NCBI GenBank assembly: GCA_000509225.1
Contig: BAOK01000001.1
Span: forward strand, 1,736,001-1,800,000
Source of the DNA: Parvibaculaceae bacterium Mf 1.05b.01
Lineage (GTDB): Bacteria; Pseudomonadota; Alphaproteobacteria; Parvibaculales; Parvibaculaceae
Length of the DNA stretch: 64,000 bases
Direction: 5' to 3'
The position numbers were made by a program, and so were the translations under genes. How positions within the stretch are numbered: position 1 is the stretch's first letter; every line of letters begins with the position of its first letter. This document shows, piece after piece, positions 1-64,000 of the stretch. Under the pieces are notes generated by a model, which was not told the DNA's origin, did not search any database, and saw nothing but the letters and a program-made list of their open reading frames with translations.

Positions 1-1387
1 AGCTCAATGCAGAGCCAAAAAGCGTGCCCCAAAATTTCGACGGCTTGCCGGTTTCCATCTCGATGCGATCGGCCTTGTCCCCAAAATACTGAATGGCTTT
101 GACGCCGAGCCAGCGCAAGGGTTCGGGTTCCCATTTCGCGGGTGTGTCATTCACCCAGGCCAGGTCCGTCAGGTCGCTTTCCCGTTCGAGCACAAGATCA
201 GAGAGAATGCGACCGGCAAGATTTGAGGCCGCGACTCCTTCCCCGGTGTAGCCGCCTGCATGTCCCAGCCCCGTTTGAGGGTCGAAAGCCACCGAAGGCC
301 GCCAGTGACGGGGCACCCCCATCAGGCCACCCCAGCCATGAGAGACCTTATAGTCCTGCAAAACCGGGAAGATGCTCCGCAGCGTGCGTTCCACATTCTG
401 CACCATTGGATCGTCGGGCGGGATGATGCCGCGGCGCTTGGAGCCGAAATAATATCCAGCCCGCCCCCCAAAGGCGAGGCGGCCATCGTCGGTCTTCTGG
501 CCATAGATGGTGACGCGGCGGCTGTCGCCAAAGGTCTCGCGGTTCGCCAGACCAATCTCGTTCCATACATGATCCGGCAAAGGTTCTGTTGCGACCATCA
601 TGGAATAGAGCGGCAGCATCTGACGTTCCTGACCCTTGATGGATTCCGTATAGCCTTCAGTTGCCCGGATGATTTTCCCCGCGCTCACGCGCCCTTTGTT
701 GGTGTCCACATAGCCGGACGCCATTTCGGTCACGGGCGTGCCTTCATAGATTTTCACGCCCTTTGCGCGCACAACCCGCCCGAGCCCCTTTACCAGCCGG
801 GCCGGATGAATGACGGCGCAGTGAGGCGTGTAGGTTGCACCATGATTGGGTGTCATGCCGACCCGTTCGCGCGCTTCCTCAGGTGGTAACCAGCGATAAT
901 CATCTTCGCTGAAGCCCAATTCATGATGAAGGGCCATATGGTCCTGCATGCCCTTCACATGAAAGGGCGCGATCGCAACCTCCAGCGTGCCGCCCTTAGC
1001 AAAGTGGCACTCAATGCCTTCGCGTTGAGAGATGCGGCCGACTTCATCCACCGTGTCATGCATCGCCCGGAGGAGGCGCACGCCGGCGTCCCGTCGTTTC
1101 TCCTCTGCAAGCATGCCGTCAATGCCCCAGGCAAGCCCCATGCACCAGCCACCGTTTCGACCACTGGCGCCAAAACCAACAGTGTTGGCTTCAAAGACCG
1201 CAATCTCGAGAGACGGGTCTTTTTCTTTGAGGTAGTAGGCCGTCCAAAGGCCGGTATAGCCCGCGCCAATGATGGCAACATCCACCTTTTCCGGCAGCGA
1301 GGGCGCTTCAGCAATCGTGGACGGGGTGTCCAGTGTGTCAAACCAGAAGCTGCCGTTATCGTTTAGGGGGCTTTTATTTTCTGACAT
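1..1387 (-). CDS. FAD-dependent amine oxidase-like oxidoreductase (DAO family), 3' end beyond window
   Basis: This is a flavoenzyme of the D-amino-acid oxidase/glycine oxidase fold, most like gamma-glutamylputrescine or other amine oxidases. Such enzymes oxidise a C-N bond with FAD and release an imine and peroxide. I read one uninterrupted frame of 462 codons from ATG at 1387 to the left edge. The N-terminus carries the dinucleotide-binding motif GAGYTG (about residues 41-46), followed by the family's GASGRNGG segment (about 73-80). A late GGYTGEGV-type segment fits the FAD-contacting C-terminal part of DAO proteins. The substrate cannot be deduced. It is divergent from the ArsR gene. The stop codon lies outside the window, so the length and downstream operon are unknown. 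Family assignment is firm; the specific activity is inference. Confidence 0.9.
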   Translation of the reverse strand, partial: MSENKSPLNDNGSFWFDTLDTPSTIAEAPSLPEKVDVAIIGAGYTGLWTAYYLKEKDPSLEIAVFEANTVGFGASGRNGGWCMGLAWGIDGMLAEEKRRDAGVRLLRAMHDTVDEVGRISQREGIECHFAKGGTLEVAIAPFHVKGMQDHMALHHELGFSEDDYRWLPPEEARERVGMTPNHGATYTPHCAVIHPARLVKGLGRVVRAKGVKIYEGTPVTEMASGYVDTNKGRVSAGKIIRATEGYTESIKGQERQMLPLYSMMVATEPLPDHVWNEIGLANRETFGDSRRVTIYGQKTDDGRLAFGGRAGYYFGSKRRGIIPPDDPMVQNVERTLRSIFPVLQDYKVSHGWGGLMGVPRHWRPSVAFDPQTGLGHAGGYTGEGVAASNLAGRILSDLVLERESDLTDLAWVNDTPAKWEPEPLRWLGVKAIQYFGDKADRIEMETGKPSKFWGTLFGSALS

Positions 1388-1497
1388 GGACTCTTTTCCG
1401 CTGGCCTGGACTTTGGAGCGAACACCAGGTTTTCCGCCCCAACCTTAAGCCTAGACGCTCCCTCCCGAGCCCACGACAAAAAATGCGTCACGGTTGC

Positions 1498-1558
1498 TTG
1501 ACTCCGAGGCCTTACCATTTTAAATACACCTAGTAGTTAATTAACTTATTGGTGTATT
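1498..1558 (+). promoter_or_regulatory. Promoter and overlapping inverted-repeat operator of the ArsR gene
   Basis: TTGACT (1498-1503) and TAAATA (1521-1526) are separated by 17 bases, a good sigma70-type pair. Overlapping the -10 box is an inverted repeat, AATACACC (1523-1530) and GGTGTATT (1551-1558), with a 20-base spacer that itself holds the palindrome GTTAATTAAC. The right arm abuts the ATG at 1559. The placement suits autorepression by the ArsR-type product. The sites are seen directly; the function is inferred. Confidence 0.7.
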
Positions 1559-1894
1559 ATGAAACCTGACCCTCTCAGCGCCACGTTTTCCGCCCTCGCC
1601 GACCCAACACGGCGGGCCATTCTCGCCCGGCTGGCGCTTGGCGAAACGTCGGTCAAGGAATTGTCGGAACCGTTCGACATATCACCACCGGCCATCACCA
1701 AACATCTCAAGGTTCTTGAGAGCGCAGGTCTCATCTCTCGGGGACGGCAAGCCCAATGGCGGCCCTGCGCTCTGGAAGCGGGACCTCTTCGCGAAATCTC
1801 TGATTGGGTTGAGCAATACCGCCTCCATTGGGAGGGCAGCCTCGACCGCCTCGAGACCTATTTGCAGGACATTCAAAAAGGAAAAGACACATGA
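1559..1894 (+). CDS. ArsR-family winged-helix transcriptional regulator
   Basis: A 111-residue metalloregulator-like repressor. The start segment LADPTRRAILARL (about residues 13-25) and the recognition region SPPAITKHLKVLESAGLI (about 42-59) are typical of the ArsR subgroup found beside SRPBCC/AHSA1 genes. It has no obvious metal-binding cysteine pair (its only Cys is near residue 70), so it probably does not sense arsenic and may respond to a small organic ligand or act through the partner. The stop overlaps the next start as ATGA, so the two genes are translationally coupled. An inverted repeat sits between the -10 region and the start codon, consistent with negative autoregulation. Confidence 0.92.
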   Translation: MKPDPLSATFSALADPTRRAILARLALGETSVKELSEPFDISPPAITKHLKVLESAGLISRGRQAQWRPCALEAGPLREISDWVEQYRLHWEGSLDRLETYLQDIQKGKDT

Positions 1895-2355
1895 CCGCCG
1901 AGACAAAAGCCGTTGCTGACACATTCGACCTCACGCTCACGCGCGTATTCAATGCACCCCGCCCACTGGTGTTTCAAATGTGGGCGGACGCTGACCATAA
2001 GAGCCAGTGGTGGCGCCCCAAGGTATTCACACTCGTGGACAGCGCTGAGAATTTCCGGCCCGGTGGCGACTGGATGTCGATCATGGAAGCCCCCAGCGGC
2101 AATCGCTACCGGATGGAGGGAACCTACAAAGAGATTGTCGAAAATGAGCTGATTGTCTTCTCTCATCACTGGGTCGAAGACGGACAACGCGGGCCAGCGA
2201 CGCTCATCACCGTCACGTTCGAGGATGATCGGGAAGGCACCCGCCTTACCTTCACCCAGTCGTTGATCGAGAATGAAGCGGATCGAAATGATCAGCAGAA
2301 TGGCTGGAACGAATTCCTGGATATGCTCAGCGCTTCCCTCTCGGAAGCAAGCTGA
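1891..2355 (+). CDS. SRPBCC (AHSA1-like) START-fold domain protein
   Basis: A 154-residue protein of the SRPBCC superfamily, AHSA1/ASHA-like branch, a helix-grip fold with a deep hydrophobic pocket. The opening FDLTLTRVFNAPRPLVFQMW (near residues 12-31) and the following KSQWWRP match the family's first strand and Trp-rich segment. The body (G-GDW, Y-R-G-Y-EIVENELIVFSH) follows the AHSA1 pattern. Start ATG at 1891 overlaps the ArsR stop. ArsR-SRPBCC operons are widespread and the SRPBCC protein is usually a ligand-binding or stress-response protein; the ligand is unknown. Downstream is a GC-rich stretch with a long-range inverted repeat (TGAGGGC 2374-2380, GCCCTCA 2413-2419) that is not a clear terminator. 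Confidence 0.9.
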   Translation: MTAETKAVADTFDLTLTRVFNAPRPLVFQMWADADHKSQWWRPKVFTLVDSAENFRPGGDWMSIMEAPSGNRYRMEGTYKEIVENELIVFSHHWVEDGQRGPATLITVTFEDDREGTRLTFTQSLIENEADRNDQQNGWNEFLDMLSASLSEAS

Positions 2356-2465
2356 TCACCGGACGGCAAGAGCTGAGGGCACACGCCCCTTAGCCTCGCC
2401 TGCCGCAGGGCGGCCCTCACCGCCCCTATTGATCTATGAGGCTGACGGCTAGTCCGTCGCGCTCG

Positions 2466-2651
2466 TTAATCGGTAGCTCTGGGCCAGGTCAGATCCATCA
2501 GATCCGTTAGAGTCGGCACCTGTGTGGGCGACTTCTTACTGGTACTCGTTTTACTTTCTCGGACCGGCATCGGGATGACATCAGCCGCTTTGTCGTAGGT
2601 GCGGCGTTTCCCGGTGGACTCCCTCGGCCTGAACTCGATGACATTCTGCAT
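2466..2651 (-). CDS. Small hypothetical protein (61 aa)
   Basis: A short basic, Thr/Ser-rich frame beginning MQNVIEFRPRE. A GGAG ribosome-binding sequence lies about 7 bases before the ATG (minus strand). There is no membrane segment or recognised domain; the charged, low-complexity composition suggests a disordered or nucleic-acid-contacting protein. It is divergent from the DUF2336 gene. The support is only the start context and isolation from other genes, so it could be spurious. Confidence 0.5.
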   Translation of the reverse strand: MQNVIEFRPRESTGKRRTYDKAADVIPMPVRESKTSTSKKSPTQVPTLTDLMDLTWPRATD

Positions 2652-2912
2652 CGTCGTCTCCGTGGGTTAGTGCTCCCGGCTTAATCCGACATGGTTGCGG
2701 GAACCTTCCCCCAAAGTCTCCGCCTATTATCGTGAATAAAGCGTTAACGCTCTTTCGCGTAACGGCAGAGAAACCGCCGTTTCGAAGAGGCTCATGCGCC
2801 CTAAACCTTCAGTTTTTCGCAAATTTGACCTGACCCACCCCCATTGGTTGTTAAGAATTTTGGCTCAAATTGAGGGAGAGAACGATGTTGAGCTGGGGCA
2901 GGCTTTTTTTCC
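2652..2912. other. Divergent intergenic region with palindrome GCGTTAACGC
   Basis: The 261-base gap between the small minus-strand gene and the DUF2336 gene contains the perfect 10-base palindrome GCGTTAACGC (2741-2750). Flanking AAA/CTTT makes it part of a longer imperfect dyad. It may be an operator or a GTTAAC-type regulator site. I see no further gene here. Confidence 0.4.
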
Positions 2913-4007
2913 ATGACCGATTTGAGGCATTTGCGGGATCTAATCGACCTGGCAAAAGAACCGTCGAGCGAAAGACGGCGCGAGCTGTTGCGCAATGTCA
3001 CCGACCTGTTTCTGGAAGACCCGGATTTTTACACGGCCCCGGAGACAGAACATTTCTCACATATTATGGGAACCGTTGCGCGCACGTTGGAAGCAAATGT
3101 CCGTGCAGATCTCTCCCGTCGCCTGGCGACGGTGGCAGAAGCGCCACGCGATCTGGTCGCGCAACTTGCCAATGACGAAATCAGTGTCGCCACGCCGATA
3201 CTCGAAAACAGTCTCGCCCTCTCAGAAGATGACCTGCTTGAAATCATCAAAGAATGCAGCAACGCCCATCGATCCGTGGTTGCCGGACGGGCAGATGTCA
3301 ATGAAACCATTTCAGAAGCGCTTGTGGATCATGGCGATGACGAGGTGGTCAATGTTCTGATCAACAATAATGATGCCAAGATTGGACAGACAACCATTCA
3401 AAAGGTTGTCGACCGTGCGGCCTCGAATGAAACCCTTCAGGGCTCTCTGGTTGACCGGGCGGACTTGCCGCCTGACGTGTTGCACGACATGTTCTGGGTC
3501 GTTTCGACCAAGCTCCGCAGTCGCATTCTGGAACGCTCGGCCGAGCTCGATCCGGAAATTGTCGACCGGGTGCTCGCGCAGACAGAGCGCAAGCTCATGA
3601 AGGACGCCAATCGCCGCACAGACGAACGATCTCGCGCGCAACAGTTTATCGACCGCAAGGTTGAACTGCGTGAACTTTCGGAAACATTGCTTATCAATCT
3701 GGTCCGAGCTAATCGCTTGGAGGAATTGATCTGCGGGTTCGCTCGACTTGCAAAAATTGACGAAGACACTGCCGAACGCATTCTCAAAGATCCGTCCGGG
3801 GAGGGCCTTGCCATTGCCTGTAAGGCAACACGGCTTGACCGCCAGACTTTCTCAACGCTTGCCGTGATAGGCGTTCAGTCAAAGCGTCGTTCCGTCACCG
3901 AGACCCGCGACCTGTTCGACATTTACGATCAGATCCCCCAAGACATGGCACAGCGGGCGATGCGGTTCTGGCGCGTGCGCCGGGAAACAGAAAGCGCTGC
4001 GGCTTAG
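2913..4007 (+). CDS. DUF2336 domain protein, paralogue 1
   Basis: A 364-residue, almost wholly alpha-helical, soluble acidic protein. It matches the DUF2336 family, which is largely restricted to alphaproteobacteria and built of HEAT-like helical repeats. Visible repeated units include LANDEISVATPILENSL (about residues 84-100), LVDHGDDEVVNVLINN (about 136-151) and LVDRADLPPDVLHDMFW (about 178-194). It has no signal peptide or membrane segment. The function of the family is unknown; some members sit beside signalling genes. A second, diverged copy is at 23.7-24.8 kb in this window. Start ATG at 2913 follows GGGGCAGG and a T-run. Confidence 0.85.
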   Translation: MTDLRHLRDLIDLAKEPSSERRRELLRNVTDLFLEDPDFYTAPETEHFSHIMGTVARTLEANVRADLSRRLATVAEAPRDLVAQLANDEISVATPILENSLALSEDDLLEIIKECSNAHRSVVAGRADVNETISEALVDHGDDEVVNVLINNNDAKIGQTTIQKVVDRAASNETLQGSLVDRADLPPDVLHDMFWVVSTKLRSRILERSAELDPEIVDRVLAQTERKLMKDANRRTDERSRAQQFIDRKVELRELSETLLINLVRANRLEELICGFARLAKIDEDTAERILKDPSGEGLAIACKATRLDRQTFSTLAVIGVQSKRRSVTETRDLFDIYDQIPQDMAQRAMRFWRVRRETESAAA

Positions 4008-4077
4008 CGCGCGGTTTTGGCGCATTTCCGCCCCCAGTCTTTTGGCGCTGAAGTCTGCATCTTCCGCAGGAAATTCT

Positions 4078-4698
4078 CTAAGTCTTTTCAAACACCATCA
4101 TCGACCAGGTCACCCCCGGTCGTCCGACCCGGTCGGGCTTTTCTTCATGGCGGACAAGTGCCAAGCCCGAAGCCGCAGCCCGCTTTGCCGCGTCATCGGG
4201 CGACAAGTCATACATGGTGCGTCCCTCAGGCACCGGCCCATGGCGCAGGCTCATCGCTGCGTGGGCTTCCGGCTTCATCAGCGACGCCATGGTCACAAAT
4301 CCGTCTGCCTGACAATCCTCAGGCAGGTGCATGAAAGATGCGCTGGCGAGGATAAAGTCGAAGAGGAGGCCCATCGCTCTCACCTTGTCCAAGCGCGGCA
4401 GGCAGTCGTCCACCCAGGTGATATTTGCATGATCACGGTCCTCGATCGCAAAGGCACGCATCGCGTCGGCTGGTTCCACCGCGACGACCTTGTGGCCAAG
4501 TTCCGCAAAACCCTGCGCATCCACACCGACACCGGCGCCGATGTCGAGTATGTCGGCTGGCGCTTCTGGGAAGAAGAAGCGGAAGGATTTATGCCTTTCA
4601 GCAAAAGGTGGGTCCGCATAGCGCGTGCGCAGCTCCTCTGCCTCTGCATTGTAAGGCAGAAAGCCACGCGCAATGCTGTCCTCAGTTTCAGTCATCAT
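4078..4698 (-). CDS. Class I SAM-dependent methyltransferase
   Basis: A 206-residue Rossmann-fold methyltransferase. Motif I is DILDIGAGVGVDA (about residues 50-62), with the acidic motif II end VVAVEPADAM (about 72-81) and a motif IV-like FDFILASASFMHLP (about 114-127). The N-terminal YNAEAEELRTRY segment is typical of small bacterial methyltransferases of the Methyltransf_11/25 type. The substrate is unknown. Its ATG overlaps the stop of the mechanosensitive channel gene (TAATG), so the pair is co-transcribed and probably translationally coupled. A second in-frame ATG follows immediately (4695). Confidence 0.88.
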   Translation of the reverse strand: MMTETEDSIARGFLPYNAEAEELRTRYADPPFAERHKSFRFFFPEAPADILDIGAGVGVDAQGFAELGHKVVAVEPADAMRAFAIEDRDHANITWVDDCLPRLDKVRAMGLLFDFILASASFMHLPEDCQADGFVTMASLMKPEAHAAMSLRHGPVPEGRTMYDLSPDDAAKRAAASGLALVRHEEKPDRVGRPGVTWSMMVFEKT

Positions 4699-5837
4699 TA
4701 CCCGCCCTCAGGGCCTTCTGTCGGGGCGGTGTCTGGCAACATCTCCACATAAACAGACTGGCTTGGGAAGGCAAAGCCCGTCCCCGCGCCTTCCACGATC
4801 TCTTTGATCTCGTAGGCAAAGCGTTCTTTGATCTCGAGCCACTCACCCCAGTTCGTTGTCTTGGTGAAGCAATAGATCATGATGTCGATGGAACTATCAT
4901 TGAATGCATCCACACGGACAAAGAGCGCCGTTTCTGGTGGCTGCGCAAACTCTTCAGACGCACAAATGTAAGCCTCAATGCCGTCGCGTACCTGCTTCAG
5001 CTGCTCCAGCGTGGAGCGATATTCCAAACCGATTTTCCAGTAGATGCGGCGGTGGGTCATTTTTGTGAAATTGGTGACTGCGGCATCAGAGAGTTTCTGG
5101 TTCGGCACATAGACCGGCGCCTTGTCGAACCGGCGGACCGTTGTGGAGCGGAAGCCAATATTTTCCACAGTGCCCTCCACAACGCCGTCTGCCAGGATCC
5201 AGTCACCCCGCCGGTACCGCTTCTCAATCAGGATTGAGAGACCGCCGATCAGGTTCTTGAAGAGGTCCTGCGCGCCCAGCGCCACCGCCACGCCAAAAAG
5301 ACCGAGGCCCGCAATGATGGGGGCGACCTGAATGCCCCAGATCTGCAGGATGGTCGCCGCCCCGATAATGATCACGGCCCAGCGCACGCCTGTGACCAAC
5401 CAATCAACCATCTCGCTGGTCAGCACCCGTTCAAGCTCGCGCAGCAAAAGGCTCAGCGGCGTGACCGCATTGTGCAGTGCCCAGAAAATCGTAAAGGCGA
5501 TGAGCGATTGAACCGCATTGCGCGCGAGATCTGCGGCCGTGCCTTCCAGGTTCAGATAATCCAGCGCGAAGAAGACACCGACAATGATGAAGGTCGCTTT
5601 CAGCGGATCAGCCAGTGCGTCGTGCAGATAGTCATCAACCTTCGTCTCAGTGTCGGCCACCCATCGGTCCACAAAAGAAAAGACAAAACGCGTGAAGAGG
5701 CCGCGCAACAGATAGAAGACGAGAAAGATGCCAACGGCCGTCAGAAAATGCCCAACGTCATAGCCAAGAATGCCGCTCTGCCAGACTTCTGTGACCAGCC
5801 CCCACAGCTCGCCCAACTGTCCGTTTACTTCTTCCAT
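4698..5837 (-). CDS. MscS-family mechanosensitive ion channel
   Basis: A 379-residue inner-membrane channel. Four hydrophobic stretches precede the pore helix; the pore-lining TM3 and start of the beta domain are clear in GLGLFGVAVALGAQDLF followed by NLIGGLSILIEKRYRRGDWI, the small-residue-rich helix diagnostic of MscS. The cytosolic beta and alpha/beta domains follow (VEGTVENIGFRSTTVRRFDK). MscS channels open under membrane tension and release osmolytes during hypo-osmotic shock. The protein is somewhat longer than E. coli MscS (286 aa), with an extra N-terminal TM region as in YnaI/YbdG-like members. It is followed directly by the methyltransferase gene. Confidence 0.93.
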   Translation of the reverse strand: MEEVNGQLGELWGLVTEVWQSGILGYDVGHFLTAVGIFLVFYLLRGLFTRFVFSFVDRWVADTETKVDDYLHDALADPLKATFIIVGVFFALDYLNLEGTAADLARNAVQSLIAFTIFWALHNAVTPLSLLLRELERVLTSEMVDWLVTGVRWAVIIIGAATILQIWGIQVAPIIAGLGLFGVAVALGAQDLFKNLIGGLSILIEKRYRRGDWILADGVVEGTVENIGFRSTTVRRFDKAPVYVPNQKLSDAAVTNFTKMTHRRIYWKIGLEYRSTLEQLKQVRDGIEAYICASEEFAQPPETALFVRVDAFNDSSIDIMIYCFTKTTNWGEWLEIKERFAYEIKEIVEGAGTGFAFPSQSVYVEMLPDTAPTEGPEGG

Positions 5838-5949
5838 GGTGTATCTACCCTGCTCTCGATTCTTGTGGCGCTAGTTTGTCTTTCTAAACACTTGTTGTCA
5901 CGCTCCAGCAATAGCCGACTTGGGGGCGTTAGAGACAGGTTCGATGATG

Positions 5950-6225
5950 TCATACAGCACTTGAGGGCGGAAGCATTGCAAATGCGACCAGCGGAATTGC
6001 ACTCACGATACCCAGTTTTCGCGAAAGCTCCGCAAGCTTCCGACCTCTATCTGTCAGCAAATCGAGCTTTTCATGACGCGTGAGGTAATGCTTGCGATGA
6101 ACTCGTGGATCTTCCGCTCTGTGATACTTGAACGCATACCAACTGAGAAAAAAACCAACGCTAAACAAGGCTACGAAAGCAAACAAACAAAGTGTCCGAG
6201 CACTCGTATCCTCAATTCCCAACAC
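5950..6225 (-). CDS. Small membrane protein, hypothetical (91 aa)
   Basis: The start is GTG at 6225, preceded on the minus strand by the strong ribosome-binding sequence GAGGAGAAA. An N-terminal transmembrane helix (about residues 12-31, LCLFAFVALFSVGFFLSWYA) is followed by a basic region rich in His and Arg, and a second hydrophobic stretch (about 72-88). Topology is probably two TM helices with a cytoplasmic basic loop. I recognise no family. It sits between the MscS and RF3 genes on the same strand. Confidence 0.6.
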   Translation of the reverse strand: MLGIEDTSARTLCLFAFVALFSVGFFLSWYAFKYHRAEDPRVHRKHYLTRHEKLDLLTDRGRKLAELSRKLGIVSAIPLVAFAMLPPSSAV

Positions 6226-6328
6226 GGGTCTTTCTCCTCACTAAGGTCTATGACAGCCCACAAGAAGCATCATCTTAGGTGGCATAAACATCGCACGCCA
6301 GAAAGACAAGCAGACGCGCTGACCAGAC

Positions 6329-7957
6329 TCACGCTGCAGCCGGTGCCCGCTCGCGAATGGCTGAGAAGCGAATTTTTGGCCACTTTTCTTCCGTGTAGCC
6401 GACCTCCCAGGCACTTTTGGCCATGAACACCGGCGCCCCGTCGCGGTCTTCGGCCATGCTGGCGACATTGCCGTCCAGAAAGCGCTTCAGCTCTGCTGCA
6501 TCGTCACTGTCCACCCAGCGCGCGGTTTCATAGGGTGCCTGCTCGAACGCCACCTTGATGTCGTATTCCGCTTCAATCCGTTGCGCCAACACTTCGAGCT
6601 GCAGACGTCCCACCACACCGACCACCCAATTGGCGCCCAGCTGGGGTTTGAAGACCTGGGTCACCCCTTCTTCGGCGAGGCTTTCCAATGCGCGGCGCAA
6701 ATGTTTCGCCTTCATGGGGTCGTCGAGCCGCACCCGTTGCAGAATCTCCGGGGCGAAATTCGGAATGCCGGTGAAGATCAGATCTTCATTTTCGGTCAGC
6801 GTGTCACCGACCCGGATCGTACCGTGATTGGGAATGCCGATAATGTCGCCGGGCCAGGCTTCGTCCACCAGCTCTCTGTCCTGGGCAAAGAAGAGGATCG
6901 GGTTGTGCACGCCGATCGATTTGCCGGAACTTGAGAGCTTCAACTTCATGCCCCGCTTGAACTTGCCGGAACAGAGCCGCATGAACGCAATCCGGTCCCG
7001 GTGGTTCTGATCCATATTGGCCTGCACCTTGAACACAAAACCGGAGACTTTCTTTTCATCCGGACTGATGTCCCGCACAGATGATGGCTGCGGACGCGGG
7101 GGCGGTGCGAAGGCTGCCACCGCATCCAGCAATTCATCGACGCCGAGTTCCCGAAGGGCTGTGCCAAAGAAGACGGGCGTCAGCGCGCCAGCACGATAAA
7201 GCTCCAGATCAAACGGCGTGCAGGCCCCTTGGGCAAGCTCTGCTTCTTCTTTCAGTGTGGTCAGCTCGTCATCGCTCAGGTGCCGCGTGATCTCATTGCT
7301 GTCGACGCCAAGGCCCGTGTTTATCGGCGCTTCGCCCTGCTTATAGGAGATAAAGTGGTTTTGCGTGAGATCGTAGATGCCTTTGAGACGGTTGCCCTGC
7401 CCAACAGGCCAGGTCATGGGTGCCGTATCCAGCGCCAGCTTGTCTGATACTTCCTGCATCAGGTCGAATGGGTCCAGGCCTTCCCGGTCGATCTTGTTGA
7501 TGAAGGTGATGATCGGCACATCACGGAGACGGCAGACTTCAAAAAGCTTCAGGGTTTGGGCTTCAATCCCCTTCGCCGCATCAATGACCATGATGGCGCT
7601 GTCTGCAGCGGTGAGGGTTCGATAGGTGTCTTCGGAGAAGTCTTCATGGCCCGGCGTGTCGAGCAGATTGCAGATGACGCCTTTATACTCAAACGTCATG
7701 ACCGCTGACGTCACGGAGATGCCCCGCTCCTGCTCGATCTTCATCCAGTCAGAGCGGGCACGTCTGCGGTCGCCACGGGCTTTCACCTGACCGGCCAGGT
7801 GGATGGCACCACCGCGCAGCAGCAGATTTTCGGTCAAGGTGGTCTTACCAGCATCCGGATGCGAGATGATCGCGAAGGTGCGACGGCGGCGTACCTCCTC
7901 CGTTTTTGGCTCGGTCGTCGGGGCAAAAGTACTTGTCATGTCAGCAGAACTGCTCAC
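6329..7957 (-). CDS. prfC: Peptide chain release factor 3 (RF3)
   Basis: A 542-residue translational GTPase that recycles RF1/RF2 from the ribosome after peptide release. G-domain motifs are complete: SHPDAGKTT (about 32-40), the switch I region ERGISVTSAVM (about 77-87), DTPGHEDF (about 100-107) and NKID (about 154-157). The RF3-specific domains follow (QVFKPQLGANWVVGVVGRLQ and the C-terminal domain ending in RFSAIRERA). Length matches the family (about 530 aa). The start is ambiguous between GTG at 7957 and ATG at 7939; neither has a strong ribosome-binding site. It is a housekeeping gene. Confidence 0.97.
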   Translation of the reverse strand: MSSSADMTSTFAPTTEPKTEEVRRRRTFAIISHPDAGKTTLTENLLLRGGAIHLAGQVKARGDRRRARSDWMKIEQERGISVTSAVMTFEYKGVICNLLDTPGHEDFSEDTYRTLTAADSAIMVIDAAKGIEAQTLKLFEVCRLRDVPIITFINKIDREGLDPFDLMQEVSDKLALDTAPMTWPVGQGNRLKGIYDLTQNHFISYKQGEAPINTGLGVDSNEITRHLSDDELTTLKEEAELAQGACTPFDLELYRAGALTPVFFGTALRELGVDELLDAVAAFAPPPRPQPSSVRDISPDEKKVSGFVFKVQANMDQNHRDRIAFMRLCSGKFKRGMKLKLSSSGKSIGVHNPILFFAQDRELVDEAWPGDIIGIPNHGTIRVGDTLTENEDLIFTGIPNFAPEILQRVRLDDPMKAKHLRRALESLAEEGVTQVFKPQLGANWVVGVVGRLQLEVLAQRIEAEYDIKVAFEQAPYETARWVDSDDAAELKRFLDGNVASMAEDRDGAPVFMAKSAWEVGYTEEKWPKIRFSAIRERAPAAA

Positions 7958-8025
7958 GGCTCAAATTTCCAGAAGTCGGGGTTAAATTTGGCCGGACCCT
8001 ATATCAGGTGAACCAGATTTGCCAA

Positions 8026-8403
8026 TCAGGCCAGCGGGTTCCAGACAGCCTCATCGATGGATTGCTGGGTCAGCTTTCCGCGCATGCGAAGCTCATCGAG
8101 AATAGTGAGTGACTGATGGGGGATGCGGGCGCAGGAGAGAATGGGGCCAGCCCCATCATCCACCACCCGAACTGCATTGACCTGCGCCTTGTCATTGAGC
8201 ATGTGACATATGGCGAGCACGAATTTGGGCTCTTTTTCCGCCAATGCCGGATTGTCGGACAGGCCCTCTGTGAGCAATTGCATGAGGTCATCTGTGGTGA
8301 GGCGCTCATATTGCTCGGCGCTTAAGGGAAACCCATCTTGCTCCGTGGGTCCCGGAAGCGCATCCAGATTGACCAATCTGTCGCGATACAGAAAAAGTGT
8401 CAT
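8026..8403 (-). CDS. Hypothetical protein (125 aa)
   Basis: An acidic soluble protein with no signal peptide, membrane segment or recognised motif. The middle (DDLMQLLTEGL, then EPKFVLAICHMLNDKAQVNAV) looks like a small alpha/beta domain. It lies upstream of prfC on the same strand with a gap of about 70 bases and may be co-transcribed. Good coding character and the absence of a competing frame support it. Confidence 0.6.
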   Translation of the reverse strand: MTLFLYRDRLVNLDALPGPTEQDGFPLSAEQYERLTTDDLMQLLTEGLSDNPALAEKEPKFVLAICHMLNDKAQVNAVRVVDDGAGPILSCARIPHQSLTILDELRMRGKLTQQSIDEAVWNPLA

Positions 8404-8649
8404 TGGCCGCTCATCCCCTCCTAGAAGACCGCTCCACCCGCCGATCTTCTTTCAGTCATCTGCATTGTCGCATATTCAAGCCCCTGGCGCGAGGCCAGGC
8501 GAAGGCTCACTTTTGTGGCCAAAATACGCAAGGTCACCATGTTGATTTGCATCATTGCCTAGCCGGTCATTTTCGGCGATTTTTGCCCTATCAACATTGA
8601 ACTATGCCGGGTGTCGCCCTTCAAACTCGCCACCCAAAAGGAGATCATC

Positions 8650-8868
8650 ATGACAACAGCGAGAGACATCGCAACAAAACACATGGACGCAGCGCTGGCT
8701 GACGCGAAAGCGGCCAATGTGCCCGCGGAATCAGTTGCGCGTGTGATGCTTGAAAAAGTGGTGCACGTTTACAAAGAAACGCGGTCTGAAGAAGACATTG
8801 CCGCGGAGCTGGTTTCCACGTCGGAAAATCTGTCGCAAGATGAGGACTATATGTTCATGCGGCCTTAA
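8650..8868 (+). CDS. Small conserved-looking protein (72 aa)
   Basis: The start ATG at 8650 is chosen because AAAAGGAGA stands 5 bases upstream, an excellent ribosome-binding site; the frame is open upstream but lacks a comparable site. The product is an acidic helical protein (MTTARDIATKHMDAALADAK, then VARVMLEKVVHVY), ending EDYMFMRP, without Cys or TM segment. It resembles small stand-alone helical proteins common in alphaproteobacteria; function unknown. It converges with the DUF1491 gene, overlapping it by 4 bases at the stop codons. Confidence 0.75.
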   Translation: MTTARDIATKHMDAALADAKAANVPAESVARVMLEKVVHVYKETRSEEDIAAELVSTSENLSQDEDYMFMRP

Positions 8869-9212
8869 ACAGACGGCGGGTCGCCCTTCACCGGTTCGGT
8901 GAGGAAATGGCGGCCCTGCCGATCTTCAATTTCCACGACCCAAAAGTCAGGATCAAACTTCTCCTGGCGGGCAAGGTAGGCATCCGCGTCGGCTTCGGGC
9001 ACCGGCTCCTCGCTGACTGAGTGCATCCAGATCCGGCTGCCATCCTCTCCCCAGGTGGGCCCATAAACGTCCGCCGTCCCGTCCAGACGCGCGACTTTCA
9101 CATAGATTGTCCCGGCTTCACCATTGCCCCGCCGCACGACCATTGCGGGGACATTTGCGACGTCCGCACGGCGGATCAGCGCCTTTACCCAGATGTCCGC
9201 TTTTAGGTTCAT
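8865..9212 (-). CDS. DUF1491 family protein
   Basis: A 115-residue small cytosolic protein that matches the alphaproteobacterial DUF1491 family along its whole length. Recognisable segments are KADIWVKALIRRADV near the start, AGTIYVKVARLDGTADVYGP in the middle, and FDPDFWVVEIEDRQGRHF near the end. The family function is not known; it has no membrane or export signal. Start at 9212; the downstream end overlaps the small convergent gene. Confidence 0.88.
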   Translation of the reverse strand: MNLKADIWVKALIRRADVANVPAMVVRRGNGEAGTIYVKVARLDGTADVYGPTWGEDGSRIWMHSVSEEPVPEADADAYLARQEKFDPDFWVVEIEDRQGRHFLTEPVKGDPPSV

Positions 9213-9576
9213 TCATCCCTCTTCATCGCCAGCCGATTAAGCCTAATTTCAAAGAGGCCGGCTCAGACCAAAAACACGCTGCATTGCTTAACCTGACGCG
9301 GGCCAATCGCAAAATGGCGGGAAGCTGCCGATCCCTGTCGGTGACCTGATCACCGGGGTCGATTTTAGGCAAAGGAATTAATCAAGTCGCTCAAAACTCA
9401 CGGGTTTTAGGGGCCCGAAGCGATTGCGCAGACGGGCGCAGACTCCTACACTCGCCTTCTTCAACAAGACGTTCGAAACAGTGTTGGGCGGGTGGTCATC
9501 CAACCTGTTAACGAAAGCGCCTGATTAACAAGACCCAAGGGCGCCGGTGCGTCACAGGGCGAGGAGCGGTTGCGGT
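9213..9576. other. 364-base intergenic region, divergent promoters
   Basis: No open frame here looks coding. It separates the DUF1491 gene (minus) from a secreted protein gene (plus). Two TTAA half-sites flank a 13-base spacer near 9508-9528, not the N7 spacing of a CtrA site. No terminator or strong hairpin is evident. Confidence 0.5.
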
Positions 9577-10557
9577 ATGAGTAGAATGGGTTTGGGCTTT
9601 TCAAAACGGATGAGCGTTCTCGCAGGCGGCATTGCCCTTGTGATGGCTGGCATGACTGCCGGACAGGCTGAAGAGACAGCTGTCGCGGCACTTACAGAGG
9701 CGCCAGCGTCTCCTGCCTTTTATCTTCCCCAAATACGGCCCATTCAACCAGGTGAAGTGCCACTCACAGGTGTTCATGCCGTTGCACAACCTTATGTCGT
9801 TTTTGATACCGCGGTTGATGAAGCCTTCAAAAGCCAGCTTGCGACGCCGCGGGAAGTGCGTCGCCTACTAGACGGCCTGCGCTTTAGCGAGCCACAAATG
9901 GTCGCTCAGTCCTGGCTCGCCCATCGTGGCCTGATTGCAGCAGAAAACCCAGAGTTCCAAGAAGGTGTGCGCCTGGCGCTCGCGCGCGATGGGGCGATAT
10001 CGGTGATGCAGCAGCTGTCCGGCCGGGGCAGCTATGCCCGCAATCTTCACGGCGCTGACGCTGCCGTCGCTGCGGTCTTGGAACGGGTCGCCAATGACAA
10101 TTACAGGATGACCGTCTTGAAAGGACGTTTCCTGTCGACCGCCCAAGAATTTCAGACCAAACGCTGGGGCATGATTGACCGCCCAGAAACTGGGGCTCCC
10201 GTTGACTTCGCTGCTGCGGACAGGGGCGACAATCTCACGACCCAGATCACCGAAACACTGCAGAATTTCTCGCCGGTCAGCCCGGCCCATGCCTATGCCT
10301 CGCCGCTGATGGAGCGGGTGCTTGCCTATGGCGCACTGCATGTCATCGCAACGTCGCTTGAAACAGACGTGTCTACTGAGGCAATGGCCCCCGCTGACCG
10401 TCGGACCACAAGCTGCCTGAACTGGGCCAAGCTTAATCTCAACCAATGCGTTGCAGCGGCCCACTTCCCTTCGGAGGAAGCCTGGTGCACAGCGACCCAT
10501 GCGATCGAAGATGTTCGCGCCTGCTGGGAAAAGGTCCTGCCAGCCGCGGATCGATAA
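9577..10557 (+). CDS. Secreted/periplasmic hypothetical protein with C-terminal cysteine cluster
   Basis: Start ATG at 9577, with GAGGAG 10 bases before it. The 326-residue product has an N-terminal signal peptide (hydrophobic core SVLAGGIALVMAGMTAG, cleavage near AGQAEE). The body is helical (RRLLDGLRFSEPQMVAQSWLAHRGLIAAENPEF), and the end has four Cys in CLNWAKLNLNQC and AWCTATHAIEDVRACW that could form two disulfides. I recognise no named family, though the pattern of a short periplasmic protein with a conserved C-terminal Cys domain is common in alphaproteobacteria. A strong terminator follows immediately, so the gene ends its transcription unit. Confidence 0.8.
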   Translation: MSRMGLGFSKRMSVLAGGIALVMAGMTAGQAEETAVAALTEAPASPAFYLPQIRPIQPGEVPLTGVHAVAQPYVVFDTAVDEAFKSQLATPREVRRLLDGLRFSEPQMVAQSWLAHRGLIAAENPEFQEGVRLALARDGAISVMQQLSGRGSYARNLHGADAAVAAVLERVANDNYRMTVLKGRFLSTAQEFQTKRWGMIDRPETGAPVDFAAADRGDNLTTQITETLQNFSPVSPAHAYASPLMERVLAYGALHVIATSLETDVSTEAMAPADRRTTSCLNWAKLNLNQCVAAAHFPSEEAWCTATHAIEDVRACWEKVLPAADR

Positions 10558-10575
10558 TCGTCTCAAACCTCTGCG

Positions 10576-10606
10576 AAAAACCGGCAGGAACCTGCCGGTT
10601 TTTTTG
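10576..10606 (+). terminator. Rho-independent terminator
   Basis: AAAAACCGGCAGG (10576-10588) and CCTGCCGGTTTTT (10591-10603) form an almost perfect stem, followed by a run of T. It lies about 20 bases after the preceding stop codon. Confidence 0.92.
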
Positions 10607-10891
10607 TGTCCATCTTTCGGCCATAGCGAACGGTGACAATTTGAGGTAAATTTTCGATCAGTTCGACTAAATATAGAGTACAGTATTTATAAAAGCCCCC
10701 TGATTTTATAAGGAACTGGAAAACTATATACTTCAACAAAGCAAAACTACGGCGATATATATTCAATTTTACTTATGTATTTAAATTCTATTCAGTGATT
10801 GGGGGGCTATGGTTCGTGCAAGTTAAGGCCGGACATACAGGTTCTCTCGCGTTTAGAGGGTCCCTGCCCGGCCAAGTAAAGGGCCGATACA
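10607..10891. other. AT-rich intergenic island
   Basis: About 285 bases without a supported gene. The segment 10640-10800 is strikingly AT-rich against the surrounding sequence, with runs such as TATATATTCAATTTTA. It may carry the promoter of the DUF5330 gene, act as a nucleoid-protein or MucR-type binding region, or be a relic of an insertion. No inverted-repeat ends were seen. Confidence 0.5.
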
Positions 10892-11284
10892 ATGTTTCTG
10901 GTAAGAATTGCCTTCTGGGTCACCGTGGTGGCTCTGTTGCTGCCAAGTCCGGACTCCGCAACCCCTGATAATGGGATTACCGGAGCGCCGATGACTGCCT
11001 CTTTCAGCGATGAGAGAGTTGAGGAGCAGCTCAATCTCACTGATGTTGCTGGGGCTGCCATGGCATCTGCCGATGATGTCCTCAGTTTTTGCGACCGAAA
11101 TCCCCAAACTTGCGAGACAGGGTGGACAATCGCTGTTCATGTCCAGGCCCAAGTCAAACATTATGGCGCACTCGCTCTTGAGTGGGTCGCAACCCAGCAA
11201 AATTCGACTACCCCGGCTCACCAGCCACGCGCACGACCATCTGAGACGCCTTCACCCAGCGTTGAGGTCGTGCGCGGTGCCTGA
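10892..11284 (+). CDS. DUF5330-like exported protein
   Basis: A 130-residue protein beginning MFLVRIAFWVTVVALLLPS, a signal peptide or anchor typical of alphaproteobacterial DUF5330 proteins, which open with MFLLRTAFWL-like sequences. The family's central pattern, a short helical domain with FCDRNPQTCETG (paired Cys near residues 67 and 73), is present. The C-terminal third is Pro/Thr/Ser-rich and probably disordered. Role unknown; likely periplasmic. It is followed by a strong terminator. Confidence 0.75.
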   Translation: MFLVRIAFWVTVVALLLPSPDSATPDNGITGAPMTASFSDERVEEQLNLTDVAGAAMASADDVLSFCDRNPQTCETGWTIAVHVQAQVKHYGALALEWVATQQNSTTPAHQPRARPSETPSPSVEVVRGA

Positions 11285-11348
11285 GCCTCGAGCGCTGAGG
11301 GTTCACCCTCCTCAGCTCTCTCCCCTCGGACGGTAGCCCCCGTCCATC

Positions 11349-11408
11349 GGGCGCACAGAATTCCGGTTTCCCGTGCCCTTTAACCGGTTTCTGTGCGCCC
11401 CTTTTTTT
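11349..11408 (+). terminator. Long-stem rho-independent terminator
   Basis: GGGCGCACAGAA (11349-11360) pairs perfectly with TTCTGTGCGCCC (11389-11400). An inner CCGGTT/AACCGG stem lies in the loop and a T-run follows at 11402-11408. Confidence 0.9.
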
Positions 11409-11501
11409 GCCTCCCGTTTGCCATATCACGCCTTGCAGACGGCTCTTGCTAGGGCTATCTCATGAGTTCGCCTCAACGCGGAGCGCTTTAGAAGGACCGG
11501 C

Positions 11502-11927
11502 ATGGCCATTCAGGATCTGATCGACGATTTCAGCTATCTCGATGACTGGGAAGATCGATACAAATATGTGATCGAGCTCGGGAAAGGGTTAGCCCCTTTG
11601 TCCGATGCTGAGCATAGCGATGAGACAAAGGTCCAGGGATGTGTGAGCCAGGTCTGGCTCGTTTGTGAAAGCGATGATGATGGTGCCCACCTGTCGTTCC
11701 GGGGTGACAGCGATGCGCTCATCGTCAAAGGTTTGATCGCCATCCTGTTGGCCATGTATGCCGGCCAAACCCCTTCTGACATTCTGGCGGTAGACGCGAA
11801 ATCCATTTTTGAACGTTTGGGACTGGATGAGCATTTGAGCCCGCAGCGCTCAAATGGCCTTCATGCCATGGTGTCTCGTGTTCGAGAGGATGCAGCTCGG
11901 CAGCTTGCAGACGCTCAGACAGACTGA
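11502..11927 (+). CDS. sufE: SufE-family Fe-S cluster assembly protein
   Basis: A 141-residue sulfur acceptor that takes persulfide sulfur from the cysteine desulfurase SufS and passes it to the SufBCD scaffold. The essential Cys is in VQGCVSQVW (Cys about 47), preceded by the family's DWEDRYKYVIELGKGL (about residues 15-30). The rest (GLIAILLAMYAGQTP, LGLDEHLSPQRSNGL) matches SufE/YgdK. It is encoded alone, away from a suf operon, as is common in alphaproteobacteria. Its 3' end overlaps the convergent DUF6456 gene by 13 bases. Confidence 0.96.
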   Translation: MAIQDLIDDFSYLDDWEDRYKYVIELGKGLAPLSDAEHSDETKVQGCVSQVWLVCESDDDGAHLSFRGDSDALIVKGLIAILLAMYAGQTPSDILAVDAKSIFERLGLDEHLSPQRSNGLHAMVSRVREDAARQLADAQTD

Positions 11928-12796
11928 TCTGCGCCGGGCGGCGCCTCCTTACCGGCTTGCCAAACATAGGATCCATGACGGGCGTCTGACCCGCCCATCA
12001 ACTTGTAGTGGTGCGCCAGTCTTGTCAGCGCGATCTTGAGGACGAGTTTCGCAGAGCGTTGGGGCCAGCCAAGGGTCCGCTCTGATTGCTCCAGGCCCTG
12101 CAGGTGACAACAGGTTTCCACCACAATATCAGCAAGCCCCGGCCCGACCTCTGCCAGAGCGCGCTCCACTCTTTTCCGCGCGTCTAACGCATGCGCCGAC
12201 AGATCTCCCGGCCCATCCGGGCCCGTCGATGAGCGGTCGACATGCGCCAACATGCCCTCCCAATTCAGGGTCGTCCGGGCATCAAATTGGGCAAATGTAT
12301 AGTCACGGCGAAGCTGTTCGCCGGCCGCCGCCTCCGCTTCTGTGAGATAGGCCGTTCCATTCTTTCCCCGGCGCCGACGCAGCCATCCTAAGGGGGACTC
12401 CCCCAGGTTCACGTCCCGCCGCACCAACCCGCGGCCCGGCTCGTCGATCGTCGTCACTCCCATGAGTTGGTGCTGCGCCTGAAACGCGTCGGTGCCCGCC
12501 ATCTGTCGACGCCACCAGGCATGCCCTGCCTCCGACAGAAAATACACGGGTCCGCTCCCAACAGGCGCGCAACGGTCCTCTGTCTCCGAGTTTGTCTTGA
12601 GCAGATCAGCACGATGCAACGCGAGCACCACCTCTGTATTGAGCTTCATGACCGGCTTTTTCCATTGATTGCGAGGACCAAACAGACCAGCTATTTCCGG
12701 GTCCGCCGTCATTCTCTGAAGAAAATGCTCGGGTTCTCGGAGCCGCCGAAAAACCCGCAATCCTTCACGCCGCAACATGCCTGCCGCCATTTTCAT
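11915..12796 (-). CDS. DUF6456 domain protein, putative DNA-binding regulator
   Basis: A 293-residue protein. The C-terminal half (about residues 135-275) matches DUF6456, with SPLGWLRRRRGKNGTAYL, then LRRDYTFAQFDARTTLNWE and a long helical stretch ending LTRLAHHYKL. The N-terminal half (about 1-115) looks like a winged-helix module (RRLREPEHFLQRM, VYFLSEAGHAWWRRQM). DUF6456 proteins occur widely in alphaproteobacteria, often beside small DnaA-like proteins; function is unproven. The start at 12796 has AGGAGGG 9 bases upstream. Only 12 bases separate it from the upstream DnaA-domain-IV gene, so the two form one transcript. Confidence 0.82.
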   Translation of the reverse strand: MKMAAGMLRREGLRVFRRLREPEHFLQRMTADPEIAGLFGPRNQWKKPVMKLNTEVVLALHRADLLKTNSETEDRCAPVGSGPVYFLSEAGHAWWRRQMAGTDAFQAQHQLMGVTTIDEPGRGLVRRDVNLGESPLGWLRRRRGKNGTAYLTEAEAAAGEQLRRDYTFAQFDARTTLNWEGMLAHVDRSSTGPDGPGDLSAHALDARKRVERALAEVGPGLADIVVETCCHLQGLEQSERTLGWPQRSAKLVLKIALTRLAHHYKLMGGSDARHGSYVWQAGKEAPPGADQSV

Positions 12797-12808
12797 GTCC
12801 TGGCCCTC

Positions 12809-13243
12809 CTATTGGATGTTCGATGCGAGACCTGAACGGGCGGCCGACAGGATCGACAGCGCTCGTTCCAGCCGGTCCAGCATCAAATCAAGGCGAAGAT
12901 CATCTCTCCGGTCCTCGACCCGCTCACAGGCGTACGCCGCCGTCGTTCTGTCGCGTCCGAAATGTCGTCCGACAGCCCCCAGTGAGAGGCCAAAGGTAAT
13001 GTGGGCGAGATACATGGCAATCTGCCGCGCTTGTGCGACATGGGCTTCACCACGGGTGCTTGCGCAGAGCGCTTCGGGCAAAATGTTGTAAACTCTCGCG
13101 ACCACTTCACAGGTCAGCCGGACATCGGCTGCCTGGTGCGCCCATATGGCTGCCCGTTTGGCGGCAGCCTTCGTAGTCAAAATGCCGTAGCGTGATAGTT
13201 CTTCCGTGTGATTCAGTGAAACATTTGAGGACATTTCTTGCAT
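12809..13243 (-). CDS. Stand-alone DnaA domain IV protein (HdaB-like)
   Basis: A 144-residue protein whose core (about residues 45-112) is the DNA-binding domain IV of the replication initiator DnaA: VVARVYNI, then ARQIAMYLAH (72-81) and SLGAVGRHFGRDRTTAAYAC (87-106). It lacks the AAA+ ATPase domain entirely. In Caulobacter a DnaA-domain-IV-only protein, HdaB, has been described as stimulating replication initiation by opposing the Hda-driven inactivation of DnaA; this protein has the same architecture. The DnaA signature GGRDHTTV is altered to GRDRTTAA, which may change or abolish DnaA-box recognition. It is transcribed with DUF6456 and is divergent from the XRE gene. Start chosen at 13243, with GGAGG upstream. 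Confidence 0.85.
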   Translation of the reverse strand: MQEMSSNVSLNHTEELSRYGILTTKAAAKRAAIWAHQAADVRLTCEVVARVYNILPEALCASTRGEAHVAQARQIAMYLAHITFGLSLGAVGRHFGRDRTTAAYACERVEDRRDDLRLDLMLDRLERALSILSAARSGLASNIQ

Positions 13244-13340
13244 TTCATTGCGCCTCCCACCTGGTTATCAGACGATTGTGTTTCGATCTCGTTGACCGTG
13301 CCTTTACATATAAGGCCGTCTGTAAACCCCGGGGGTAAAT

Positions 13341-13357
13341 TTTGCGTTTTACGCAAA
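13341..13357. promoter_or_regulatory. Perfect inverted repeat TTTGCGT-TTT-ACGCAAA, putative operator
   Basis: A 7-base arm, 3-base spacer dyad in the divergent region between the HdaB-like gene and the XRE gene, 20 bases ahead of the XRE start. The position suits autoregulation by the XRE protein, possibly also controlling the divergent operon. A related TTACG-N5-CGTAA dyad lies just after the XRE gene (13996-14010). Confidence 0.6.
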
Positions 13358-13377
13358 TTTTTTTGGGTGGCGGGCAT

Positions 13378-13986
13378 ATGCTATCTGCGCGAAATGCAAA
13401 TGAGAGAGAGCCTGTGAAAAATCGAATTCGATATTACCGTCGTCAAATGGGCCTGACACAGACCGATCTGGCAAAGCGCCTTGGGACAACAGCCGCCACC
13501 GTTTCCAGGCTGGAGACTGACGGGATCAAAATCTCTGTCGACTGGTTGGCACCGCTTGCAAAGATTTTTCAGGTTCAGCTGACGGATCTGATTGATGAGC
13601 CCTCGCCAGAGCGCATTGAGATGCTCGGAGACCTGAGTGCGAACGGAGCCGTTACCGCCCCTAAAAGAACCAGCGAGGCTGGCTTTCTGCTTCGTGTCCC
13701 TGCGACCGTTCCCGTAGCCGTTCAAGTCAAACAAGACATTGGACGGTATAATGCGGGCGCCCTTCTCATCGCAGATCGGCTGTCAGGTGATGATTTTAAG
13801 CAGGCGTTTGATCAGGATTGTCTCGTGGGATTGCGCGGTGGTAAAATTTTTCTGCGGCGTCTCATTCAAAGCCCCAAAAATGGGGCACGCTTCGGCCTGG
13901 TGCCTCTTGAGCCTGGCGTTGAGACCAAATATGTCGCTCAGCTCGCCTGGTGCGCCCCTATTGTCATGTCAGTTATGTATTTTTGA
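13378..13986 (+). CDS. XRE-family regulator with divergent C-terminal domain
   Basis: A 202-residue regulator. The helix-turn-helix is clear (IRYYRRQMGLTQTDLAKRLG, then TAATVSRLETDGIKIS, about residues 17-53). The C-terminal part (about 95-202) resembles the fold of LexA/CI-type S24 proteins in its order (FLLRVPATVPVAV, NAGALLIADRL, GKIFLRRLI), but the serine-lysine dyad is not apparent, so it would not self-cleave. A ligand- or dimerisation-domain role is likely. The start could also be GTG at 13414, giving a protein that begins at the helix-turn-helix. A dyad operator precedes the gene. Confidence 0.85.
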   Translation: MLSARNANEREPVKNRIRYYRRQMGLTQTDLAKRLGTTAATVSRLETDGIKISVDWLAPLAKIFQVQLTDLIDEPSPERIEMLGDLSANGAVTAPKRTSEAGFLLRVPATVPVAVQVKQDIGRYNAGALLIADRLSGDDFKQAFDQDCLVGLRGGKIFLRRLIQSPKNGARFGLVPLEPGVETKYVAQLAWCAPIVMSVMYF

Positions 13987-13995
13987 GGAGTGAGT

Positions 13996-14010
13996 TTACG
14001 TAATCCGTAA
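13996..14010. promoter_or_regulatory. TTACG-N5-CGTAA dyad before the 89-aa gene
   Basis: A 5-base inverted repeat between the XRE stop and the next start. It shares the ACG/CGT core of the operator upstream of the XRE gene and may be a second binding site. It is followed by TTATCCTCA (14012-14020), one base away from a DnaA box. Weak evidence only. Confidence 0.3.
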
Positions 14011-14049
14011 GTTATCCTCACCCAGTTATCGAGCTGTCATGCTGAGCAG

Positions 14050-14319
14050 ATGGGTCAGACAGACGCACTTCTTGATGAGCTCACGCGCGATGGACGCATC
14101 GCCTATCGGCGGCTGGTGCGAGCCGGTGCTTCACGATCAGAGCTCTGTTTTGACACTGGCGCGGACCTGACAGCCCGTATTGCACGCACCAAAAGACAGC
14201 TTAGGGTTGATCTCAAGTTGCAGCGAACGACGCCATGGGCATCCCGTCCGCTTCGGACTGCTGCGCTGGAGTCTCATCTTGTCGACCTCCTGAGGAGGCA
14301 ATCATTGCGTGCCCAATAA
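14050..14319 (+). CDS. Hypothetical basic protein (89 aa)
   Basis: A small, strongly basic helical protein (GRIAYRRLVRAGASRSELC, then TARIARTKRQLRVDLKLQ, LVDLLRRQSLRAQ). It has no export signal. Basic charge and position just downstream of an XRE regulator suggest a nucleic-acid-linked role, but no family is recognised. Its end overlaps the convergent 645-aa gene by 18 bases. Confidence 0.55.
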   Translation: MGQTDALLDELTRDGRIAYRRLVRAGASRSELCFDTGADLTARIARTKRQLRVDLKLQRTTPWASRPLRTAALESHLVDLLRRQSLRAQ

Positions 14320-16239
14320 ACAACGCCCTGTCCACAGCCCGCCCCCTGAATTCCGGTCCACCTTCACACCCCAGGTGCCCTTGAAGCTTCTTTCGTCCTC
14401 AGCCAAGCGCAGACGCGCACCGCCGCGGCCAAGTTCTGACAGCCATATTCCGTTCAACACATTTCTCTCGCGGGACCCGATGAGAAGTCCTGGGCGCGGC
14501 GCAAACTCGCTGCGCCGATAGCTGCCCGTGACGCGTCCTTCGCGGTCAACAAGATGCAGGCGTCCAAACTCTGTGTCCCACAGGCCTGTGAATCCCTGGC
14601 AGCTCTGCCCCAGGGTTTCTACACGGAGCGGGTGTTCGCTTAGAATGTGCCCGCCGCGTTCCGGCGAGGCGAAAACCCGTACGACGTAACGACCGGCTAC
14701 GCCCGGTGCCGCAAGCAGGATTTCCGATGCGGCATTTCCAGCAAGGGCGTAGCGCTCCTCTCGTCCTGGCGCACTCCCTGCGCGCGCAAGCCCGATGGCA
14801 CCATCCGACATGAGGCAGGCTGACGGCGCGGTGTTGGCGGAAACGGTCATTGCCTCACCTGTGCGATAGGCTGCCTGATCCAGGCTGAGCTCGACTGGCC
14901 GAGAGGCCCGGACAGCCGCATCTGCCGCGCGCTCAAGGGTGAGCGGCAGCGCGCCTGTCACCGCAGCCAATGCGCCTATCGAGCGATCGCTGGCTGACCG
15001 GATGGGACGCCCACTCAAAGACCGCACCGACTGAGGACAGGCTGATTTTGCCCGACAGAAGCCAAGGGCAGCAATTGCCTGACCCACTTTGAGATAGGCA
15101 GTCGCCAGTTCATTCGCGCCGCAGACCGGACCGCTTGTGCCGCGCGGCACTGAGGGCACCTCTGCAATGGCGAGGGCAGCATCGAGGCGGGCAGCGCTCA
15201 GCATCGCTCGCGACAAGGCCTCAAAGTAGGCCTGGGTGTATTCCTGGCCGTCGTCCCGCCGGGCCCACTCTGCGGCCACATCGATTTCCGCAACGAGAGC
15301 GCCAACACGCCAGGCATGTTGCTGGACTCCTCTTCGAAGCTCCGTTTCTTCAATCCAACCTTTTAGCCCGCTGCGCATATCAGCCGCCCTGGCAGACAAA
15401 GCCTCCACGTCAAGCGATGTTTCAGCTGAGTCAATCGCCAGACGGACCAAGGCGCGCTCAACCCCTCCCAAAACAACAGCCAGTCCCGTGGGCGCTGGTT
15501 CCTCTACAATGCCCGGGAGCGCCGTGCGGCCACCCGCCAATTCCGCCAGGGACATTTCGGCGATCTCCAGGTCCGCCGCAAACGCCGCAGAGCGTTCGCA
15601 ATTCATAATGGGGCAAACCGTGCTTTGACACTGGCGCGCTGCAGTGATGACCCGCTCAGACAATTGTTCTATTCGTGCGGCGGCAGCGCGCACAGGCCCG
15701 GCGTCTCGATCACAATCCAGCGGCTGGGTATCTTCTGCCCGGACAGTGTCGTGGCGTTGGCACAGACGCTCTTTTTCACAATCACCCATCGCGTTTGTGT
15801 AGCTTCTGAGGCCAGCAATTGCTCTGGCAGCCGCTTTCTGCTGGGCAGTCAATGCCCTTTCGAGGGTCGCGCGGGTTCCCGGCGGAGCGCGATCATTGAT
15901 CTGACTGAGGGCTGCTTCACTCTCGCGTATCCCGGCAAGATTTGTCTCAGCGCGCTCGCGGTAGGCAGCGACAGTCTGCGCCAGGTAAGTGCAGCGCTCG
16001 CAGGCCTGTCCGTCAAGGACGACGCCGTGTTCAACATCTGCCAGCAGGTCAAGCACCTGTGCCATGTCTCTATCGAGACGGATGGTTGCCGGAGAGGCAA
16101 TTTGCCGGACGACACGTGCTGAGTTTGGAGATCCATCTGAGCTGTTCCAGATCCACCAGCCGATCGCAGCGCTCGCGACGACAATAATGGCTACCAGTGC
16201 CACCAACATCAGACGCATATGGTCGTTGAACATTTTCAT
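14302..16239 (-). CDS. Large membrane-anchored, cysteine-rich envelope protein with C-terminal beta domain
   Basis: A 645-residue protein with one N-terminal transmembrane anchor (about residues 9-31), so mostly periplasmic. The middle is long and helical with many Cys, including CERC (about 80-83) and further Cys spread through residues 150-440, suggesting multiple disulfides. The C-terminus (about 551-645) is a beta-rich, lipocalin-like module in the pattern GLWDTEFGRLHLVDREGRV-TGSY, with a later SFKGTW and a closing WTGRC. This module type is found at the ends of assorted secreted bacterial proteins with unknown function. It lies 48 bases downstream of the secreted 152-aa gene on the same strand and is probably co-transcribed. 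No family assignment for the whole protein. Confidence 0.75.
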   Translation of the reverse strand: MKMFNDHMRLMLVALVAIIVVASAAIGWWIWNSSDGSPNSARVVRQIASPATIRLDRDMAQVLDLLADVEHGVVLDGQACERCTYLAQTVAAYRERAETNLAGIRESEAALSQINDRAPPGTRATLERALTAQQKAAARAIAGLRSYTNAMGDCEKERLCQRHDTVRAEDTQPLDCDRDAGPVRAAAARIEQLSERVITAARQCQSTVCPIMNCERSAAFAADLEIAEMSLAELAGGRTALPGIVEEPAPTGLAVVLGGVERALVRLAIDSAETSLDVEALSARAADMRSGLKGWIEETELRRGVQQHAWRVGALVAEIDVAAEWARRDDGQEYTQAYFEALSRAMLSAARLDAALAIAEVPSVPRGTSGPVCGANELATAYLKVGQAIAALGFCRAKSACPQSVRSLSGRPIRSASDRSIGALAAVTGALPLTLERAADAAVRASRPVELSLDQAAYRTGEAMTVSANTAPSACLMSDGAIGLARAGSAPGREERYALAGNAASEILLAAPGVAGRYVVRVFASPERGGHILSEHPLRVETLGQSCQGFTGLWDTEFGRLHLVDREGRVTGSYRRSEFAPRPGLLIGSRERNVLNGIWLSELGRGGARLRLAEDERSFKGTWGVKVDRNSGGGLWTGRCLLGTQ

Positions 16240-16287
16240 ATTCTGATTTGGGCGGTGTTTCGCATCAACCCCGCCAGAACGGGCTGC

Positions 16288-16746
16288 TTAGTACTGACCA
16301 CAACTGGCCGTGACAGAAGCGCTTCCTTCCTCAACGGTGGAACATGCGCCACTGCCGAAGCAAAAAGCAGCCGGAACGCCCGAAAAATAGAACCCGATAT
16401 AGGAGTTTCCAGCGCTTTTTTGAAAGGTGCCGGTCATCTCAAACCGCCGGGTCCCGCGGCGCGGGAAGTTGATTACGTCTCCGACTGCGGGTTCGGACAA
16501 GGGAATATAGTCCCGGGCATCAAATACGACACTTGCTGCACCCGTCGCTTTTACTTCGCACCAGCCGGAGAATTCGGTAGAGCCCGCGCCGCTGGCTGCC
16601 ACGGGAAAGCTTGCCCGCTCTCCCAGAGCTATGGTCTGCGTGCCGCCGTCAATGGTTGCCTGCTCGCTCGCCAGAGCCGGCGATGCCAATAACATCAAAG
16701 AAAAACTTGCCGCTGCCACTCTTGCGGTGATGGGTTGTGTGATCAT
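16288..16746 (-). CDS. Secreted hypothetical protein (152 aa), partner of the envelope protein
   Basis: A signal peptide is clear (AAASFSLMLLASPALASEQ, cleavage near residue 26). The mature part is a beta-rich domain with four Cys (SGWCEVK, AAFCFGSGACST, ASCGQY) that could form two disulfides, with Gly/Ser-rich turns. No named family recognised. Together with the 645-aa gene it forms a two-gene exported unit. Transcription probably starts in the short gap after mucR. Confidence 0.7.
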   Translation of the reverse strand: MITQPITARVAAASFSLMLLASPALASEQATIDGGTQTIALGERASFPVAASGAGSTEFSGWCEVKATGAASVVFDARDYIPLSEPAVGDVINFPRRGTRRFEMTGTFQKSAGNSYIGFYFSGVPAAFCFGSGACSTVEEGSASVTASCGQY

Positions 16747-16875
16747 CTCTTATAGGCCTCTCAAAGAACTGCGAACTGATAGTGCACCCTCTGCGTTACG
16801 CCTAGAGTGACCCGCACGTCCTCTGTGGGCAAGCGCGAACAGTCTTGTTGAAAGAGAATTGATGCCTGGTGAGCA

Positions 16876-17292
16876 TTATTTGCTGCCGCGGGTTCCGCCG
16901 TTTTTCTGACCCAGACCCATTTTCTTGGCGAGCTTGGAGCGCGCCGCCGCATAGTTTGGCGCCACCATCGGATAATCTGGCGGCAGACCCCATTTGCGAC
17001 GGTACTCTTCTGGCGAGAGATTATAGTGGGTGCGCAGATGACGCTTCAGTGATTTAAAGCGCTTTCCGTCTTCCAAGCAAATCAGATAGTCAGGCGTGAT
17101 GGACTGGCGCACCGGAACAGCTGGCTCCACAACCAGTTCCTCTTCATTTGTGCCCGCCTGATCGACACTGCTCAGCGCCCCAAACACTGTTTCAATGAGC
17201 GCAGGCACATCGGAGACGTTTACGGCATTGTTCCCAACATATGCCGACACAATCTCGGCGGTCATCTCTACCAGATCCGCCTTATCTTGCAT
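16876..17292 (-). CDS. mucR: MucR/Ros-family zinc-finger transcriptional regulator
   Basis: A 138-residue alphaproteobacterial global regulator. The zinc-binding domain (about residues 66-108) reads YLICLEDGKRFKSLKRHLRT, followed by HYNLSPEEYRRKWGLP, with Cys72, Asp75, His85 and His89 as probable ligands. The N-terminal part (about 1-50) is the helical oligomerisation region. MucR proteins bind AT-rich DNA in H-NS-like fashion, repress exopolysaccharide, motility and surface genes, and in Caulobacter affect the cell cycle. Family members are usually autoregulated. A good promoter is readable upstream (17381-17409), giving a leader of about 80 bases. Confidence 0.95.
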   Translation of the reverse strand: MQDKADLVEMTAEIVSAYVGNNAVNVSDVPALIETVFGALSSVDQAGTNEEELVVEPAVPVRQSITPDYLICLEDGKRFKSLKRHLRTHYNLSPEEYRRKWGLPPDYPMVAPNYAAARSKLAKKMGLGQKNGGTRGSK

Positions 17293-17380
17293 GGAACCAC
17301 TCCACTCAACTGTTCCTTATGGAATATCTAGCTAAAGCGCCTTCTTGATTGTCGTCAGCAGCTAACAATAATGCCGGTGA

Positions 17381-17409
17381 CTTATAGCAATCGAAAGAAA
17401 CACAAGCAA
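17381..17409 (-). promoter_or_regulatory. mucR promoter
   Basis: On the minus strand, TTGCTT (17409-17404) and TATAAG (17386-17381) are separated by exactly 17 bases. Confidence 0.65.
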
Positions 17410-17467
17410 CGCAGCATGAGAATTTAACGCACATTTGACGTTCATTTGTAGTTAATTGCCTCTGCAC

Positions 17468-17505
17468 TTGCAGACAGAAATTTTTATTGTAGGCAATTTG
17501 CAGAC
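17468..17505. repeat. Direct repeat TTGCAGAC, two copies 30 bases apart
   Basis: TTGCAGAC occurs at 17468-17475 and 17498-17505, flanking an AT-rich stretch upstream of the mucR promoter. This would suit cooperative binding of a regulator, MucR itself being one candidate. Chance occurrence cannot be excluded. Confidence 0.4.
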
Positions 17506-17521
17506 CGAAGGTTTTGCCTCA

Positions 17522-18070
17522 CTATCGATCCGCCCCCCTCAGAACACCCAGATCGTCCAAATATCGGTCAAGCGCCACGGTAACAATGTCTTGGTGCGTC
17601 CGGCCCAGTAAAACCCCGGCACCTTTCAGCCTCTGGTGACGATGCTGCTCCAAACGAACGGATACTTTCACCCGCGGCGGCACGGATCGACGTCTTTCGA
17701 CAAGCGGGCTGATGTCATGTGTTCTGCGCTCTGGGCCGGCATAGACCTTTTGGTCAGATTGATCCGTGGTCTGACAGGGATGGGCTCCCGACGGCACTTG
17801 GGATTGAAGTGCAGATTGTGCGGCGCGCCCGGTGCGCTTGGTTCTTTTCGGACCTCTCTTGGGCTTCGCCCGCTTGCCAAATGCTGCGTTAGTATCTGGC
17901 GCAGAGCGGCGCACGGATGCAGGCGTTGCTCCCGTTGCCTCATCCGTATCCGGATTAGCCTGAGCCAGCGGCGGTGGCGTCGCTCCACCGCGCTGCATCA
18001 TATCGGCGGTCAATGTGGCAAATCCATCTGATGCGCGGGACGGGGGTATGGACCGGTTAGAGGCACTCAT
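17522..18070 (-). CDS. Basic protein with C-terminal ribbon-helix-helix-like domain, ParA partner
   Basis: A 182-residue protein. The first 120 residues are disordered and basic (KRAKPKRGPKRTKRTGR, about residues 66-82) with Pro/Ser/Ala-rich stretches. The C-terminal part (about 132-178) reads RVKVSVRLEQHRHQRLKGAG, then a helix with HQDIVTVALDRYLDDLG, the strand-helix-helix order of a ribbon-helix-helix (MetJ/Arc/ParG-like) DNA-binding fold. AGGAG precedes the ATG at 18070. It lies 73 bases downstream of the ParA gene on the same strand, so it is the likely cognate cargo adaptor or centromere-binding partner; there is no ParB. Role is inferred. Confidence 0.75.
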   Translation of the reverse strand: MSASNRSIPPSRASDGFATLTADMMQRGGATPPPLAQANPDTDEATGATPASVRRSAPDTNAAFGKRAKPKRGPKRTKRTGRAAQSALQSQVPSGAHPCQTTDQSDQKVYAGPERRTHDISPLVERRRSVPPRVKVSVRLEQHRHQRLKGAGVLLGRTHQDIVTVALDRYLDDLGVLRGADR

Positions 18071-18143
18071 GGTTGGGTCTCCTGGCTGCGAGGCAGGTAG
18101 GTCTGCACAGTGTACTCACGGGGATTGGGAATTCGATTTTGGA

Positions 18144-18887
18144 TCAGTGCCCGGCTCTGCGGCCAAATGCAGGTGCCTGGCGACCCAACGCGTTTACGTT
18201 GCTCGGGACGTGGCTGCCAAACGCGTCGGTTGGTACCTGGCTTTGAGCGGGCCGGAGTCGATCAATGCGGTCGGCCAAATAAGCCCACAATGCGTCGACT
18301 TCCGCTGCGCTCTTTCCATTGGGTTTGGTTTCCATCACCGTGCGTCCATCAATCATGCTTGCGGCAAAATCAACCCGGTGATGCAGCGTCACTGGCGCCA
18401 CCGTTCCGTGCTGGGACAAGGCGACGGCGGCATCGGCGGTGATCCGAGTCCTAGCGGTTGCTGCATTCACCACGAACACCAAGGGCTTGTCATGCCATTG
18501 GGCAATATCGACGGTTGGGCCGACGGCGCGCAAATCATGGGGGCTCGGACGTGTCGGCACGACGACCATATCGGCGTAGGACACAACGTCAGAGATCGCG
18601 CGGGTCACGGCCGGCGGCGTGTCGACAATCGCAAGCCTCATGCCTGCCTGGGCCGCTTCGCGCAGTGCGGGCCCGACACCGCCATAGTCAGACTGAAACA
18701 GGGTTGGCCCCTCGAGCGAGCGGACTTCCATCCATTTCTGCAAGCTGCCTTGAGGGTCGGTATCAATCAGGCCCACCGGTCCTGCGCCCGCCAAATGAGC
18801 AGCGATTGCCGCGTGACCTGCGAGGGTCGTCTTCCCGACACCTCCTTTTTGAGCCGCGAAGACCAGAACAAACATTTCCGTCGACAT
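18144..18887 (-). CDS. ParA-family ATPase
   Basis: A 247-residue deviant Walker ATPase. Motif A is KGGVGKTT (about residues 14-21), the second motif is DTDPQGSL (about 42-49), and motif B is in LAIVDTPPAV (about 82-91). The conserved lysine of the deviant Walker box is present. Such ATPases position plasmids, chromosomes or protein clusters along the nucleoid. Start ATG at 18887 was chosen because AAGGAG stands just upstream; the frame is open further but has no such site. A C-terminal tail (PSNVNALGRQAPAFGRRAGH) is low-complexity and basic. Its neighbour is an RHH-like protein rather than ParB, so this is not the main chromosome-partition ParA. Confidence 0.92.
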   Translation of the reverse strand: MSTEMFVLVFAAQKGGVGKTTLAGHAAIAAHLAGAGPVGLIDTDPQGSLQKWMEVRSLEGPTLFQSDYGGVGPALREAAQAGMRLAIVDTPPAVTRAISDVVSYADMVVVPTRPSPHDLRAVGPTVDIAQWHDKPLVFVVNAATARTRITADAAVALSQHGTVAPVTLHHRVDFAASMIDGRTVMETKPNGKSAAEVDALWAYLADRIDRLRPAQSQVPTDAFGSHVPSNVNALGRQAPAFGRRAGH

Positions 18888-19073
18888 TACACCACTCCTT
18901 CGAGCGAAACCTGCCGGTGACCAGTGACCAGCGAAGCTCACCCTAAGGAGCCACGAGTTAACAGAAAATCAAACGAACAATTCGTCTCAAACCCAGCTAA
19001 AACATTGACAAAACTGTATTTTTTCGCATTTTGAGTGGCAGGTGGCGGCGCGTTGATTGGGGCCCAAAGAAAC

Positions 19074-20129
19074 ATGTTTTTACGCGATATCTGGTATTTT
19101 GCAGTTCCAGGAGAAAGCCTGGCGCCTGGTGCGATGGTGCACAAAGTTCTCCTGGGCGACCCGATTGTTATCGGCCGAGAAGCTGACGGCACGCCGTTTG
19201 CGCTGCGCGATATCTGTCCCCACCGTGGCGTGCCGCTTTCAGCTGGCGCCCTCTTCTCTCCACAGACGAGCGGTTGTGGCACCAGCGCCATTGAGTGCCC
19301 TTATCATGGATGGAAATTCCGGCCTGACGGGCAGTGTGCGGAAATCCCTTCACTCGTACCCGACCAGGATATGGATATTGAGCGCATCAGGGTGCGGTCC
19401 TATCCGGTGCGTGAGATCCAGGGAAATATCTGGATCTACATGGCCGATGAGGCTCATCCAGATGCGGCACCTACGATTGATCCGCCGCAGGTGCCAGACT
19501 TTGACGAGACAGTGCCGAATATTCGCGAGTCCATGATTTTCGACTGCCATATCGATCATGCAGTGATTGGCTTGATGGACCCGGCACACGGGCCGTTTGT
19601 GCACCAGGCCTGGTGGTGGCGGTCGTCGAAATCGATCCATGAGAAAGCGAAAGACTTTGCGCCCAACCCGCGCGGCTTCACGATGGTCGCGCATACGCCC
19701 TCATCCAATTCAGCCGGTTACAAGGTGCTTGGTGGCACACCCGTCACAGAAATCTCGTTCCAGCTCCCGGGCATCCGCATTGAGCATATCAAGATCGGCA
19801 AAAACACTGTGTGCGGTCTGACAACGGTCACGCCCCTGGATGAAAAGCGAACTGAGATCACTCAGACGTTTTACTGGACGATGCCGTTTCTCTCTTTTGC
19901 AAAACCCATTGCCCGCCAGTTCATGCGCGCCTTCCTGGGCCAGGACCGGGACATGGTCAATCTGCAACAGAAGGGCCTTAAGTTCGAGCCGCGCCTCATG
20001 CTGATCAATGATTCAGATGTGCAGGCAAAGTGGTATCACCGACTTAAGACCGAATGGGCAAAGTCGGTGGAAGACGGCAGCGAATTTGTTAATCCGATTG
20101 AGCCCATCACGCTGCGCTGGCGGAGCTAG
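19074..20129 (+). CDS. Rieske non-heme iron aromatic ring-hydroxylating oxygenase, alpha subunit
   Basis: A 351-residue oxygenase component. The [2Fe-2S] Rieske ligands are Cys48-x-His50 (CPHRG) and Cys75-x2-His78 (CPYHGW). The catalytic domain carries MDPAHGPFVHQ (about residues 172-182), where the two His ligate mononuclear iron and an upstream Asp/Glu transfers electrons. The order and length fit the vanillate demethylase/phenoxybenzoate-type group. No reductase or ferredoxin gene is adjacent, so electrons must come from elsewhere. Start ATG at 19074 matches family N-termini (MFLRDIWYFA); an in-frame GTG exists at 19035. A TTGACA at 19005-19010 may be its -35 box, but the -10 is poor. It is followed by a DinB-like gene 37 bases on. 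Confidence 0.93.
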   Translation: MFLRDIWYFAVPGESLAPGAMVHKVLLGDPIVIGREADGTPFALRDICPHRGVPLSAGALFSPQTSGCGTSAIECPYHGWKFRPDGQCAEIPSLVPDQDMDIERIRVRSYPVREIQGNIWIYMADEAHPDAAPTIDPPQVPDFDETVPNIRESMIFDCHIDHAVIGLMDPAHGPFVHQAWWWRSSKSIHEKAKDFAPNPRGFTMVAHTPSSNSAGYKVLGGTPVTEISFQLPGIRIEHIKIGKNTVCGLTTVTPLDEKRTEITQTFYWTMPFLSFAKPIARQFMRAFLGQDRDMVNLQQKGLKFEPRLMLINDSDVQAKWYHRLKTEWAKSVEDGSEFVNPIEPITLRWRS

Positions 20130-20166
20130 CTCTATAGCCGACATCAGGGAGAGCGAGGAGTTGGTC

Positions 20167-20586
20167 ATGAGAGATCTGATGCTAGAAAACCTGAAGACCC
20201 GGTTCGCGGCATATGATGATTTGGCGATTGGCCTCAGTGACTCCGCGTTAGACGCGCGCATTGATGTTCCCAAACACAAGTCCCTGAAAGAGCATTTGTG
20301 GTGCGTGGTTGGCGCTCGCGAGAGCCATGCTGATGCCCTTGAAGCAGGAGTCTGGCAGGGCTTCAACTGCTCAATGACAGCTTATTCCGCGGATGATTTC
20401 AGGACCGCTCTTACTTCTTCCGCAGATCGCGTGGTGCAGGTAGCGCATACCATTCAGGATTGGACAGATGAACACGATCGCCTTCTCGCCACAATTTGCG
20501 AACACGAAGTGATGCATGAGGGACAGATCATCCGTCACGTCTATGCGATGAATGAAACCCTGCCCGCCTCCTGGAAATGGGCGTAA
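20167..20586 (+). CDS. DinB-like (YfiT-type) putative metal-dependent hydrolase
   Basis: A 139-residue four-helix-bundle protein of the DinB/YfiT superfamily. The first helix is MRDLMLENLKTRFAAYDDL; a His is near EHLWCVVGARESHADAL, and the C-terminal EHEVMHEGQIIRHVYAM gives the His-x3-His-like metal-site pattern, ending in PASWKWA. Start ATG at 20167 has GAGGAG upstream. DinB-like proteins include mycothiol/bacillithiol-dependent enzymes and other small-molecule transferases; the role here is unknown. Its close spacing after the Rieske oxygenase suggests a shared transcript. Confidence 0.8.
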   Translation: MRDLMLENLKTRFAAYDDLAIGLSDSALDARIDVPKHKSLKEHLWCVVGARESHADALEAGVWQGFNCSMTAYSADDFRTALTSSADRVVQVAHTIQDWTDEHDRLLATICEHEVMHEGQIIRHVYAMNETLPASWKWA

Positions 20587-20615
20587 AAAGCCCTCATTTC
20601 TTTCCGCGATTCACA

Positions 20616-20650
20616 AAAGCCCCGCAGGTTTCCCAGCGGGGCTTCTTTTC
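20616..20650. terminator. Bidirectional rho-independent terminator
   Basis: AAGCCCCGC (20617-20625) and GCGGGGCTT (20636-20644) flank a 10-base loop. CTTTTC follows on the plus strand and TTTTGTG on the minus strand, so the hairpin ends both the DinB-like gene and the convergent OmpW gene. Confidence 0.88.
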
Positions 20651-20665
20651 GTCAAGAGTGCTCGA

Positions 20666-21310
20666 CTAGAAACGGTATCCGAAACCGGCACCGAAGATCC
20701 AAGGATCAAGATCCACGTCGGCAGTGATGGCACCACCATTGATGCTGACATCTGTGTTGAGCCACAGCTTCTTCACATCAATGTTGAAGACCCATTGATT
20801 TCCCAGATCGTAGTCCATGCCAGCCTGCAGCGCATACCCGAAGCCATCTTCATAATCGATGGAGGCAACTGCGCCACTGTCTTCACCGTAGAAGATCGTG
20901 TAGTTGATCCCGGCACCGACATAGGGGCGGAACTGATCTTTTGGCGTGAAGTGATATTGCAACAAGAGCGTTGGGGGCAGCACCCAGACATCGCCCAGAT
21001 CAACGCCAGCCGTCGCCGACATATCGTGTGGCGAGGTGGCCAGAATGAGCTCGGCGGCAATATTGTCGGTGAAGAAGTAAGTGATATCGAGTTCGGGTAC
21101 CACAGCACCATCGGCTTCCACCGTGCCCGCCAAACCGGTGACCGATGCGCTTTCATCCGGCGACACATAAATGCCGCGAACACGGATCAACCAAGGGCTG
21201 TCACCGCCTTCTGCGCGCGCTTCAACCGCACTTCCAAAAAACCCCAAAGCGCCCGTCGTGAGCCCCAATGCGAGGGCTAGTGCACTTGTAACCACCCCTA
21301 ACTTTTTCAT
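20666..21310 (-). CDS. ompW: OmpW-family outer membrane beta-barrel protein
   Basis: A 214-residue precursor with a signal peptide (MKKLGVVTSALALALGLTTGALG, cleavage near AEARAEG). The mature barrel carries OmpW features: WLIRVRGIYVSP, VVPELDITYFFTDNIAAELIL, LPPTLLLQYHF, FRPYVGAGINYT and the C-terminal aromatic WIFGAGFGYRF needed for outer-membrane insertion. OmpW forms a narrow hydrophobic channel. The start is either ATG at 21310 or 21313; the first follows GAGGAG at a better distance. An exact TTGAT-N4-ATCAA box lies 110 bases upstream, suggesting oxygen-responsive control. Confidence 0.93.
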   Translation of the reverse strand: MKKLGVVTSALALALGLTTGALGFFGSAVEARAEGGDSPWLIRVRGIYVSPDESASVTGLAGTVEADGAVVPELDITYFFTDNIAAELILATSPHDMSATAGVDLGDVWVLPPTLLLQYHFTPKDQFRPYVGAGINYTIFYGEDSGAVASIDYEDGFGYALQAGMDYDLGNQWVFNIDVKKLWLNTDVSINGGAITADVDLDPWIFGAGFGYRF

Positions 21311-21419
21311 CATCTTCTCCTCGTAATGCACACGCTCTCGGTGCGGTCAGTGAGGAGGGGCACGTCCCAAGGGCCCCTTCTCTTCGATCTGACAATCTGT
21401 CGGATTGAGAGAAGCAGCC

Positions 21420-21433
21420 TTGATCCGGATCAA
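21420..21433. promoter_or_regulatory. FNR/FixK-type box TTGATCCGGATCAA
   Basis: A perfect 14-base palindrome identical to the FNR-family consensus TTGAT-N4-ATCAA, upstream of ompW. In E. coli ompW responds to FNR and oxygen, so the site is functionally plausible. The core promoter is not readable with confidence. Confidence 0.7.
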
Positions 21434-21504
21434 TTTTCCGTGTTGTGCGACAAAATGCGCAGGTTTTCTTGCATCCAGCCTGCAGCTTGCGAGGTATCCG
21501 TTCG

Positions 21505-22422
21505 TCAAATTGCCTGGGCGGTGGCTTCCTGCCGCCATCTGACTTTGAGAAAGGCTGAGAGCCCATCAATGGCCTGTTCGCCTTCCGGCAACATTGGGAA
21601 GAAGGCATGCCAGACATGGATCATGCGATCCCAAACTTCCAGCTTACAGTCCACGCCTGCGGCCCTCGCCTTCTTCTCAAATTCACGGCTATCGTCCAGC
21701 AACACTTCAGCGTCCCCCACCTGCAAGAAGAGGGGCGGCAGGCCTTTGAGGTCGGCGAGTAAAGGAGAGGCAAGCGGATCATCCGCCGACGCACCGCCGA
21801 GATATTCTTCTCCGGTCTGGATGATGCCCGCTGGCTCAATCATTGGGTCGGCGTCCGCCCGGGTTTTGTAGGTTTCCGACCGTCCGGTGAGGTCAGTCCA
21901 TGGGCTGAGGCCAATTGCGGCGGCGGGCATGGGTAGGCCCATGTCCCGTGCTTTGAGCAAGGTAGCAAAGGTCAGTCCACCCCCGGCAGAATCCCCTCCG
22001 ACGGCAAGCTTGGCTGGTGAAACACCTTCATCCAGCAATGCTTTGTAGGCGGCAACACCATCCTCAACGGCTGCGGGAAATGGATTTTCAGGCGCCAGAC
22101 GATAGTCAAAGCTAATGACCCGCGCATCGGCTGCTGTCGCAAACCGTGCGGTGAGGTTTGCATGAGAGTTGGGAGAGCCCATGACATATCCGCCACCATG
22201 AAAATAGAGCAATGTGTGCTCAGGCTCTTTGCCTTCAGGCTTAAAGACCTGCGCGGGACGACCGGCAAGCTCAATATTGTCCCGGCTGACCCCCTGCGGC
22301 TCACCAAAGGCAGCCGACATTGCATCCATGGATGCCCGACGGTCTTCCAATGATAGGCCTTCACGGCCCATATCAGCCTGTTTCAACAGCTCAATAACCT
22401 GATCGATTGGCTCTGCAGACAT
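21505..22422 (-). CDS. Alpha/beta hydrolase, HSL-type esterase/lipase
   Basis: A 305-residue esterase of the hormone-sensitive-lipase family. The oxyanion motif HGGGY is at about residues 75-79; the nucleophile motif GDSAGG has Ser at about 145; the acid is in the VGDAEVLLDD region and the catalytic His in IHVWHAF near residue 274. Typical substrates are short acyl esters of aromatic or aliphatic alcohols; natural substrate unknown. The motif set is complete, so the enzyme should be active. It is read in the same direction as ompW. Confidence 0.93.
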   Translation of the reverse strand: MSAEPIDQVIELLKQADMGREGLSLEDRRASMDAMSAAFGEPQGVSRDNIELAGRPAQVFKPEGKEPEHTLLYFHGGGYVMGSPNSHANLTARFATAADARVISFDYRLAPENPFPAAVEDGVAAYKALLDEGVSPAKLAVGGDSAGGGLTFATLLKARDMGLPMPAAAIGLSPWTDLTGRSETYKTRADADPMIEPAGIIQTGEEYLGGASADDPLASPLLADLKGLPPLFLQVGDAEVLLDDSREFEKKARAAGVDCKLEVWDRMIHVWHAFFPMLPEGEQAIDGLSAFLKVRWRQEATAQAI

Positions 22423-22534
22423 GGTTTTCCTCCCAATTTGCCGTGCTCCGCTTGGGCGGCGCGTCGGCGTCTCCTGTTTTCGTTTAAGTCATGATGAACC
22501 AAAGAGTGCCCAGCGAAAAGAACATCCGTTAAGA

Positions 22535-22555
22535 ATTCGCCGTGCGCGAGCGAAT
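22535..22555. promoter_or_regulatory. Inverted repeat ATTCGC-N9-GCGAAT, possible toxin-antitoxin operator
   Basis: A 6-base dyad 83-103 bases upstream of the toxin-like gene. A TTGACA hexamer follows (22569-22574), but no good -10 is paired with it. The dyad could be bound by the XRE-type antitoxin. Confidence 0.35.
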
Positions 22556-22637
22556 CGGCGTATTTTGATTGACAGGTGGCGAGGATTGCCCAGCGCATGT
22601 GTGCCATGTGCCCAGGGCGAACTCAGGGATATTGACG

Positions 22638-22931
22638 ATGGAAAATGTGGCCTATTTTGGCGGCGCGGAGAATGCCCATGGCATTGCCTATAGCCGCAGT
22701 GCCTTCCATCAAATGTCACGCCTTACCAAACACCACCGGTCACAGCTGAAGGACGCTCTCATGTCCATGCGAAGCGACGACAGCAATGACGAAGTGCTTA
22801 CCGGGTCGCGGCGTACTCGGCGGCTTGATGATGGCTTGCGGTTTGTTTTTGAACGCAATGGAAGCGCGCTGACTGTGCTGGCCATCACAGATGCCGGCTT
22901 CCCGCCCCAAGCAAAGGACATTCCCCCATGA
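22638..22931 (+). CDS. RelE/HigB-like toxin, putative
   Basis: A 97-residue basic protein. Its C-terminal part (RRLDDGLRFVFERNGSALTV, about 68-85) follows the RelE/ParE pattern in which a core arginine-rich strand is followed by a second strand ending in a short hydrophobic run. The N-terminal part is less typical (YFGGAENAHGIAYSRSAFHQM). It is followed by the XRE-antitoxin gene with an ATGA overlap, toxin first as in higBA. The catalytic residues cannot be assigned with confidence, so this is a probable, not proven, toxin. Confidence 0.6.
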   Translation: MENVAYFGGAENAHGIAYSRSAFHQMSRLTKHHRSQLKDALMSMRSDDSNDEVLTGSRRTRRLDDGLRFVFERNGSALTVLAITDAGFPPQAKDIPP

Positions 22932-23683
22932 GTTCTTCATTAAAACAGGACAGCCGGTCTTCTGAGCCACAGCTGGTTTATGGGCCAGGCGGAGAAGCAC
23001 TCTATGCTCTGGTCCCAGTTGCTGACTATGAACAGCTCAAACGCGCCGCTGAGGATATTGTCGATATCAAAGCAGCGAATGAAGCCCTTCTGGGCGACCG
23101 TGCCGACCTTATTCCGGCAGAAGTCGTGCACCGGATCGCTGACGGAGAGAACCCGGTTCGCGTCTGGCGGGAACATCGCGGACTTAAAGGTGTCGAGCTT
23201 GCAAGAGCCGCCGGGATCAGTCCGGCCTATCTCTCTGAAATCGAGACCGGCAAGAAAGATGGCACGTTCCGAACCATGACGGCGATCGGCCACTGTCTCG
23301 GTCTGCCGCTTGATGACCTTGCGCCCATCGCAGATGACGACGAACGGGTGAGCCGCGAGCAGGCCGCGCGGATCAATGATATCCGCGCGCAGATCCGCTT
23401 TATTGAAGGTCTGATTGTCGGCCCCGGCGATTTCAGCACTGGTGCCGTGCGACAGGCTGCTGCCACACTCGCAACAGACGCGGAGCAGATGCTCACTGAG
23501 AACGGGGAGCAGTCTGACTGGCTGCCGCAGGTTCTGGAGGGGGTGGAAGAGATCCTCGACCTCATCGACCGTGCTGAGGGTGATATTATCGAGACCGCGC
23601 GCTCAACACGGGCCGATCTGGAAAAGGTGGTCACGCTCAGCGCTTTTCGGGCCCCGATAAACCCGTCAGGTGGCGCCACTTAG
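22928..23683 (+). CDS. XRE-family antitoxin-like protein with extra N- and C-terminal regions
   Basis: A 251-residue protein. The first 75 residues resemble the N-terminal module of HTH antitoxins (LVPVADYEQLKRAAEDIVDI, then PAEVVHRIADGENPVRVWRE). The helix-turn-helix is LKGVELARAAGISPAYLSEI (about 86-105) with ETGKKDG. A long C-terminal helical extension (about 135-251) continues with RAQIRFIEGLIVGPGDFS and a coiled-coil-like stretch. The extension is unusual for an antitoxin and may mediate oligomerisation or ligand control. It starts within the toxin-like stop (ATGA overlap). Confidence 0.7.
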   Translation: MSSSLKQDSRSSEPQLVYGPGGEALYALVPVADYEQLKRAAEDIVDIKAANEALLGDRADLIPAEVVHRIADGENPVRVWREHRGLKGVELARAAGISPAYLSEIETGKKDGTFRTMTAIGHCLGLPLDDLAPIADDDERVSREQAARINDIRAQIRFIEGLIVGPGDFSTGAVRQAAATLATDAEQMLTENGEQSDWLPQVLEGVEEILDLIDRAEGDIIETARSTRADLEKVVTLSAFRAPINPSGGAT

Positions 23684-23695
23684 CAAGCGCGCCTC

Positions 23696-24802
23696 TTAGG
23701 CGAATGTCTCAGAAGCGACGATGCGATCCCAGAAGTGCAGAATGGAATCGGCCCGATCCATGGTTACGCTGTCAAACAGCGCAATGGTGCGTTCCATCTC
23801 ATTTTCGCTGAGGGCACCGCCGGGGCGGGCAGCGCTCAGCGCTAGCGCAACCTGCTGAAATCCATCTCGAGATAGGCCCATTGCTTTGCCTGCGACCGCA
23901 AGCGGCTCTCCGCCCGGATCTCCGAGGATCCAAGCTGCGGTTGTCGACGAAATCCCTGCTGAGGTAGCCAGCGCCCCTTGCGCGGACTCATCTGCAACCC
24001 CCGACATCAGGCGAAGCAGTGCGCCTTCGGATATGCGTTCTGCCCGGCGCAGCAATCGATAGGTCTCGTGCAATGCCGGATCGCTCGATTGCAATAGATC
24101 GGCAACATCAACTGCGTCTGCGAGGGCCTCAGAAACACCGCGCCTGTCGACCGGGAAGCGCCTTAGGATCAGGGCGCGTTCCTCGCCATCAGCCCAGAAG
24201 AACATGAGATGGGCAAGCCAAGGAGTCAGTTCATGACGCTGCAGGAGGGGCCGGATGAATTCTGGTTTTGCGGAAGAACGCCGCACCATGATTTCAAGCG
24301 CCCGTGTTGACAGCATCGCCCCTTTATTTGCGATGAGGCGGGATAGCACCTCAGGTTCTCCGCGGGTCACAAGTGCATCACAGACGACACGCGACAGCTC
24401 AAGCCGATCAGCAATACAAAGTCGATGACGTTCTTCAGTCTCTTCTGCCACACGGACAAGGTCGCAATTGGTCAGACAAAGCCCTTCAGCCAGAATCGGT
24501 TCACAAACCTCAAATGGCTCGGCGAGCAATGCTGAAAGAAGGGCGCTCGGCGCCGTTTCAAGAGGTGAGATCCGCTCGGCAAGCCGCCGTTTAAACTCAG
24601 CGCCCGTGAAGGGCAGCAAATCAACCAGCGCCGTTTCCGCCAAGGCCAATTCGTTTGGCGCCAACTGACTGCCACCAGCAAGCAGAAAGTCGGCAAGGCG
24701 ACGGATCAATTGGTCGTGGCCCTGAGGTTCTGCCCCCATCAGGGAGGCAGCAGCCGCCTCAAAGACATCACTTGTTTCCGGTGTCGCAGACACGATGCAC
24801 AT
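23696..24802 (-). CDS. DUF2336 domain protein, paralogue 2
   Basis: A 368-residue helical protein of the same family as the gene at 2.9-4.0 kb. It shows the same repeat layout (LADFLLAGGSQLAPNELAL, LLAEPFEVCEPILAEGLCL, LVTRGEPEVLSRLIANKG). The C-terminal part (GDPGGEPLAVAGKAMGLSRDGF) parallels the equivalent segment of paralogue 1 (DPSGEGLAIACKATRLDRQTF). No export signal. Start taken as ATG at 24802; TTG at 24808 is possible. Function unknown. It converges with the antitoxin gene across a 12-base gap. Confidence 0.85.
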   Translation of the reverse strand: MCIVSATPETSDVFEAAAASLMGAEPQGHDQLIRRLADFLLAGGSQLAPNELALAETALVDLLPFTGAEFKRRLAERISPLETAPSALLSALLAEPFEVCEPILAEGLCLTNCDLVRVAEETEERHRLCIADRLELSRVVCDALVTRGEPEVLSRLIANKGAMLSTRALEIMVRRSSAKPEFIRPLLQRHELTPWLAHLMFFWADGEERALILRRFPVDRRGVSEALADAVDVADLLQSSDPALHETYRLLRRAERISEGALLRLMSGVADESAQGALATSAGISSTTAAWILGDPGGEPLAVAGKAMGLSRDGFQQVALALSAARPGGALSENEMERTIALFDSVTMDRADSILHFWDRIVASETFA

Positions 24803-24993
24803 CCCCAAATTGGCGGCCTAATTCAACCCTCATGCAATCATTTGAGGCTTAAAATGGTGTGAATATGGCCCTTCACATTCGGTTCCATCTGCAGATTGGC
24901 GTCGATCCCCAAAGTCCGATAACCTCTCGCTTTCGCGGAGGAGCCGCGGGCCGGTTGGCATTTTGGCGCCGACCATAGTGAAAGAGACTTGTT

Positions 24994-25320
24994 ATGATCG
25001 TGCGTCGCGTAAATCCGCTGTCTGTAATTGTTTTGTTGGGAGCCGCCTTAGGCCTGGCCGCTTGTGCATTCGAGCGGGACCCGCAACTTCTGCAGAACCC
25101 GCTCTATAAGGCCGGACATGCAGATGGGTGTCAGTCATCTCACACTCAAGTGTCTGGCTTTGACGAAACGATTCACCGAAACAAAGCTCTTTATGAGAGC
25201 GAGGCTGCTTACCGTACCGGTTGGGGAGACGGGTACGGATCCTGCGGTGGCAGTCGCTCTCGCTTTGATGATCGGTCGATCCTAAATGAGGGCAATGAAA
25301 CGACCGGTATCGACTATTAG
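24994..25320 (+). CDS. Small lipoprotein
   Basis: A 108-residue precursor with a hydrophobic signal segment and the lipobox LAAC (Cys24), so an anchored lipoprotein. The mature part has two related short segments, YKAGHADGCQS and YRTGWGDGYGSCGG, each pairing a Tyr-x2-Gly with Gly-x-Cys, which suggests a tandem minimal repeat with a disulfide. It resembles an unnamed alphaproteobacterial lipoprotein type. It heads a group of three small exported proteins on the plus strand. Confidence 0.78.
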   Translation: MIVRRVNPLSVIVLLGAALGLAACAFERDPQLLQNPLYKAGHADGCQSSHTQVSGFDETIHRNKALYESEAAYRTGWGDGYGSCGGSRSRFDDRSILNEGNETTGIDY

Positions 25321-25404
25321 GATTTGAGATCCGGGTGATTGAAAATGCCTGCGCCATGTAGGCGCGCTTTCACAAAGTGGGTCTCTTTTTTTGGGGGGAA
25401 GACA

Positions 25405-25629
25405 ATGCGCACTATAATCAGCGGCCTGGCTCTGCTGGCGATCGCTCTAGGCGGCGTGTTCTACGGCACCTACAGCACGCTTGATCCGTGTCGCGCGCTC
25501 GCTCAAGAGATGGCAGAAGGCACGTTAGGCAGCATTGCTGAAAGACCCATGCGGTTGGTCACGAGCCAAATGACATCTCGCGAATGCGCTGAAGGCCTGT
25601 GGGAGCGATGGACAGATTTCGAGGAATAA
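25405..25629 (+). CDS. Small exported or membrane protein (74 aa)
   Basis: Start ATG at 25405 after GGGGGGAAG, a good ribosome-binding site. The N-terminus is one hydrophobic helix (IISGLALLAIALGGVFYGTY). The remaining 50 residues hold two Cys (DPCRALAQEM and SRECAEGLW) that could pair. The 3' end overlaps the next gene by 22 bases. No family recognised. Confidence 0.65.
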   Translation: MRTIISGLALLAIALGGVFYGTYSTLDPCRALAQEMAEGTLGSIAERPMRLVTSQMTSRECAEGLWERWTDFEE

Positions 25630-26060
25630 ATCCAGGCCATCCCGGTCGGTTTTTTCGATTGTGGCTCGTCGCCGCAACAGCCATCGCAGCTCCTTTTCAT
25701 CCTGCCGATGCACGCACACGGGTTGAAACAGGGCGCGACCTTCAAAATTTCTGCCAGCAGGCCATTGATCAGGAACTCGAACGCCCGGGCGAACGCATTA
25801 CCGGGAAAGCCCGCTATTGCCGTCAATATGTCAGCGGGTTCTTTGCCAGCCTGCATGCAATGCAGGTGAATGAGGGAACTCGGAAAGTGCACCCAAACGA
25901 CGAGGCCGACCGCTTTCAATGTGCGCTCGTGCCGCGCGCTGCAACCTACGAACAGCTGGAGCGGCAGATTGTCCGCTTTGGCGAGTGGCACCCGGAATTG
26001 TTGGACGAGCCAGCCATCCGGCTCATCCAAAGAGCGTTTGATTCAATCGACCCGTGCTAA
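25608..26060 (+). CDS. Rap1a/Tai-like exported protein
   Basis: A 150-residue precursor with a signal segment (FFRLWLVAATAIAAPFHPADA). The mature part (about residues 40-150) follows the Rap1a/Tai immunity pattern: an N-terminal Cys in DLQNFCQQ, Cys71 in ARYCRQYVSGFF, a third in FQCALVPR, and a final helix with AFDSIDPC. Rap1a/Tai proteins were described as periplasmic immunity proteins against type VI secretion amidase effectors, but many family members are orphan proteins, and no T6SS gene is in this window. The start ATG at 25608 lies inside the preceding gene. Family similarity is inferred by eye. Confidence 0.6.
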   Translation: MDRFRGINPGHPGRFFRLWLVAATAIAAPFHPADARTRVETGRDLQNFCQQAIDQELERPGERITGKARYCRQYVSGFFASLHAMQVNEGTRKVHPNDEADRFQCALVPRAATYEQLERQIVRFGEWHPELLDEPAIRLIQRAFDSIDPC

Positions 26061-26085
26061 CGGGAGCGACATCGCGGGTCTCCTG

Positions 26086-27204
26086 TCACGCGACTTCCAG
26101 GTCATCGGGCAGTTTGCCTACATAGCGTGCCGATGGACGGATCAGGCGGCCTATCGCCTCCTGCTCCATAATATGCGCTGTCCAGCCTGCCACACGCCCA
26201 ACGGCAAAGGTTGGCGTGAAAGCATCGCGCGGGATCGCCAGCGCTTCCAGCAACAGCGCTGTATAGAACTCAACATTCGTATCGAGGGGTCTATGAGGTT
26301 TCAGTCCTTTGAGGACAGCCTTTGCAGTTGCTTCGACTTCTCTGGCAAAAGCTGTGCGCTCTTCCACGCCCTTTAGGCTTTTAATCGCCGAGCCCAAAAC
26401 ATCGGCCCGTGGATCGCGCACCCGGTAGACCCGATGACCAAACCCCATCAGCCGGTCGCCGGCCATCACCGCTTCCCGCAGCCAAGGTTCAATATTGTCG
26501 GGTGAACCAATATCATCGAGCATGTCCAACACGGGACCAGGTGCGCCACCATGGAGCGGGCCTTTGAGGGCACAGAGTGCTGCTAAGACAGAAGACACCT
26601 GCTCAGCTGCTGTTGAAGCGACCACGCGCGCGGTAAATGTGGACGCGTTCATGCCGTGGTCGCTTACTGTCACCAGATATTTATCCATCGCATCGACCGC
26701 GTCCGCGGCAGGGTCTTCGCCGTGCAACATGTGCAGATAATCTTCAGCGTGGGGGCTTGTGGCATCGGGTGCAACAGGCGCCTTGCCTTCGGCCGCGCGA
26801 GCCAGCGCCGCCACAAAGACCGGCATGGACGCAACCAAACGCACATGGGCTTCGGTTGCATGGCTATCTTGCAGCAGGCTCAATCCAATACGTAACGCTT
26901 CGGTAATTGTGAGGCCTTTGCCGGCTTCCAGAAGCGCTGGCACAAGATCGAATGCCTCGACACGGGCCCGCCCCAAGGCGTTACGGGCCTCTTCTGCGCT
27001 GCATGGCGTGCCTGCAGTTGACCAGAGTGCTGCTGTGACACCCTCGAAACTGAGCGTCTCCGCCAGGTCGGGCAAATCGCGCCCAGCAATGATCAACCGA
27101 CCCGCCGCGCCGTCGACGCGGCTCAAAGCCGTCTCTGCAGCCACGATGCCTTCAAGGCCACCTGCTACGCCCTTTGACGCTTTGGTCTCTTCGTTCTTGC
27201 TCAT
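26086..27204 (-). CDS. Citrate synthase family enzyme
   Basis: A 372-residue enzyme. Active-site segments are PLHGGAPGPVLDML (first His, oxaloacetate side), GFGHRVYRVRDPRA (second His and Arg) and NVEFYTALLLEAL, where many citrate synthases have NVDFY with a catalytic Asp; here Glu replaces it, which occurs in some branches. FAVGRVAGWTAHIMEQ follows. The protein is shorter than the hexameric GltA type and could make citrate or methylcitrate. Start ATG at 27204 was chosen because AGAAGGAGAA lies just upstream; the frame is open to 27342 without a good site. It is divergent from a second citrate-synthase-family gene. Confidence 0.92.
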   Translation of the reverse strand: MSKNEETKASKGVAGGLEGIVAAETALSRVDGAAGRLIIAGRDLPDLAETLSFEGVTAALWSTAGTPCSAEEARNALGRARVEAFDLVPALLEAGKGLTITEALRIGLSLLQDSHATEAHVRLVASMPVFVAALARAAEGKAPVAPDATSPHAEDYLHMLHGEDPAADAVDAMDKYLVTVSDHGMNASTFTARVVASTAAEQVSSVLAALCALKGPLHGGAPGPVLDMLDDIGSPDNIEPWLREAVMAGDRLMGFGHRVYRVRDPRADVLGSAIKSLKGVEERTAFAREVEATAKAVLKGLKPHRPLDTNVEFYTALLLEALAIPRDAFTPTFAVGRVAGWTAHIMEQEAIGRLIRPSARYVGKLPDDLEVA

Positions 27205-27322
27205 GTGCTTCTCCTTCTTGTCGATTGAGGGGACTTCAAGCGCGAGAGCCCATCTTGCTTGGTGGCCTGCCGCCTCTTCTTTCTGCAGTGCAACATGATT
27301 AGACTTGCGGATATCGTCAATC

Positions 27323-27339
27323 TTGATTAAGCTAATCAA
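27323..27339. promoter_or_regulatory. Perfect palindrome TTGATTA-AGC-TAATCAA between the two citrate-synthase-family genes
   Basis: A 7-base arm, 3-base spacer dyad ending three bases before the plus-strand start codon. It is a strong candidate operator for the DNA-binding N-terminal domain encoded immediately downstream and could regulate both genes. Confidence 0.7.
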
Positions 27340-27342
27340 CAT

Positions 27343-28569
27343 ATGAATAGTTCGGTCAACACACCATCCGAGGACGAGGCTCTTTACCTAAACGCCAAGG
27401 AAGCTGCGGCTGAATTGGGGGTGAGCCTGCCGACCCTCTATGCCTATGTGAGCCGGGACCTTATTCGCTCAGAACCCGTGCCGAACTCGCGCGCCCGTCG
27501 CTATCGGGCTGAAGATGTGCGGGGCCTCAAAGACCGGCGCACCTCCAAGCTGGATGAAGCGCGGGTCCCACCAGGAGATGCGGGCTACACACTCATTTCA
27601 GGGCAGCCGCTCCTTGATTCCGCAATCACACTGATTGCGGACGGACGTCTCTATTATCGTGGATCTGAGGTTACAGAGCTTGCAGCGCACAGTTCTCTGG
27701 AGAGCATCGCTACCCTGCTCTGGGACTGCGCCAGCGACCCCTTTCAGGACGATGTCCTGCCGCCCGAGCTACCCGACATTCCCGGCAACCTGCCGCCAGT
27801 GGACCGAGCCCTCACGGCGCTCCCCATCGCAGGAACGCTCGACACAACTCTTTTCAACACAACGCCGGAAGGGCTGGCTGCGACCGGCGTCAAGATTGTC
27901 CGCCTGGTTGCTGCGACCATTGCCGGTCAGGCTCCCTCTAGCGACCCAGTTCACCTGCAGCTGCAACGGGCATGGGGCGCTGATGCGACAACAGCGGACG
28001 CCATTCGCGCCGCCCTTGTTCTGTGTGCGGATCATGAATTGAATGCGTCTGCCTTTACCGCGCGCACAACAGCTGCCGCAGGCACCACACTCTATGGAGC
28101 GGTAATGGCGGGCATGGCCGCCCTACAGGGCTCCAAACATGGCGGTATTTCACGGCGTACGGAAAACCTGTTGCATGATCTGGCTGAAAGCGACAATCCA
28201 GCCGAAAATGTGCGCCAACGATTGAGAGATCAAGAACCTATGCCGGGCTTTTCCCACTGGCTCTATCCAAATGGGGACCCGCGGGCAAAAGTTTTGATGC
28301 GCCTCATGGCCGAACATCGCGGGGACACTAAGACCTTTGCGCAAATGAACCAGGTCATCGAAACCATGAAGAGCGCAGCGGGTATCAAACCCAATATAGA
28401 TCTGGCTTTGGCGGCGCTTTGTGTGACCTACGACCTTCCCCGGGGCTCAGCGCTGTCTCTCTTTGCGCTTGGCCGGACGGCTGGCTTAATCGCCCATGCT
28501 ATTGAACAACAAATGCGCCCAGGCCTGATCCGTCCCCGTGCGCGATATACCGGGCCCACCCCTCGATGA
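27343..28569 (+). CDS. Citrate synthase family protein with N-terminal DNA-binding (excisionase/MerR-like) domain
   Basis: A 408-residue fusion. Residues about 14-65 form a winged-helix module (LYLNAKEAAAELGVSLPTLY, then AYVSRDLIRSEPVPNSRARR and YRAEDVRGLK) of the excisionase/MerR type. Residues about 75-408 are citrate-synthase-like: HGGISRR (first His), GFSHWLYPNGDPRA (second His; Trp in place of the usual Arg) and NIDLALAAL (Asp retained). So H-H-D are present but the substrate-binding context has diverged, consistent with a metabolite-sensing regulator or a weakened enzyme. It is divergent from an ordinary citrate synthase paralogue, with a perfect palindrome in between. Function is inference. 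Confidence 0.88.
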   Translation: MNSSVNTPSEDEALYLNAKEAAAELGVSLPTLYAYVSRDLIRSEPVPNSRARRYRAEDVRGLKDRRTSKLDEARVPPGDAGYTLISGQPLLDSAITLIADGRLYYRGSEVTELAAHSSLESIATLLWDCASDPFQDDVLPPELPDIPGNLPPVDRALTALPIAGTLDTTLFNTTPEGLAATGVKIVRLVAATIAGQAPSSDPVHLQLQRAWGADATTADAIRAALVLCADHELNASAFTARTTAAAGTTLYGAVMAGMAALQGSKHGGISRRTENLLHDLAESDNPAENVRQRLRDQEPMPGFSHWLYPNGDPRAKVLMRLMAEHRGDTKTFAQMNQVIETMKSAAGIKPNIDLALAALCVTYDLPRGSALSLFALGRTAGLIAHAIEQQMRPGLIRPRARYTGPTPR

Positions 28570-28616
28570 AATGGACCCCGGTGACACGCACCACCCCTTT
28601 CCGCTAGGCTTTTCCT

Positions 28617-29282
28617 ATGACCAAACCAACCGCCCTGATTGCAGGTGCCACCGGCCTTATCGGTAGCCATCTGCTTGACCTGCTCCTCGCCTCTCCGTCC
28701 CATGAAAAGGTCATTGCGCTTACGCGTCGCCCTCTTGATCGCACACACGACAAGCTGAGCAATCTTGTGGCTGAATTTGATCAACTGGAACTTGCCGTGA
28801 GCCAATCGGGTATTCGTGCTGACGAAGCCTATTGTGCGCTGGGTACCACCATTAGGAAGGCGGGCAGCAAAGAAGCATTCCGCAAAGTAGACTATGAGTA
28901 TGAAACGGCGTTTGCTCGCGCGGCACTCGCGGCAGGCGCTTCAAAGTTCGCGCTGGTATCTGCGGTTGGCGCAGACGCGAAGTCGCCCATCTTTTATTCC
29001 AGGGTAAAAGGCGAAACCGAGAGGGCGATACGCGATCTGGGGTTTGCCTTTACCCATATCTTCCAACCTGGTGTTTTGCTGGGAGAGCGCCCCGAATCTC
29101 GCCCGGCAGAGCAATTGGCTGCCACCCTCACGCCGCTCCTCAACCTCGGATTACAGGGTCCTTTTAGGAAATACCGGGGAATTGACGCAAGGACCGTCGC
29201 TGACGCAATGATTGCTGCGCTCGGTTCAGACAGGCCCAGCGCCATCCACCGCTATGATGCGATGGTCAAAGCCACCCGCTAA
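28617..29282 (+). CDS. NAD(P)-binding Rossmann protein, atypical SDR (HTATIP2/NmrA-like)
   Basis: A 221-residue protein with the nucleotide-binding motif GATGLIGSHLLDLLL (about residues 10-24) and the atypical SDR motif YSRVKGETE (about 124-132), where a Lys and Tyr may sit near the active site. It resembles the CC3/TIP30 group and YwnB-like proteins. Catalysis is not assured; many such members are redox sensors. Its stop overlaps the convergent histidine kinase gene by four bases. Confidence 0.85.
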   Translation: MTKPTALIAGATGLIGSHLLDLLLASPSHEKVIALTRRPLDRTHDKLSNLVAEFDQLELAVSQSGIRADEAYCALGTTIRKAGSKEAFRKVDYEYETAFARAALAAGASKFALVSAVGADAKSPIFYSRVKGETERAIRDLGFAFTHIFQPGVLLGERPESRPAEQLAATLTPLLNLGLQGPFRKYRGIDARTVADAMIAALGSDRPSAIHRYDAMVKATR

Positions 29283-30658
29283 GCGGCTGCCGACTCTCCA
29301 TCAGCATCAGCGGCAGCACCGGCTTTGGGTTCCTCGTGGATAACACGCTCAGCTGGAATGCTGGCACAAGCACATGTACCTACACCTTCACAACTTGTGA
29401 GAGACAATGTCCCGCCGACAGCCTCAACCATCGCGCGTGCCAGCGGCAGACCCAAACCGGTCCCAGACTTCGTCCGCGTGTGGGAGTTTTCGACCTGCTC
29501 AAAAGGCTCAAAAATATTCTCGATCTGGTCAGCTGGAATGCCGATGCCGGTATCACGAATCTGGATTTCCAGCGATCCATCTTCATTGAGCAGGGAGCAA
29601 ATGGTGATCGTGCCGCCGGGGTCGGTGAATTTGATTGCATTGGAAATGAGGTTCAACAGGACTTGCTGGAGGTGGCGCTCGTCGGCGCATATCATCGGCA
29701 CCGCCCCCTCCATCAGTTCGAAAGCGAAAGTGAGACCGGCTTCCTCGCCCGAGGGCTGCAACATTCTCAATACTCGAGAAGCTGTCATGGAGGGATCAAA
29801 TATATCTTCGTTCAGCTCAAAGCGACCCGCCTCGATCTTTGCCATGTCGAGGATCTCGTTGATCAAGCCTAATAGATGATCACCGCTCTCATATATGTCT
29901 TCAATGTATTCACGGTAGCGCGGCGGTTGCAGGGCACCGAAGGATTCCTTCCGCACCAGGTCGGCAAAGCCGATGATGGCATTAAGCGGCGTGCGCAGTT
30001 CATGACTCATGCTTGCCAGAAAGTTTGTCTTGCTGATGCTGGCCTGCTCTGCCCTTTCTCTCGCTATGTCGAGCTCCCGAGCCCGATCGCTCATGATATC
30101 TGCGACCGACGCCAACACATCCATCACACTTCCAACACCGAAATAGTCCTTGTCTTTGACGACAATGAACCCTTTCAACATTGAACCGTGACCAGCTGAG
30201 ACCAACATCTTATTGAGGGTCTCCGCCGCAAGGGACGCGGCCACAATCATCGGCTCGGCGTCCATCAGCGCAGATATGGGTTGGCGTCCGTATATCTCTT
30301 TACCGTAGAGAACGGTGTAGGTCAGAGTGAAGTCTTGCCGGTTGACAATGCCGACAATCTTCGCGTCCTTAAGAACTGGCAAATGCATGATGTCTGCATC
30401 AGCCATCAGCAGCCTGAACACTTCCGCGCATGGCATTTGCGGCGGAATGGGTTTCACCCTGTGCGCAATCTGCTCGGCACTACACCCTGATTTGATGCTC
30501 GACTTCTCACTGGTCACGCGATCACCCTCTACCACCGAACGCAACAAAGATTTGGGTAGGCGGCGCGCAATGAGTTCGTTGAAATCATTGCGGCCCGCGG
30601 CGATCTTCAACCGGTGGGCTTTCGCATATCTTAAGGAAACCGTCTGAAACGGTTGCAA
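29279..30658 (-). CDS. Soluble sensor histidine kinase with CBS domain pair
   Basis: A kinase of about 459 residues with no transmembrane segment. The N-terminal part (about 72-185) is a CBS pair (FRLLMADADIMHLPVLKDAK, then VGIVNRQDF and GFIVVKDKDYFGVGSVMDVL). HisKA is ASMSHELRTPLNAIIGFADL (phospho-His about 219). The HATPase has NLISNAIKF (about 336), DTGIGIP (about 371) and GTGLGLP (about 402). The tail is short and Ala-rich. CBS domains usually bind adenine nucleotides, so the kinase may sense energy charge. No response regulator lies beside it. The N-terminus is uncertain: the frame opens with TTG at 30658 without a convincing ribosome-binding site. Confidence 0.9.
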   Translation of the reverse strand: MQPFQTVSLRYAKAHRLKIAAGRNDFNELIARRLPKSLLRSVVEGDRVTSEKSSIKSGCSAEQIAHRVKPIPPQMPCAEVFRLLMADADIMHLPVLKDAKIVGIVNRQDFTLTYTVLYGKEIYGRQPISALMDAEPMIVAASLAAETLNKMLVSAGHGSMLKGFIVVKDKDYFGVGSVMDVLASVADIMSDRARELDIARERAEQASISKTNFLASMSHELRTPLNAIIGFADLVRKESFGALQPPRYREYIEDIYESGDHLLGLINEILDMAKIEAGRFELNEDIFDPSMTASRVLRMLQPSGEEAGLTFAFELMEGAVPMICADERHLQQVLLNLISNAIKFTDPGGTITICSLLNEDGSLEIQIRDTGIGIPADQIENIFEPFEQVENSHTRTKSGTGLGLPLARAMVEAVGGTLSLTSCEGVGTCACASIPAERVIHEEPKAGAAADADGESAAA

Positions 30659-30693
30659 TTCAAAAGTTTCATATCTCTGTCACATAGTTTAAT

Positions 30694-30748
30694 GAGGAAT
30701 GAAATGATTGCTTCGATAGCGGCGATATTTGGGGGGGGGGGGAGATTG
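30694..30748 (+). promoter_or_regulatory. Alternative start region with G12 tract upstream of MFS gene 1
   Basis: GAGGAA precedes an in-frame ATG at 30704. Translation from it passes through twelve G (30731-30742, four Gly codons) into the MFS frame, whose best start is ATG at 30749. The same G-tract plus AG acts as a possible ribosome-binding site for 30749. Length change in the tract would shift the upstream frame. Confidence 0.55.
30731..30742. repeat. Homopolymeric G12 tract
   Basis: Twelve consecutive G residues immediately before the first MFS gene; a candidate slippage tract, and also a known difficulty for sequencing. Confidence 0.85.
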
Positions 30749-31972
30749 ATGGCAACAAGCGACGGACAGACCGCGTCCAGCGGCTCACTCCGCTGGTACA
30801 TGGTGGGACAAGCCACCTGGTTTTCCAGTATCGGCCTACAATTTGTTCTGTTTCCCATTCTTGTCACCAATGTTCTTGACGAAACAGGCACGCGGCTCGG
30901 CCTTGCTCAAGTGTCCCTCTCCGCGCCGGCCCTTCTATTCATGCTCCTCGGAGGCGCAACAGCTGATCGGAGTGACCCGAGAACGATTTTGTTTCGCATC
31001 CACCTTTTTGCCGCGCTCCCCCCACTTGCACTAGCGTCGGCGCTCAACCTTGATTTTCTAAGCTTTGAGCTTTTGGTTGCGTATGGCGTGTGTATGGGCA
31101 CAGCAACCGCTTTTGCCATGCCGGCTCGTGACGCAACCCTCACGCGTGTTGCCGGATCAAATGTGCAGAAAGCCGTCACGCTCGCCCTGGCAGTTCAACA
31201 AACCACACAACTTGCAGGGATGAGCCTTGCGATATTCGCGAGCAAAGTCGGGTTTGCCCTTCTCTTCGCCATCCAATCACTGGTCATTCTTGGCGGGGGC
31301 CTCGCCGCGCGGCAGCTCCCCAAGAAAGAAGGCAATGACACCGTCCACCCGTCCCGTTTGCAAGCGATGAAGGATGGCCTGACCTATGTAATGAAATCAG
31401 ATGTGCTCGCGCCCGTGATCGCCGCCATGTTTGCTGTCGGCGTTTTTTACGTGGGCGCCATACTGGTTCTCTTCCCCCTGATTGTTCGGGACTTTTACCC
31501 AGGGGATGACGCCCTCGAACTCGGTGTCGCGAACATCTTCTTCTGGGGCGCCACCATTATCTCGACTCTCTTTCTGCTTCGCTTCGGACATGTTGCACGG
31601 CGCGGACGGGGCGTCATGATTGCCCTATTCTTGGGCGTACTCGTTGTCTTTGGATATACATTCGAACCACCCTACTGGATGTTCTGCCTTCTTGCCTTTG
31701 CGTGGGGTCTGGGCGCGGGGTGCGTCATGGTTCTTGGACGAACCATTGTTCAGTCGGAAGCCGATGAAGCTTTTCGCGGGCGAGCATTGTCCATCTTCCA
31801 GCTTGGTTTTGCCGGAGGCGCCCCGTTGGGATCCCTTATCATGGGTGTCCTTGCGGATGTTATCGGGCCCCACAGCACAATGTGGTTTTCCGTCATTGGG
31901 ATGACGCTGGTGCTCGCATGGCTTATGCTAAAATCTCGACTTTGGACGCTTCACGCCCACAACACTCTTTAA
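30749..31972 (+). CDS. MFS transporter, first of three tandem paralogues
   Basis: A 407-residue transporter with about twelve hydrophobic helices, of the EntS/MFS_3-like drug and siderophore exporter group. Shared signature segments are GGATADRSDPR (loop 2-3, about residue 68), MPARDATLTRVA (about 125) and ALSIFQLGFAGGAPLG (about 350). The start at 30749 aligns with the N-termini of its two paralogues (WYMVGQATWF about 14 residues in). A second in-frame start exists at 30704 across the G-tract. Substrate unknown; probably effluxes small hydrophobic compounds. It starts 91 bases from the divergent kinase gene. Confidence 0.9.
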   Translation: MATSDGQTASSGSLRWYMVGQATWFSSIGLQFVLFPILVTNVLDETGTRLGLAQVSLSAPALLFMLLGGATADRSDPRTILFRIHLFAALPPLALASALNLDFLSFELLVAYGVCMGTATAFAMPARDATLTRVAGSNVQKAVTLALAVQQTTQLAGMSLAIFASKVGFALLFAIQSLVILGGGLAARQLPKKEGNDTVHPSRLQAMKDGLTYVMKSDVLAPVIAAMFAVGVFYVGAILVLFPLIVRDFYPGDDALELGVANIFFWGATIISTLFLLRFGHVARRGRGVMIALFLGVLVVFGYTFEPPYWMFCLLAFAWGLGAGCVMVLGRTIVQSEADEAFRGRALSIFQLGFAGGAPLGSLIMGVLADVIGPHSTMWFSVIGMTLVLAWLMLKSRLWTLHAHNTL

Positions 31973-31997
31973 GAAAGATCCGGAAAGGACGGATGCC

Positions 31998-33206
31998 ATG
32001 CGCCCGATGAACCTCTACTTCGGCGGCCTTATCACCTGGTTCGGCGCCATTGGCATTCAAACAGTGCTCTTTCCATTCCTTGTCACCGGGCAGTTGGCGT
32101 TGGGGCCGGCTGAACTCGGCTTTGCCATGATGGCCCTCTTTCTTCCAACCATGTTGCTGATCATGGTCGGCGGCGCGACCGCAGATCATGTGGATGGGCG
32201 CCGCATCTTGATCCTGGTGCATTTCCTCTCAGGTCTTCCCGCGCTTGGCATTTTGACCGCGCATCTTATGGGCGCGCTCACCTATGAAGTCTTGATTGTT
32301 TATGCGCTTGCCATGGGTGTCGCTGGGGCTTTCATCATTCCGGCACGCGACTCTCTGCTCACCCATATTGCCGACGGGAAAATCCAAAAAGCCGTGATGA
32401 TTGCAACCATCTGTCAGTTTGGTGCACAGATGCTTGGCTTCGGACTTGCCGCCCTTGAACCCTATATCGGTATTGCGGTGATTTTCCTCTCTCAAGTCGC
32501 TCTCTTGTGGACCGGGGCTTTGCTCGCCCTTCGTCTGCCGACCCATGAACCCGAAGGGGCTACCGCTCCCTCCCTGGCAGCGATTATTGACGGGTTTCGA
32601 GAAGTTGCACGCGATCCACGTCTCCTCACCCCAACAGCGATGGTGTTTGGTATTGGGGTTTTGTTTTTTGGAACGGCTCAGGTGGTCCTGCCATTCATCG
32701 TGCGGGATGTTTTCCACGCCGGTGAAAACCTTGCGCGCGATATCGCGATCGTCAACATCTTCATGATGTGCGGCATTGTATTCACTGCGATGCTCATTGG
32801 GCGCATAGGCGGGATTGAACGCCAGGGCCGCGCGCTTGTTCTCGCACTGGGGTTCGGTGCCTTTGTGATGGCATCCTTCGGCTTCGTCCCGACTTTCTGG
32901 GCCCTGTCACTCGCGACATTTGCGTGGGGCTGCGGCGGTGGTGTCGCCATGACGATGAACCGCACCATCATTCAAGAATCAGCGCCTGCCAGTCATCGCG
33001 GACGTATCCTCGCGGTCTTTCAAATGGGCGTGCTGGGTGGTGGCCCCATCGGGGCTCTTATCTCCGGGTTCCTGATCGAACTGTGGGGGCCGCAGAATGC
33101 TGTGCTGCTGCCGGCTGCGGGCATGATTGTCATGCTGTTGCTGGTCTGCCTTATCAGCCCAATATGGAGCCTGCGCTCACCTGTCGTTTCCGCAGCGGCG
33201 GACTGA
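31998..33206 (+). CDS. MFS transporter, second tandem paralogue
   Basis: A 402-residue transporter of the same family as its neighbours, with GGATADHVDGR, IPARDSLLTHIA and ILAVFQMGVLGGGPIG in the same places. It lies 25 bases after the first gene with AAAGGA before the start, so it is co-transcribed. About 12 TM helices. Substrate unknown. Confidence 0.9.
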   Translation: MRPMNLYFGGLITWFGAIGIQTVLFPFLVTGQLALGPAELGFAMMALFLPTMLLIMVGGATADHVDGRRILILVHFLSGLPALGILTAHLMGALTYEVLIVYALAMGVAGAFIIPARDSLLTHIADGKIQKAVMIATICQFGAQMLGFGLAALEPYIGIAVIFLSQVALLWTGALLALRLPTHEPEGATAPSLAAIIDGFREVARDPRLLTPTAMVFGIGVLFFGTAQVVLPFIVRDVFHAGENLARDIAIVNIFMMCGIVFTAMLIGRIGGIERQGRALVLALGFGAFVMASFGFVPTFWALSLATFAWGCGGGVAMTMNRTIIQESAPASHRGRILAVFQMGVLGGGPIGALISGFLIELWGPQNAVLLPAAGMIVMLLLVCLISPIWSLRSPVVSAAAD

Positions 33207-33221
33207 CTGTTCGCCTGTCAG

Positions 33222-33281
33222 AAGGTACTGAACCTTGCGCTGAAGGTCCATTCAGCCTAGGCCTGTGGGGTATCCGTACCC
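33222..33281 (+). promoter_or_regulatory. Leader with three consecutive hairpins before MFS gene 3
   Basis: In the 87-base gap are three small stems: AAGGT/ACCTT (33222-33236), GCTGAA/TTCAGC (33239-33256) and GGGTA/TACCC (33268-33281), the last with a UCCG loop of the stable UNCG type. The AAGGA ribosome-binding site follows directly. Possibly an mRNA structure controlling relative expression of the third gene, or a processing site. Confidence 0.45.
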
Positions 33282-33293
33282 AAGGACTCCCCC

Positions 33294-34574
33294 GTGACGA
33301 CAGAAACCGACAATCAATCTGACCAGCATCGGCGTTCTGACTTACATTGGTATATGGGCGGTGTTTCAGCCTATTTCTTTTCCGGTGGCGTGCAGACGGT
33401 TCTCTTTCCCTGGCTTCTTGTCTTCGTCCTGAATGAAAGCGCTGCCCTCACCGGCATCGCGCAAATGTTCGCAATGCTTCCCATGTTGATCCTTGGGCTG
33501 TTTGGCGGCGCAACGGCCGACAGAAAAGAGCTCCGCCGCTATCTGATGCGGTTGCAGCTTGCAGCGGGCTTGGCGCCAGTCGCACTTGCTGTCCTCTATA
33601 TTGCCGGATATTTGAGCTACGAAGTCCTGATCGGGTACGCGATCGCGCTGGCAGCCCTCGGGGCGTTCACAATGCCTGCACGGGACTCATTGTTGAACAG
33701 AGTCGCCAATTCGAGCCTTGGGGGAAACATCCAGCAGGCGGTTTCCATGGCGACGGGCGCTCAGTTCATGTCACAGGTTCTCGGACTGCTGGTAGGTGGA
33801 CTTGCCACTGTCGTGGGGGCCGTTCCTCTCATGGCAGCACAATCGGCTTCGCTTATCGTCGCAGCCGTAACAACCATGCGGCTTCCCAAAGCGCCGCCGT
33901 CTGTCATACATGCGCCTCACGAAGATCGGCCCTCCCAGCTCAGCCAGATCCGCGAGGGCATCGACATTGTCTGGCAGAACGAGGATCTGCGCTCCGTCAT
34001 CATGATGATGTTCTTTGCGGGTATCCTCTATATCGGCGTCTTTATGGTGCTCTTCCCGATCCTCATTCGCGATGTTTATGGCGGCGACTCGTTCGAAATC
34101 GCCTTCATCAATATCTGCTTCTTTGGCGGGATCGGGGTCTCGTCCATGGTGCAGACGCGGCTGCGCCCGATCAAACGCCAGGGCCGCGCCATCATGCTGG
34201 CCATGTGTTCCGGCTCGATCATGATGGTGTTTGTGCATTTCCATCCGCCCCTTTGGGCGGTCTTCACACTGGCCCTTTGCTGGGGCCTGTCGTCGGGGGT
34301 GTCCATGAGCCAGTCCCGCTCGATTGTGCAAATTGCCGCCGTGGACAGTCATCGGGCACGGGTTCTGTCGGTTTTCCAGCTGGGCATGATGGGGGGCGGG
34401 CCGATTGGCGCGTTCGGCGCCGGCTTTGTGATCGAAGCCCTTGGACCGCTCAATGCGGTGCTTGTGCCGTCATCCTGCATGGTCGTGCTATGGCTCTTGA
34501 TCTTCTTCTTCACGAATATGTGGAAGATCGAAGCAGGAACCGGTCAGGCAGAGTCACAAAAGACGACCGCCTGA
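33294..34574 (+). CDS. MFS transporter, third tandem paralogue
   Basis: A 426-residue transporter starting at GTG (33294), with AAGGA 7 bases upstream. Family motifs recur: GGATADRKELR, MPARDSLLNRVA and VLSVFQLGMMGGGPIG. Twelve TM helices and a 20-residue cytoplasmic N-terminus. It ends just before a large hairpin separating it from the convergent enoyl-CoA hydratase gene. The three paralogues are clearly diverged from each other, so the duplication is old. Confidence 0.9.
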   Translation: MTTETDNQSDQHRRSDLHWYMGGVSAYFFSGGVQTVLFPWLLVFVLNESAALTGIAQMFAMLPMLILGLFGGATADRKELRRYLMRLQLAAGLAPVALAVLYIAGYLSYEVLIGYAIALAALGAFTMPARDSLLNRVANSSLGGNIQQAVSMATGAQFMSQVLGLLVGGLATVVGAVPLMAAQSASLIVAAVTTMRLPKAPPSVIHAPHEDRPSQLSQIREGIDIVWQNEDLRSVIMMMFFAGILYIGVFMVLFPILIRDVYGGDSFEIAFINICFFGGIGVSSMVQTRLRPIKRQGRAIMLAMCSGSIMMVFVHFHPPLWAVFTLALCWGLSSGVSMSQSRSIVQIAAVDSHRARVLSVFQLGMMGGGPIGAFGAGFVIEALGPLNAVLVPSSCMVVLWLLIFFFTNMWKIEAGTGQAESQKTTA

Positions 34575-34596
34575 CCGGATATTGCTATTTGATTTC

Positions 34597-34639
34597 GCCT
34601 ATTCTGATCAGAAAAGTCTGCAACTTTTCGAGAATAGGC
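34597..34639. terminator. Large hairpin between convergent genes (bidirectional terminator-like)
   Basis: GCCTATTCT (34597-34605) pairs with AGAATAGGC (34631-34639), with an inner GAAAAGT/ACTTTTC stem. No long T-run, but both converging genes end within 25 bases of it. Confidence 0.7.
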
Positions 34640-34641
34640 TG

Positions 34642-35547
34642 TTATTCGTATTCGCGTTCGTCCCACCAAGGGAAGAAGACAGGCATGTCTTCAGAAACCT
34701 TGCATGGGTAAACCGCTGGACGTTTTTCGAGGAAGGACATAACGCCCTCCTTTGCATCCGCTGACGCGCCGCGGGAGAAGATGGATCGGCTGTCCATCTT
34801 GTGGGCTTCCATTGGATGGTCCGCGCCCGCCATGCGCCACACGAGCTGGCGGGACAAAGCTATCGACACAGGCGCCGTATTGTCAGCGATCTCCCGGGCA
34901 ATTTCACGTGCCTTTGGCAGAAGCTCATCTTCTGGCAGAACCTCGCGCACGAGGCCGCCGCGAAGCGCTTCCTGTGCGTCAAAGACTTTGCCTGAATAGA
35001 TCCACTCCAGCGCCTGACTCACGCCAACAACGCGGGGCAGGAACCAGCTGGAACAGGCTTCTGGCACGATGCCACGTCGCGCAAAGACGAAACCAAAACG
35101 CGCCTTCTCTGACGCCAGGCGAATGTCCATGGGCAGCTGCATGGTGACACCGATGCCGACAGCTGCACCGTTGATGGCCCCAATCACCGGCTTCAGGCTT
35201 TCATAAATGCGCAGCGTCAAACGCCCGCCGCCGTCACGGACAGACGGATGGCTCCAGTCGATCTCCCCATCAGCTGTTGCTGCGGAGCCCCCTTTGTCAG
35301 GCCGGTCATCGCGTTTTTCATAGTCAAACGTTTTGGCACCTGCAGACAGGTCGGCGCCTGCGCAGAAAGCTTTGCCTTCGCCGGTGATGATGATTGCGCG
35401 GACATCGTCGTCGGCATCAGCACGATCGAAGGCGTCGATCATGTCGAGCATCATCTGACCGGTGAAGGCGTTCATCTTCTCTGGTCTGTGGAGCGTGATG
35501 GTCAGGATATTGTCCTCGACCTCATATTTGATTGTCTCGTAGCTCAT
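34642..35547 (-). CDS. Enoyl-CoA hydratase/isomerase (crotonase) family protein
   Basis: A 301-residue crotonase-fold enzyme that hydrates or isomerises acyl-CoAs. The CoA-binding segments are RAIIITGEGKAFCAGADLSA (about 56-75) and GAINGAAVGIGVTMQLPMD (about 128-146), followed by GIVPEACSS (Glu in the position of a catalytic acid). Start ATG at 35547, with GGGAGA upstream, is preferred to the longer frame. It is longer than typical (about 260 aa), owing to a loop near 75-115. It is divergent from the acyl-CoA ligase gene, and both serve acyl-CoA catabolism. Confidence 0.92.
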   Translation of the reverse strand: MSYETIKYEVEDNILTITLHRPEKMNAFTGQMMLDMIDAFDRADADDDVRAIIITGEGKAFCAGADLSAGAKTFDYEKRDDRPDKGGSAATADGEIDWSHPSVRDGGGRLTLRIYESLKPVIGAINGAAVGIGVTMQLPMDIRLASEKARFGFVFARRGIVPEACSSWFLPRVVGVSQALEWIYSGKVFDAQEALRGGLVREVLPEDELLPKAREIAREIADNTAPVSIALSRQLVWRMAGADHPMEAHKMDSRSIFSRGASADAKEGVMSFLEKRPAVYPCKVSEDMPVFFPWWDEREYE

Positions 35548-35766
35548 GTTTTTCTCCCTAATCAAATGCGTAAGTATCGAGGGATATATTTCCCCTGCGT
35601 CACCCTTGGAGATGGGCAAATCGCAGATCCCTCGCGAATTCAGCGGTGCATAAATGTCTGCACCTGATATAACAGCCTTCGCGACAAGGCTGCACCAGAA
35701 AAGCCTGCAGACACGTCAGCAGATATGCTGTCGAGACCAATAAAGACACGCCGGGAGATGACCTAA

Positions 35767-37341
35767 ATGTTCCACCCATGCCACCACGCCGCCAAAAACC
35801 CCGACAAGCCTGCCTACATTATGGCGGCGACCGGGGAAGTTGTGACCTATGGCGAACTGGAAGACCGCACCAACCAAGCCGCCCAATTGTTCCGCGCTGA
35901 AGGCCTGAAACCAGGCGATGCGATCGCCATTTTCATGGAGAACAATGCGCGCTTTCTGGAACTCTGCTGGGCGGCGCAGCGGGCCGGTCTTTATTTCACA
36001 GCGATTTCCTCGCGGCTGACCGCTCCAGAGGTCGACTATATTGTGAGCGATTGCGGCGCGAAGCTCTTTTTCACCTCAAGCGGCATCGGCGCAGTTGCAA
36101 CTGAACTTGTCGGCCAAGGTCTCCTCAAAGGCGTGACCAAACGCTTCATGATCAACGGCAAAGACGACGGCTATGAGAGTTATGAAGAAGCCCGCAACAC
36201 CATGCCGACTGACCGGATCGCCGATGAGACGGCAGGTACGGATATGCTCTATTCCTCGGGCACAACTGGACGGCCAAAGGGCATTCGTCGCAAGCTCTCA
36301 GGCGGTCCGATTGATGAAGGCGAAGGCCTACTCAATCTGGTGACATTGCTCTATGGCATGACTGAAGAGACCATGTATCTCTCGCCCGCGCCGCTCTATC
36401 ACGCAGCCCCCCTTCGCTACAATATGTCGGTACAGCGCATTGGTGGTACCTGCATCGTGATGGATCATTTTGATCCGGAAGCGTCGCTCAAGCTCATTGA
36501 AAAGCACAAGATTACGCATTCGCAGTGGGTTCCCACGATGTTTGTGCGTATGCTGAAAATGCCTCAGGAAGAGCTCAGGCAATACGATCTCTCAACGCAT
36601 AAAGTTGCCATTCATGCGGCAGCCCCCTGCCCGGTTCCGGTCAAAGAACAGATGATTGAATGGTGGGGCCCTGTCATCTACGAATATTACGCAGGTTCTG
36701 AGGGCAATGGATTCTGCCAGCTCAACTCCGAAGAGTGGCTTGAGCACAAGGGTTCCGTCGGCAAACCGCTGCTTGGGTCTGTTCACATTTGCGACGAAGA
36801 CGGCAATGAACTGCCCGTTGGTGAAGCAGGCACAATTTATTTTGCACCTGCAGAAGATGCGAACCCGGACGATATGTTCGAGTATCACAACGATCCGGAC
36901 AAGACGAAAGACTCCCGCCACCCATCTAAACGCGGCTGGTCCACATTGGGGGATGTGGGGCGTGTCGATGAAGACGGCTATCTCTATCTGACAGACCGCA
37001 AAGCGTTCATGATCATTTCAGGCGGGGTGAACATCTACCCGCAGGAAGCAGAGAATGTTCTCATCACCCATCCAAAGGTCGCAGACGTTGCTGTCATCGG
37101 CGTTCCGAACGAAGACTTTGGCGAAGAAGTGAAGGCCGTCGTGCAGCCGGTGGACTGGAATGAAGCTGGCCCCGATCTTGAAGCAGAACTGATGGACTTC
37201 TGCAAAGAACAACTGGCTCAGATTAAGTGTCCGCGCTCTGTCGATTTTGATGAAGAACTTCCGCGGCATCCAACCGGTAAGCTCTACAAGCGTCTCGTGC
37301 GAGATCGCTATTGGGGCAATCATGACTCGAAAATCGTCTGA
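35767..37341 (+). CDS. Acyl-CoA synthetase (ANL superfamily AMP-forming ligase)
   Basis: A 524-residue AMP-forming ligase. The phosphate-binding loop is LYSSGTTGRPKGI (about residues 160-172), the adenylate motif is YEYYAGSEG (about 304-312), the hinge is GDVGRVDEDGYLYLTDR, and the catalytic Lys lies in PTGKLYKR near residue 513. It activates a carboxylic acid as acyl-CoA; the acid is not predictable. A CGGGAGA ribosome-binding sequence precedes the ATG. Its stop lies inside the ChaC gene (20-base overlap), so the two are co-transcribed. Confidence 0.95.
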   Translation: MFHPCHHAAKNPDKPAYIMAATGEVVTYGELEDRTNQAAQLFRAEGLKPGDAIAIFMENNARFLELCWAAQRAGLYFTAISSRLTAPEVDYIVSDCGAKLFFTSSGIGAVATELVGQGLLKGVTKRFMINGKDDGYESYEEARNTMPTDRIADETAGTDMLYSSGTTGRPKGIRRKLSGGPIDEGEGLLNLVTLLYGMTEETMYLSPAPLYHAAPLRYNMSVQRIGGTCIVMDHFDPEASLKLIEKHKITHSQWVPTMFVRMLKMPQEELRQYDLSTHKVAIHAAAPCPVPVKEQMIEWWGPVIYEYYAGSEGNGFCQLNSEEWLEHKGSVGKPLLGSVHICDEDGNELPVGEAGTIYFAPAEDANPDDMFEYHNDPDKTKDSRHPSKRGWSTLGDVGRVDEDGYLYLTDRKAFMIISGGVNIYPQEAENVLITHPKVADVAVIGVPNEDFGEEVKAVVQPVDWNEAGPDLEAELMDFCKEQLAQIKCPRSVDFDEELPRHPTGKLYKRLVRDRYWGNHDSKIV

Positions 37342-38062
37342 CCCACAGGCAGGCAAAACATCCCGTCGCCCGGGTTCTCTTGCAGGCGACGGGATCATTC
37401 GCCGTGAAGACATTACGCCGGCCTTTATCGATCGGCTGGAGCGCCAAGTCGCAAGCCTGCCGAACTATTCGCTCATCTCCCATGAAGAACGTGAAGCCTC
37501 CCGACAGACTTTTCTGGCGGGCCGTCGCAAAAATCAGAGCCTCTGGGTGTTTGGCTATGGCTCGCTTATGTGGAACCCGGCCATTCATGTTGCGCAAACT
37601 GCGCGGTCCACGCTTTTTGGATATCACCGCGCCTTCTGCCTGCATCTGGTCATCGGACGCGGCAGCCCGAAAAAACCCGGCCTCATGCTTGGGCTTGATG
37701 CGGGCGGTTCTTGTGTCGGCCTTGCCCATCGCATCGCGCCTGAGCATGTGGAAAGCGAAACAGAAATCCTCTGGCTACGCGAGATGGTAGGAACAGGATA
37801 TGCCCCCAAGGCGGTACAGTTGCAGATGGGATCGAAACGGGTGCAAGGACTTACTTTCGTCGCCAACCGACAAAGCAAGCGGTATGCCGGGCGCATTCCC
37901 TTCAAGAAGGCTGTGCGGCGGATGGCGAGCGCTGAGGGCGATATTGGGACGAATAGAGACTATCTCTACCGGACAATCGCGCATCTCAACGAATTTGGAC
38001 TGGCGGAAGGCCCCCTCCATGCGTTGGAACGTGCTGTAAGACAGCGGGCCGGAGACCTTTGA
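37322..38062 (+). CDS. ChaC-family gamma-glutamylcyclotransferase
   Basis: A 246-residue enzyme releasing 5-oxoproline from glutathione. The signature is VFGYGSLMWNP (about residues 76-86), with the later ETEILWLREMVGTGY and a Glu in the position of the catalytic general base. Start ATG at 37322 lies within the ligase gene. ChaC turns over glutathione in the cytoplasm; linkage to acyl-CoA genes may be incidental. Confidence 0.92.
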   Translation: MTRKSSDPQAGKTSRRPGSLAGDGIIRREDITPAFIDRLERQVASLPNYSLISHEEREASRQTFLAGRRKNQSLWVFGYGSLMWNPAIHVAQTARSTLFGYHRAFCLHLVIGRGSPKKPGLMLGLDAGGSCVGLAHRIAPEHVESETEILWLREMVGTGYAPKAVQLQMGSKRVQGLTFVANRQSKRYAGRIPFKKAVRRMASAEGDIGTNRDYLYRTIAHLNEFGLAEGPLHALERAVRQRAGDL

Positions 38063-38127
38063 ATCAGCCAAAAAATCAGGCTAGAATTGCCTGCGAACGG
38101 GGTACGTTCAAAATAAAAGGTCTCACC

Positions 38128-38592
38128 ATGTCTCTTCTTCGTCCAGCTCTCCTTAGCGCCACCGTAATCCTAGCCGCTGCTTTCTCCCTGCCTTCTCTGG
38201 CCGTTGAAACCCATTCGTCTGGCAAGACGTGCAGCAGCAATCAGGGCGTGGGTGGCAAATTTGATCGAGAGTTTTTCGTCTATTTTGATGCCGGCTCCAC
38301 GGCGCTGGACAATGAGGACAAAGCGATCATCCGCGAAGTGTATGAGCGCGCAGATGGACAACACGCCGCACAAATCTGTCTTTTTGGGAAAGCCAGTAAG
38401 ACAGGCAACCCGGCCTCAAACGCTGCGCTTGCCAGAGGGCGTTCAGAAGCTGTCGCCGCTGAGCTCAGCCGCCTGGGCTGGGAGCGGGGTCGCATAGCGA
38501 TTGAGCCAGAAGGCGAAACCTGGGGCTGGCTTGAAGATCTCACCTGGGAGGCGGGTGAAGACCGACGCGTCCGCATTCGCCTTTCCCTCTAA
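38128..38592 (+). CDS. Small OmpA-like domain protein, exported
   Basis: A 154-residue protein with a signal peptide (LLSATVILAAAFSLPSLAVE). The mature part is an OmpA/MotB-type peptidoglycan-binding domain in shortened form: FFVYFDAGSTALDNEDKAII (about 50-69) and ASNAALARGRSEAVAAEL (about 93-110), then GEDRRVRIRL at the end. The peptidoglycan-contacting Asp/Arg pattern is partly kept. Start ATG at 38128 follows AAAAGG. It lies downstream of ChaC, with a short gap to the next gene. Confidence 0.8.
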   Translation: MSLLRPALLSATVILAAAFSLPSLAVETHSSGKTCSSNQGVGGKFDREFFVYFDAGSTALDNEDKAIIREVYERADGQHAAQICLFGKASKTGNPASNAALARGRSEAVAAELSRLGWERGRIAIEPEGETWGWLEDLTWEAGEDRRVRIRLSL

Positions 38593-38609
38593 AATTGGAG
38601 CTCCACGAG

Positions 38610-38927
38610 ATGCTCGCCGCCCGCCCTGTCAGAAAACGCCGCGCAAAGCCGGGAGAACGACTGGCCAAAATGCGGTCACAGCAGACGGAACGGTTGGAGT
38701 TTCTGGGCTATGTGATCCCTTTTCACCCGATGATTGGGCATAATCTGGGGCCGGGGCTTTTTGATTGGGACCGATTGGAACGCCGTCAGATGAAAGAAGC
38801 CCATTCAGCGGCCTGGGCGGGACCCAGCCAGGAAACCGCGCTGCGGCGGTTCAAAAAAGCACAGGAACTTGGCGTTTCCTATCGCGATTATGTCTTGGAG
38901 ATTCTCGAACGAGGCCGTTACCTTTAG
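38610..38927 (+). CDS. Hypothetical basic protein (105 aa)
   Basis: Start ATG at 38610 preferred (GGAG 9 bases upstream); a TTG at 38595 is in frame. The product is basic, with a proline-containing stretch (GYVIPFHPMIGHNLGPGLFD) and a helical end (ALRRFKKAQELGVSYRDYVLEILERGRYL). No recognised domain or export signal. It fills the gap between the OmpA-like and MaoC genes on the same strand. Confidence 0.6.
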   Translation: MLAARPVRKRRAKPGERLAKMRSQQTERLEFLGYVIPFHPMIGHNLGPGLFDWDRLERRQMKEAHSAAWAGPSQETALRRFKKAQELGVSYRDYVLEILERGRYL

Positions 38928-38983
38928 CCCAAGTTTCTCAGGGATCACTCCCCAATATCAAAAACACAACTGGAGGCATTTTT

Positions 38984-39436
38984 ATGCGCATGTTTGACAC
39001 CGTCGCGGATTACGCGGCGGAAAAAGGAAAAGAAATTGGCGTCAGCGACTGGGTCGAAATCGACCAGGAGCGGATCAATATGTTTGCCGAGGCAACCGGC
39101 GACCATCAGTGGATCCATATTGATCCTGAGCGCACCCAAAAAGAGTTGGGCATGCCCACCATTGCTCACGGTTATCTGACCCTCTCCCTGCTGCCAAAAC
39201 TCATGGGCGAAATCAGTGGCGTGAAAAGCGTAACACGCGGCATCAATTATGGCTCTAACAGCGTCCGCTTCACCAATATGGTGCCTGTCGGTTCGCGGGT
39301 GCGTGGGCGTCTTACGCTCAAAGACACTGCGCCAAAAAGCGGCGGCACACAGATCATTAATGAAGTCTCGATTGAGATCGAAGGCCAGGAACGTCCAGCA
39401 CTGATCGCTGAAACGATCACGCTTCTTTTCGAATAG
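38984..39436 (+). CDS. MaoC-like (R)-specific enoyl-CoA hydratase
   Basis: A 150-residue hotdog-fold hydratase. The active-site loop is INMFAEATGDHQWIHIDPER (about residues 32-51), with the Asp and His of the MaoC motif; a second segment AHGYLTLSLLPKL follows. It is of the short NodN-like type that catalyses hydration of (R)-3-hydroxyacyl-CoA/enoyl-CoA. Start ATG at 38984 after TGGAGG. Functionally linked to the acyl-CoA ligase and crotonase nearby. Confidence 0.94.
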   Translation: MRMFDTVADYAAEKGKEIGVSDWVEIDQERINMFAEATGDHQWIHIDPERTQKELGMPTIAHGYLTLSLLPKLMGEISGVKSVTRGINYGSNSVRFTNMVPVGSRVRGRLTLKDTAPKSGGTQIINEVSIEIEGQERPALIAETITLLFE

Positions 39437-39456
39437 GCATTTCATCCCTATCTTAT

Positions 39457-39492
39457 GAAGCCTTCGGCGGGGTCCCTGCCGGAGGCTTTTTC
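39457..39492 (+). terminator. Rho-independent terminator
   Basis: AAGCCTTCGGC and GCCGGAGGCTT form a stem with one T/G wobble, followed by TTTTTC (39487-39492). It ends the maoC-like transcription unit. Confidence 0.85.
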
Positions 39493-39509
39493 ATATCTGA
39501 AAGACCAAC

Positions 39510-41609
39510 ATGTCCCTCACGCTTCCGCCTACCGCTCCCATCGCCGACGAGCGCTCTGTTACAGACACACGGCACGGCATTGCGCGTTCCGACCTTTATG
39601 ACTGGCTCCGGGACCCGGACTGGCAAACGCTGATGAAGGACCCGAGCGTCCTGCAACCGGACATCCGGGCCTACCTGGAAGCGGAAAACACCTATGCGGA
39701 CGCGGCCTTCGAACCGCTTGAGGATCTTCGCACGACCCTCTTTGAAGAGATCAAGGGGCGGATAAAAGAAGATGACAGCTCTGTGCCCGCCGCTCATGGA
39801 GACTGGCTCTATTTTTCAAAATATGAGACCGGCGCTCAACATCCCCTCTTTTGCAGAAAGCCCCGCGAAGGCGACGGAAGTGAGACCATCATCCTTGATG
39901 GGAACAGGGAAGCTGAAGGCGAGAGTTACTTTAAGATAGGCGGCGCGGCGCGCAGTCCCGATGATGCTCTGTTCGCCTGGAGCAGCGATGTTAAAGGCTC
40001 GGAATATTTCACTCTCAAGGTCCGGGACATCAAGTCCGGGAGGGACCTTGCAGACACTATCCCAGACACAAGCGGCGGTGCAGCCTGGGCGCTCGACAAT
40101 ACCACCTTCTTTTATGTGCGGGTTGATGAGAACCACCGCCCCAGCAAAGTGTTCCGCCATCGGTTGGGGGAAGACCCGGCAAAGGACGTTTGTGTCTATG
40201 AAGAAGCGGACCCTGGCTTCTTTGTGGGCGTGGGGACCGTGCAAAGCGGGCGCTATATCGTGATCAGCGCCCATGACCACCAGACCAGCGAAAGCCACCT
40301 TATCGATGCGGCCATGCCAGACTCTGAGCCGGTGCTGGTGGCCGCGCGCGAACCCGGGGTTGAATATGATCTGGAGCATGACGCGCCGAGAGACCGCTTT
40401 CTGATCGTCACAAATGCCGACGATGCCGAAGACTTCAAACTGGTTGAAACGTCAACCCGTTCGCTGGAACGCAGCACCTGGCGCGATATCGTCCCTCACC
40501 GTCCAGGGACACTGCTGCTCGATCATTGTGCCTACAAAGACTTTCACGTGCGCCTGGAGCGCCAGGACGGTCTGAACAAGATTATTGTGCGCGCCCTAGG
40601 TGATGATAGCGACCATGCGATCTCTTTTGAGGAAGAGGCCTTTGATCTCGGTTTTATGTCGGGCCTTGAGTACGAAACGTCTCAGATGCGCTTCGCCTAT
40701 TCCTCCATGACCACGCCCGAACAGATTTTCGACTACGACATGAACACGCGGGAAAGAACGCTCCTGAAGGAACAGGAAGTCCCCAGCGGTCACAATTCAT
40801 CTGACTATGTGACCGAACGCATCTTCGCGACGGCCAAGGATGGTGCGCAAGTTCCGATCTCCCTTGTCTATCGTGCGGGTACCAAGCTCAACGCAACCGC
40901 GCCCTGCCTGCTTTATGGCTATGGGGCCTATGGCATCTCCATGCCCGCCTCTTTCTCGGTCAGTCGCCTAAGCTTGGTCGATCGCGGCTTCATCTATGCC
41001 ATCGCTCATATTCGCGGCGGCAAAGAACGCGGCTATGGCTGGTACAAGGACGGCAAGCTCGACAAGAAACAAAATACATTCACCGACTTTGTTGCCGCAG
41101 GTGAACATCTTGCCGCGCAAGGCTACACGTCCAGAGGCAACATCACGGCCCATGGCGGCAGCGCGGGCGGCATGCTGATGGGGGCAGTCGCCAACCTTGC
41201 CCCGGATCTCTTCAAAGGCATCGTCGCGGAAGTCGCGTTTGTTGATGTGCTCAACACAATGTTGGATGACACATTGCCGCTGACGCCACCTGAATGGCTG
41301 GAATGGGGCAACCCGATTGAGGACAAGTCAGCCTATGAGGTAATTGCTGCTTATTCGCCTTATGACAATGTCACCGCCCAAGCCTATCCAAACATCTTGG
41401 CGCTTGCGGGCCTCACAGACCCGCGTGTGACCTATTGGGAACCGGCGAAATGGGTGGCGAAACTGCGCGCGCACTCAACCAGCGGCAATGCCATCCTGTT
41501 CAAGACCAATATGGATGCTGGCCATGGCGGGGCGGCCGGACGCTTTGAGCGGCTCAAAGAAACCGCTCTTGTCTATGCCTTCGCGCTGGCCATACACGGG
41601 CTCGCTTAA
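39510..41609 (+). CDS. ptrB: Oligopeptidase B (S9A serine peptidase)
   Basis: A 699-residue prolyl-oligopeptidase-family enzyme. The N-terminal beta-propeller (about 70-415) contains WLYFSKYETG and SPDDALFAWSSDVKGSEYF; the C-terminal hydrolase carries GHGGSAGG-like HGGSAGGMLMG (Ser about 550) and NMDAGHGGAAGR with the catalytic His near residue 674. The acid residues for Arg/Lys specificity (region near residue 570-600) look as in oligopeptidase B, which cuts after basic residues in short peptides. Length fits the family (about 690 aa). It starts 18 bases after a terminator and is therefore its own unit. Confidence 0.94.
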   Translation: MSLTLPPTAPIADERSVTDTRHGIARSDLYDWLRDPDWQTLMKDPSVLQPDIRAYLEAENTYADAAFEPLEDLRTTLFEEIKGRIKEDDSSVPAAHGDWLYFSKYETGAQHPLFCRKPREGDGSETIILDGNREAEGESYFKIGGAARSPDDALFAWSSDVKGSEYFTLKVRDIKSGRDLADTIPDTSGGAAWALDNTTFFYVRVDENHRPSKVFRHRLGEDPAKDVCVYEEADPGFFVGVGTVQSGRYIVISAHDHQTSESHLIDAAMPDSEPVLVAAREPGVEYDLEHDAPRDRFLIVTNADDAEDFKLVETSTRSLERSTWRDIVPHRPGTLLLDHCAYKDFHVRLERQDGLNKIIVRALGDDSDHAISFEEEAFDLGFMSGLEYETSQMRFAYSSMTTPEQIFDYDMNTRERTLLKEQEVPSGHNSSDYVTERIFATAKDGAQVPISLVYRAGTKLNATAPCLLYGYGAYGISMPASFSVSRLSLVDRGFIYAIAHIRGGKERGYGWYKDGKLDKKQNTFTDFVAAGEHLAAQGYTSRGNITAHGGSAGGMLMGAVANLAPDLFKGIVAEVAFVDVLNTMLDDTLPLTPPEWLEWGNPIEDKSAYEVIAAYSPYDNVTAQAYPNILALAGLTDPRVTYWEPAKWVAKLRAHSTSGNAILFKTNMDAGHGGAAGRFERLKETALVYAFALAIHGLA

Positions 41610-41612
41610 CGA

Positions 41613-42476
41613 TCAGACCGGCTTGTCACCAATAACCGTGACCCGCTCCATGCGGCGTTCAGCTGGCCAATAGTCGGAGACGGCATAGTGCTGCGCAGAC
41701 CGATTGTCCCAGAAGGCCAGGGAGTTGTTTTCCCACTTAAAGCGACACTGATATTCCGGTATGGCGGCGCGGGAATAAAGGAATTGCAGCATCGTGTCTG
41801 ACTCGGCACGATCCCACCCTTCAATATATTGAGTGAAGGCGATGTTCACATAGATGGACTTGCGGCCGCTTTCCGGATGGGTGCGGATCACCGGGTGATG
41901 CGGGTTCGGATATTTCTTGTTGTAGACCTCGATCTCCTCGTCAGAGAGCCCCTTCTTTCGAAGCCCCGCGCGGAAATTCGCAAAATCGTGCACCGCAATG
42001 GCACCGTCGAGTTTTTCTTTGATCTCATCGGATAGGTCGTCATAGGCCATTTCCATGTTGGCAAATAGCGTGTCTCCACCCTTAGGCGGCACTTCACGAG
42101 CGCGCAGAATGGACCCAAGTGACGGTTCCAGGCGCCAGGTCACATCAGAGTGCCAGGTGTTCTCGCGGCCCTTATTGTCTTTATTGTGGAAAATCTTCAG
42201 GACTTCGGGGTTCTCTGCGTTCTGTGGTCCGAAAGGGTGCACTTCCAGGTCACCAAACTTTCTGGCGAAATCCAGATGCTGCTCAGTGGTAATCTCCTGA
42301 TCACGGAAGAAGAGAACCTTATAGTCAACCAATGCCGCGCGGAGTGCTGCAGCCAATTCATCGCTGACGGGCTTCTTCAGATCGATGCCATAGACAGTGG
42401 CGCCGATGTTTGGGCTTAACGCGTCAAATGTGAGCCCTAAGGCTTCTGCATTTTTAATCGCTGCTGGTGCATTCAT
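41613..42476 (-). CDS. TauD/TfdA-family Fe(II)/2-oxoglutarate dioxygenase
   Basis: A 287-residue oxygenase. The iron-binding HxD is in TWHSDVTW (about residues 108-115), and the distal His lies in AQHYAVSDYW near residue 265, followed by RRMERVTV with the 2-oxoglutarate-binding Arg. The family includes taurine and 2,4-D dioxygenases; the substrate here is unknown, and a second paralogue lies at 50.5 kb. It is divergent from an IclR gene with a perfect operator dyad between them. Confidence 0.94.
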   Translation of the reverse strand: MNAPAAIKNAEALGLTFDALSPNIGATVYGIDLKKPVSDELAAALRAALVDYKVLFFRDQEITTEQHLDFARKFGDLEVHPFGPQNAENPEVLKIFHNKDNKGRENTWHSDVTWRLEPSLGSILRAREVPPKGGDTLFANMEMAYDDLSDEIKEKLDGAIAVHDFANFRAGLRKKGLSDEEIEVYNKKYPNPHHPVIRTHPESGRKSIYVNIAFTQYIEGWDRAESDTMLQFLYSRAAIPEYQCRFKWENNSLAFWDNRSAQHYAVSDYWPAERRMERVTVIGDKPV

Positions 42477-42573
42477 TGCCGGTGTCCTCCCCAGGATCTA
42501 GCGAATTGGCACTTTCCAATTTCAGGTTTCAGTCTGCCGCGCGTTGACGAGAGCCGCTCCAAAATGATTTACT

Positions 42574-42592
42574 AATTCCACATAGTGGAATT
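42574..42592. promoter_or_regulatory. IclR operator candidate AATTCCAC-ATA-GTGGAATT
   Basis: A perfect 8-base arm, 3-base spacer palindrome, 17 bases before the IclR start and 98 bases from the oxygenase start. IclR-family operators commonly have this TGGAA/TTCCA form. Confidence 0.75.
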
Positions 42593-42608
42593 CAAAAGCT
42601 GGGCACAC

Positions 42609-43364
42609 ATGGCAGAAAGAAACATTGAATCACTGACGCGGGGCCTCGCCGTTGTAGAGGCACTCAACCGGCGCGCCTATACGACCCTTGCTGACCTACA
42701 TGAAGATACGGACCTGCCAAAATCCACCCTCGTTCGCCTGCTAGATACACTCATCTCAGCGGGGTACGCTCGCCGGATCTCCAGAAGTGCCGGCTATTGC
42801 CTGACGGACCGGGTTACGCTGCTCGCCGGCGGGTTTCAAAGCTCCGATCAGCTCGTGGAGGCGTCGCGCGCTCATCTCAGAGCTGTGACGCGAGACCATA
42901 AATGGCCGCTTGCCATTGCTACGCTCGATGGGGACGCCATGCAGGCGCGCTATAGCACGCTGTCCCACTCTCCCTTCGCGCTTGACCGTATCTATATCGG
43001 GCGGCGCATTCCGCTTCTCATTTCTGCCATGGGTCGGGCTTACTTCGCCTTCTCGTCCGACGAAACACGGGCGCTATTGCTTGCGACACTGCAGGGGACA
43101 GGACGTGAGGCAGACCGAGCGGCACTCGACGAGAAATACATCGCACGATTGATCGAGACTGTCCGCAGCGACGGGTACGCAGTGTCCGGTCCGGTTCAAG
43201 ACGACAGAGCCTTCGGCCTTGCGGTACCGGTGCTAAAAGACGGGGAAGCACAAGCCGCCATCACAATGCGATTTATCCGCTCTGCAATCAGCCCAGCGGA
43301 TGCCGCCCATCAGTTCATTCCGATTTTGCGGGAAACTGCCAGAGGCATCGCAGCAGAAATATGA
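42609..43364 (+). CDS. IclR-family transcriptional regulator
   Basis: A 251-residue regulator. The winged helix (about 1-70) is SLTRGLAVVEALNRRAYTTL, then DLPKSTLVRLLDTLISAGYA; the C-terminal effector domain (about 85-250) contains LLISAMGRAYFAF and GYAVSGPVQDDRAFGLAVPV. IclR proteins respond to aromatic or aliphatic metabolites and either activate or repress. It is divergent from the TauD/TfdA oxygenase, its likely target. The operator dyad overlaps an alternative GTG start at 42585, so ATG at 42609 is preferred. Confidence 0.94.
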   Translation: MAERNIESLTRGLAVVEALNRRAYTTLADLHEDTDLPKSTLVRLLDTLISAGYARRISRSAGYCLTDRVTLLAGGFQSSDQLVEASRAHLRAVTRDHKWPLAIATLDGDAMQARYSTLSHSPFALDRIYIGRRIPLLISAMGRAYFAFSSDETRALLLATLQGTGREADRAALDEKYIARLIETVRSDGYAVSGPVQDDRAFGLAVPVLKDGEAQAAITMRFIRSAISPADAAHQFIPILRETARGIAAEI

Positions 43365-43431
43365 CGTTAGAAGCCTTTTTTTGCCGCGTTGTCGAACCAT
43401 AAAAGTCTGCAACTTCTATTGAAAACGCTAA

Positions 43432-45411
43432 TTAACCTTCCGCAACCGGCGTGATGGTGATAACGACTTCGCCTGTCCCTTCAGGTGTCACGGTGACCTT
43501 CTGAGCAATGGCGTCATAGTCGGCCGTGCCACCGTCAACCGACAGGCTGTAGCCGTCAGGATATTGCAACACCGGCACAAACAATGTCGCCTCACCGCTT
43601 CCTTCAGGCTGGTAGCGTGAGACGAATTCTCTCGTCTCCAACGTGAATTTTGTTTCGAGCGGTGTGCCCTTGCATGCCTGAAGATAGGGGCGCACGAAGC
43701 CTTTCAGCGCGCGGCCGCCGGAATTGATGTCGCTCGGATCGTCTTGCTGATCACGACTGAATATCGACAGGTCTTCCTGGTTCCATCCATCACCAATAGC
43801 CAGGTCATTTGAGTTTGATGCCGTGTAGTTCCAGTGTGTCGAACTCAAATGCAGGTCGTCGAGCGCGTTGTAGAGAAACTCCAGTGCCAAGACGTGCGAC
43901 GTCCAGGGCCCTTCCGATCGGTCGCCGTCGGCCCAAGCCTGGTAGGCAGTGGCGCCATCCAGATCATAAGGGATGCCGCATTCGCCGATGAGTGTTGGCG
44001 CGCCTTTTCCAGCGTTCAGGGTGCGCCCCGCATTGCGGATGTTGGAGAGCTGCCGCTTATAATGCGCTTCAATTTCTTCCCGCCCGTTCAGGGTCTTGCC
44101 CGAGAAGGGGTTGACTGCGGTTGGGTACATGAAGGTCTTGGTCGACAGGGTCGCGATGTCATACCAGTGCGAGGCATTCACCGTCCGGTCTGGCGTCTCT
44201 TCCGGAAAAGCGCCCCCCAACAGACCCGTGAACGGATCGAGCTCGGCAAAGATCAGCCAGTCATCCCGAACCACCCGGACCTTCTTTGCAACCTTGTCGA
44301 AAAATGGTGCCATGTAATCATCTTCCAGATCCACTTTGCGACCATCGACCGATTGGAAGAAATCTTCACGGAGAGGCTCAACACCCTCGTTCGTCCTGCG
44401 ATAGGCCCCTGCCTTTTCAAATGGGTCTTGCGCCCCTGGAAGCCAACAATCAACATTGTTGGGATTGACCTGCCGGTCTTCTGTCACGACAGAGGCCATA
44501 TGTTCCAGTGAAAACTCCAGCTGTGGAACCGAACGGGTGACCCCGCGGGCAACAGCCAGTCCATCCAGCGCTGACCAGGCGGGGCCCGGTGTTGCAATGC
44601 GGGGATTTTCTTCTGACTTTCCGACATGCTGGTAGGACAGACGCTGGCCAACAAAGCCTGTGCCCGGTTCATTCAATGTGTCAAAGCCGATCACATTGGG
44701 CAGATCCTTAACCCGTTTCGCAATCTCTACCAGACAGCCCGCATAATGGTCCTGCAGATAGTCCTGCACATTCTGACCATCAATGATCATATCGGGCGCG
44801 AAGTCGCGGCCCGCGAAGAACAGCGTCCACATAATGCCGTTGGCCGGCAGACGATAGTTCTGCGCCCAGGTCATGGTGGGGTAATTGTCTTCCTGACGGC
44901 CACCGCGGGCATAGTCATATTTGTATTGCATGACATGGGCAGCACCTGCCTCATGGAATTTTGTGAAGTCGAGCCCGACCTTCTCGAAGATCCAGGCCGG
45001 CGCACCATCGCCCCCGGTCATGCGGCTCCAAACATCCTGATGAAAGTCTACAAAGACATAGAGACCATATTCCCCTGCCCGACGGCAGAGCTCTGCATAA
45101 TAGTCAAGATAGGCCGTGTCATAATCGCGCGGGCCAGCATGCTCGACAGCTTCCCAGGTGGTCAGCAACCGCAAACAGTTAAATCCCCACGCGGCAAGCC
45201 GCGAGAAATGTTCGTCGGCTTCTTCCATCGGGAATGGCCGACCGACAAAGGACACAGTGCGATGATCGGCGAAATCTGTCGGATGGTTGGTGCCGCCATC
45301 GGGGTAGGGCATTTTGCAATCACCGCCGAGATTGACGCCGCGCAAAATGGTTTTGCGGCCTTCCGCATCGATGAACCATGACCCGTCAATCCCGATTCTT
45401 GGTAATGCCAC
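43432..45411 (-). CDS. Glycoside hydrolase family 5 protein, glycosylceramidase-like
   Basis: A 659-residue GH5 enzyme with a C-terminal beta-sandwich. The acid/base Glu is in DTLNEPGTGF (about Glu248) and the nucleophile in APTLIGECGIPYD (about Glu477). The large inserted region and C-terminal domain (about 575-659) match the group that includes endoglycoceramidase-related and steryl-glucosidase enzymes. It lacks a signal peptide, so it would act in the cytoplasm on glycolipids. Start is GTG at 45411, with GGGGAG upstream. It is divergent from the first serine hydrolase gene. Confidence 0.88.
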   Translation of the reverse strand: MALPRIGIDGSWFIDAEGRKTILRGVNLGGDCKMPYPDGGTNHPTDFADHRTVSFVGRPFPMEEADEHFSRLAAWGFNCLRLLTTWEAVEHAGPRDYDTAYLDYYAELCRRAGEYGLYVFVDFHQDVWSRMTGGDGAPAWIFEKVGLDFTKFHEAGAAHVMQYKYDYARGGRQEDNYPTMTWAQNYRLPANGIMWTLFFAGRDFAPDMIIDGQNVQDYLQDHYAGCLVEIAKRVKDLPNVIGFDTLNEPGTGFVGQRLSYQHVGKSEENPRIATPGPAWSALDGLAVARGVTRSVPQLEFSLEHMASVVTEDRQVNPNNVDCWLPGAQDPFEKAGAYRRTNEGVEPLREDFFQSVDGRKVDLEDDYMAPFFDKVAKKVRVVRDDWLIFAELDPFTGLLGGAFPEETPDRTVNASHWYDIATLSTKTFMYPTAVNPFSGKTLNGREEIEAHYKRQLSNIRNAGRTLNAGKGAPTLIGECGIPYDLDGATAYQAWADGDRSEGPWTSHVLALEFLYNALDDLHLSSTHWNYTASNSNDLAIGDGWNQEDLSIFSRDQQDDPSDINSGGRALKGFVRPYLQACKGTPLETKFTLETREFVSRYQPEGSGEATLFVPVLQYPDGYSLSVDGGTADYDAIAQKVTVTPEGTGEVVITITPVAEG

Positions 45412-45556
45412 CCTGTGTCTCCCCGGTTTCTGCCTTTGTATTGTTGGGATGCATCAAACAGGAAAGACGCCCGCGCTGCAATCGTAACCGTGACTTGTCA
45501 TTCGCGCGCCAGTCACCCATTCTGCGGCCCTTACTATTTCAGCAGGTGGTTTTTTC

Positions 45557-46612
45557 ATGAGCAACGCATCCCTTCTTCCCTTGCCCGCACAGCCTGAGGA
45601 TGTTGCTTGGCCTACCAGTGATTGGGAGACAGCAGAACCAAAGGCGGGAGTTGATCGGGCGAGACTTGATGCGCTTGTTGATGATGGTTTCGGCGCCCAA
45701 AACGGGCCTGACATGGGAGAGACCCATGCACTGCTCGTCGTCCAGCATGGGAAGATCGTCGCAGAACACTACGCGCAAGACTTCACCGCCGCCTCAACCT
45801 TCCCCTCATGGTCAAAAGCCAAAAGCATTACCCAGGCATTGATTGGCATTCTGGTGCGCGACGGCAAGATCGACATTGAGGCGCGCGCAGATGTGCCTGA
45901 ATGGGAGGACCCGTCGGACCCAAGACATGCCATAACACTGGACCAGCTGCTGCGTATGTCGAGTGGCCTGGCATTTCGAGAAGAATATACGGACCAGGCA
46001 CCGTCCGACGTGATTGAAATGCTATGGGGTGCAGGCAAAGGAGACACAGGTGCTTTCGCCGCCTCCTTTGATCTCGAGCATCCTGTTGGGTCCTCTTGGT
46101 CATATTCAAGCGGTACGACCAATATCGTCGCGCGCTGTGCTGCGAGGGCACTTGGCGCAACTGGCCCCGAGTTCGAGAAATTTATGCGCCAAGAACTCCT
46201 TGATCCTATCGGCATGAAAACTGCCGACCCCAAATTTGATGATGCCGGCACCTTTATCGGTTCGTCCTTCTGTTTCGCGACCGCACGGGATTTCGCGAAG
46301 TTCGGCACGCTTTATCTGCGAGACGGTGTCTGGAACGGGCAACGCATTCTGCCAGAAGGTTGGGTCGACTATGCCCGCACCCCAACTGCGCAAACACCCG
46401 CGATGCTGGAAGAAGATGGGCCCTATGGCGCCCATTGGTGGCTTGAACGGGGCGGACCTGGCAGCTTTTCCGCCAACGGGTTTGAAGGCCAATTCACCAT
46501 TGTGGTGCCCGATTGCGACCTCGTACTCGTTCGCCATGGCAAAACAGATGCAACACTTGGACCTGCAATGAAGACCTGGATGGCAAACGTGGTCGATTGT
46601 TTTCGCAGCTAA
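45557..46612 (+). CDS. Beta-lactamase-fold serine hydrolase (NylB/EstB type), first copy
   Basis: A 351-residue class C beta-lactamase-related hydrolase. The SxxK motif is Ser86-Lys-Ala-Lys89 (SWSKAKSI), followed by YSSGTTNIVA with the Tyr of the second motif (about residue 181). It is closer to 6-aminohexanoate-dimer hydrolase and EstB esterases than to true beta-lactamases. No signal peptide, so cytoplasmic. It lies divergently opposite the GH5 gene and could share the promoter region. Confidence 0.92.
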   Translation: MSNASLLPLPAQPEDVAWPTSDWETAEPKAGVDRARLDALVDDGFGAQNGPDMGETHALLVVQHGKIVAEHYAQDFTAASTFPSWSKAKSITQALIGILVRDGKIDIEARADVPEWEDPSDPRHAITLDQLLRMSSGLAFREEYTDQAPSDVIEMLWGAGKGDTGAFAASFDLEHPVGSSWSYSSGTTNIVARCAARALGATGPEFEKFMRQELLDPIGMKTADPKFDDAGTFIGSSFCFATARDFAKFGTLYLRDGVWNGQRILPEGWVDYARTPTAQTPAMLEEDGPYGAHWWLERGGPGSFSANGFEGQFTIVVPDCDLVLVRHGKTDATLGPAMKTWMANVVDCFRS

Positions 46613-46645
46613 GTCACTAACTGCTTTTTTGGCTGACACAGCTGC

Positions 46646-46667
46646 TCACCCCACCTATACAGGGTGA
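46646..46667. repeat. Small hairpin TCACCC-N10-GGGTGA before the lipoprotein gene
   Basis: An inverted repeat after the hydrolase stop and before the lipoprotein start, followed at some distance by a T-run. It is either a weak terminator or part of the next gene's leader. Confidence 0.35.
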
Positions 46668-46704
46668 CTTGTAGTTTTTAGTTCACTTAACTTCTGGGGG
46701 AAAT

Positions 46705-47088
46705 ATGTATCGAGTATTGTGCGCAGCGCTTGTCGCTGTCGCTATGGGGGGATGTTCGTCCATCATTGAAGGTACGTCTCAAGACATTGTTGTTAACACC
46801 GATCCATCAGGTGCCAGATGCCTGTTCGAGCGGGAAGGTCGGACTATCGCGACAGTTGATCCGACACCAGGTGTTGCCAACATTGACAAAACCAAGCACG
46901 ACATCACGATCAAATGTTCAAAAGACGGCTATGAAGACGCCGCCTACCACAATAAGTCCGATGTTGCTGCAATGACAGCCGGCAACCTCATTCTAGGAGG
47001 TGGCATCGGCTGGGTTATCGACTCGGCGTCAGGCGCAGACAACAAATATGATGGCTCTGTCTTTGTGACGCTTAAAGCGAGCAAATAG
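46705..47088 (+). CDS. Conserved-type lipoprotein with PEGA-like core
   Basis: A 127-residue precursor with lipobox MGGC (Cys17, MGGCSSII). The mature part (about 25-80) has VVNTDPSGARCLFEREG, then VDPTPGVANIDKTKHDITIKC, a PEGA-like beta module with a pair of Cys, and a Gly-rich hydrophobic end (NLILGGGIGWVIDSASGA). The same layout occurs in unnamed proteobacterial lipoproteins. GGGGGAAAT precedes the start. Confidence 0.8.
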   Translation: MYRVLCAALVAVAMGGCSSIIEGTSQDIVVNTDPSGARCLFEREGRTIATVDPTPGVANIDKTKHDITIKCSKDGYEDAAYHNKSDVAAMTAGNLILGGGIGWVIDSASGADNKYDGSVFVTLKASK

Positions 47089-47103
47089 GCGCCCAAACTG
47101 ATC

Positions 47104-47131
47104 TGGGTGTCGCAGGCAATCGCGACACCCA
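47104..47131. terminator. Ten-base-pair hairpin after the lipoprotein gene
   Basis: TGGGTGTCGC (47104-47113) and GCGACACCCA (47122-47131) are perfectly complementary around an 8-base loop. No U-tract follows, so termination is uncertain. Confidence 0.55.
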
Positions 47132-47217
47132 ATGTCCTCCGCCATTTTGATTTCTGGCGCTAAGGCAAGCGGATAGCTAAGATCACCCCCAACAGAAATT
47201 CAATTGCGGGGAAATCC

Positions 47218-48462
47218 ATGAACGCGGAAACACCATTCACGACGCCTGAAGATGTTGGGCTCGACAGTGCCAAGCTCTCGAACATTTCTGGCTATTTCGG
47301 CTCCTATGTCGACAAGGGCAAGCTGGCTGGTGTCTCCACGCTGGTCGCACGTGGCGGAAAAATCGCTCACTTTGAAACTGTGGGTGAGCGCGATCGGGAG
47401 AATTCCCTTCCGCTGGAGAAAGACACAATCTTCCGTATCTATTCCATGTCGAAGCCGATCACCTCAGTCGCTCTGATGATGCTCTATGAGCGGGGCCTCT
47501 TTCAGCTCTCCCATGAAGTGCATCGCTACATTCCGTCTTTCAAGAAATTGCAGGTCTGGGATGGCGGCACATTTGACGACTATCGCACCAAGCCCTGCGA
47601 ACGGGCGATGACGATTCGAGACCTGCTCACTCACACGTCCGGCCTCACCTATGGCTTTATGCATGTGCATCCTGTTGACAAGATTTACCGCAAGAACGGC
47701 ATTGAAGGTGCTGCCACCGCGAATGGCATGAACCTGGAAGAATTCTGCGACGCGCTCGCGGACATTCCCCTACTCTTCTCTCCGGGCACGCAGTGGAGCT
47801 ATTCCGTTGCAACTGATGTTTGCGGGCGATTGGTAGAGGTCTTGTCAGGTCAGTCTCTCGACACGTTCCTGCAGGAGAACATTTTCGATCCGCTTGGCAT
47901 GGTGGATACGGGCTTCATGGTGCCCGCAGACAAGCTCTCCCGCTTCGCGGCGAACTATGAGAAGAATCCAAAGACCAAAGAAGTGCGTCTCTTTGATCCC
48001 GGCAGCGACAAAAGCACCTACGCGACGCCGAAGCCCTTCTTTTCCGGCGGCGGCGGGCTGACCTCGACGATGACGGACTATTGGCGCTTCTGTCAGATGT
48101 TCCTGAATGGGGGCGAGCTGGACGGGGTGCGTATTCTCTCGCCCAAGACAGTTGACTACATGACCCTCAATCACCTGCCCGGTGGCAAGACCATGCCGGA
48201 AATGGATCAGTCTGCGTTCTCCGAAACTGGATCTGAAGGCACAGGCTTCGGTCTCGGTTTCTCGGTCATCATTGATGCCGCCGAGGCACAAGCGGTGACA
48301 TCAGAGGGCAATCATTCCTGGGGCGGGGCAGCCTCCACATATTTTTGGATTGACCCCCAAGAGGATCTGATCGGTATCCTGATGACCCAACTCATGCCAT
48401 CACGGGCTTATCCGCTGCGGCCGCAGATGCAACAGCTGGTCTATGGGGCGCTGGTCGACTAG
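47218..48462 (+). CDS. Beta-lactamase-fold serine hydrolase, second copy
   Basis: A 414-residue hydrolase of the EstB/class C group. Ser76-Met-Ser-Lys79 (YSMSKPI) is the SxxK motif; WSYSVATDV (about 192-200) carries the Tyr; a Gly-rich loop FFSGGGGLTSTMTDY follows. It is a longer, diverged relative of the 45.6-kb gene. GGGGAAATCC precedes the ATG. It is followed by GrpB, EamA and GNAT genes with tiny gaps, so it may head that operon. Substrate unknown; esterase activity likely. Confidence 0.92.
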   Translation: MNAETPFTTPEDVGLDSAKLSNISGYFGSYVDKGKLAGVSTLVARGGKIAHFETVGERDRENSLPLEKDTIFRIYSMSKPITSVALMMLYERGLFQLSHEVHRYIPSFKKLQVWDGGTFDDYRTKPCERAMTIRDLLTHTSGLTYGFMHVHPVDKIYRKNGIEGAATANGMNLEEFCDALADIPLLFSPGTQWSYSVATDVCGRLVEVLSGQSLDTFLQENIFDPLGMVDTGFMVPADKLSRFAANYEKNPKTKEVRLFDPGSDKSTYATPKPFFSGGGGLTSTMTDYWRFCQMFLNGGELDGVRILSPKTVDYMTLNHLPGGKTMPEMDQSAFSETGSEGTGFGLGFSVIIDAAEAQAVTSEGNHSWGGAASTYFWIDPQEDLIGILMTQLMPSRAYPLRPQMQQLVYGALVD

Positions 48463-48480
48463 GGCACACCGAAGCGAGAC

Positions 48481-49062
48481 ATGATGGCAGACAAAACCTT
48501 AAGCGATGCCGCACAGGCATCGCTTAAGAAACACGCAGCCGACCCTGTGATGCTCGTCGCTCATGATGCGACGTGGGCGGAGCAGTTTAAGATACTGGCA
48601 CAGAAAATAATGGCTGCCTGCGGCAACAGGCTTGTCGCTGTCCATCACATTGGCAGCACGAGTGTTCCCGGGCTCGCTGCCAAGCCTTTAATCGACATGC
48701 TCCCCGAACTTCGGCGGCACGCAGATGGGCCGTTCTTGGCCCCGCTCCTGGAGCCGCTGGGTTTCATTTATTTCGGACCCTACGGGATCGACGGTCGGCA
48801 TTTCTTTCGCCGCAAAGGTAACATGGACGTGAATATACATATGTTCGAGACCGGCCATATTGAGATCGAACGCCATCTTGTCTTTCGCAATGCATTGCGA
48901 TCAGACAAAACGCTGCTGGCGGCGTATCAGTCATTGAAAGAAGAGCTGGTCTCCCGCTTTCCCAATGATGTGGACAGCTATGCCCGATCAAAGAGCGACT
49001 TCATCGAAAGTGTTCTGCGCGAGTTGGGTGCACCTGAGCGACCTGATGGGCCAGATCACTAA
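48481..49062 (+). CDS. GrpB family protein (UPF0157, nucleotidyltransferase-like)
   Basis: A 193-residue protein matching the GrpB/UPF0157 family: AVHHIGSTSVPGLAAKPLIDM (about residues 57-77, with the first strand's Asp near the end) and the middle FFRRKGNMDVNIHMFE. The fold is that of a minimal nucleotidyltransferase, and the Ser/Asp pattern suggests nucleotide handling; the biological role is not established. Start at 48481 or 48484. It overlaps the next gene as TAATG. Confidence 0.9.
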   Translation: MMADKTLSDAAQASLKKHAADPVMLVAHDATWAEQFKILAQKIMAACGNRLVAVHHIGSTSVPGLAAKPLIDMLPELRRHADGPFLAPLLEPLGFIYFGPYGIDGRHFFRRKGNMDVNIHMFETGHIEIERHLVFRNALRSDKTLLAAYQSLKEELVSRFPNDVDSYARSKSDFIESVLRELGAPERPDGPDH

Positions 49063-49967
49063 TGCCCCTCTGGATTCCCATCACCATTGCAGCTGCCTTC
49101 CTGCAGAATCTGCGGTCGGCTCTTCAAAGACAATTGGCACAAGACCTTACGGCGACAAGCGCGACTTATGTGCGCTTCCTATTCGGCCTGCCTGTCGCAC
49201 TCCTATACCTGTGGGTCTTGCTCGCCACATCTGACGTTCGGCTCCCTGCCCCATCCGCTGAATTCTATGTTTATGCCGCCCTCGGCGGTGTGGCACAAAT
49301 CGTCGGTACGGTTTTGCTCGTTGCCCTGTTCGCGCATCGTAACTTTGTTGTCGGGACGACCTACTCCAAAACAGAGACTGTTCAGACTGCACTTTTTGGC
49401 ATCTTTGTTTTTGGTGAATCCATCACGCTCGGCGCAGGTATCGGCATTGCTATCAGCCTTGTTGGTGTGATTGCCATCTCTATGGCCCGGACAGAGGCTT
49501 CGCCGTCGGCGCTCATTACCTCGTTCACCGAACGCGCGGCACTGATGGGGCTAGGCTCAGGGGCGGCCTATGGCGTGGCCGCGGTCTGCTATCGCGCGGG
49601 CTCACTGTCACTTGGCATGGATGGTTTTCTGGTCCCCGCTGCGGTTACCCTTGCGGTGGTTCTTACAATTCAAACTCTTCTCATGACAGGCTGGCTCTTG
49701 TGGAAAGACCGAACGTCCCTTATGGCCACGCTCAAGAACTGGCCTGCTTCGCTTGCGATTGGCGTTGCAGGCGCGCTTGGCTCGATTGGCTGGTTCACGG
49801 CCATGACGCTGCAAAACGCGGCTTATGTGCGGGCGCTCGGGCAGATTGAGCTGGTTTTCACCTTCGCTGTATCCTGGTTCTGGTTTCGAGAGCAGGCAAA
49901 CGCGAAGGAAATCGCAGGTGTTCTGCTCATCATTGGTGGGCTGGTCGTCCTTGTACTCGGAACCTAG
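49062..49967 (+). CDS. EamA/DMT-family transporter
   Basis: A 301-residue integral membrane protein with ten hydrophobic helices in two EamA repeats (first ending about 145, second from about 155). YVRFLFGLPVALLYLWVLLA and the C-terminal AYVRALGQIELVFTFAVSWF with EIAGVLLIIGGLVVLVLGT are typical. DMT transporters export or import metabolites such as amino acids or nucleotide sugars; substrate unknown. Its start overlaps the GrpB stop. Confidence 0.9.
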   Translation: MPLWIPITIAAAFLQNLRSALQRQLAQDLTATSATYVRFLFGLPVALLYLWVLLATSDVRLPAPSAEFYVYAALGGVAQIVGTVLLVALFAHRNFVVGTTYSKTETVQTALFGIFVFGESITLGAGIGIAISLVGVIAISMARTEASPSALITSFTERAALMGLGSGAAYGVAAVCYRAGSLSLGMDGFLVPAAVTLAVVLTIQTLLMTGWLLWKDRTSLMATLKNWPASLAIGVAGALGSIGWFTAMTLQNAAYVRALGQIELVFTFAVSWFWFREQANAKEIAGVLLIIGGLVVLVLGT

Positions 49968-49974
49968 AGGTCGC

Positions 49975-50490
49975 ATGGCAATGGACATACGCCCTGAGAA
50001 AGCCGGAGACGAAGAGGCCATATATGAGCTCACACGCATTGCCTTTGAACCGATGTTTTTTAGCGATGGAAGTGAGGCTCCCCTTGTCACCCTGTTACGC
50101 GAAGACGGAGATCTCATTATTTCTTTGGTCGTGGAAAAGGACGGGGAGATTGTCGGACATATCGCGTTCTCTCCAGCGACCATCGCCGGACGGCACGATG
50201 GCTGGTTTGGCCTTGGTCCTGTTTCAGTTCACCCAGATGTTCAAAAGCAGGGGATCGGGCGTGCGCTAGTAGAAATGGGCTTGAAGATTTTGGAGGAGAG
50301 AGGAGCAACAGGGTGTGTACTCACCGGCAACCCTGACATTTACAGTCGACTGAGATTCCAGAGTGACGGCAATCTTAGCTACGGGTCTTTGGACAGGCAG
50401 TTCATTCAGTGGATCGTCTTTTCAGGCCCCACTCCACGCGGTGAGTTGAAGTTCGCGCCAGCGTTTGGCGACGAATATCCGGCTGACTAG
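49975..50490 (+). CDS. GNAT N-acetyltransferase, YhbS-like
   Basis: A 171-residue acetyl-CoA-dependent transferase. The acetyl-CoA-binding motif A is GPVSVHPDVQKQGIGRALVE (about residues 77-96). The N-terminal RPEKAGDEEAIYELTRIAF and the C-terminal region match the YhbS-like group. Start ATG at 49975 (or 49981) lies only 7 bases after the transporter stop, so it belongs to that operon. Acceptor unknown. Confidence 0.9.
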   Translation: MAMDIRPEKAGDEEAIYELTRIAFEPMFFSDGSEAPLVTLLREDGDLIISLVVEKDGEIVGHIAFSPATIAGRHDGWFGLGPVSVHPDVQKQGIGRALVEMGLKILEERGATGCVLTGNPDIYSRLRFQSDGNLSYGSLDRQFIQWIVFSGPTPRGELKFAPAFGDEYPAD

Positions 50491-50527
50491 CTGACGTTAG
50501 ACATCAACCTTTGCCAACACGGCATTC

Positions 50528-51400
50528 TTATGCCGGAACATTCCCTGCAATGGTCGTACGATGCATGACCCGCAAATGGCCGTCATAGCCCCCATCGGCG
50601 AGATGCAAACAGCAGCGATTGTCCCAAAGCGTGAGCATGTTCTGTTGCCACTTGTGGCGGTAGACATATTTGTCCTGAACCATATGGGCGAAAAGCTCGC
50701 CCAGCAGTTTCTGCGCTTCTGCCTCGTCCATCCCGTCAATACCGATCGTGTAGGTGGGACTGACATAGAGCGCTTTGCGGCCTGTCACAGGATGCGTGCG
50801 CACGAGGGGATGAAGCTGTTTCGTTTCCGCCTTGGTTGACGAAATGATTTTCATCGTGCGCTTCTCAGTCTCCTGCGCGAAAAGCCCTTTTGATCCATAA
50901 GGCAGTATCGCACTGTGGATCGCCATCAGCCCCTCAAGACGCGCTTTCATCTCGTCGGACAAATCGTCATAGGCGCGCCTGCCATCTGCATAGAGCGTGT
51001 CGCCGCCAACGGGCGGTGTTACTTCAGAATGGAGGATCGTGCCTGCGGGCGGCGTTTCCTGGAAGCTCCAGTCGGAATGCCAGCCCGCGCCGAAGTTTGT
51101 CGCCTTTTCATCTGGCTCGCGACGCAACTCCAGCACATGGGGACGGCCTTCCATGGACTTGATGAAAGGGTCTTCGCCAAACTCGCCAAACTGCAGCGTA
51201 AAGGCCTCCAGCTCATCCAGCGTGAGGGGCTGATCAGGGAAATAGATCACACCGTGCGCCGCCCAGGCTTCTTTGACTTCCTGCAGCGTCTCCGGCTGCA
51301 GGGGCTTTGAGATATCGAGGCCCGTGATGCCTGCGCCGAACCCGTCCGGATTTGCCGCCACCTCAATCGACTGAAAATCAGAAACCTGTGTTTGTGCCAT
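50528..51400 (-). CDS. TauD/TfdA-family Fe(II)/2-oxoglutarate dioxygenase, second copy
   Basis: A 290-residue oxygenase. The HxD is in AGWHSDWSF (about 100-108), with LVRTHPVTGRKALYVSP (about 191-207) and HRTTIAGNVPA at the end. The distal His/Arg pattern is that of the family. It is diverged from the 41.6-kb copy (which has TWHSDVTW). Start ATG at 51400, with AGGGGAAG upstream. It is divergent from a small plus-strand gene. Confidence 0.93.
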   Translation of the reverse strand: MAQTQVSDFQSIEVAANPDGFGAGITGLDISKPLQPETLQEVKEAWAAHGVIYFPDQPLTLDELEAFTLQFGEFGEDPFIKSMEGRPHVLELRREPDEKATNFGAGWHSDWSFQETPPAGTILHSEVTPPVGGDTLYADGRRAYDDLSDEMKARLEGLMAIHSAILPYGSKGLFAQETEKRTMKIISSTKAETKQLHPLVRTHPVTGRKALYVSPTYTIGIDGMDEAEAQKLLGELFAHMVQDKYVYRHKWQQNMLTLWDNRCCLHLADGGYDGHLRVMHRTTIAGNVPA

Positions 51401-51523
51401 GTTTTCTTCCCCTCTTTCCTTAAGACTAGCGCTCAAGCAACCGATGCGCACGTTAGAATTTAGGGGCTTGCAGAAAACCAAAAGTATCTATGACATTGCG
51501 CTGGAACAGACACGGAGGATTTG

Positions 51524-51859
51524 ATGAGCAAAGAGAAAAAATCGACGGATATGTATGTAGATTTGCCTGATAACCTCACCCGCGATCAGATAATGGGCGT
51601 CGTTGAACGGGCGGCGGAACGCGTCGGCCTCTATATCTCGCACATTGGCAGTTATTCCCGAAAGAAATACCCAAACTCAGTTCACTGGCACTTCAAGCGA
51701 GATGCAAAAGAAGTAGGTCTGATTGATGCAACCTATTGGGACGTAAAGTCATTGCTCTGGTTGATGGTGCGTCATCGCGAGCCAGAATGGGTCCAGAAAA
51801 CCGCACCCAAATTGCACCGTGCGCTGCGTCAGGAAGCCAAGGCTCTCGGTGGCGCATGA
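51524..51859 (+). CDS. Hypothetical protein (111 aa)
   Basis: Start ATG at 51524 after ACGGAGGAT. The protein is rich in charged residues, with LPDNLTRDQIMGVVERAAERVGLYI (alpha then strand) and TYWDVKSLLWLMVRHREPEWV; it looks like a small alpha/beta or nucleic-acid-associated fold. No family recognised. It converges on the nitronate monooxygenase gene, separated by a hairpin. Confidence 0.6.
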   Translation: MSKEKKSTDMYVDLPDNLTRDQIMGVVERAAERVGLYISHIGSYSRKKYPNSVHWHFKRDAKEVGLIDATYWDVKSLLWLMVRHREPEWVQKTAPKLHRALRQEAKALGGA

Positions 51860-51892
51860 AAAAGGGCGCGGCATTTCTGCCGAGCCCTTCAC
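51860..51892 (-). terminator. Hairpin terminator for the minus-strand gene
   Basis: AAGGGC-G-CGGCA and TGCCG-A-GCCCTT (51862-51889) pair with one mismatch; on the minus strand they are followed by TTTTTC, so it ends the 51.9-52.9-kb gene. Confidence 0.8.
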
Positions 51893-51909
51893 TTAGTCTT
51901 TGACGCAGA

Positions 51910-53139
<1,230 letters not shown>

Positions 53140-54048
53140 ATGAACACGGGCGCCGATTGGAACCTCTTTCGCACCTTCCTCGCTGTGGCCGACGCCGGAT
53201 CCCACTCGGCTGCGGGACGGCGGCTGAAGCTCAGTCACGCGACTGTTGGCCGCCACATTGCGGAGCTGGAACGGCATCTCGGCCAGAAACTCTTTGTCCG
53301 TGACACAGACGGTTATGCCCTCACACCTGCTGGCGATCATTTGAAGCATGAAGCAGATCTCATGGCGTCTGCAGCGCTCCGCGCTGAACGCATTGCTGCT
53401 GCCGAAGGGGAGAGCCCCAAGGGGGTCGTTCGGGTTTCTACCGCAGCAACACTCGCTGGATATTGGCTGATGCCGCACATGAAGGACTTCCACGCAACAT
53501 TTCCCGACATCGAAATTGAATATATGACGGACGCCTGGCCTGCCAGCGTCCGCCGCCGTGAGGCAGATATCGTCATTCGGCTCTACGGTCCCGGGCAGGA
53601 AAACCTTGTGGGAAAGAAGATCGCCCGCGTCGGCGTCGCTTTCTACGCCTCCAAGGACTATGTGGAGGCGCATGGGGTGCCCTCCTCCAGGGAAGAATGG
53701 GCGTCGCATACCGTGATCGGGTTTGCGGGTGCAGCTGCAGAAACTGAGCTTCACAAATGGTCGAACCATGTGACACGCGACGCACCCACCTGGCTGCGGT
53801 GCTCATCGATTGCCGATCAGCTCCGCGCTGTGCGGAACGGTGTGGGCATTACAGTGCTTACCTGCCTCATTGGTGACCAGCATCCCGACCTTGTGCGCAT
53901 TGCGCCTGACAAGCTGTTCAGCTCGACAGATGTCTGGCTGCTTGCTCATCCAGACCTTCGGCAGACGGAGCCGGTTTCGACCGTTTTCGACTTTATCGCC
54001 CAGCGTGGCAAACAGGACCGTGATCACCTGCTGGGTCGGGTCTCCTAA
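53140..54048 (+). CDS. LysR-family transcriptional regulator 1
   Basis: A 302-residue LysR protein. The HTH is FRTFLAVADAGSHSAAGRRL, then LSHATVGRHIAELERHLGQK (about 9-50); the effector domain (about 90-295) has VVRVSTAATLAGYWLMPHM and VAFYASKDYVEAHG. Start ATG at 53140 after AGAAGAG. It lies between two nitronate-monooxygenase-like genes, one divergent and one downstream, which are its probable targets. Confidence 0.93.
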   Translation: MNTGADWNLFRTFLAVADAGSHSAAGRRLKLSHATVGRHIAELERHLGQKLFVRDTDGYALTPAGDHLKHEADLMASAALRAERIAAAEGESPKGVVRVSTAATLAGYWLMPHMKDFHATFPDIEIEYMTDAWPASVRRREADIVIRLYGPGQENLVGKKIARVGVAFYASKDYVEAHGVPSSREEWASHTVIGFAGAAAETELHKWSNHVTRDAPTWLRCSSIADQLRAVRNGVGITVLTCLIGDQHPDLVRIAPDKLFSSTDVWLLAHPDLRQTEPVSTVFDFIAQRGKQDRDHLLGRVS

Positions 54049-54176
54049 GAAGCACACCAGGCGCGGCCTGTTCAAAAAAGAACGCCATTCTGATCATAAA
54101 TGAACCTGTCACTTGGCCGGAACCGCTCTATATTCCGCCTCAACAAAGTTGAACCAGATCGCTCGGAGACTGATCC

Positions 54177-55148
54177 ATGTCGCTACCTCCCGTCCTGCAA
54201 AATTCACTGGAAATCCCGGTGGTGGGCTCCCCGCTCTTTATCGTGTCGGGGCCAGAACTTGTCATCGCCCAGTGTAAGGCGGGGATTGTTGGGTCCTTCC
54301 CAGCGCTGAACGCACGACCAGAACCTGTTCTGGAAGAGTGGATCATCCGCATCAAAACAGAGCTCGCGGAATATCAGGCCGCGAACCCTGACAAGAAGGT
54401 CGCACCGTTTGCGGTCAATCAGATCTGCCACTCCTCCAATAATCGTCTGATGCACGACATGGAGGTCTGCACGAAACACGAAGTGCCGATCATCATCACG
54501 TCGCTTCGCCCGCCTGCGGAGATTGTTGAAGCTGCGCATTCTTATGGCGGCAAAGTGTTTCATGACGTCATCAATGTGAAGCACGCGAAGAAGGCAGCTG
54601 AGCAAGGCGTAGATGGCTTGATCCTGGTGTGTGCCGGGGCCGGTGGCCACGCGGGTACACTCTCTCCCTTCGCGCTCGTTCGGGAAGTGAAGGAATGGTT
54701 CGACGGCACCATCCTCCTGTCCGGTGCCATCTCTGACGGCTTTTCCGTCGCCTCTGCTTTGGCGCTCGGTGCAGACCTTGCCTATATCGGTTCGCGCTTC
54801 ATCTCGACAGAAGAAGCAAATGCGGACCAGGCCTACAAAGAGGCCCTGCAGAAATATGCGGCAGACGACATTATTTATTCCAACCTCTTCACCGGCGTGC
54901 ACGGCAATTATCTCGCACCGTCTATCGCGGACTCAGGTCTCGACCCAAACAACCTGCCGGTTGCGGACAAATCCAAAATGAATTTTGGCTCCGGCGGCAA
55001 CATGAAGCAGAAAGCCTGGAAAGACATTTGGGGCTGTGGCCAGGGCATCGGCCTTATTGACGATGCGCCGCCTGTGGCAGATCTCGTTGCGCGGATGAAA
55101 GCGGAGTTTGACGAAGCCCGCGAACAGTTCAACGCGAAAGCAAGCTAA
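54177..55148 (+). CDS. Nitronate monooxygenase family flavoprotein, copy 2
   Basis: A 323-residue FMN protein of the same superfamily as copy 1. Visible segments are VVGSPLFIVSGPELVIAQCK at the start, VCAGAGGHAGTLSPFAL (about 158-174; the GGH His is kept) and LSGAISDGFSVASALALGAD (about 181-200). The C-terminal half has a distinct tail. Start ATG at 54177 after CGGAG. A strong terminator follows. Confidence 0.93.
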   Translation: MSLPPVLQNSLEIPVVGSPLFIVSGPELVIAQCKAGIVGSFPALNARPEPVLEEWIIRIKTELAEYQAANPDKKVAPFAVNQICHSSNNRLMHDMEVCTKHEVPIIITSLRPPAEIVEAAHSYGGKVFHDVINVKHAKKAAEQGVDGLILVCAGAGGHAGTLSPFALVREVKEWFDGTILLSGAISDGFSVASALALGADLAYIGSRFISTEEANADQAYKEALQKYAADDIIYSNLFTGVHGNYLAPSIADSGLDPNNLPVADKSKMNFGSGGNMKQKAWKDIWGCGQGIGLIDDAPPVADLVARMKAEFDEAREQFNAKAS

Positions 55149-55171
55149 CCGCTCTCATATCTATGAATGAT

Positions 55172-55207
55172 AAGGCCTCGCGGAGAACACCCGCGGGGCC
55201 TTTTGTT
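55172..55207 (+). terminator. Rho-independent terminator
   Basis: AAGGCC-T-CGCGG (55172-55183) pairs with CCGCG-G-GGCCTT (55191-55202), followed by TTTG. Confidence 0.85.
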
Positions 55208-55342
55208 TGCGAGAACATAAAATTTCAGGGGAAAATCCTGCCGATTGGCCTATTTGGACGGGCGGCTAAGTGAGCTCGGAAAAATGTTCTACATTGAGAT
55301 TATACGACTGTCAGAACCCAGCTAGACCGTTTGAGGTTCGAT

Positions 55343-56356
55343 CTAGACAGGGACCTCCTGCGGGGTGGCTTGAGCCAGTGTGCTCTGGATGCAGCCCATT
55401 CCTTCAAGGGACTGCGCCAGCGCCACATCCAGCGGCGTGTGAGGCTCGTCGCCCAAGAAGGCGACAAGTTTCGCATTGTCGAGCTCGACGGTTTCCTTCC
55501 AGAGATAGCGCATCTCCAGCAGTTCCCGCAGCATGCGAACAAAGGGCGATGCCAGGCGGATGACACCCCAGGGCATTTTCTTCACCTTCATGGTCTCATC
55601 TCCAGCGACACGGGCAATCGCTTTTGCCATATCCACGCCTCTCTCGAAGAAGTGTCCGCGGAAATGGAAAATGTCGTTGTCGGCTAAGCGATCTTCCTGT
55701 TCGACCAGCTGACGAAATGTTTCGGCGAGATCCGGCAGGTACGCCCAGGCATGGCCTTTGTCGTGCATGCCTGGGTAGGTCACTGAATTGATTTCTTTGC
55801 CCGGCTTTACCAACGCATTTGGCAACCAGGAGCCGGGCGCGTGTTCGCCAAAAAAATCACCTGCCCTTACGGTGAGTGATTTTATCCCGGCATCCACCAT
55901 CATCTGTTCCATCTCCACGCGGATGGCCCCTTTGTTGGTCATTGGATTTTGTGGGGAGGTCTCCTTGAGCAATGGCCAAGCGTCGGGGCCAAAATTGTAG
56001 ACATTGCCAGGAAAGAGCAGCCGAACGTTTTCTGCTTTCGCTGCGGCGATGGCGTTGGCAAGCATGGGGACTGCTCGCTCACGCCATTTCTGATAGCCGG
56101 GTGGATTGGCGCCATGGAAGATCGCGTCTGCGCCCTTGGCGGCTTTCAGCACATCTTTCACCTTCAAAGCATCACCCTTCCGCCAATCAGCCACGCCCAG
56201 ATGCGCGAACTTTTTTTCGGCCTCTTTGGGTTTGCGGGCCAAGGCACGGACGGTCCAGCCAGCGCGGGCAAAGGATTTGGCGATCTCCCCGCCAATGCCG
56301 CCGGTGGCACCAATAATGAGAAGGGTTTTTGAGGGGGAAGATTGCATTTGGGTCAT
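55343..56356 (-). CDS. NAD(P)-binding epimerase/dehydratase-like Rossmann protein
   Basis: A 337-residue atypical SDR protein. The cofactor motif is GATGGIGGEIAKSFARAG (about residues 16-33); YNFGPDAWP and HAPGSWLPN mark the usual epimerase-like middle, while the YxxxK catalytic motif is not clear, so activity is uncertain. It resembles the NAD-dependent epimerase group of unknown substrate. Divergent from the second LysR gene. Confidence 0.88.
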   Translation of the reverse strand: MTQMQSSPSKTLLIIGATGGIGGEIAKSFARAGWTVRALARKPKEAEKKFAHLGVADWRKGDALKVKDVLKAAKGADAIFHGANPPGYQKWRERAVPMLANAIAAAKAENVRLLFPGNVYNFGPDAWPLLKETSPQNPMTNKGAIRVEMEQMMVDAGIKSLTVRAGDFFGEHAPGSWLPNALVKPGKEINSVTYPGMHDKGHAWAYLPDLAETFRQLVEQEDRLADNDIFHFRGHFFERGVDMAKAIARVAGDETMKVKKMPWGVIRLASPFVRMLRELLEMRYLWKETVELDNAKLVAFLGDEPHTPLDVALAQSLEGMGCIQSTLAQATPQEVPV

Positions 56357-56409
56357 CAGACAGGCTCCGTTTTGATTACCCTCCTGATATGCGACAAACG
56401 TCTGTGAAT

Positions 56410-56426
56410 ATAAATTGCCTATTTAT
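56410..56426. promoter_or_regulatory. Dyad ATAAAT-TGCCT-ATTTAT, LysR operator candidate
   Basis: A 17-base inverted repeat centred between the two divergent genes (starts at 56356 and 56450), AT-rich as LysR binding sites often are. Confidence 0.55.
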
Positions 56427-56449
56427 GTGCCTTATCTATACTTTTTTGT

Positions 56450-57352
56450 GTGAATGAGATTGAACCGGACTGGGCCCTTTATCGCTCCTTTCTCGCTGTT
56501 ATGCGCAAGGGCAGTCTTTCTGCGGCCGCTGCCGCGCTGAAGCTCACCCAGCCAACGCTCGGACGCCACATAGACGGCCTTGAGGCAGCGCTTGCGACCC
56601 CGCTCTTCACCCGCTCGCGGATGGGACTCGCCCCCACTGACGCAGCTCTTGAGCTTCTGCCACACGTGGAAACGATGGAGGCGGCGGCGGCTGCCTTTCT
56701 CCGCACCTCTAGCGGTGAAGCAGCAGAGGCACGCGGAACGGTGCGTCTGACGTCCAGCGAGATCATGGGCGCGGAGGTGCTGCCTGCCATGCTTGCCCGC
56801 TTCCATGCGCACTATCCCCGCATTGATATTGAGCTCAACCTGGATGATCGTCAGCAAGACCTGCTGAGGCGCGATGCAGATGTGGCGCTTCGCATGGCGC
56901 GGCCCACCCAGACCGCATTGGTGGCGAAACATGTCGGCAATGCGCGGGTCAATCTCTACGCCCACAAATCCTATCTTGCTAAACATCCCCTTCCCGGCTC
57001 TTTGTCAGACATCCCCGGCATGTCCGTCATCGGATATGACGATAATTCGAGAATTCTGGACCTCATCCGGATCGGGCAGCTCTCCGTGCCGCCCAACACG
57101 TTTACGCTCCGCAGTGATTCCGAACTCGCTCAACTGGCCCTTTTGAGAGCAGGTGCAGGAATTGGAGGATGCCAGGCGGGGATTGCACGTCGGGAGGCTG
57201 ATCTGCAGCCGGTCTTTCATGACCAATTTGAATTCACCATGGAAATGTGGCTTGCCTATCATGAGGATCTGAGAGCAAGCCGCCGGGTCCGACTTCTGGT
57301 CGACTTTCTGGCGGCTGAGCTTGAGGGATACGCGGCGGAGAACGCCCTCTAG
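56450..57352 (+). CDS. LysR-family transcriptional regulator 2
   Basis: A 300-residue LysR protein, start GTG at 56450. [37 protein letters not shown] (about 11-44). The effector domain (about 93-290) contains [18 protein letters not shown] and GVAL-like repeats. The divergent Rossmann protein is its most likely target. Same subfamily as LysR 1 by pattern. Confidence 0.93.
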
Positions 57353-57486
57353 GCAGACGCGTGTCCGGACGGAAAACTGCCAAGTCTGATTTGGTACTTT
57401 TCCCGACTTTTCGGGGCCACGCTTTGGTCCTGAGCGCCCAAAGTGCTATATCACCCCCAACATTCTTTATTGATTGGAGCCTCCTC

Positions 57487-58710
57487 ATGTCTCAGGCCGC
57501 TGCCTCCGGTGACACCCAACCCGTCGCCAACCCAAAACTTCCCCCGTTTAACTGGGAGGACGCTCTGGGCTTTGACGACCAGCTCAGCGAAGAAGAACGG
57601 ATGGTGCGTGATAGCGCAGCGGCGTTTGCTCAGGACAAGCTGATGCCCGGGATCATTGAGGCGAACAGACATGAGACGTTTGACCGCTCCCTCATGAACC
57701 AGATGGGCGAACAGGGTCTGCTCGGCTCAACCATTCCTGAGAAGTATGGCTGTGCGGGCCTCAACTATGTCTGCTACGGCCTTGTTGCTCGTGAGGTTGA
57801 GCGCGTTGATAGCGGCTATCGCTCAGCTATGAGTGTGCAATCAAGTCTCGTCATGCATCCGATCTATGCCTATGGCAGCGAAGAGCAGCGCATGAAGTAT
57901 CTGCCCAAGCTTGCAACAGGTGAATGGGTTGGCTGCTTTGGCCTCACCGAACCAGACCATGGGTCTGACCCCGGTTCCATGAAGACACGGGCGAAAAAAG
58001 TCGATGGCGGATACTCTCTTTCCGGCTCCAAGCTCTGGATTACGAACTCCCCCATTGCAGATCTCGCTGTTGTCTGGGCGAAGACGGAAGATGATGTCAT
58101 TCGCGGCTTCATTGTCGAGCGCGACTTTAAGGGGTTCGAAACGCCGAAGATCGAAGGCAAAATGTCTCTGCGGGCTTCCATCACTGGCGGGATCATGCTG
58201 GATGAGTGTTTTGTACCGGAGGAAAACCTGCTCCCCAATGTTCGTGGCCTTGCCGGCCCCTTTGGCTGTCTCAATCGCGCCCGCTACGGGATCGCCTGGG
58301 GCGTCCTGGGTGCGGCAGAATTCTGTTGGCATGTGGCGCGCACCTACACGCTGGAGCGCAATCAGTTTGGGCGGCCTCTCGCGGCCAATCAGCTTATCCA
58401 GAAGAAGCTTGCGGACATGCAGACGGAGATCACGCTGGGGCTCCATTCCTGCCTGCAACTCGGTCGGAATTTTGATGCCAATACGGCGGCACCGGAGTCC
58501 ATTTCCCTGATGAAGCGGAACAATTGCGGCAAGGCGCTCGACATTGCCCGCGTTGCCCGCGACATGCACGGCGGAAATGGCATTTCCGACGAGTACCACG
58601 TGATCCGCCACGTGATGAACCTGGAAACGGTCAACACGTATGAAGGCACGCACGATATTCATGCGCTGATCCTGGGCCGGGCCCAGACCGGCATTCAGGC
58701 GTTTTTCTAA
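57487..58710 (+). CDS. gcdH: Glutaryl-CoA dehydrogenase
   Basis: A 407-residue acyl-CoA dehydrogenase that oxidises and decarboxylates glutaryl-CoA to crotonyl-CoA in lysine and aromatic-acid breakdown. [20 protein letters not shown] at the end (catalytic Glu about 390) is the GcdH hallmark. [15 protein letters not shown] (FAD site) and [17 protein letters not shown] are characteristic. Start ATG at 57487 with TTGGAG upstream; the frame is open further but not needed. Confidence 0.95.
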
Positions 58711-58716
58711 GTCCGG

Positions 58717-59433
58717 ATGGCCTCCTCTGATCTGAGCATCTCGCGGCACAAAGGCCACGGGGATATCGACGGCGCCCACGACATTGCCGTGGTGATTGAC
58801 GTTATCCGTGCCTTCACCTTTGCCAAAACCGCTTTCGATAATGGTGCGGAGCGCATCTTGCTGGCAGAGGAGGTAGATGCTGCCCGCGCGCTGGCTGCTG
58901 CCCATCCAGACAGCCTGCTCGCCGGCGAAATTGATGCGCTGCCCATCAAGGGCTTTGATTTCGGAAATTCGCCTGCCCAGATCGCCGGTTTAGACCTATC
59001 TGGACGGACGCTGGTGCACCGCACCTCCAACGGCACGCAAATGGCCATCAAAGCGTTGGAATGTGCGTCTCATGTGCTCGTGACTGGTCTCAGCAACGCA
59101 CAAGCAACGGCCCAAGCGGTCGCCACTCTTGCAGAGGGTGGCTCCACAAAGCTCCTTCTGGTTGCAACACATCCAACAGGTGATGAGGATGTCGCCTGTG
59201 GTGACCTGGTGCTGTCGCTGCTTGGCCAGAAGGGTGGCATTACGCCTGATCAGGCGTTTGATAGGACCCAGACGTCAGAGGCCGCAGGTAAATTTCTTGA
59301 TCCGGCGCAGCCTGACTTTCCGGCAACTGATATGGTGCATGTGCTTGCCATGGACCCTCCAGACTATGCGATGCAGGTGACGCTCGAAGCTGGTGTCCCA
59401 ACGGTCAGAAAAACCATCTTCAAAAACATCTGA
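58717..59433 (+). CDS. comB: 2-phosphosulfolactate phosphatase family protein
   Basis: A 238-residue protein of the ComB family. DIAVVIDVIRAFTFAKTAF (Asp about 28), GEIDALPIKGFDFGNSP (about 71-87) and HRTSNGTQMAIKAL (about 101-114) are typical, with acidic residues for metal binding. ComB hydrolyses 2-phosphosulfolactate in coenzyme M synthesis, but bacterial members without the rest of that pathway are common and the substrate may differ. It lies 6 bases after gcdH, probably in one transcript. Confidence 0.88.
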   Translation: MASSDLSISRHKGHGDIDGAHDIAVVIDVIRAFTFAKTAFDNGAERILLAEEVDAARALAAAHPDSLLAGEIDALPIKGFDFGNSPAQIAGLDLSGRTLVHRTSNGTQMAIKALECASHVLVTGLSNAQATAQAVATLAEGGSTKLLLVATHPTGDEDVACGDLVLSLLGQKGGITPDQAFDRTQTSEAAGKFLDPAQPDFPATDMVHVLAMDPPDYAMQVTLEAGVPTVRKTIFKNI

Positions 59434-59582
59434 CCCCTTCCGCCACTCGCGGGACAGGTTTAGACTTTTCAAACGACTCAGGCGCGGCCCGGAAAACCTC
59501 CGGGTCGCGCCGTTTGCGCCTCTGGTCCCAGGTGTCGTTTGGGGAGGAGAGCTTGAGGACGCTGACCCAAAGGTTTGAACGC

Positions 59583-61403
59583 ATGTCGACCGGAGCCTCA
59601 CGCCCCGGAGTCCGACGCCAAGGTCCTCTTTGGCGGTTAGTACCCCTGATCCAAGCCCACGCCCGGAAGTTTTGGGGCGGGATGATACTGATCATCAATG
59701 GCCGTTTCCTCGAAGCGGGCATGCCTTTGTTGCTCGCGATCGCAGTTGATTCACTCAATACTGACAGGCCCAACCTTGTCTGGCCTGCCTTTGGCATTCT
59801 CGGGCTCATGTGCGCACGGTATGTTTCCTTCTCCTTTGGCCGCCGTTTTGTCAGGCAGGTTGGCGTTGAAGTGGCGTTTGATCTGCGCCAAAAACTCTAT
59901 TGGCATCTTCAACTTCAGGGACCTCGCTTTTTCGCTGAATATTCCACCGGCGACCTGATGGCGCGCGCCATCAACGACCTACAGCTCATCCGAATGATGA
60001 TCGGTCTCGGATCCCGCCTGCTGCTGGTGCTGGGTGCCTCTGGCATCATCGCTTTTGGTGTGATGCTGACACTCTCGTCCAAGCTCGCACTCATGCTGCT
60101 ACCTCTATTGCCTTTCATTGCGTTTTTTGGCTGGTTGATCGCACGGAAGATTTTCATCCAGTCGACCGCGGTTCAGGAAGGCTTTTCAGATCTCTCCGCG
60201 CAAGTTCAAGAAAACCTGAATGGGATCCGGACCATCCAGACCCATGCGCAGGAAGCGCGCGAGATTGATCGGCTTGAGAAGAAAAGCAGCGACTATGCGG
60301 GTGAATTCCAGAGGCTTATGTTCTTCAACTCAGCGCTCACCTCCACCATGTTTGTGATGACCGGTGCGGCGACAATCATCATTGTCGGGTTCGGCGGCTC
60401 CCTCGTCATGGCTGGCGAGATCAGCATTGGCACCTTTACCGCGTTCATTTTTTACCTCGCCATGATGCTGTCGCCGGTCAAAGAAGCCGGCGTCATGGTC
60501 ACTCTGTTCCAAAGGGCGGCTTCCGCCTCTGCCCGTATTCACAAGATCCTGGACCATGAGCCGGAGATCCGTGATGCAGATGACGCAGCCCCTTTGGACG
60601 GGGTCGGCGGGGCGCTGACCATCAAACATCTTTCCTACCGGCACCCTGAACAAGAAGAAACCGAAGATGCCTGGCCGGCACTCAATGATGTGACCTTTAA
60701 TGTCGAGAAAGGGCAGACAGTTGCCATTCTAGGGCGTGTTGGATCCGGAAAGTCTACGCTGCTTCGATTGCTGGTTCGGCTGCTCGATCCACCGCCAGGT
60801 ACAGTCTATCTCGATGGACAGGATGTGCGGATGTTGCCACTCGCGCAGGTGCGGCAGGAAATCTCGTTTGTGCCACAGGACCCGTTCCTGTTCGCGGACC
60901 GACTGGGTCAGAACATCACTTACGACAATCCCGACCGCACAGTCGACGAAGTTTGGGATGCGGCGGAGGCAGCTGATCTGGGCGAGACCATCGGAACGTT
61001 CCCTGCCCAGCTCGATACAGCCGTTGGTGAACGCGGTGTCACCCTGTCGGGCGGCCAAAAGCAGCGCACGAGCCTCGCGCGCGGCCTTATCCGTGGCGCG
61101 CCTGTCCTATTGCTGGATGATTGCTTTTCGGCTGTGGATACAGAAACAGAGGACAAGATCCTCAAGCAACTTAGGATGCTCCGCGCTGGACGCACGACCT
61201 TGCTCGTCTCGCACCGCGTTTCGACGGCGCAGCATGCTGACAGGATTTTCATGCTGGATCAGGGGCAGATTGTCGAGGCGGGCACCCATGCAGAGCTTAT
61301 AGCGGCGGGCGGCTCTTATGCGGACCTCGCTCGACTGCAAAGCCGACGGGATGCTCTTAAGTCAGACCTCGACGCACAGAACGTCTCCGGAGGTGCAGCA
61401 TGA
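59583..61403 (+). CDS. ABC exporter half-transporter A, degenerate NBD
   Basis: A 606-residue half-transporter: six TM helices (about 35-320) and an NBD (about 345-590). Walker A is GRVGSGKST (about 384-392), the signature LSGGQ is canonical (about 488-492), and the Walker B end is LLLDDCFSAVD, with Asp instead of the catalytic Glu (about residue 513). The H-switch His is present. It pairs with the next gene to form a heterodimer whose ATP sites differ. Start ATG at 59583. Probable lipid, peptide or drug exporter of the MdlA/BmrC-like class. Confidence 0.93.
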   Translation: MSTGASRPGVRRQGPLWRLVPLIQAHARKFWGGMILIINGRFLEAGMPLLLAIAVDSLNTDRPNLVWPAFGILGLMCARYVSFSFGRRFVRQVGVEVAFDLRQKLYWHLQLQGPRFFAEYSTGDLMARAINDLQLIRMMIGLGSRLLLVLGASGIIAFGVMLTLSSKLALMLLPLLPFIAFFGWLIARKIFIQSTAVQEGFSDLSAQVQENLNGIRTIQTHAQEAREIDRLEKKSSDYAGEFQRLMFFNSALTSTMFVMTGAATIIIVGFGGSLVMAGEISIGTFTAFIFYLAMMLSPVKEAGVMVTLFQRAASASARIHKILDHEPEIRDADDAAPLDGVGGALTIKHLSYRHPEQEETEDAWPALNDVTFNVEKGQTVAILGRVGSGKSTLLRLLVRLLDPPPGTVYLDGQDVRMLPLAQVRQEISFVPQDPFLFADRLGQNITYDNPDRTVDEVWDAAEAADLGETIGTFPAQLDTAVGERGVTLSGGQKQRTSLARGLIRGAPVLLLDDCFSAVDTETEDKILKQLRMLRAGRTTLLVSHRVSTAQHADRIFMLDQGQIVEAGTHAELIAAGGSYADLARLQSRRDALKSDLDAQNVSGGAA

Positions 61404-63265
61404 ACGACCTCCCAGCAGAAGAACGGGACTATACAGTCTTCGACAATGACATTGAGGGGAAGCGCTTTGACTTTCAGCTTTTGCGCCGGCTCTTCAGCTG
61501 GTTGAAGCCTTACCGAGCGCGGGCCTTGCTTGCCGTGACCTGCGTGCTGCTGGCGGCGACGGCGACGGTGCTCGCGCCCGTCATTGTCACTCGGGTGGTC
61601 ATTGATGGGATGCTGTTGCCGGGTGAAGGCATGGAAGCCCCTGACATGGGGCAAACCGCATTGGTCTCCTGGTTTGCAGATGCTGCTTCGCTTGATGCGC
61701 TTCTTGCCGCCTGTGTGATTTATGGTGGATGGGTGCTGATGGCCGGCATGTTCGCGCACCTGTTTCGTATCCTCCTGGCAGGTTCGGTTCTCTCAGGCCT
61801 CAAGGATCTGAGAAGAGATGTGTTCGCGCATCTTGAGAGGCTGCCGGCGACATTCTACGACCGTGTTGCTGTGGGCCGGGTCATGACCCGCGTCACCAAT
61901 GATATTGAGACACTGTTCGAACTTCTGTCTGGCTTTGGTGTTTTGATGGGAGAGTTTGTTCCCTTCTTTGTTGCCATCACCATCATGGTATCCATCAATC
62001 CGGAATTGACCGGCATGCTGTTATTGCTCATGCCAATAGCGGCGGCGGCCACCTACATCTTCCGCATGGCGAGCCGCAAGATTTATCGAGACATCCGTTC
62101 CAGCCTGTCCCGGCTCAACGAAAACCTGCAGGAAAATCTGTCTGGCATGGAAGTCGTCCAGCTCTATCAACGCGAAGAGATCAACTTTAAGCGCTATTCC
62201 GACATCAACTCAGAGAATCGACATCAGGAGAACCGGGCGGTTGTTATTGAAAGCTTGTATGGCCCAGCGATGGACAGCCTGATATTTCTCGCCATGGCAA
62301 CCATCATCTGGTTTGGCGGGGCACAGGTTGTGGGTGCGGATGTGACGCTCGGCAGCATTATCCTGTTCGCGAGCTTCACAGAGATGCTGTTCCGTCCGAT
62401 TGTGGCAATGGGTGAACAGTGGAATGTGCTCTTTCGCGCCATGGCAAGCTGTGAACGGATATTCCAGGCGCTTGATTGGAAAGAGACGCTGACTGAACCC
62501 TCAGCCCCGAAACCTTTGCCAAAGCAACTCAGTGGCGCGGTCGCTTTCGACAAACTCAACTTTGAATACAGATCGGGAAATCCAATTCTCAAGGATGTGA
62601 GTTTCGACATCGCACCTGGGGAAAAGATCGCAATTGTGGGCCCGACCGGGTCTGGCAAAACGACCCTGATCCGCCTCCTTTGTCGCTTCTATGACGTGAA
62701 GCCGGGAGACATTACCATTGATGGCATCGACATCATGGATGTGGCGCCGTCTGAGGTTCGCCGAAAAGTTGGCGTCGTGCTGCAGGACTTTCATATTTTC
62801 TCAGGCAGCATCTACGACAATATTGCGTTGGGCGATCCGAGCATCACTCGAGAGGCGGCTATTGAGGCGGCGAAGACGGTGAATGCAGACTCATTCATTC
62901 GTCAATTGCCATTGGGGTATGACACGCCTCTTGTGGAACGCGGACGGAACCTGAGCCACGGCCAAAGACAGCTGCTGGCCTTCGCGCGCGTCCTCGCGGT
63001 GGATCCGGACATCCTCATTCTCGATGAAGCAACGGCCAGTGTGGACACAGAAACCGAACTCGTCATTCAGGATGCACTGCGGAAACTCACAGAGGGCCGC
63101 ACGTCAATCATCATTGCCCACAGATTGCAGACCATTCGAGAAGCAGACCGAATTGTTGTGCTGGTTCAAGGTGAAGTTCGAGAAATAGGCCCACATGACG
63201 CACTCATGGCACAGGGCGGGCTCTATGCAACACTCTATGAGCTGCAGGTTCAGGAAACGGATTGA
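61400..63265 (+). CDS. ABC exporter half-transporter B, canonical Walker B, degenerate signature
   Basis: A 621-residue half-transporter. TM region about 30-330; NBD about 360-615. Walker A GPTGSGKTT (about 414-422), signature LSHGQ (about 518-522; His for Gly), Walker B LILDEATASVD with the canonical Glu (about 543). Start ATGA overlaps the stop of half A, so they are translationally coupled. Together they show the asymmetric site arrangement of heterodimeric exporters: half A's Walker B and half B's signature are both degenerate, forming one non-hydrolytic site. Confidence 0.94.
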   Translation: MNDLPAEERDYTVFDNDIEGKRFDFQLLRRLFSWLKPYRARALLAVTCVLLAATATVLAPVIVTRVVIDGMLLPGEGMEAPDMGQTALVSWFADAASLDALLAACVIYGGWVLMAGMFAHLFRILLAGSVLSGLKDLRRDVFAHLERLPATFYDRVAVGRVMTRVTNDIETLFELLSGFGVLMGEFVPFFVAITIMVSINPELTGMLLLLMPIAAAATYIFRMASRKIYRDIRSSLSRLNENLQENLSGMEVVQLYQREEINFKRYSDINSENRHQENRAVVIESLYGPAMDSLIFLAMATIIWFGGAQVVGADVTLGSIILFASFTEMLFRPIVAMGEQWNVLFRAMASCERIFQALDWKETLTEPSAPKPLPKQLSGAVAFDKLNFEYRSGNPILKDVSFDIAPGEKIAIVGPTGSGKTTLIRLLCRFYDVKPGDITIDGIDIMDVAPSEVRRKVGVVLQDFHIFSGSIYDNIALGDPSITREAAIEAAKTVNADSFIRQLPLGYDTPLVERGRNLSHGQRQLLAFARVLAVDPDILILDEATASVDTETELVIQDALRKLTEGRTSIIIAHRLQTIREADRIVVLVQGEVREIGPHDALMAQGGLYATLYELQVQETD

Positions 63266-63274
63266 GTAACGCGG

Positions 63275-64000
63275 TCAATTCAGACCCATTGCGCCTTTTA
63301 TGACAGAGATTGCACGCTCGAGATCTGCATCGGACATTGCCGACCCGGAGGGAAGACATAGGCCTGTTCTGTACAACGTGTCGCTCACCACGCCAGATGA
63401 GACGCACCTTGCGTCTTTAAAAACGGGCTGTTGGCTCATGGGCTTCCAGACAGGGCGGCATTCGACACCTTGCTGAGCAGCAACTTCGCACACGTCCTCT
63501 GGAGAGGCAGACATATCGGACTCCGACATTGTGAGAACCGACAACCATCTGTTTGCTTTTCCATAGGAGGCCTCGGGCATCATCTTGACCCCCTGATATC
63601 CACCAAGTGTATTTTCGTACACGTCAAAAATCTCACGGCGGCGCGCTACTCGGTCTACCAACACTTCCAACTGACCCACACCAACCGCAGCGCAGAGACT
63701 CGGCATGCGGTAATTGTAGCCCGTTTCGGTATGTTCGTAGTGGATCACGGGCTGGCGTGCTTGTTGCGCAAGATACCGCGCGCGGTCTAAAAGTTCTTCA
63801 TCTGCACCGGCCAACATGCCACCGCCAGCCGTGGTCATTATTTTGTTACCATTGAATGAATACACGGCCAGCGCGGCTCCCAGACCGGCGTGGCGATCTT
63901 TATACATAGCGCCCATAGCCTCGGCTGAATCCACAACCACTGGCACATCATACTTTGCACATACCGCCACGATAGGATCTAGGTCGCAAGACTGCCCGTA
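63275..64000 (-). CDS. DegT/DnrJ/EryC1/StrS aminotransferase, N-terminal part beyond window
   Basis: A PLP-dependent sugar aminotransferase. The frame is continuous to the right edge (it reads YGQSCDLDPI just before VAVC). The PLP-binding Lys lies in SFNGNKIMTTAGGG (codon 63842-63844), preceded by VPVVVDSAEAMGAMY with the Asp that contacts the pyridine N. A later NYRMPSLCAAVGVGQLE and RPVWKPMSQQP match the family. It makes amino-sugars for surface polysaccharide or glycan modification, similar to PglE/WecE or LegC-type genes. It ends 10 bases after the ABC exporter and is convergent with it. N-terminus missing. Confidence 0.93.
   Translation of the reverse strand, partial: YGQSCDLDPIVAVCAKYDVPVVVDSAEAMGAMYKDRHAGLGAALAVYSFNGNKIMTTAGGGMLAGADEELLDRARYLAQQARQPVIHYEHTETGYNYRMPSLCAAVGVGQLEVLVDRVARRREIFDVYENTLGGYQGVKMMPEASYGKANRWLSVLTMSESDMSASPEDVCEVAAQQGVECRPVWKPMSQQPVFKDARCVSSGVVSDTLYRTGLCLPSGSAMSDADLERAISVIKGAMGLN

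Follow-up and report, generated by a model that had tools for sequence, protein, structure and literature searches.

A winged-helix citrate synthase fusion from a Parvibaculaceae bacterium, the conserved operator-like element ahead of its gene, and its probable role as a local regulator

The window, a stretch of 64,000 nucleotides from an alphaproteobacterium of the Parvibaculaceae (contig BAOK01000001.1), carries two divergent genes of the citrate synthase (CS) family, with coordinates that agree with those given in an earlier note made from the sequence alone (Table 1). One of these encodes HTH-CS, a protein in which, as that note had recognized, a winged helix is fused to a CS domain. The Pfam family Citrate_synt (PF00285; cut-off 27) is matched with 192.9 bits by the fused protein and with 328 bits by its partner, and the MerR/excisionase-like character of the head is indicated by matches below the cut-offs together with its fold. 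Residues 15-63 score 26.4 bits against HTH_17 (cut-off 27), and fall short of both MerR (20.8; cut-off 28.2) and MerR_1 (19.3; cut-off 21.6), which counts against the view of HTH-CS as a dedicated regulator. Whole-model Foldseek/VIA comparisons cover mainly residues 82-397, and the HTH was therefore modelled alone. The head-only model matches the winged helices of excisionase (Xis), RacA, BldC, and SoxR with a Foldseek probability of 1.00 and E values of just 0.03-0.09, so that these matches are taken as likeness of fold only. Each position of the TLYAYVSR core of the winged helix is kept in 114 to 117 of the 117 aligned HTH-CS rows; a PDB sequence search with the HTH profile gave no match at E 0.01. 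The model of the whole protein, built on 12 rows, has a mean pLDDT of 83.1, and its body superimposes on Pseudomonas aeruginosa PrpC (6s6f) over 305 residues (Z 33.8, rmsd 2.5), with 2-methylcitrate synthases among the best fold matches. HTH-CS passes the cut-off of none of the 22 listed NCBIfam families (TIGR01800, 163 against 421.3; NF009005, 145.7 against 332), and in a 72-row quick tree without bootstrap, comprising partner CS, PrpC, and GltA-like rows as well, the HTH-CS rows fall on one side of a branch with SH-aLRT 100 and the partner CS rows on one side of a branch with SH-aLRT 99.

Table 1. Features of the divergent citrate synthase locus (positions within the window).
Feature	Position	Strand	Basis
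HTH-CS fused gene, winged helix plus CS domain, 408 aa	27343..28569	+	ORF, Pfam, tree
Winged-helix DNA-binding domain, residues 15-60	27385..27522	+	Pfam, alignment, head-only model
CS domain, residues 87-399, with His231, His266, His305, Arg314, Asp353, Arg378, Arg397	27601..28539	+	Pfam, alignment, model
Putative operator TCAATCTTGATTAAGCTAATCAA, 23 bp, three TTGAT/ATCAA-type half-sites; includes the dyad 27323-27339	27317..27339	.	comparison
Divergent partner, NF009005 citrate synthase, 372 aa, catalytic Asp to Glu (NVEFY)	26086..27204	-	NCBIfam, alignment
AAGGAG, likely ribosome-binding site of the partner	27211..27216	-	sequence

The partner had been described as an ordinary CS, a description that does not hold, since it is in the partner that a catalytic residue is changed. 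Glu occupies the position of the catalytic Asp in all 77 partner rows having a letter there (4 of the 81 are gapped), or in 73 of 73 when five contigs that were fetched twice are counted once, and the Asp is kept in nine CS rows of prpB loci and in two other CS rows. Besides this substitution, HADHE is replaced by DHGMN. The partner scores 400.5 bits against NF009005 (cut-off 332). Its longest ORF, which begins at 27342 and adjoins the dyad described below, was rejected in favor of the ATG at 27204, the likely start, which fits with the upstream AAGGAG. The best family score among the CS proteins of this genome, 473.9 bits, belongs to a third CS, GltA-like by eye, and the divergent pair thus need not supply the housekeeping enzyme. 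Elsewhere in the window lie three adjacent MFS-type transporter genes of the same direction (MFS_1, MFS_3; 30653-34574, plus strand) with the look of a tandem triplication, and, at 22569-23683 on the plus strand, a 120-aa ORF (RelE-like by eye, with no Pfam match) with an HTH_3/HTH_31 protein after it, the two possibly forming a pair of toxin-antitoxin type.

The perfect palindrome of the earlier note, TTGATTA-AGC-TAATCAA, is present at 27323-27339 and ends three bases before the HTH-CS start codon; it is the sole match at no more than two mismatches in the 64 kb, where 0.07 are expected. Reading upstream of relatives revealed that this dyad is part of a longer shared element, TCAAT-n-TTGAT-n7-ATCAA in the window, which lies 3 bp from the start codon of HTH-CS and 112 bp from that of the partner. 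A scan around the element for sigma-70-like promoters with spacers of 16-18 nt (MerR-type promoters have 19-20 bp) found none, so that promoter anatomy backs neither sign of control. Across the entire genome, 13 sites occur at no more than two mismatches (control, 1), comprising one perfect site, one with a single mismatch, and eleven with two. A wider regulon was considered and set aside; of the imperfect sites, the one that was placed, with a single mismatch, is located inside an ORF beside an Obg-like ORF (both identified by eye).

Among relatives the element follows the consensus (G/A)TCAATCTTGATTA-n-AATCAATAT, drawn from 111 distinct copies having at least 12 of the 15 fixed bases, 95 of them with a 5-nt spacer and 16 with a 4-nt spacer (one of the latter, L123, doubtful). 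Conservation of the palindrome ahead of homologues, a point raised in the earlier note, was examined in 80 named loci chosen by protein pattern and independently of the element, a set from which Caulobacter is absent. At least 13 of the fixed bases are present in 76 of these loci, and two more, L050 and L123, have 12; none of the 80 reaches 13 in shuffled controls (20 per locus). Over the 2,973 other segments of the same loci a score of at least 13 recurs only in L060 and L065, where the element has moved to a place farther upstream, ahead of a gene that intervenes between it and HTH-CS. The intervening gene of L060 (4951-5900) encodes a PLP-dependent enzyme (PF00291; threonine-dehydratase-like by eye), and that of L065 (4952-5900) appears similar by eye; were it indeed a threonine dehydratase, the 2-oxobutyrate it forms would go into propionyl-CoA. 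In further alphaproteobacterial loci 21 of 23 reach 13 bases, with 12 in L176 and 11 in the truncated L179, and 14 or 15 of the 15 are found on pAt of Agrobacterium fabrum C58 and on plasmids of Deinococcus (two), Azospirillum, Roseomonas, and Comamonas.

The seven pocket residues of Table 1, which by the numbering of the E. coli and pig enzymes are presumably the catalytic and oxaloacetate-binding ones, are all present in the window protein, including the His-His-Asp set noticed earlier (His266, His305, Asp353), and in 112 of the 117 aligned HTH-CS rows, or 107 of 112 after merging the five contigs present in duplicate; the set is incomplete in L078, L083, L086, L108, and L113. The GFSHWLY that replaces GFGHRVY in HTH-CS is likewise present as reported. 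It was presented as a departure, and proves to be no sign of a dead site: of the 117 HTH-CS rows just 3 retain the Arg (with P in 51, W in 10, G in 10, A in 9, and other residues in the rest), and Pro replaces it in 9 of 9 CS rows of prpB loci, one of which (L096) was checked as PrpC. Loss of this Arg therefore says nothing on catalysis, and its use as a mark of dead catalysis was rejected. A plain sensor would have no need of the full catalytic triad, and retention of the triad counts against a dedicated regulator; its near-universal presence leaves room for a working enzyme-regulator. Trigger enzymes such as PutA and BirA are enzymes that also regulate, and HTH-CS might similarly be both an autoregulator and an active enzyme condensing an acyl-CoA, perhaps not acetyl-CoA, with an oxoacid. 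This alternative, to which we assign a minor but real share of the probability, draws on the intact triad and oxaloacetate residues, on the 2-methylcitrate synthases among the fold matches, and on the Xanthomonadales copies that adjoin prpB (with prpC and acnD checked in L096). It is opposed by the low TIGR01800 score and by the HTH-CS paralogue of Bradyrhizobium sp. NAS80.1 (L078, 980-3721), which lacks His305 and Asp353 and still keeps the element, indicating that catalysis is not needed for a regulatory role there. It is opposed also by Caulobacter CitC, a possible orthologue that did not rescue an E. coli gltA mutant, whereas CitB did (PMC7083601).

The association of the element with HTH-CS extends to whole genomes. 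The exact pattern was found in 36 of 37 relatives that encode HTH-CS and in none of 24 that do not (8 of these 24 being less than 90% complete), and the reversed pattern was found in none of the 61. The one exception among the 37, G009, has a diverged copy. In all 36 a copy lies no more than about 90 bp from HTH-CS; it is the only one in 35, and the remaining genome, G014, has two. Exact copies occur as well in 18 of 21 genomes from other lineages, one each in 17. A copy that is mostly single and beside HTH-CS gives the regulator the look of a local, dedicated one. Counting against a dedicated regulator are four genomes with diverged copies only (G009, G327, G334, and G344) and G346, which has two exact copies, neither adjoining its two HTH-CS genes (one 2.9 kb off). 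The G346 copies are at L205 2260 and L206 2754, the first between a cupin gene and a beta-lactamase-family gene. In a quick tree of 86 HTH-CS rows the spacing of the element (4 or 5 nt) changes once: 15 four-nt rows form one side of a branch with SH-aLRT 99, 69 rows have five nt, and two are omitted. For the type of gene facing HTH-CS the same tree requires ten changes, counting three rows in which that type is not a known one. Since the spacing follows the HTH-CS tree while the targets change, it is improbable that the element is that of another regulator or of the targets themselves. MerR-like folds can have other roles, and the listed plasmid records, where annotated, name HTH-CS 'citrate synthase family protein' or 'citrate/2-methylcitrate synthase'; in keeping with both, HTH-CS could be a plain enzyme with the HTH as a protein-contact or oligomerization module and the dyad as the property of another regulator. 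We consider this very improbable, as the exact element is missing from all 24 relatives lacking HTH-CS and stays with HTH-CS through the ten changes of divergent gene.

Most of the genes that face HTH-CS belong to a few kinds. Of the 80 named loci, 45 have a partner CS as the divergent gene, 18 have a CoA-transferase III (Burkholderiales, Pseudomonas, Rhizobium, Azospirillales, and others), and 10, all Xanthomonadales, have PrpB; PrpB, PrpC, and AcnD were confirmed as equivalogs in L096, and the other nine prpB loci were assigned by likeness. Three loci have a LeuA/NifV-like synthase, which passes no cut-off in the two that were checked (L075 and L089); one (L078) has a citMHS citrate transporter followed by a PrpF-like gene; and three (L099, L113, and L123) have a gene of none of these kinds. 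Beyond the 80, a DUF2332 protein faces HTH-CS in L181, L183, and the Roseomonas plasmid L140, and this family, itself unknown, could be part of the same theme. In L183 a further DUF2332 gene lies on the far side of HTH-CS. In G014 HTH-CS faces a partner CS, and the second exact element lies about 27 kb away, with a CoA-transferase III (PF02515) whose longest ORF starts some 50 bp from it. Identity of this CoA-transferase to the enzymes opposite HTH-CS in nine loci of Trinickia, Paraburkholderia, and Burkholderia is 45-51%, as against 36-41% for ten further CoA-transferases of the set, and 4 of the 61 relatives encode a homologue at E <= 1e-40. An HTH-CS remnant was looked for beside it, and none was found. 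The second copy in G014 is the best link in trans between the element and a target. The CoA-transferase homologues of G040 and G042 have no such element, and the G040 case counts against regulation by HTH-CS, which that genome also encodes. That the element is instead a promoter or RNA element of the divergent pair and no operator, as its AT-richness and its position against a start codon might suggest, is highly doubtful, for it is kept beside unrelated divergent genes, recurs alone before the G014 CoA-transferase, and in its exact form is absent from all 24 relatives without HTH-CS.

The earlier suggestion that HTH-CS binds DNA and controls its partner is strongly supported by these comparisons, in which the element is kept across phyla, its spacing follows the protein tree, and a copy recurs in G014. 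The further suggestion that a metabolite is sensed would agree with the conserved pocket. On the strength of the linkage of the element, its co-inheritance, its spacing, and the second copy at a relevant gene, HTH-CS is very probably a dedicated autoregulator. Binding of the DNA, the sign of control, and the ligand are what we infer from the sequence comparisons. It appears likely that HTH-CS is a dedicated transcription factor whose winged helix would bind the 23-bp operator between the divergent genes and from there control both its own gene and the divergent metabolic gene. The most likely mode would be repression that is lifted or modified once the CS-derived body has closed around a ligand, a guess made by default since the element directly adjoins the start codon of HTH-CS itself. 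Given the intact pocket of most rows, the body probably senses oxaloacetate, an acyl-CoA, or a citrate-like product. Candidate ligands would be oxaloacetate together with an acyl-CoA, or a product of the citrate or 2-methylcitrate type, which are the most likely ones in view of the pocket type and of the acyl-CoA and tricarboxylate chemistry of the better-known targets. A bolder version, conceivable if rather unlikely, is that HTH-CS represents a widespread family of transcription factors with a still-working CS site, in which condensation itself or the closed ternary complex with oxaloacetate and acyl-CoA would be the signal, such that flux would be sensed and not one pool, with some ten couplings to tricarboxylate and acyl-CoA enzymes through one operator in several phyla.

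HTH-CS is not confined to the lineage of the window. At E <= 1e-55 its profile finds matches in 33 of 289 alphaproteobacterial genomes, two of which (G168 and G262) lack the HTH part. The taxa represented by the 80 named loci are Alpha-, Beta-, and Gammaproteobacteria, Chloroflexota, and Deinococcota, as well as, by the labels of MAG contigs alone, Rubrobacteraceae, Gemmatimonadetes, Acidobacteria, and 'Deltaproteobacteria'; the 595 stretches counted as relatives of the query may include plain citrate synthases. Regulation by HTH-CS would reassign a widely distributed 'citrate synthase' to the control of gene expression and name its probable operator. It would also provide a natural series from enzyme to sensor, in which the DNA site stays constant and the members include active-looking ones and one that has lost two catalytic residues (L078). 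HTH-CS would further be a candidate for sensing oxaloacetate, acyl-CoA, or citrate-type metabolites in a biosensor, and DUF2332 proteins, LeuA/NifV-like enzymes, and unnamed CoA-transferases would be pointed to as handling a related signal.

Regulators that have enzyme folds or enzyme activity include GabR/MocR, PutA, BirA, and NrtR, and we know of none among these with a citrate synthase fold. Among the top matches in the open-access literature, which leaves subscription journals mostly uncovered, no description of HTH-CS as a regulator was found. The head resembles the winged helix of the MerR family (SoxR, TMq 0.73, E 0.07), and differs from that family in lying below the Pfam cut-offs of MerR and MerR_1. 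The PrpR protein of Xanthomonas citri, compared by its authors with Salmonella PrpR, is a local regulator that adjoins prpB and binds a palindromic site, as the HTH-CS of the prpB loci would; the PrpR site is GTTGCAA-N2-TTGCAAC, which differs from the element, and membership of PrpR in the HTH-CS group is unsupported (PMC12153269). Caulobacter CitB and CitC (CCNA_03757/03758) are described as paralogous CS genes, in a text that does not contain the term 'helix-turn-helix' (PMC7083601). Like the pair in the window they are two consecutively numbered CS-like genes besides a separate main CS, and an active CitB with an inactive CitC in E. coli is as the window pair would predict. From the consecutive locus tags, orthology with the window pair is plausible; identities of such pairs to GltA loosely match the published ones and prove nothing on the orthology of CitC. 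Should CitC turn out to be an HTH-CS member, the present findings may bear on why it does not act as a citrate synthase. A close parallel is BzdR, which consists of an N-terminal DNA-binding domain and an effector-binding domain derived from shikimate kinase, loss of enzyme activity having been essential according to the abstract (PMC3602430). Enzyme-derived regulators are thus already known as a kind, and HTH-CS shares with that kind an enzyme-derived body under an HTH head and a linked, conserved operator-like element. Unlike BzdR, HTH-CS is built on another enzyme fold, and its catalytic residues are kept in nearly all rows.
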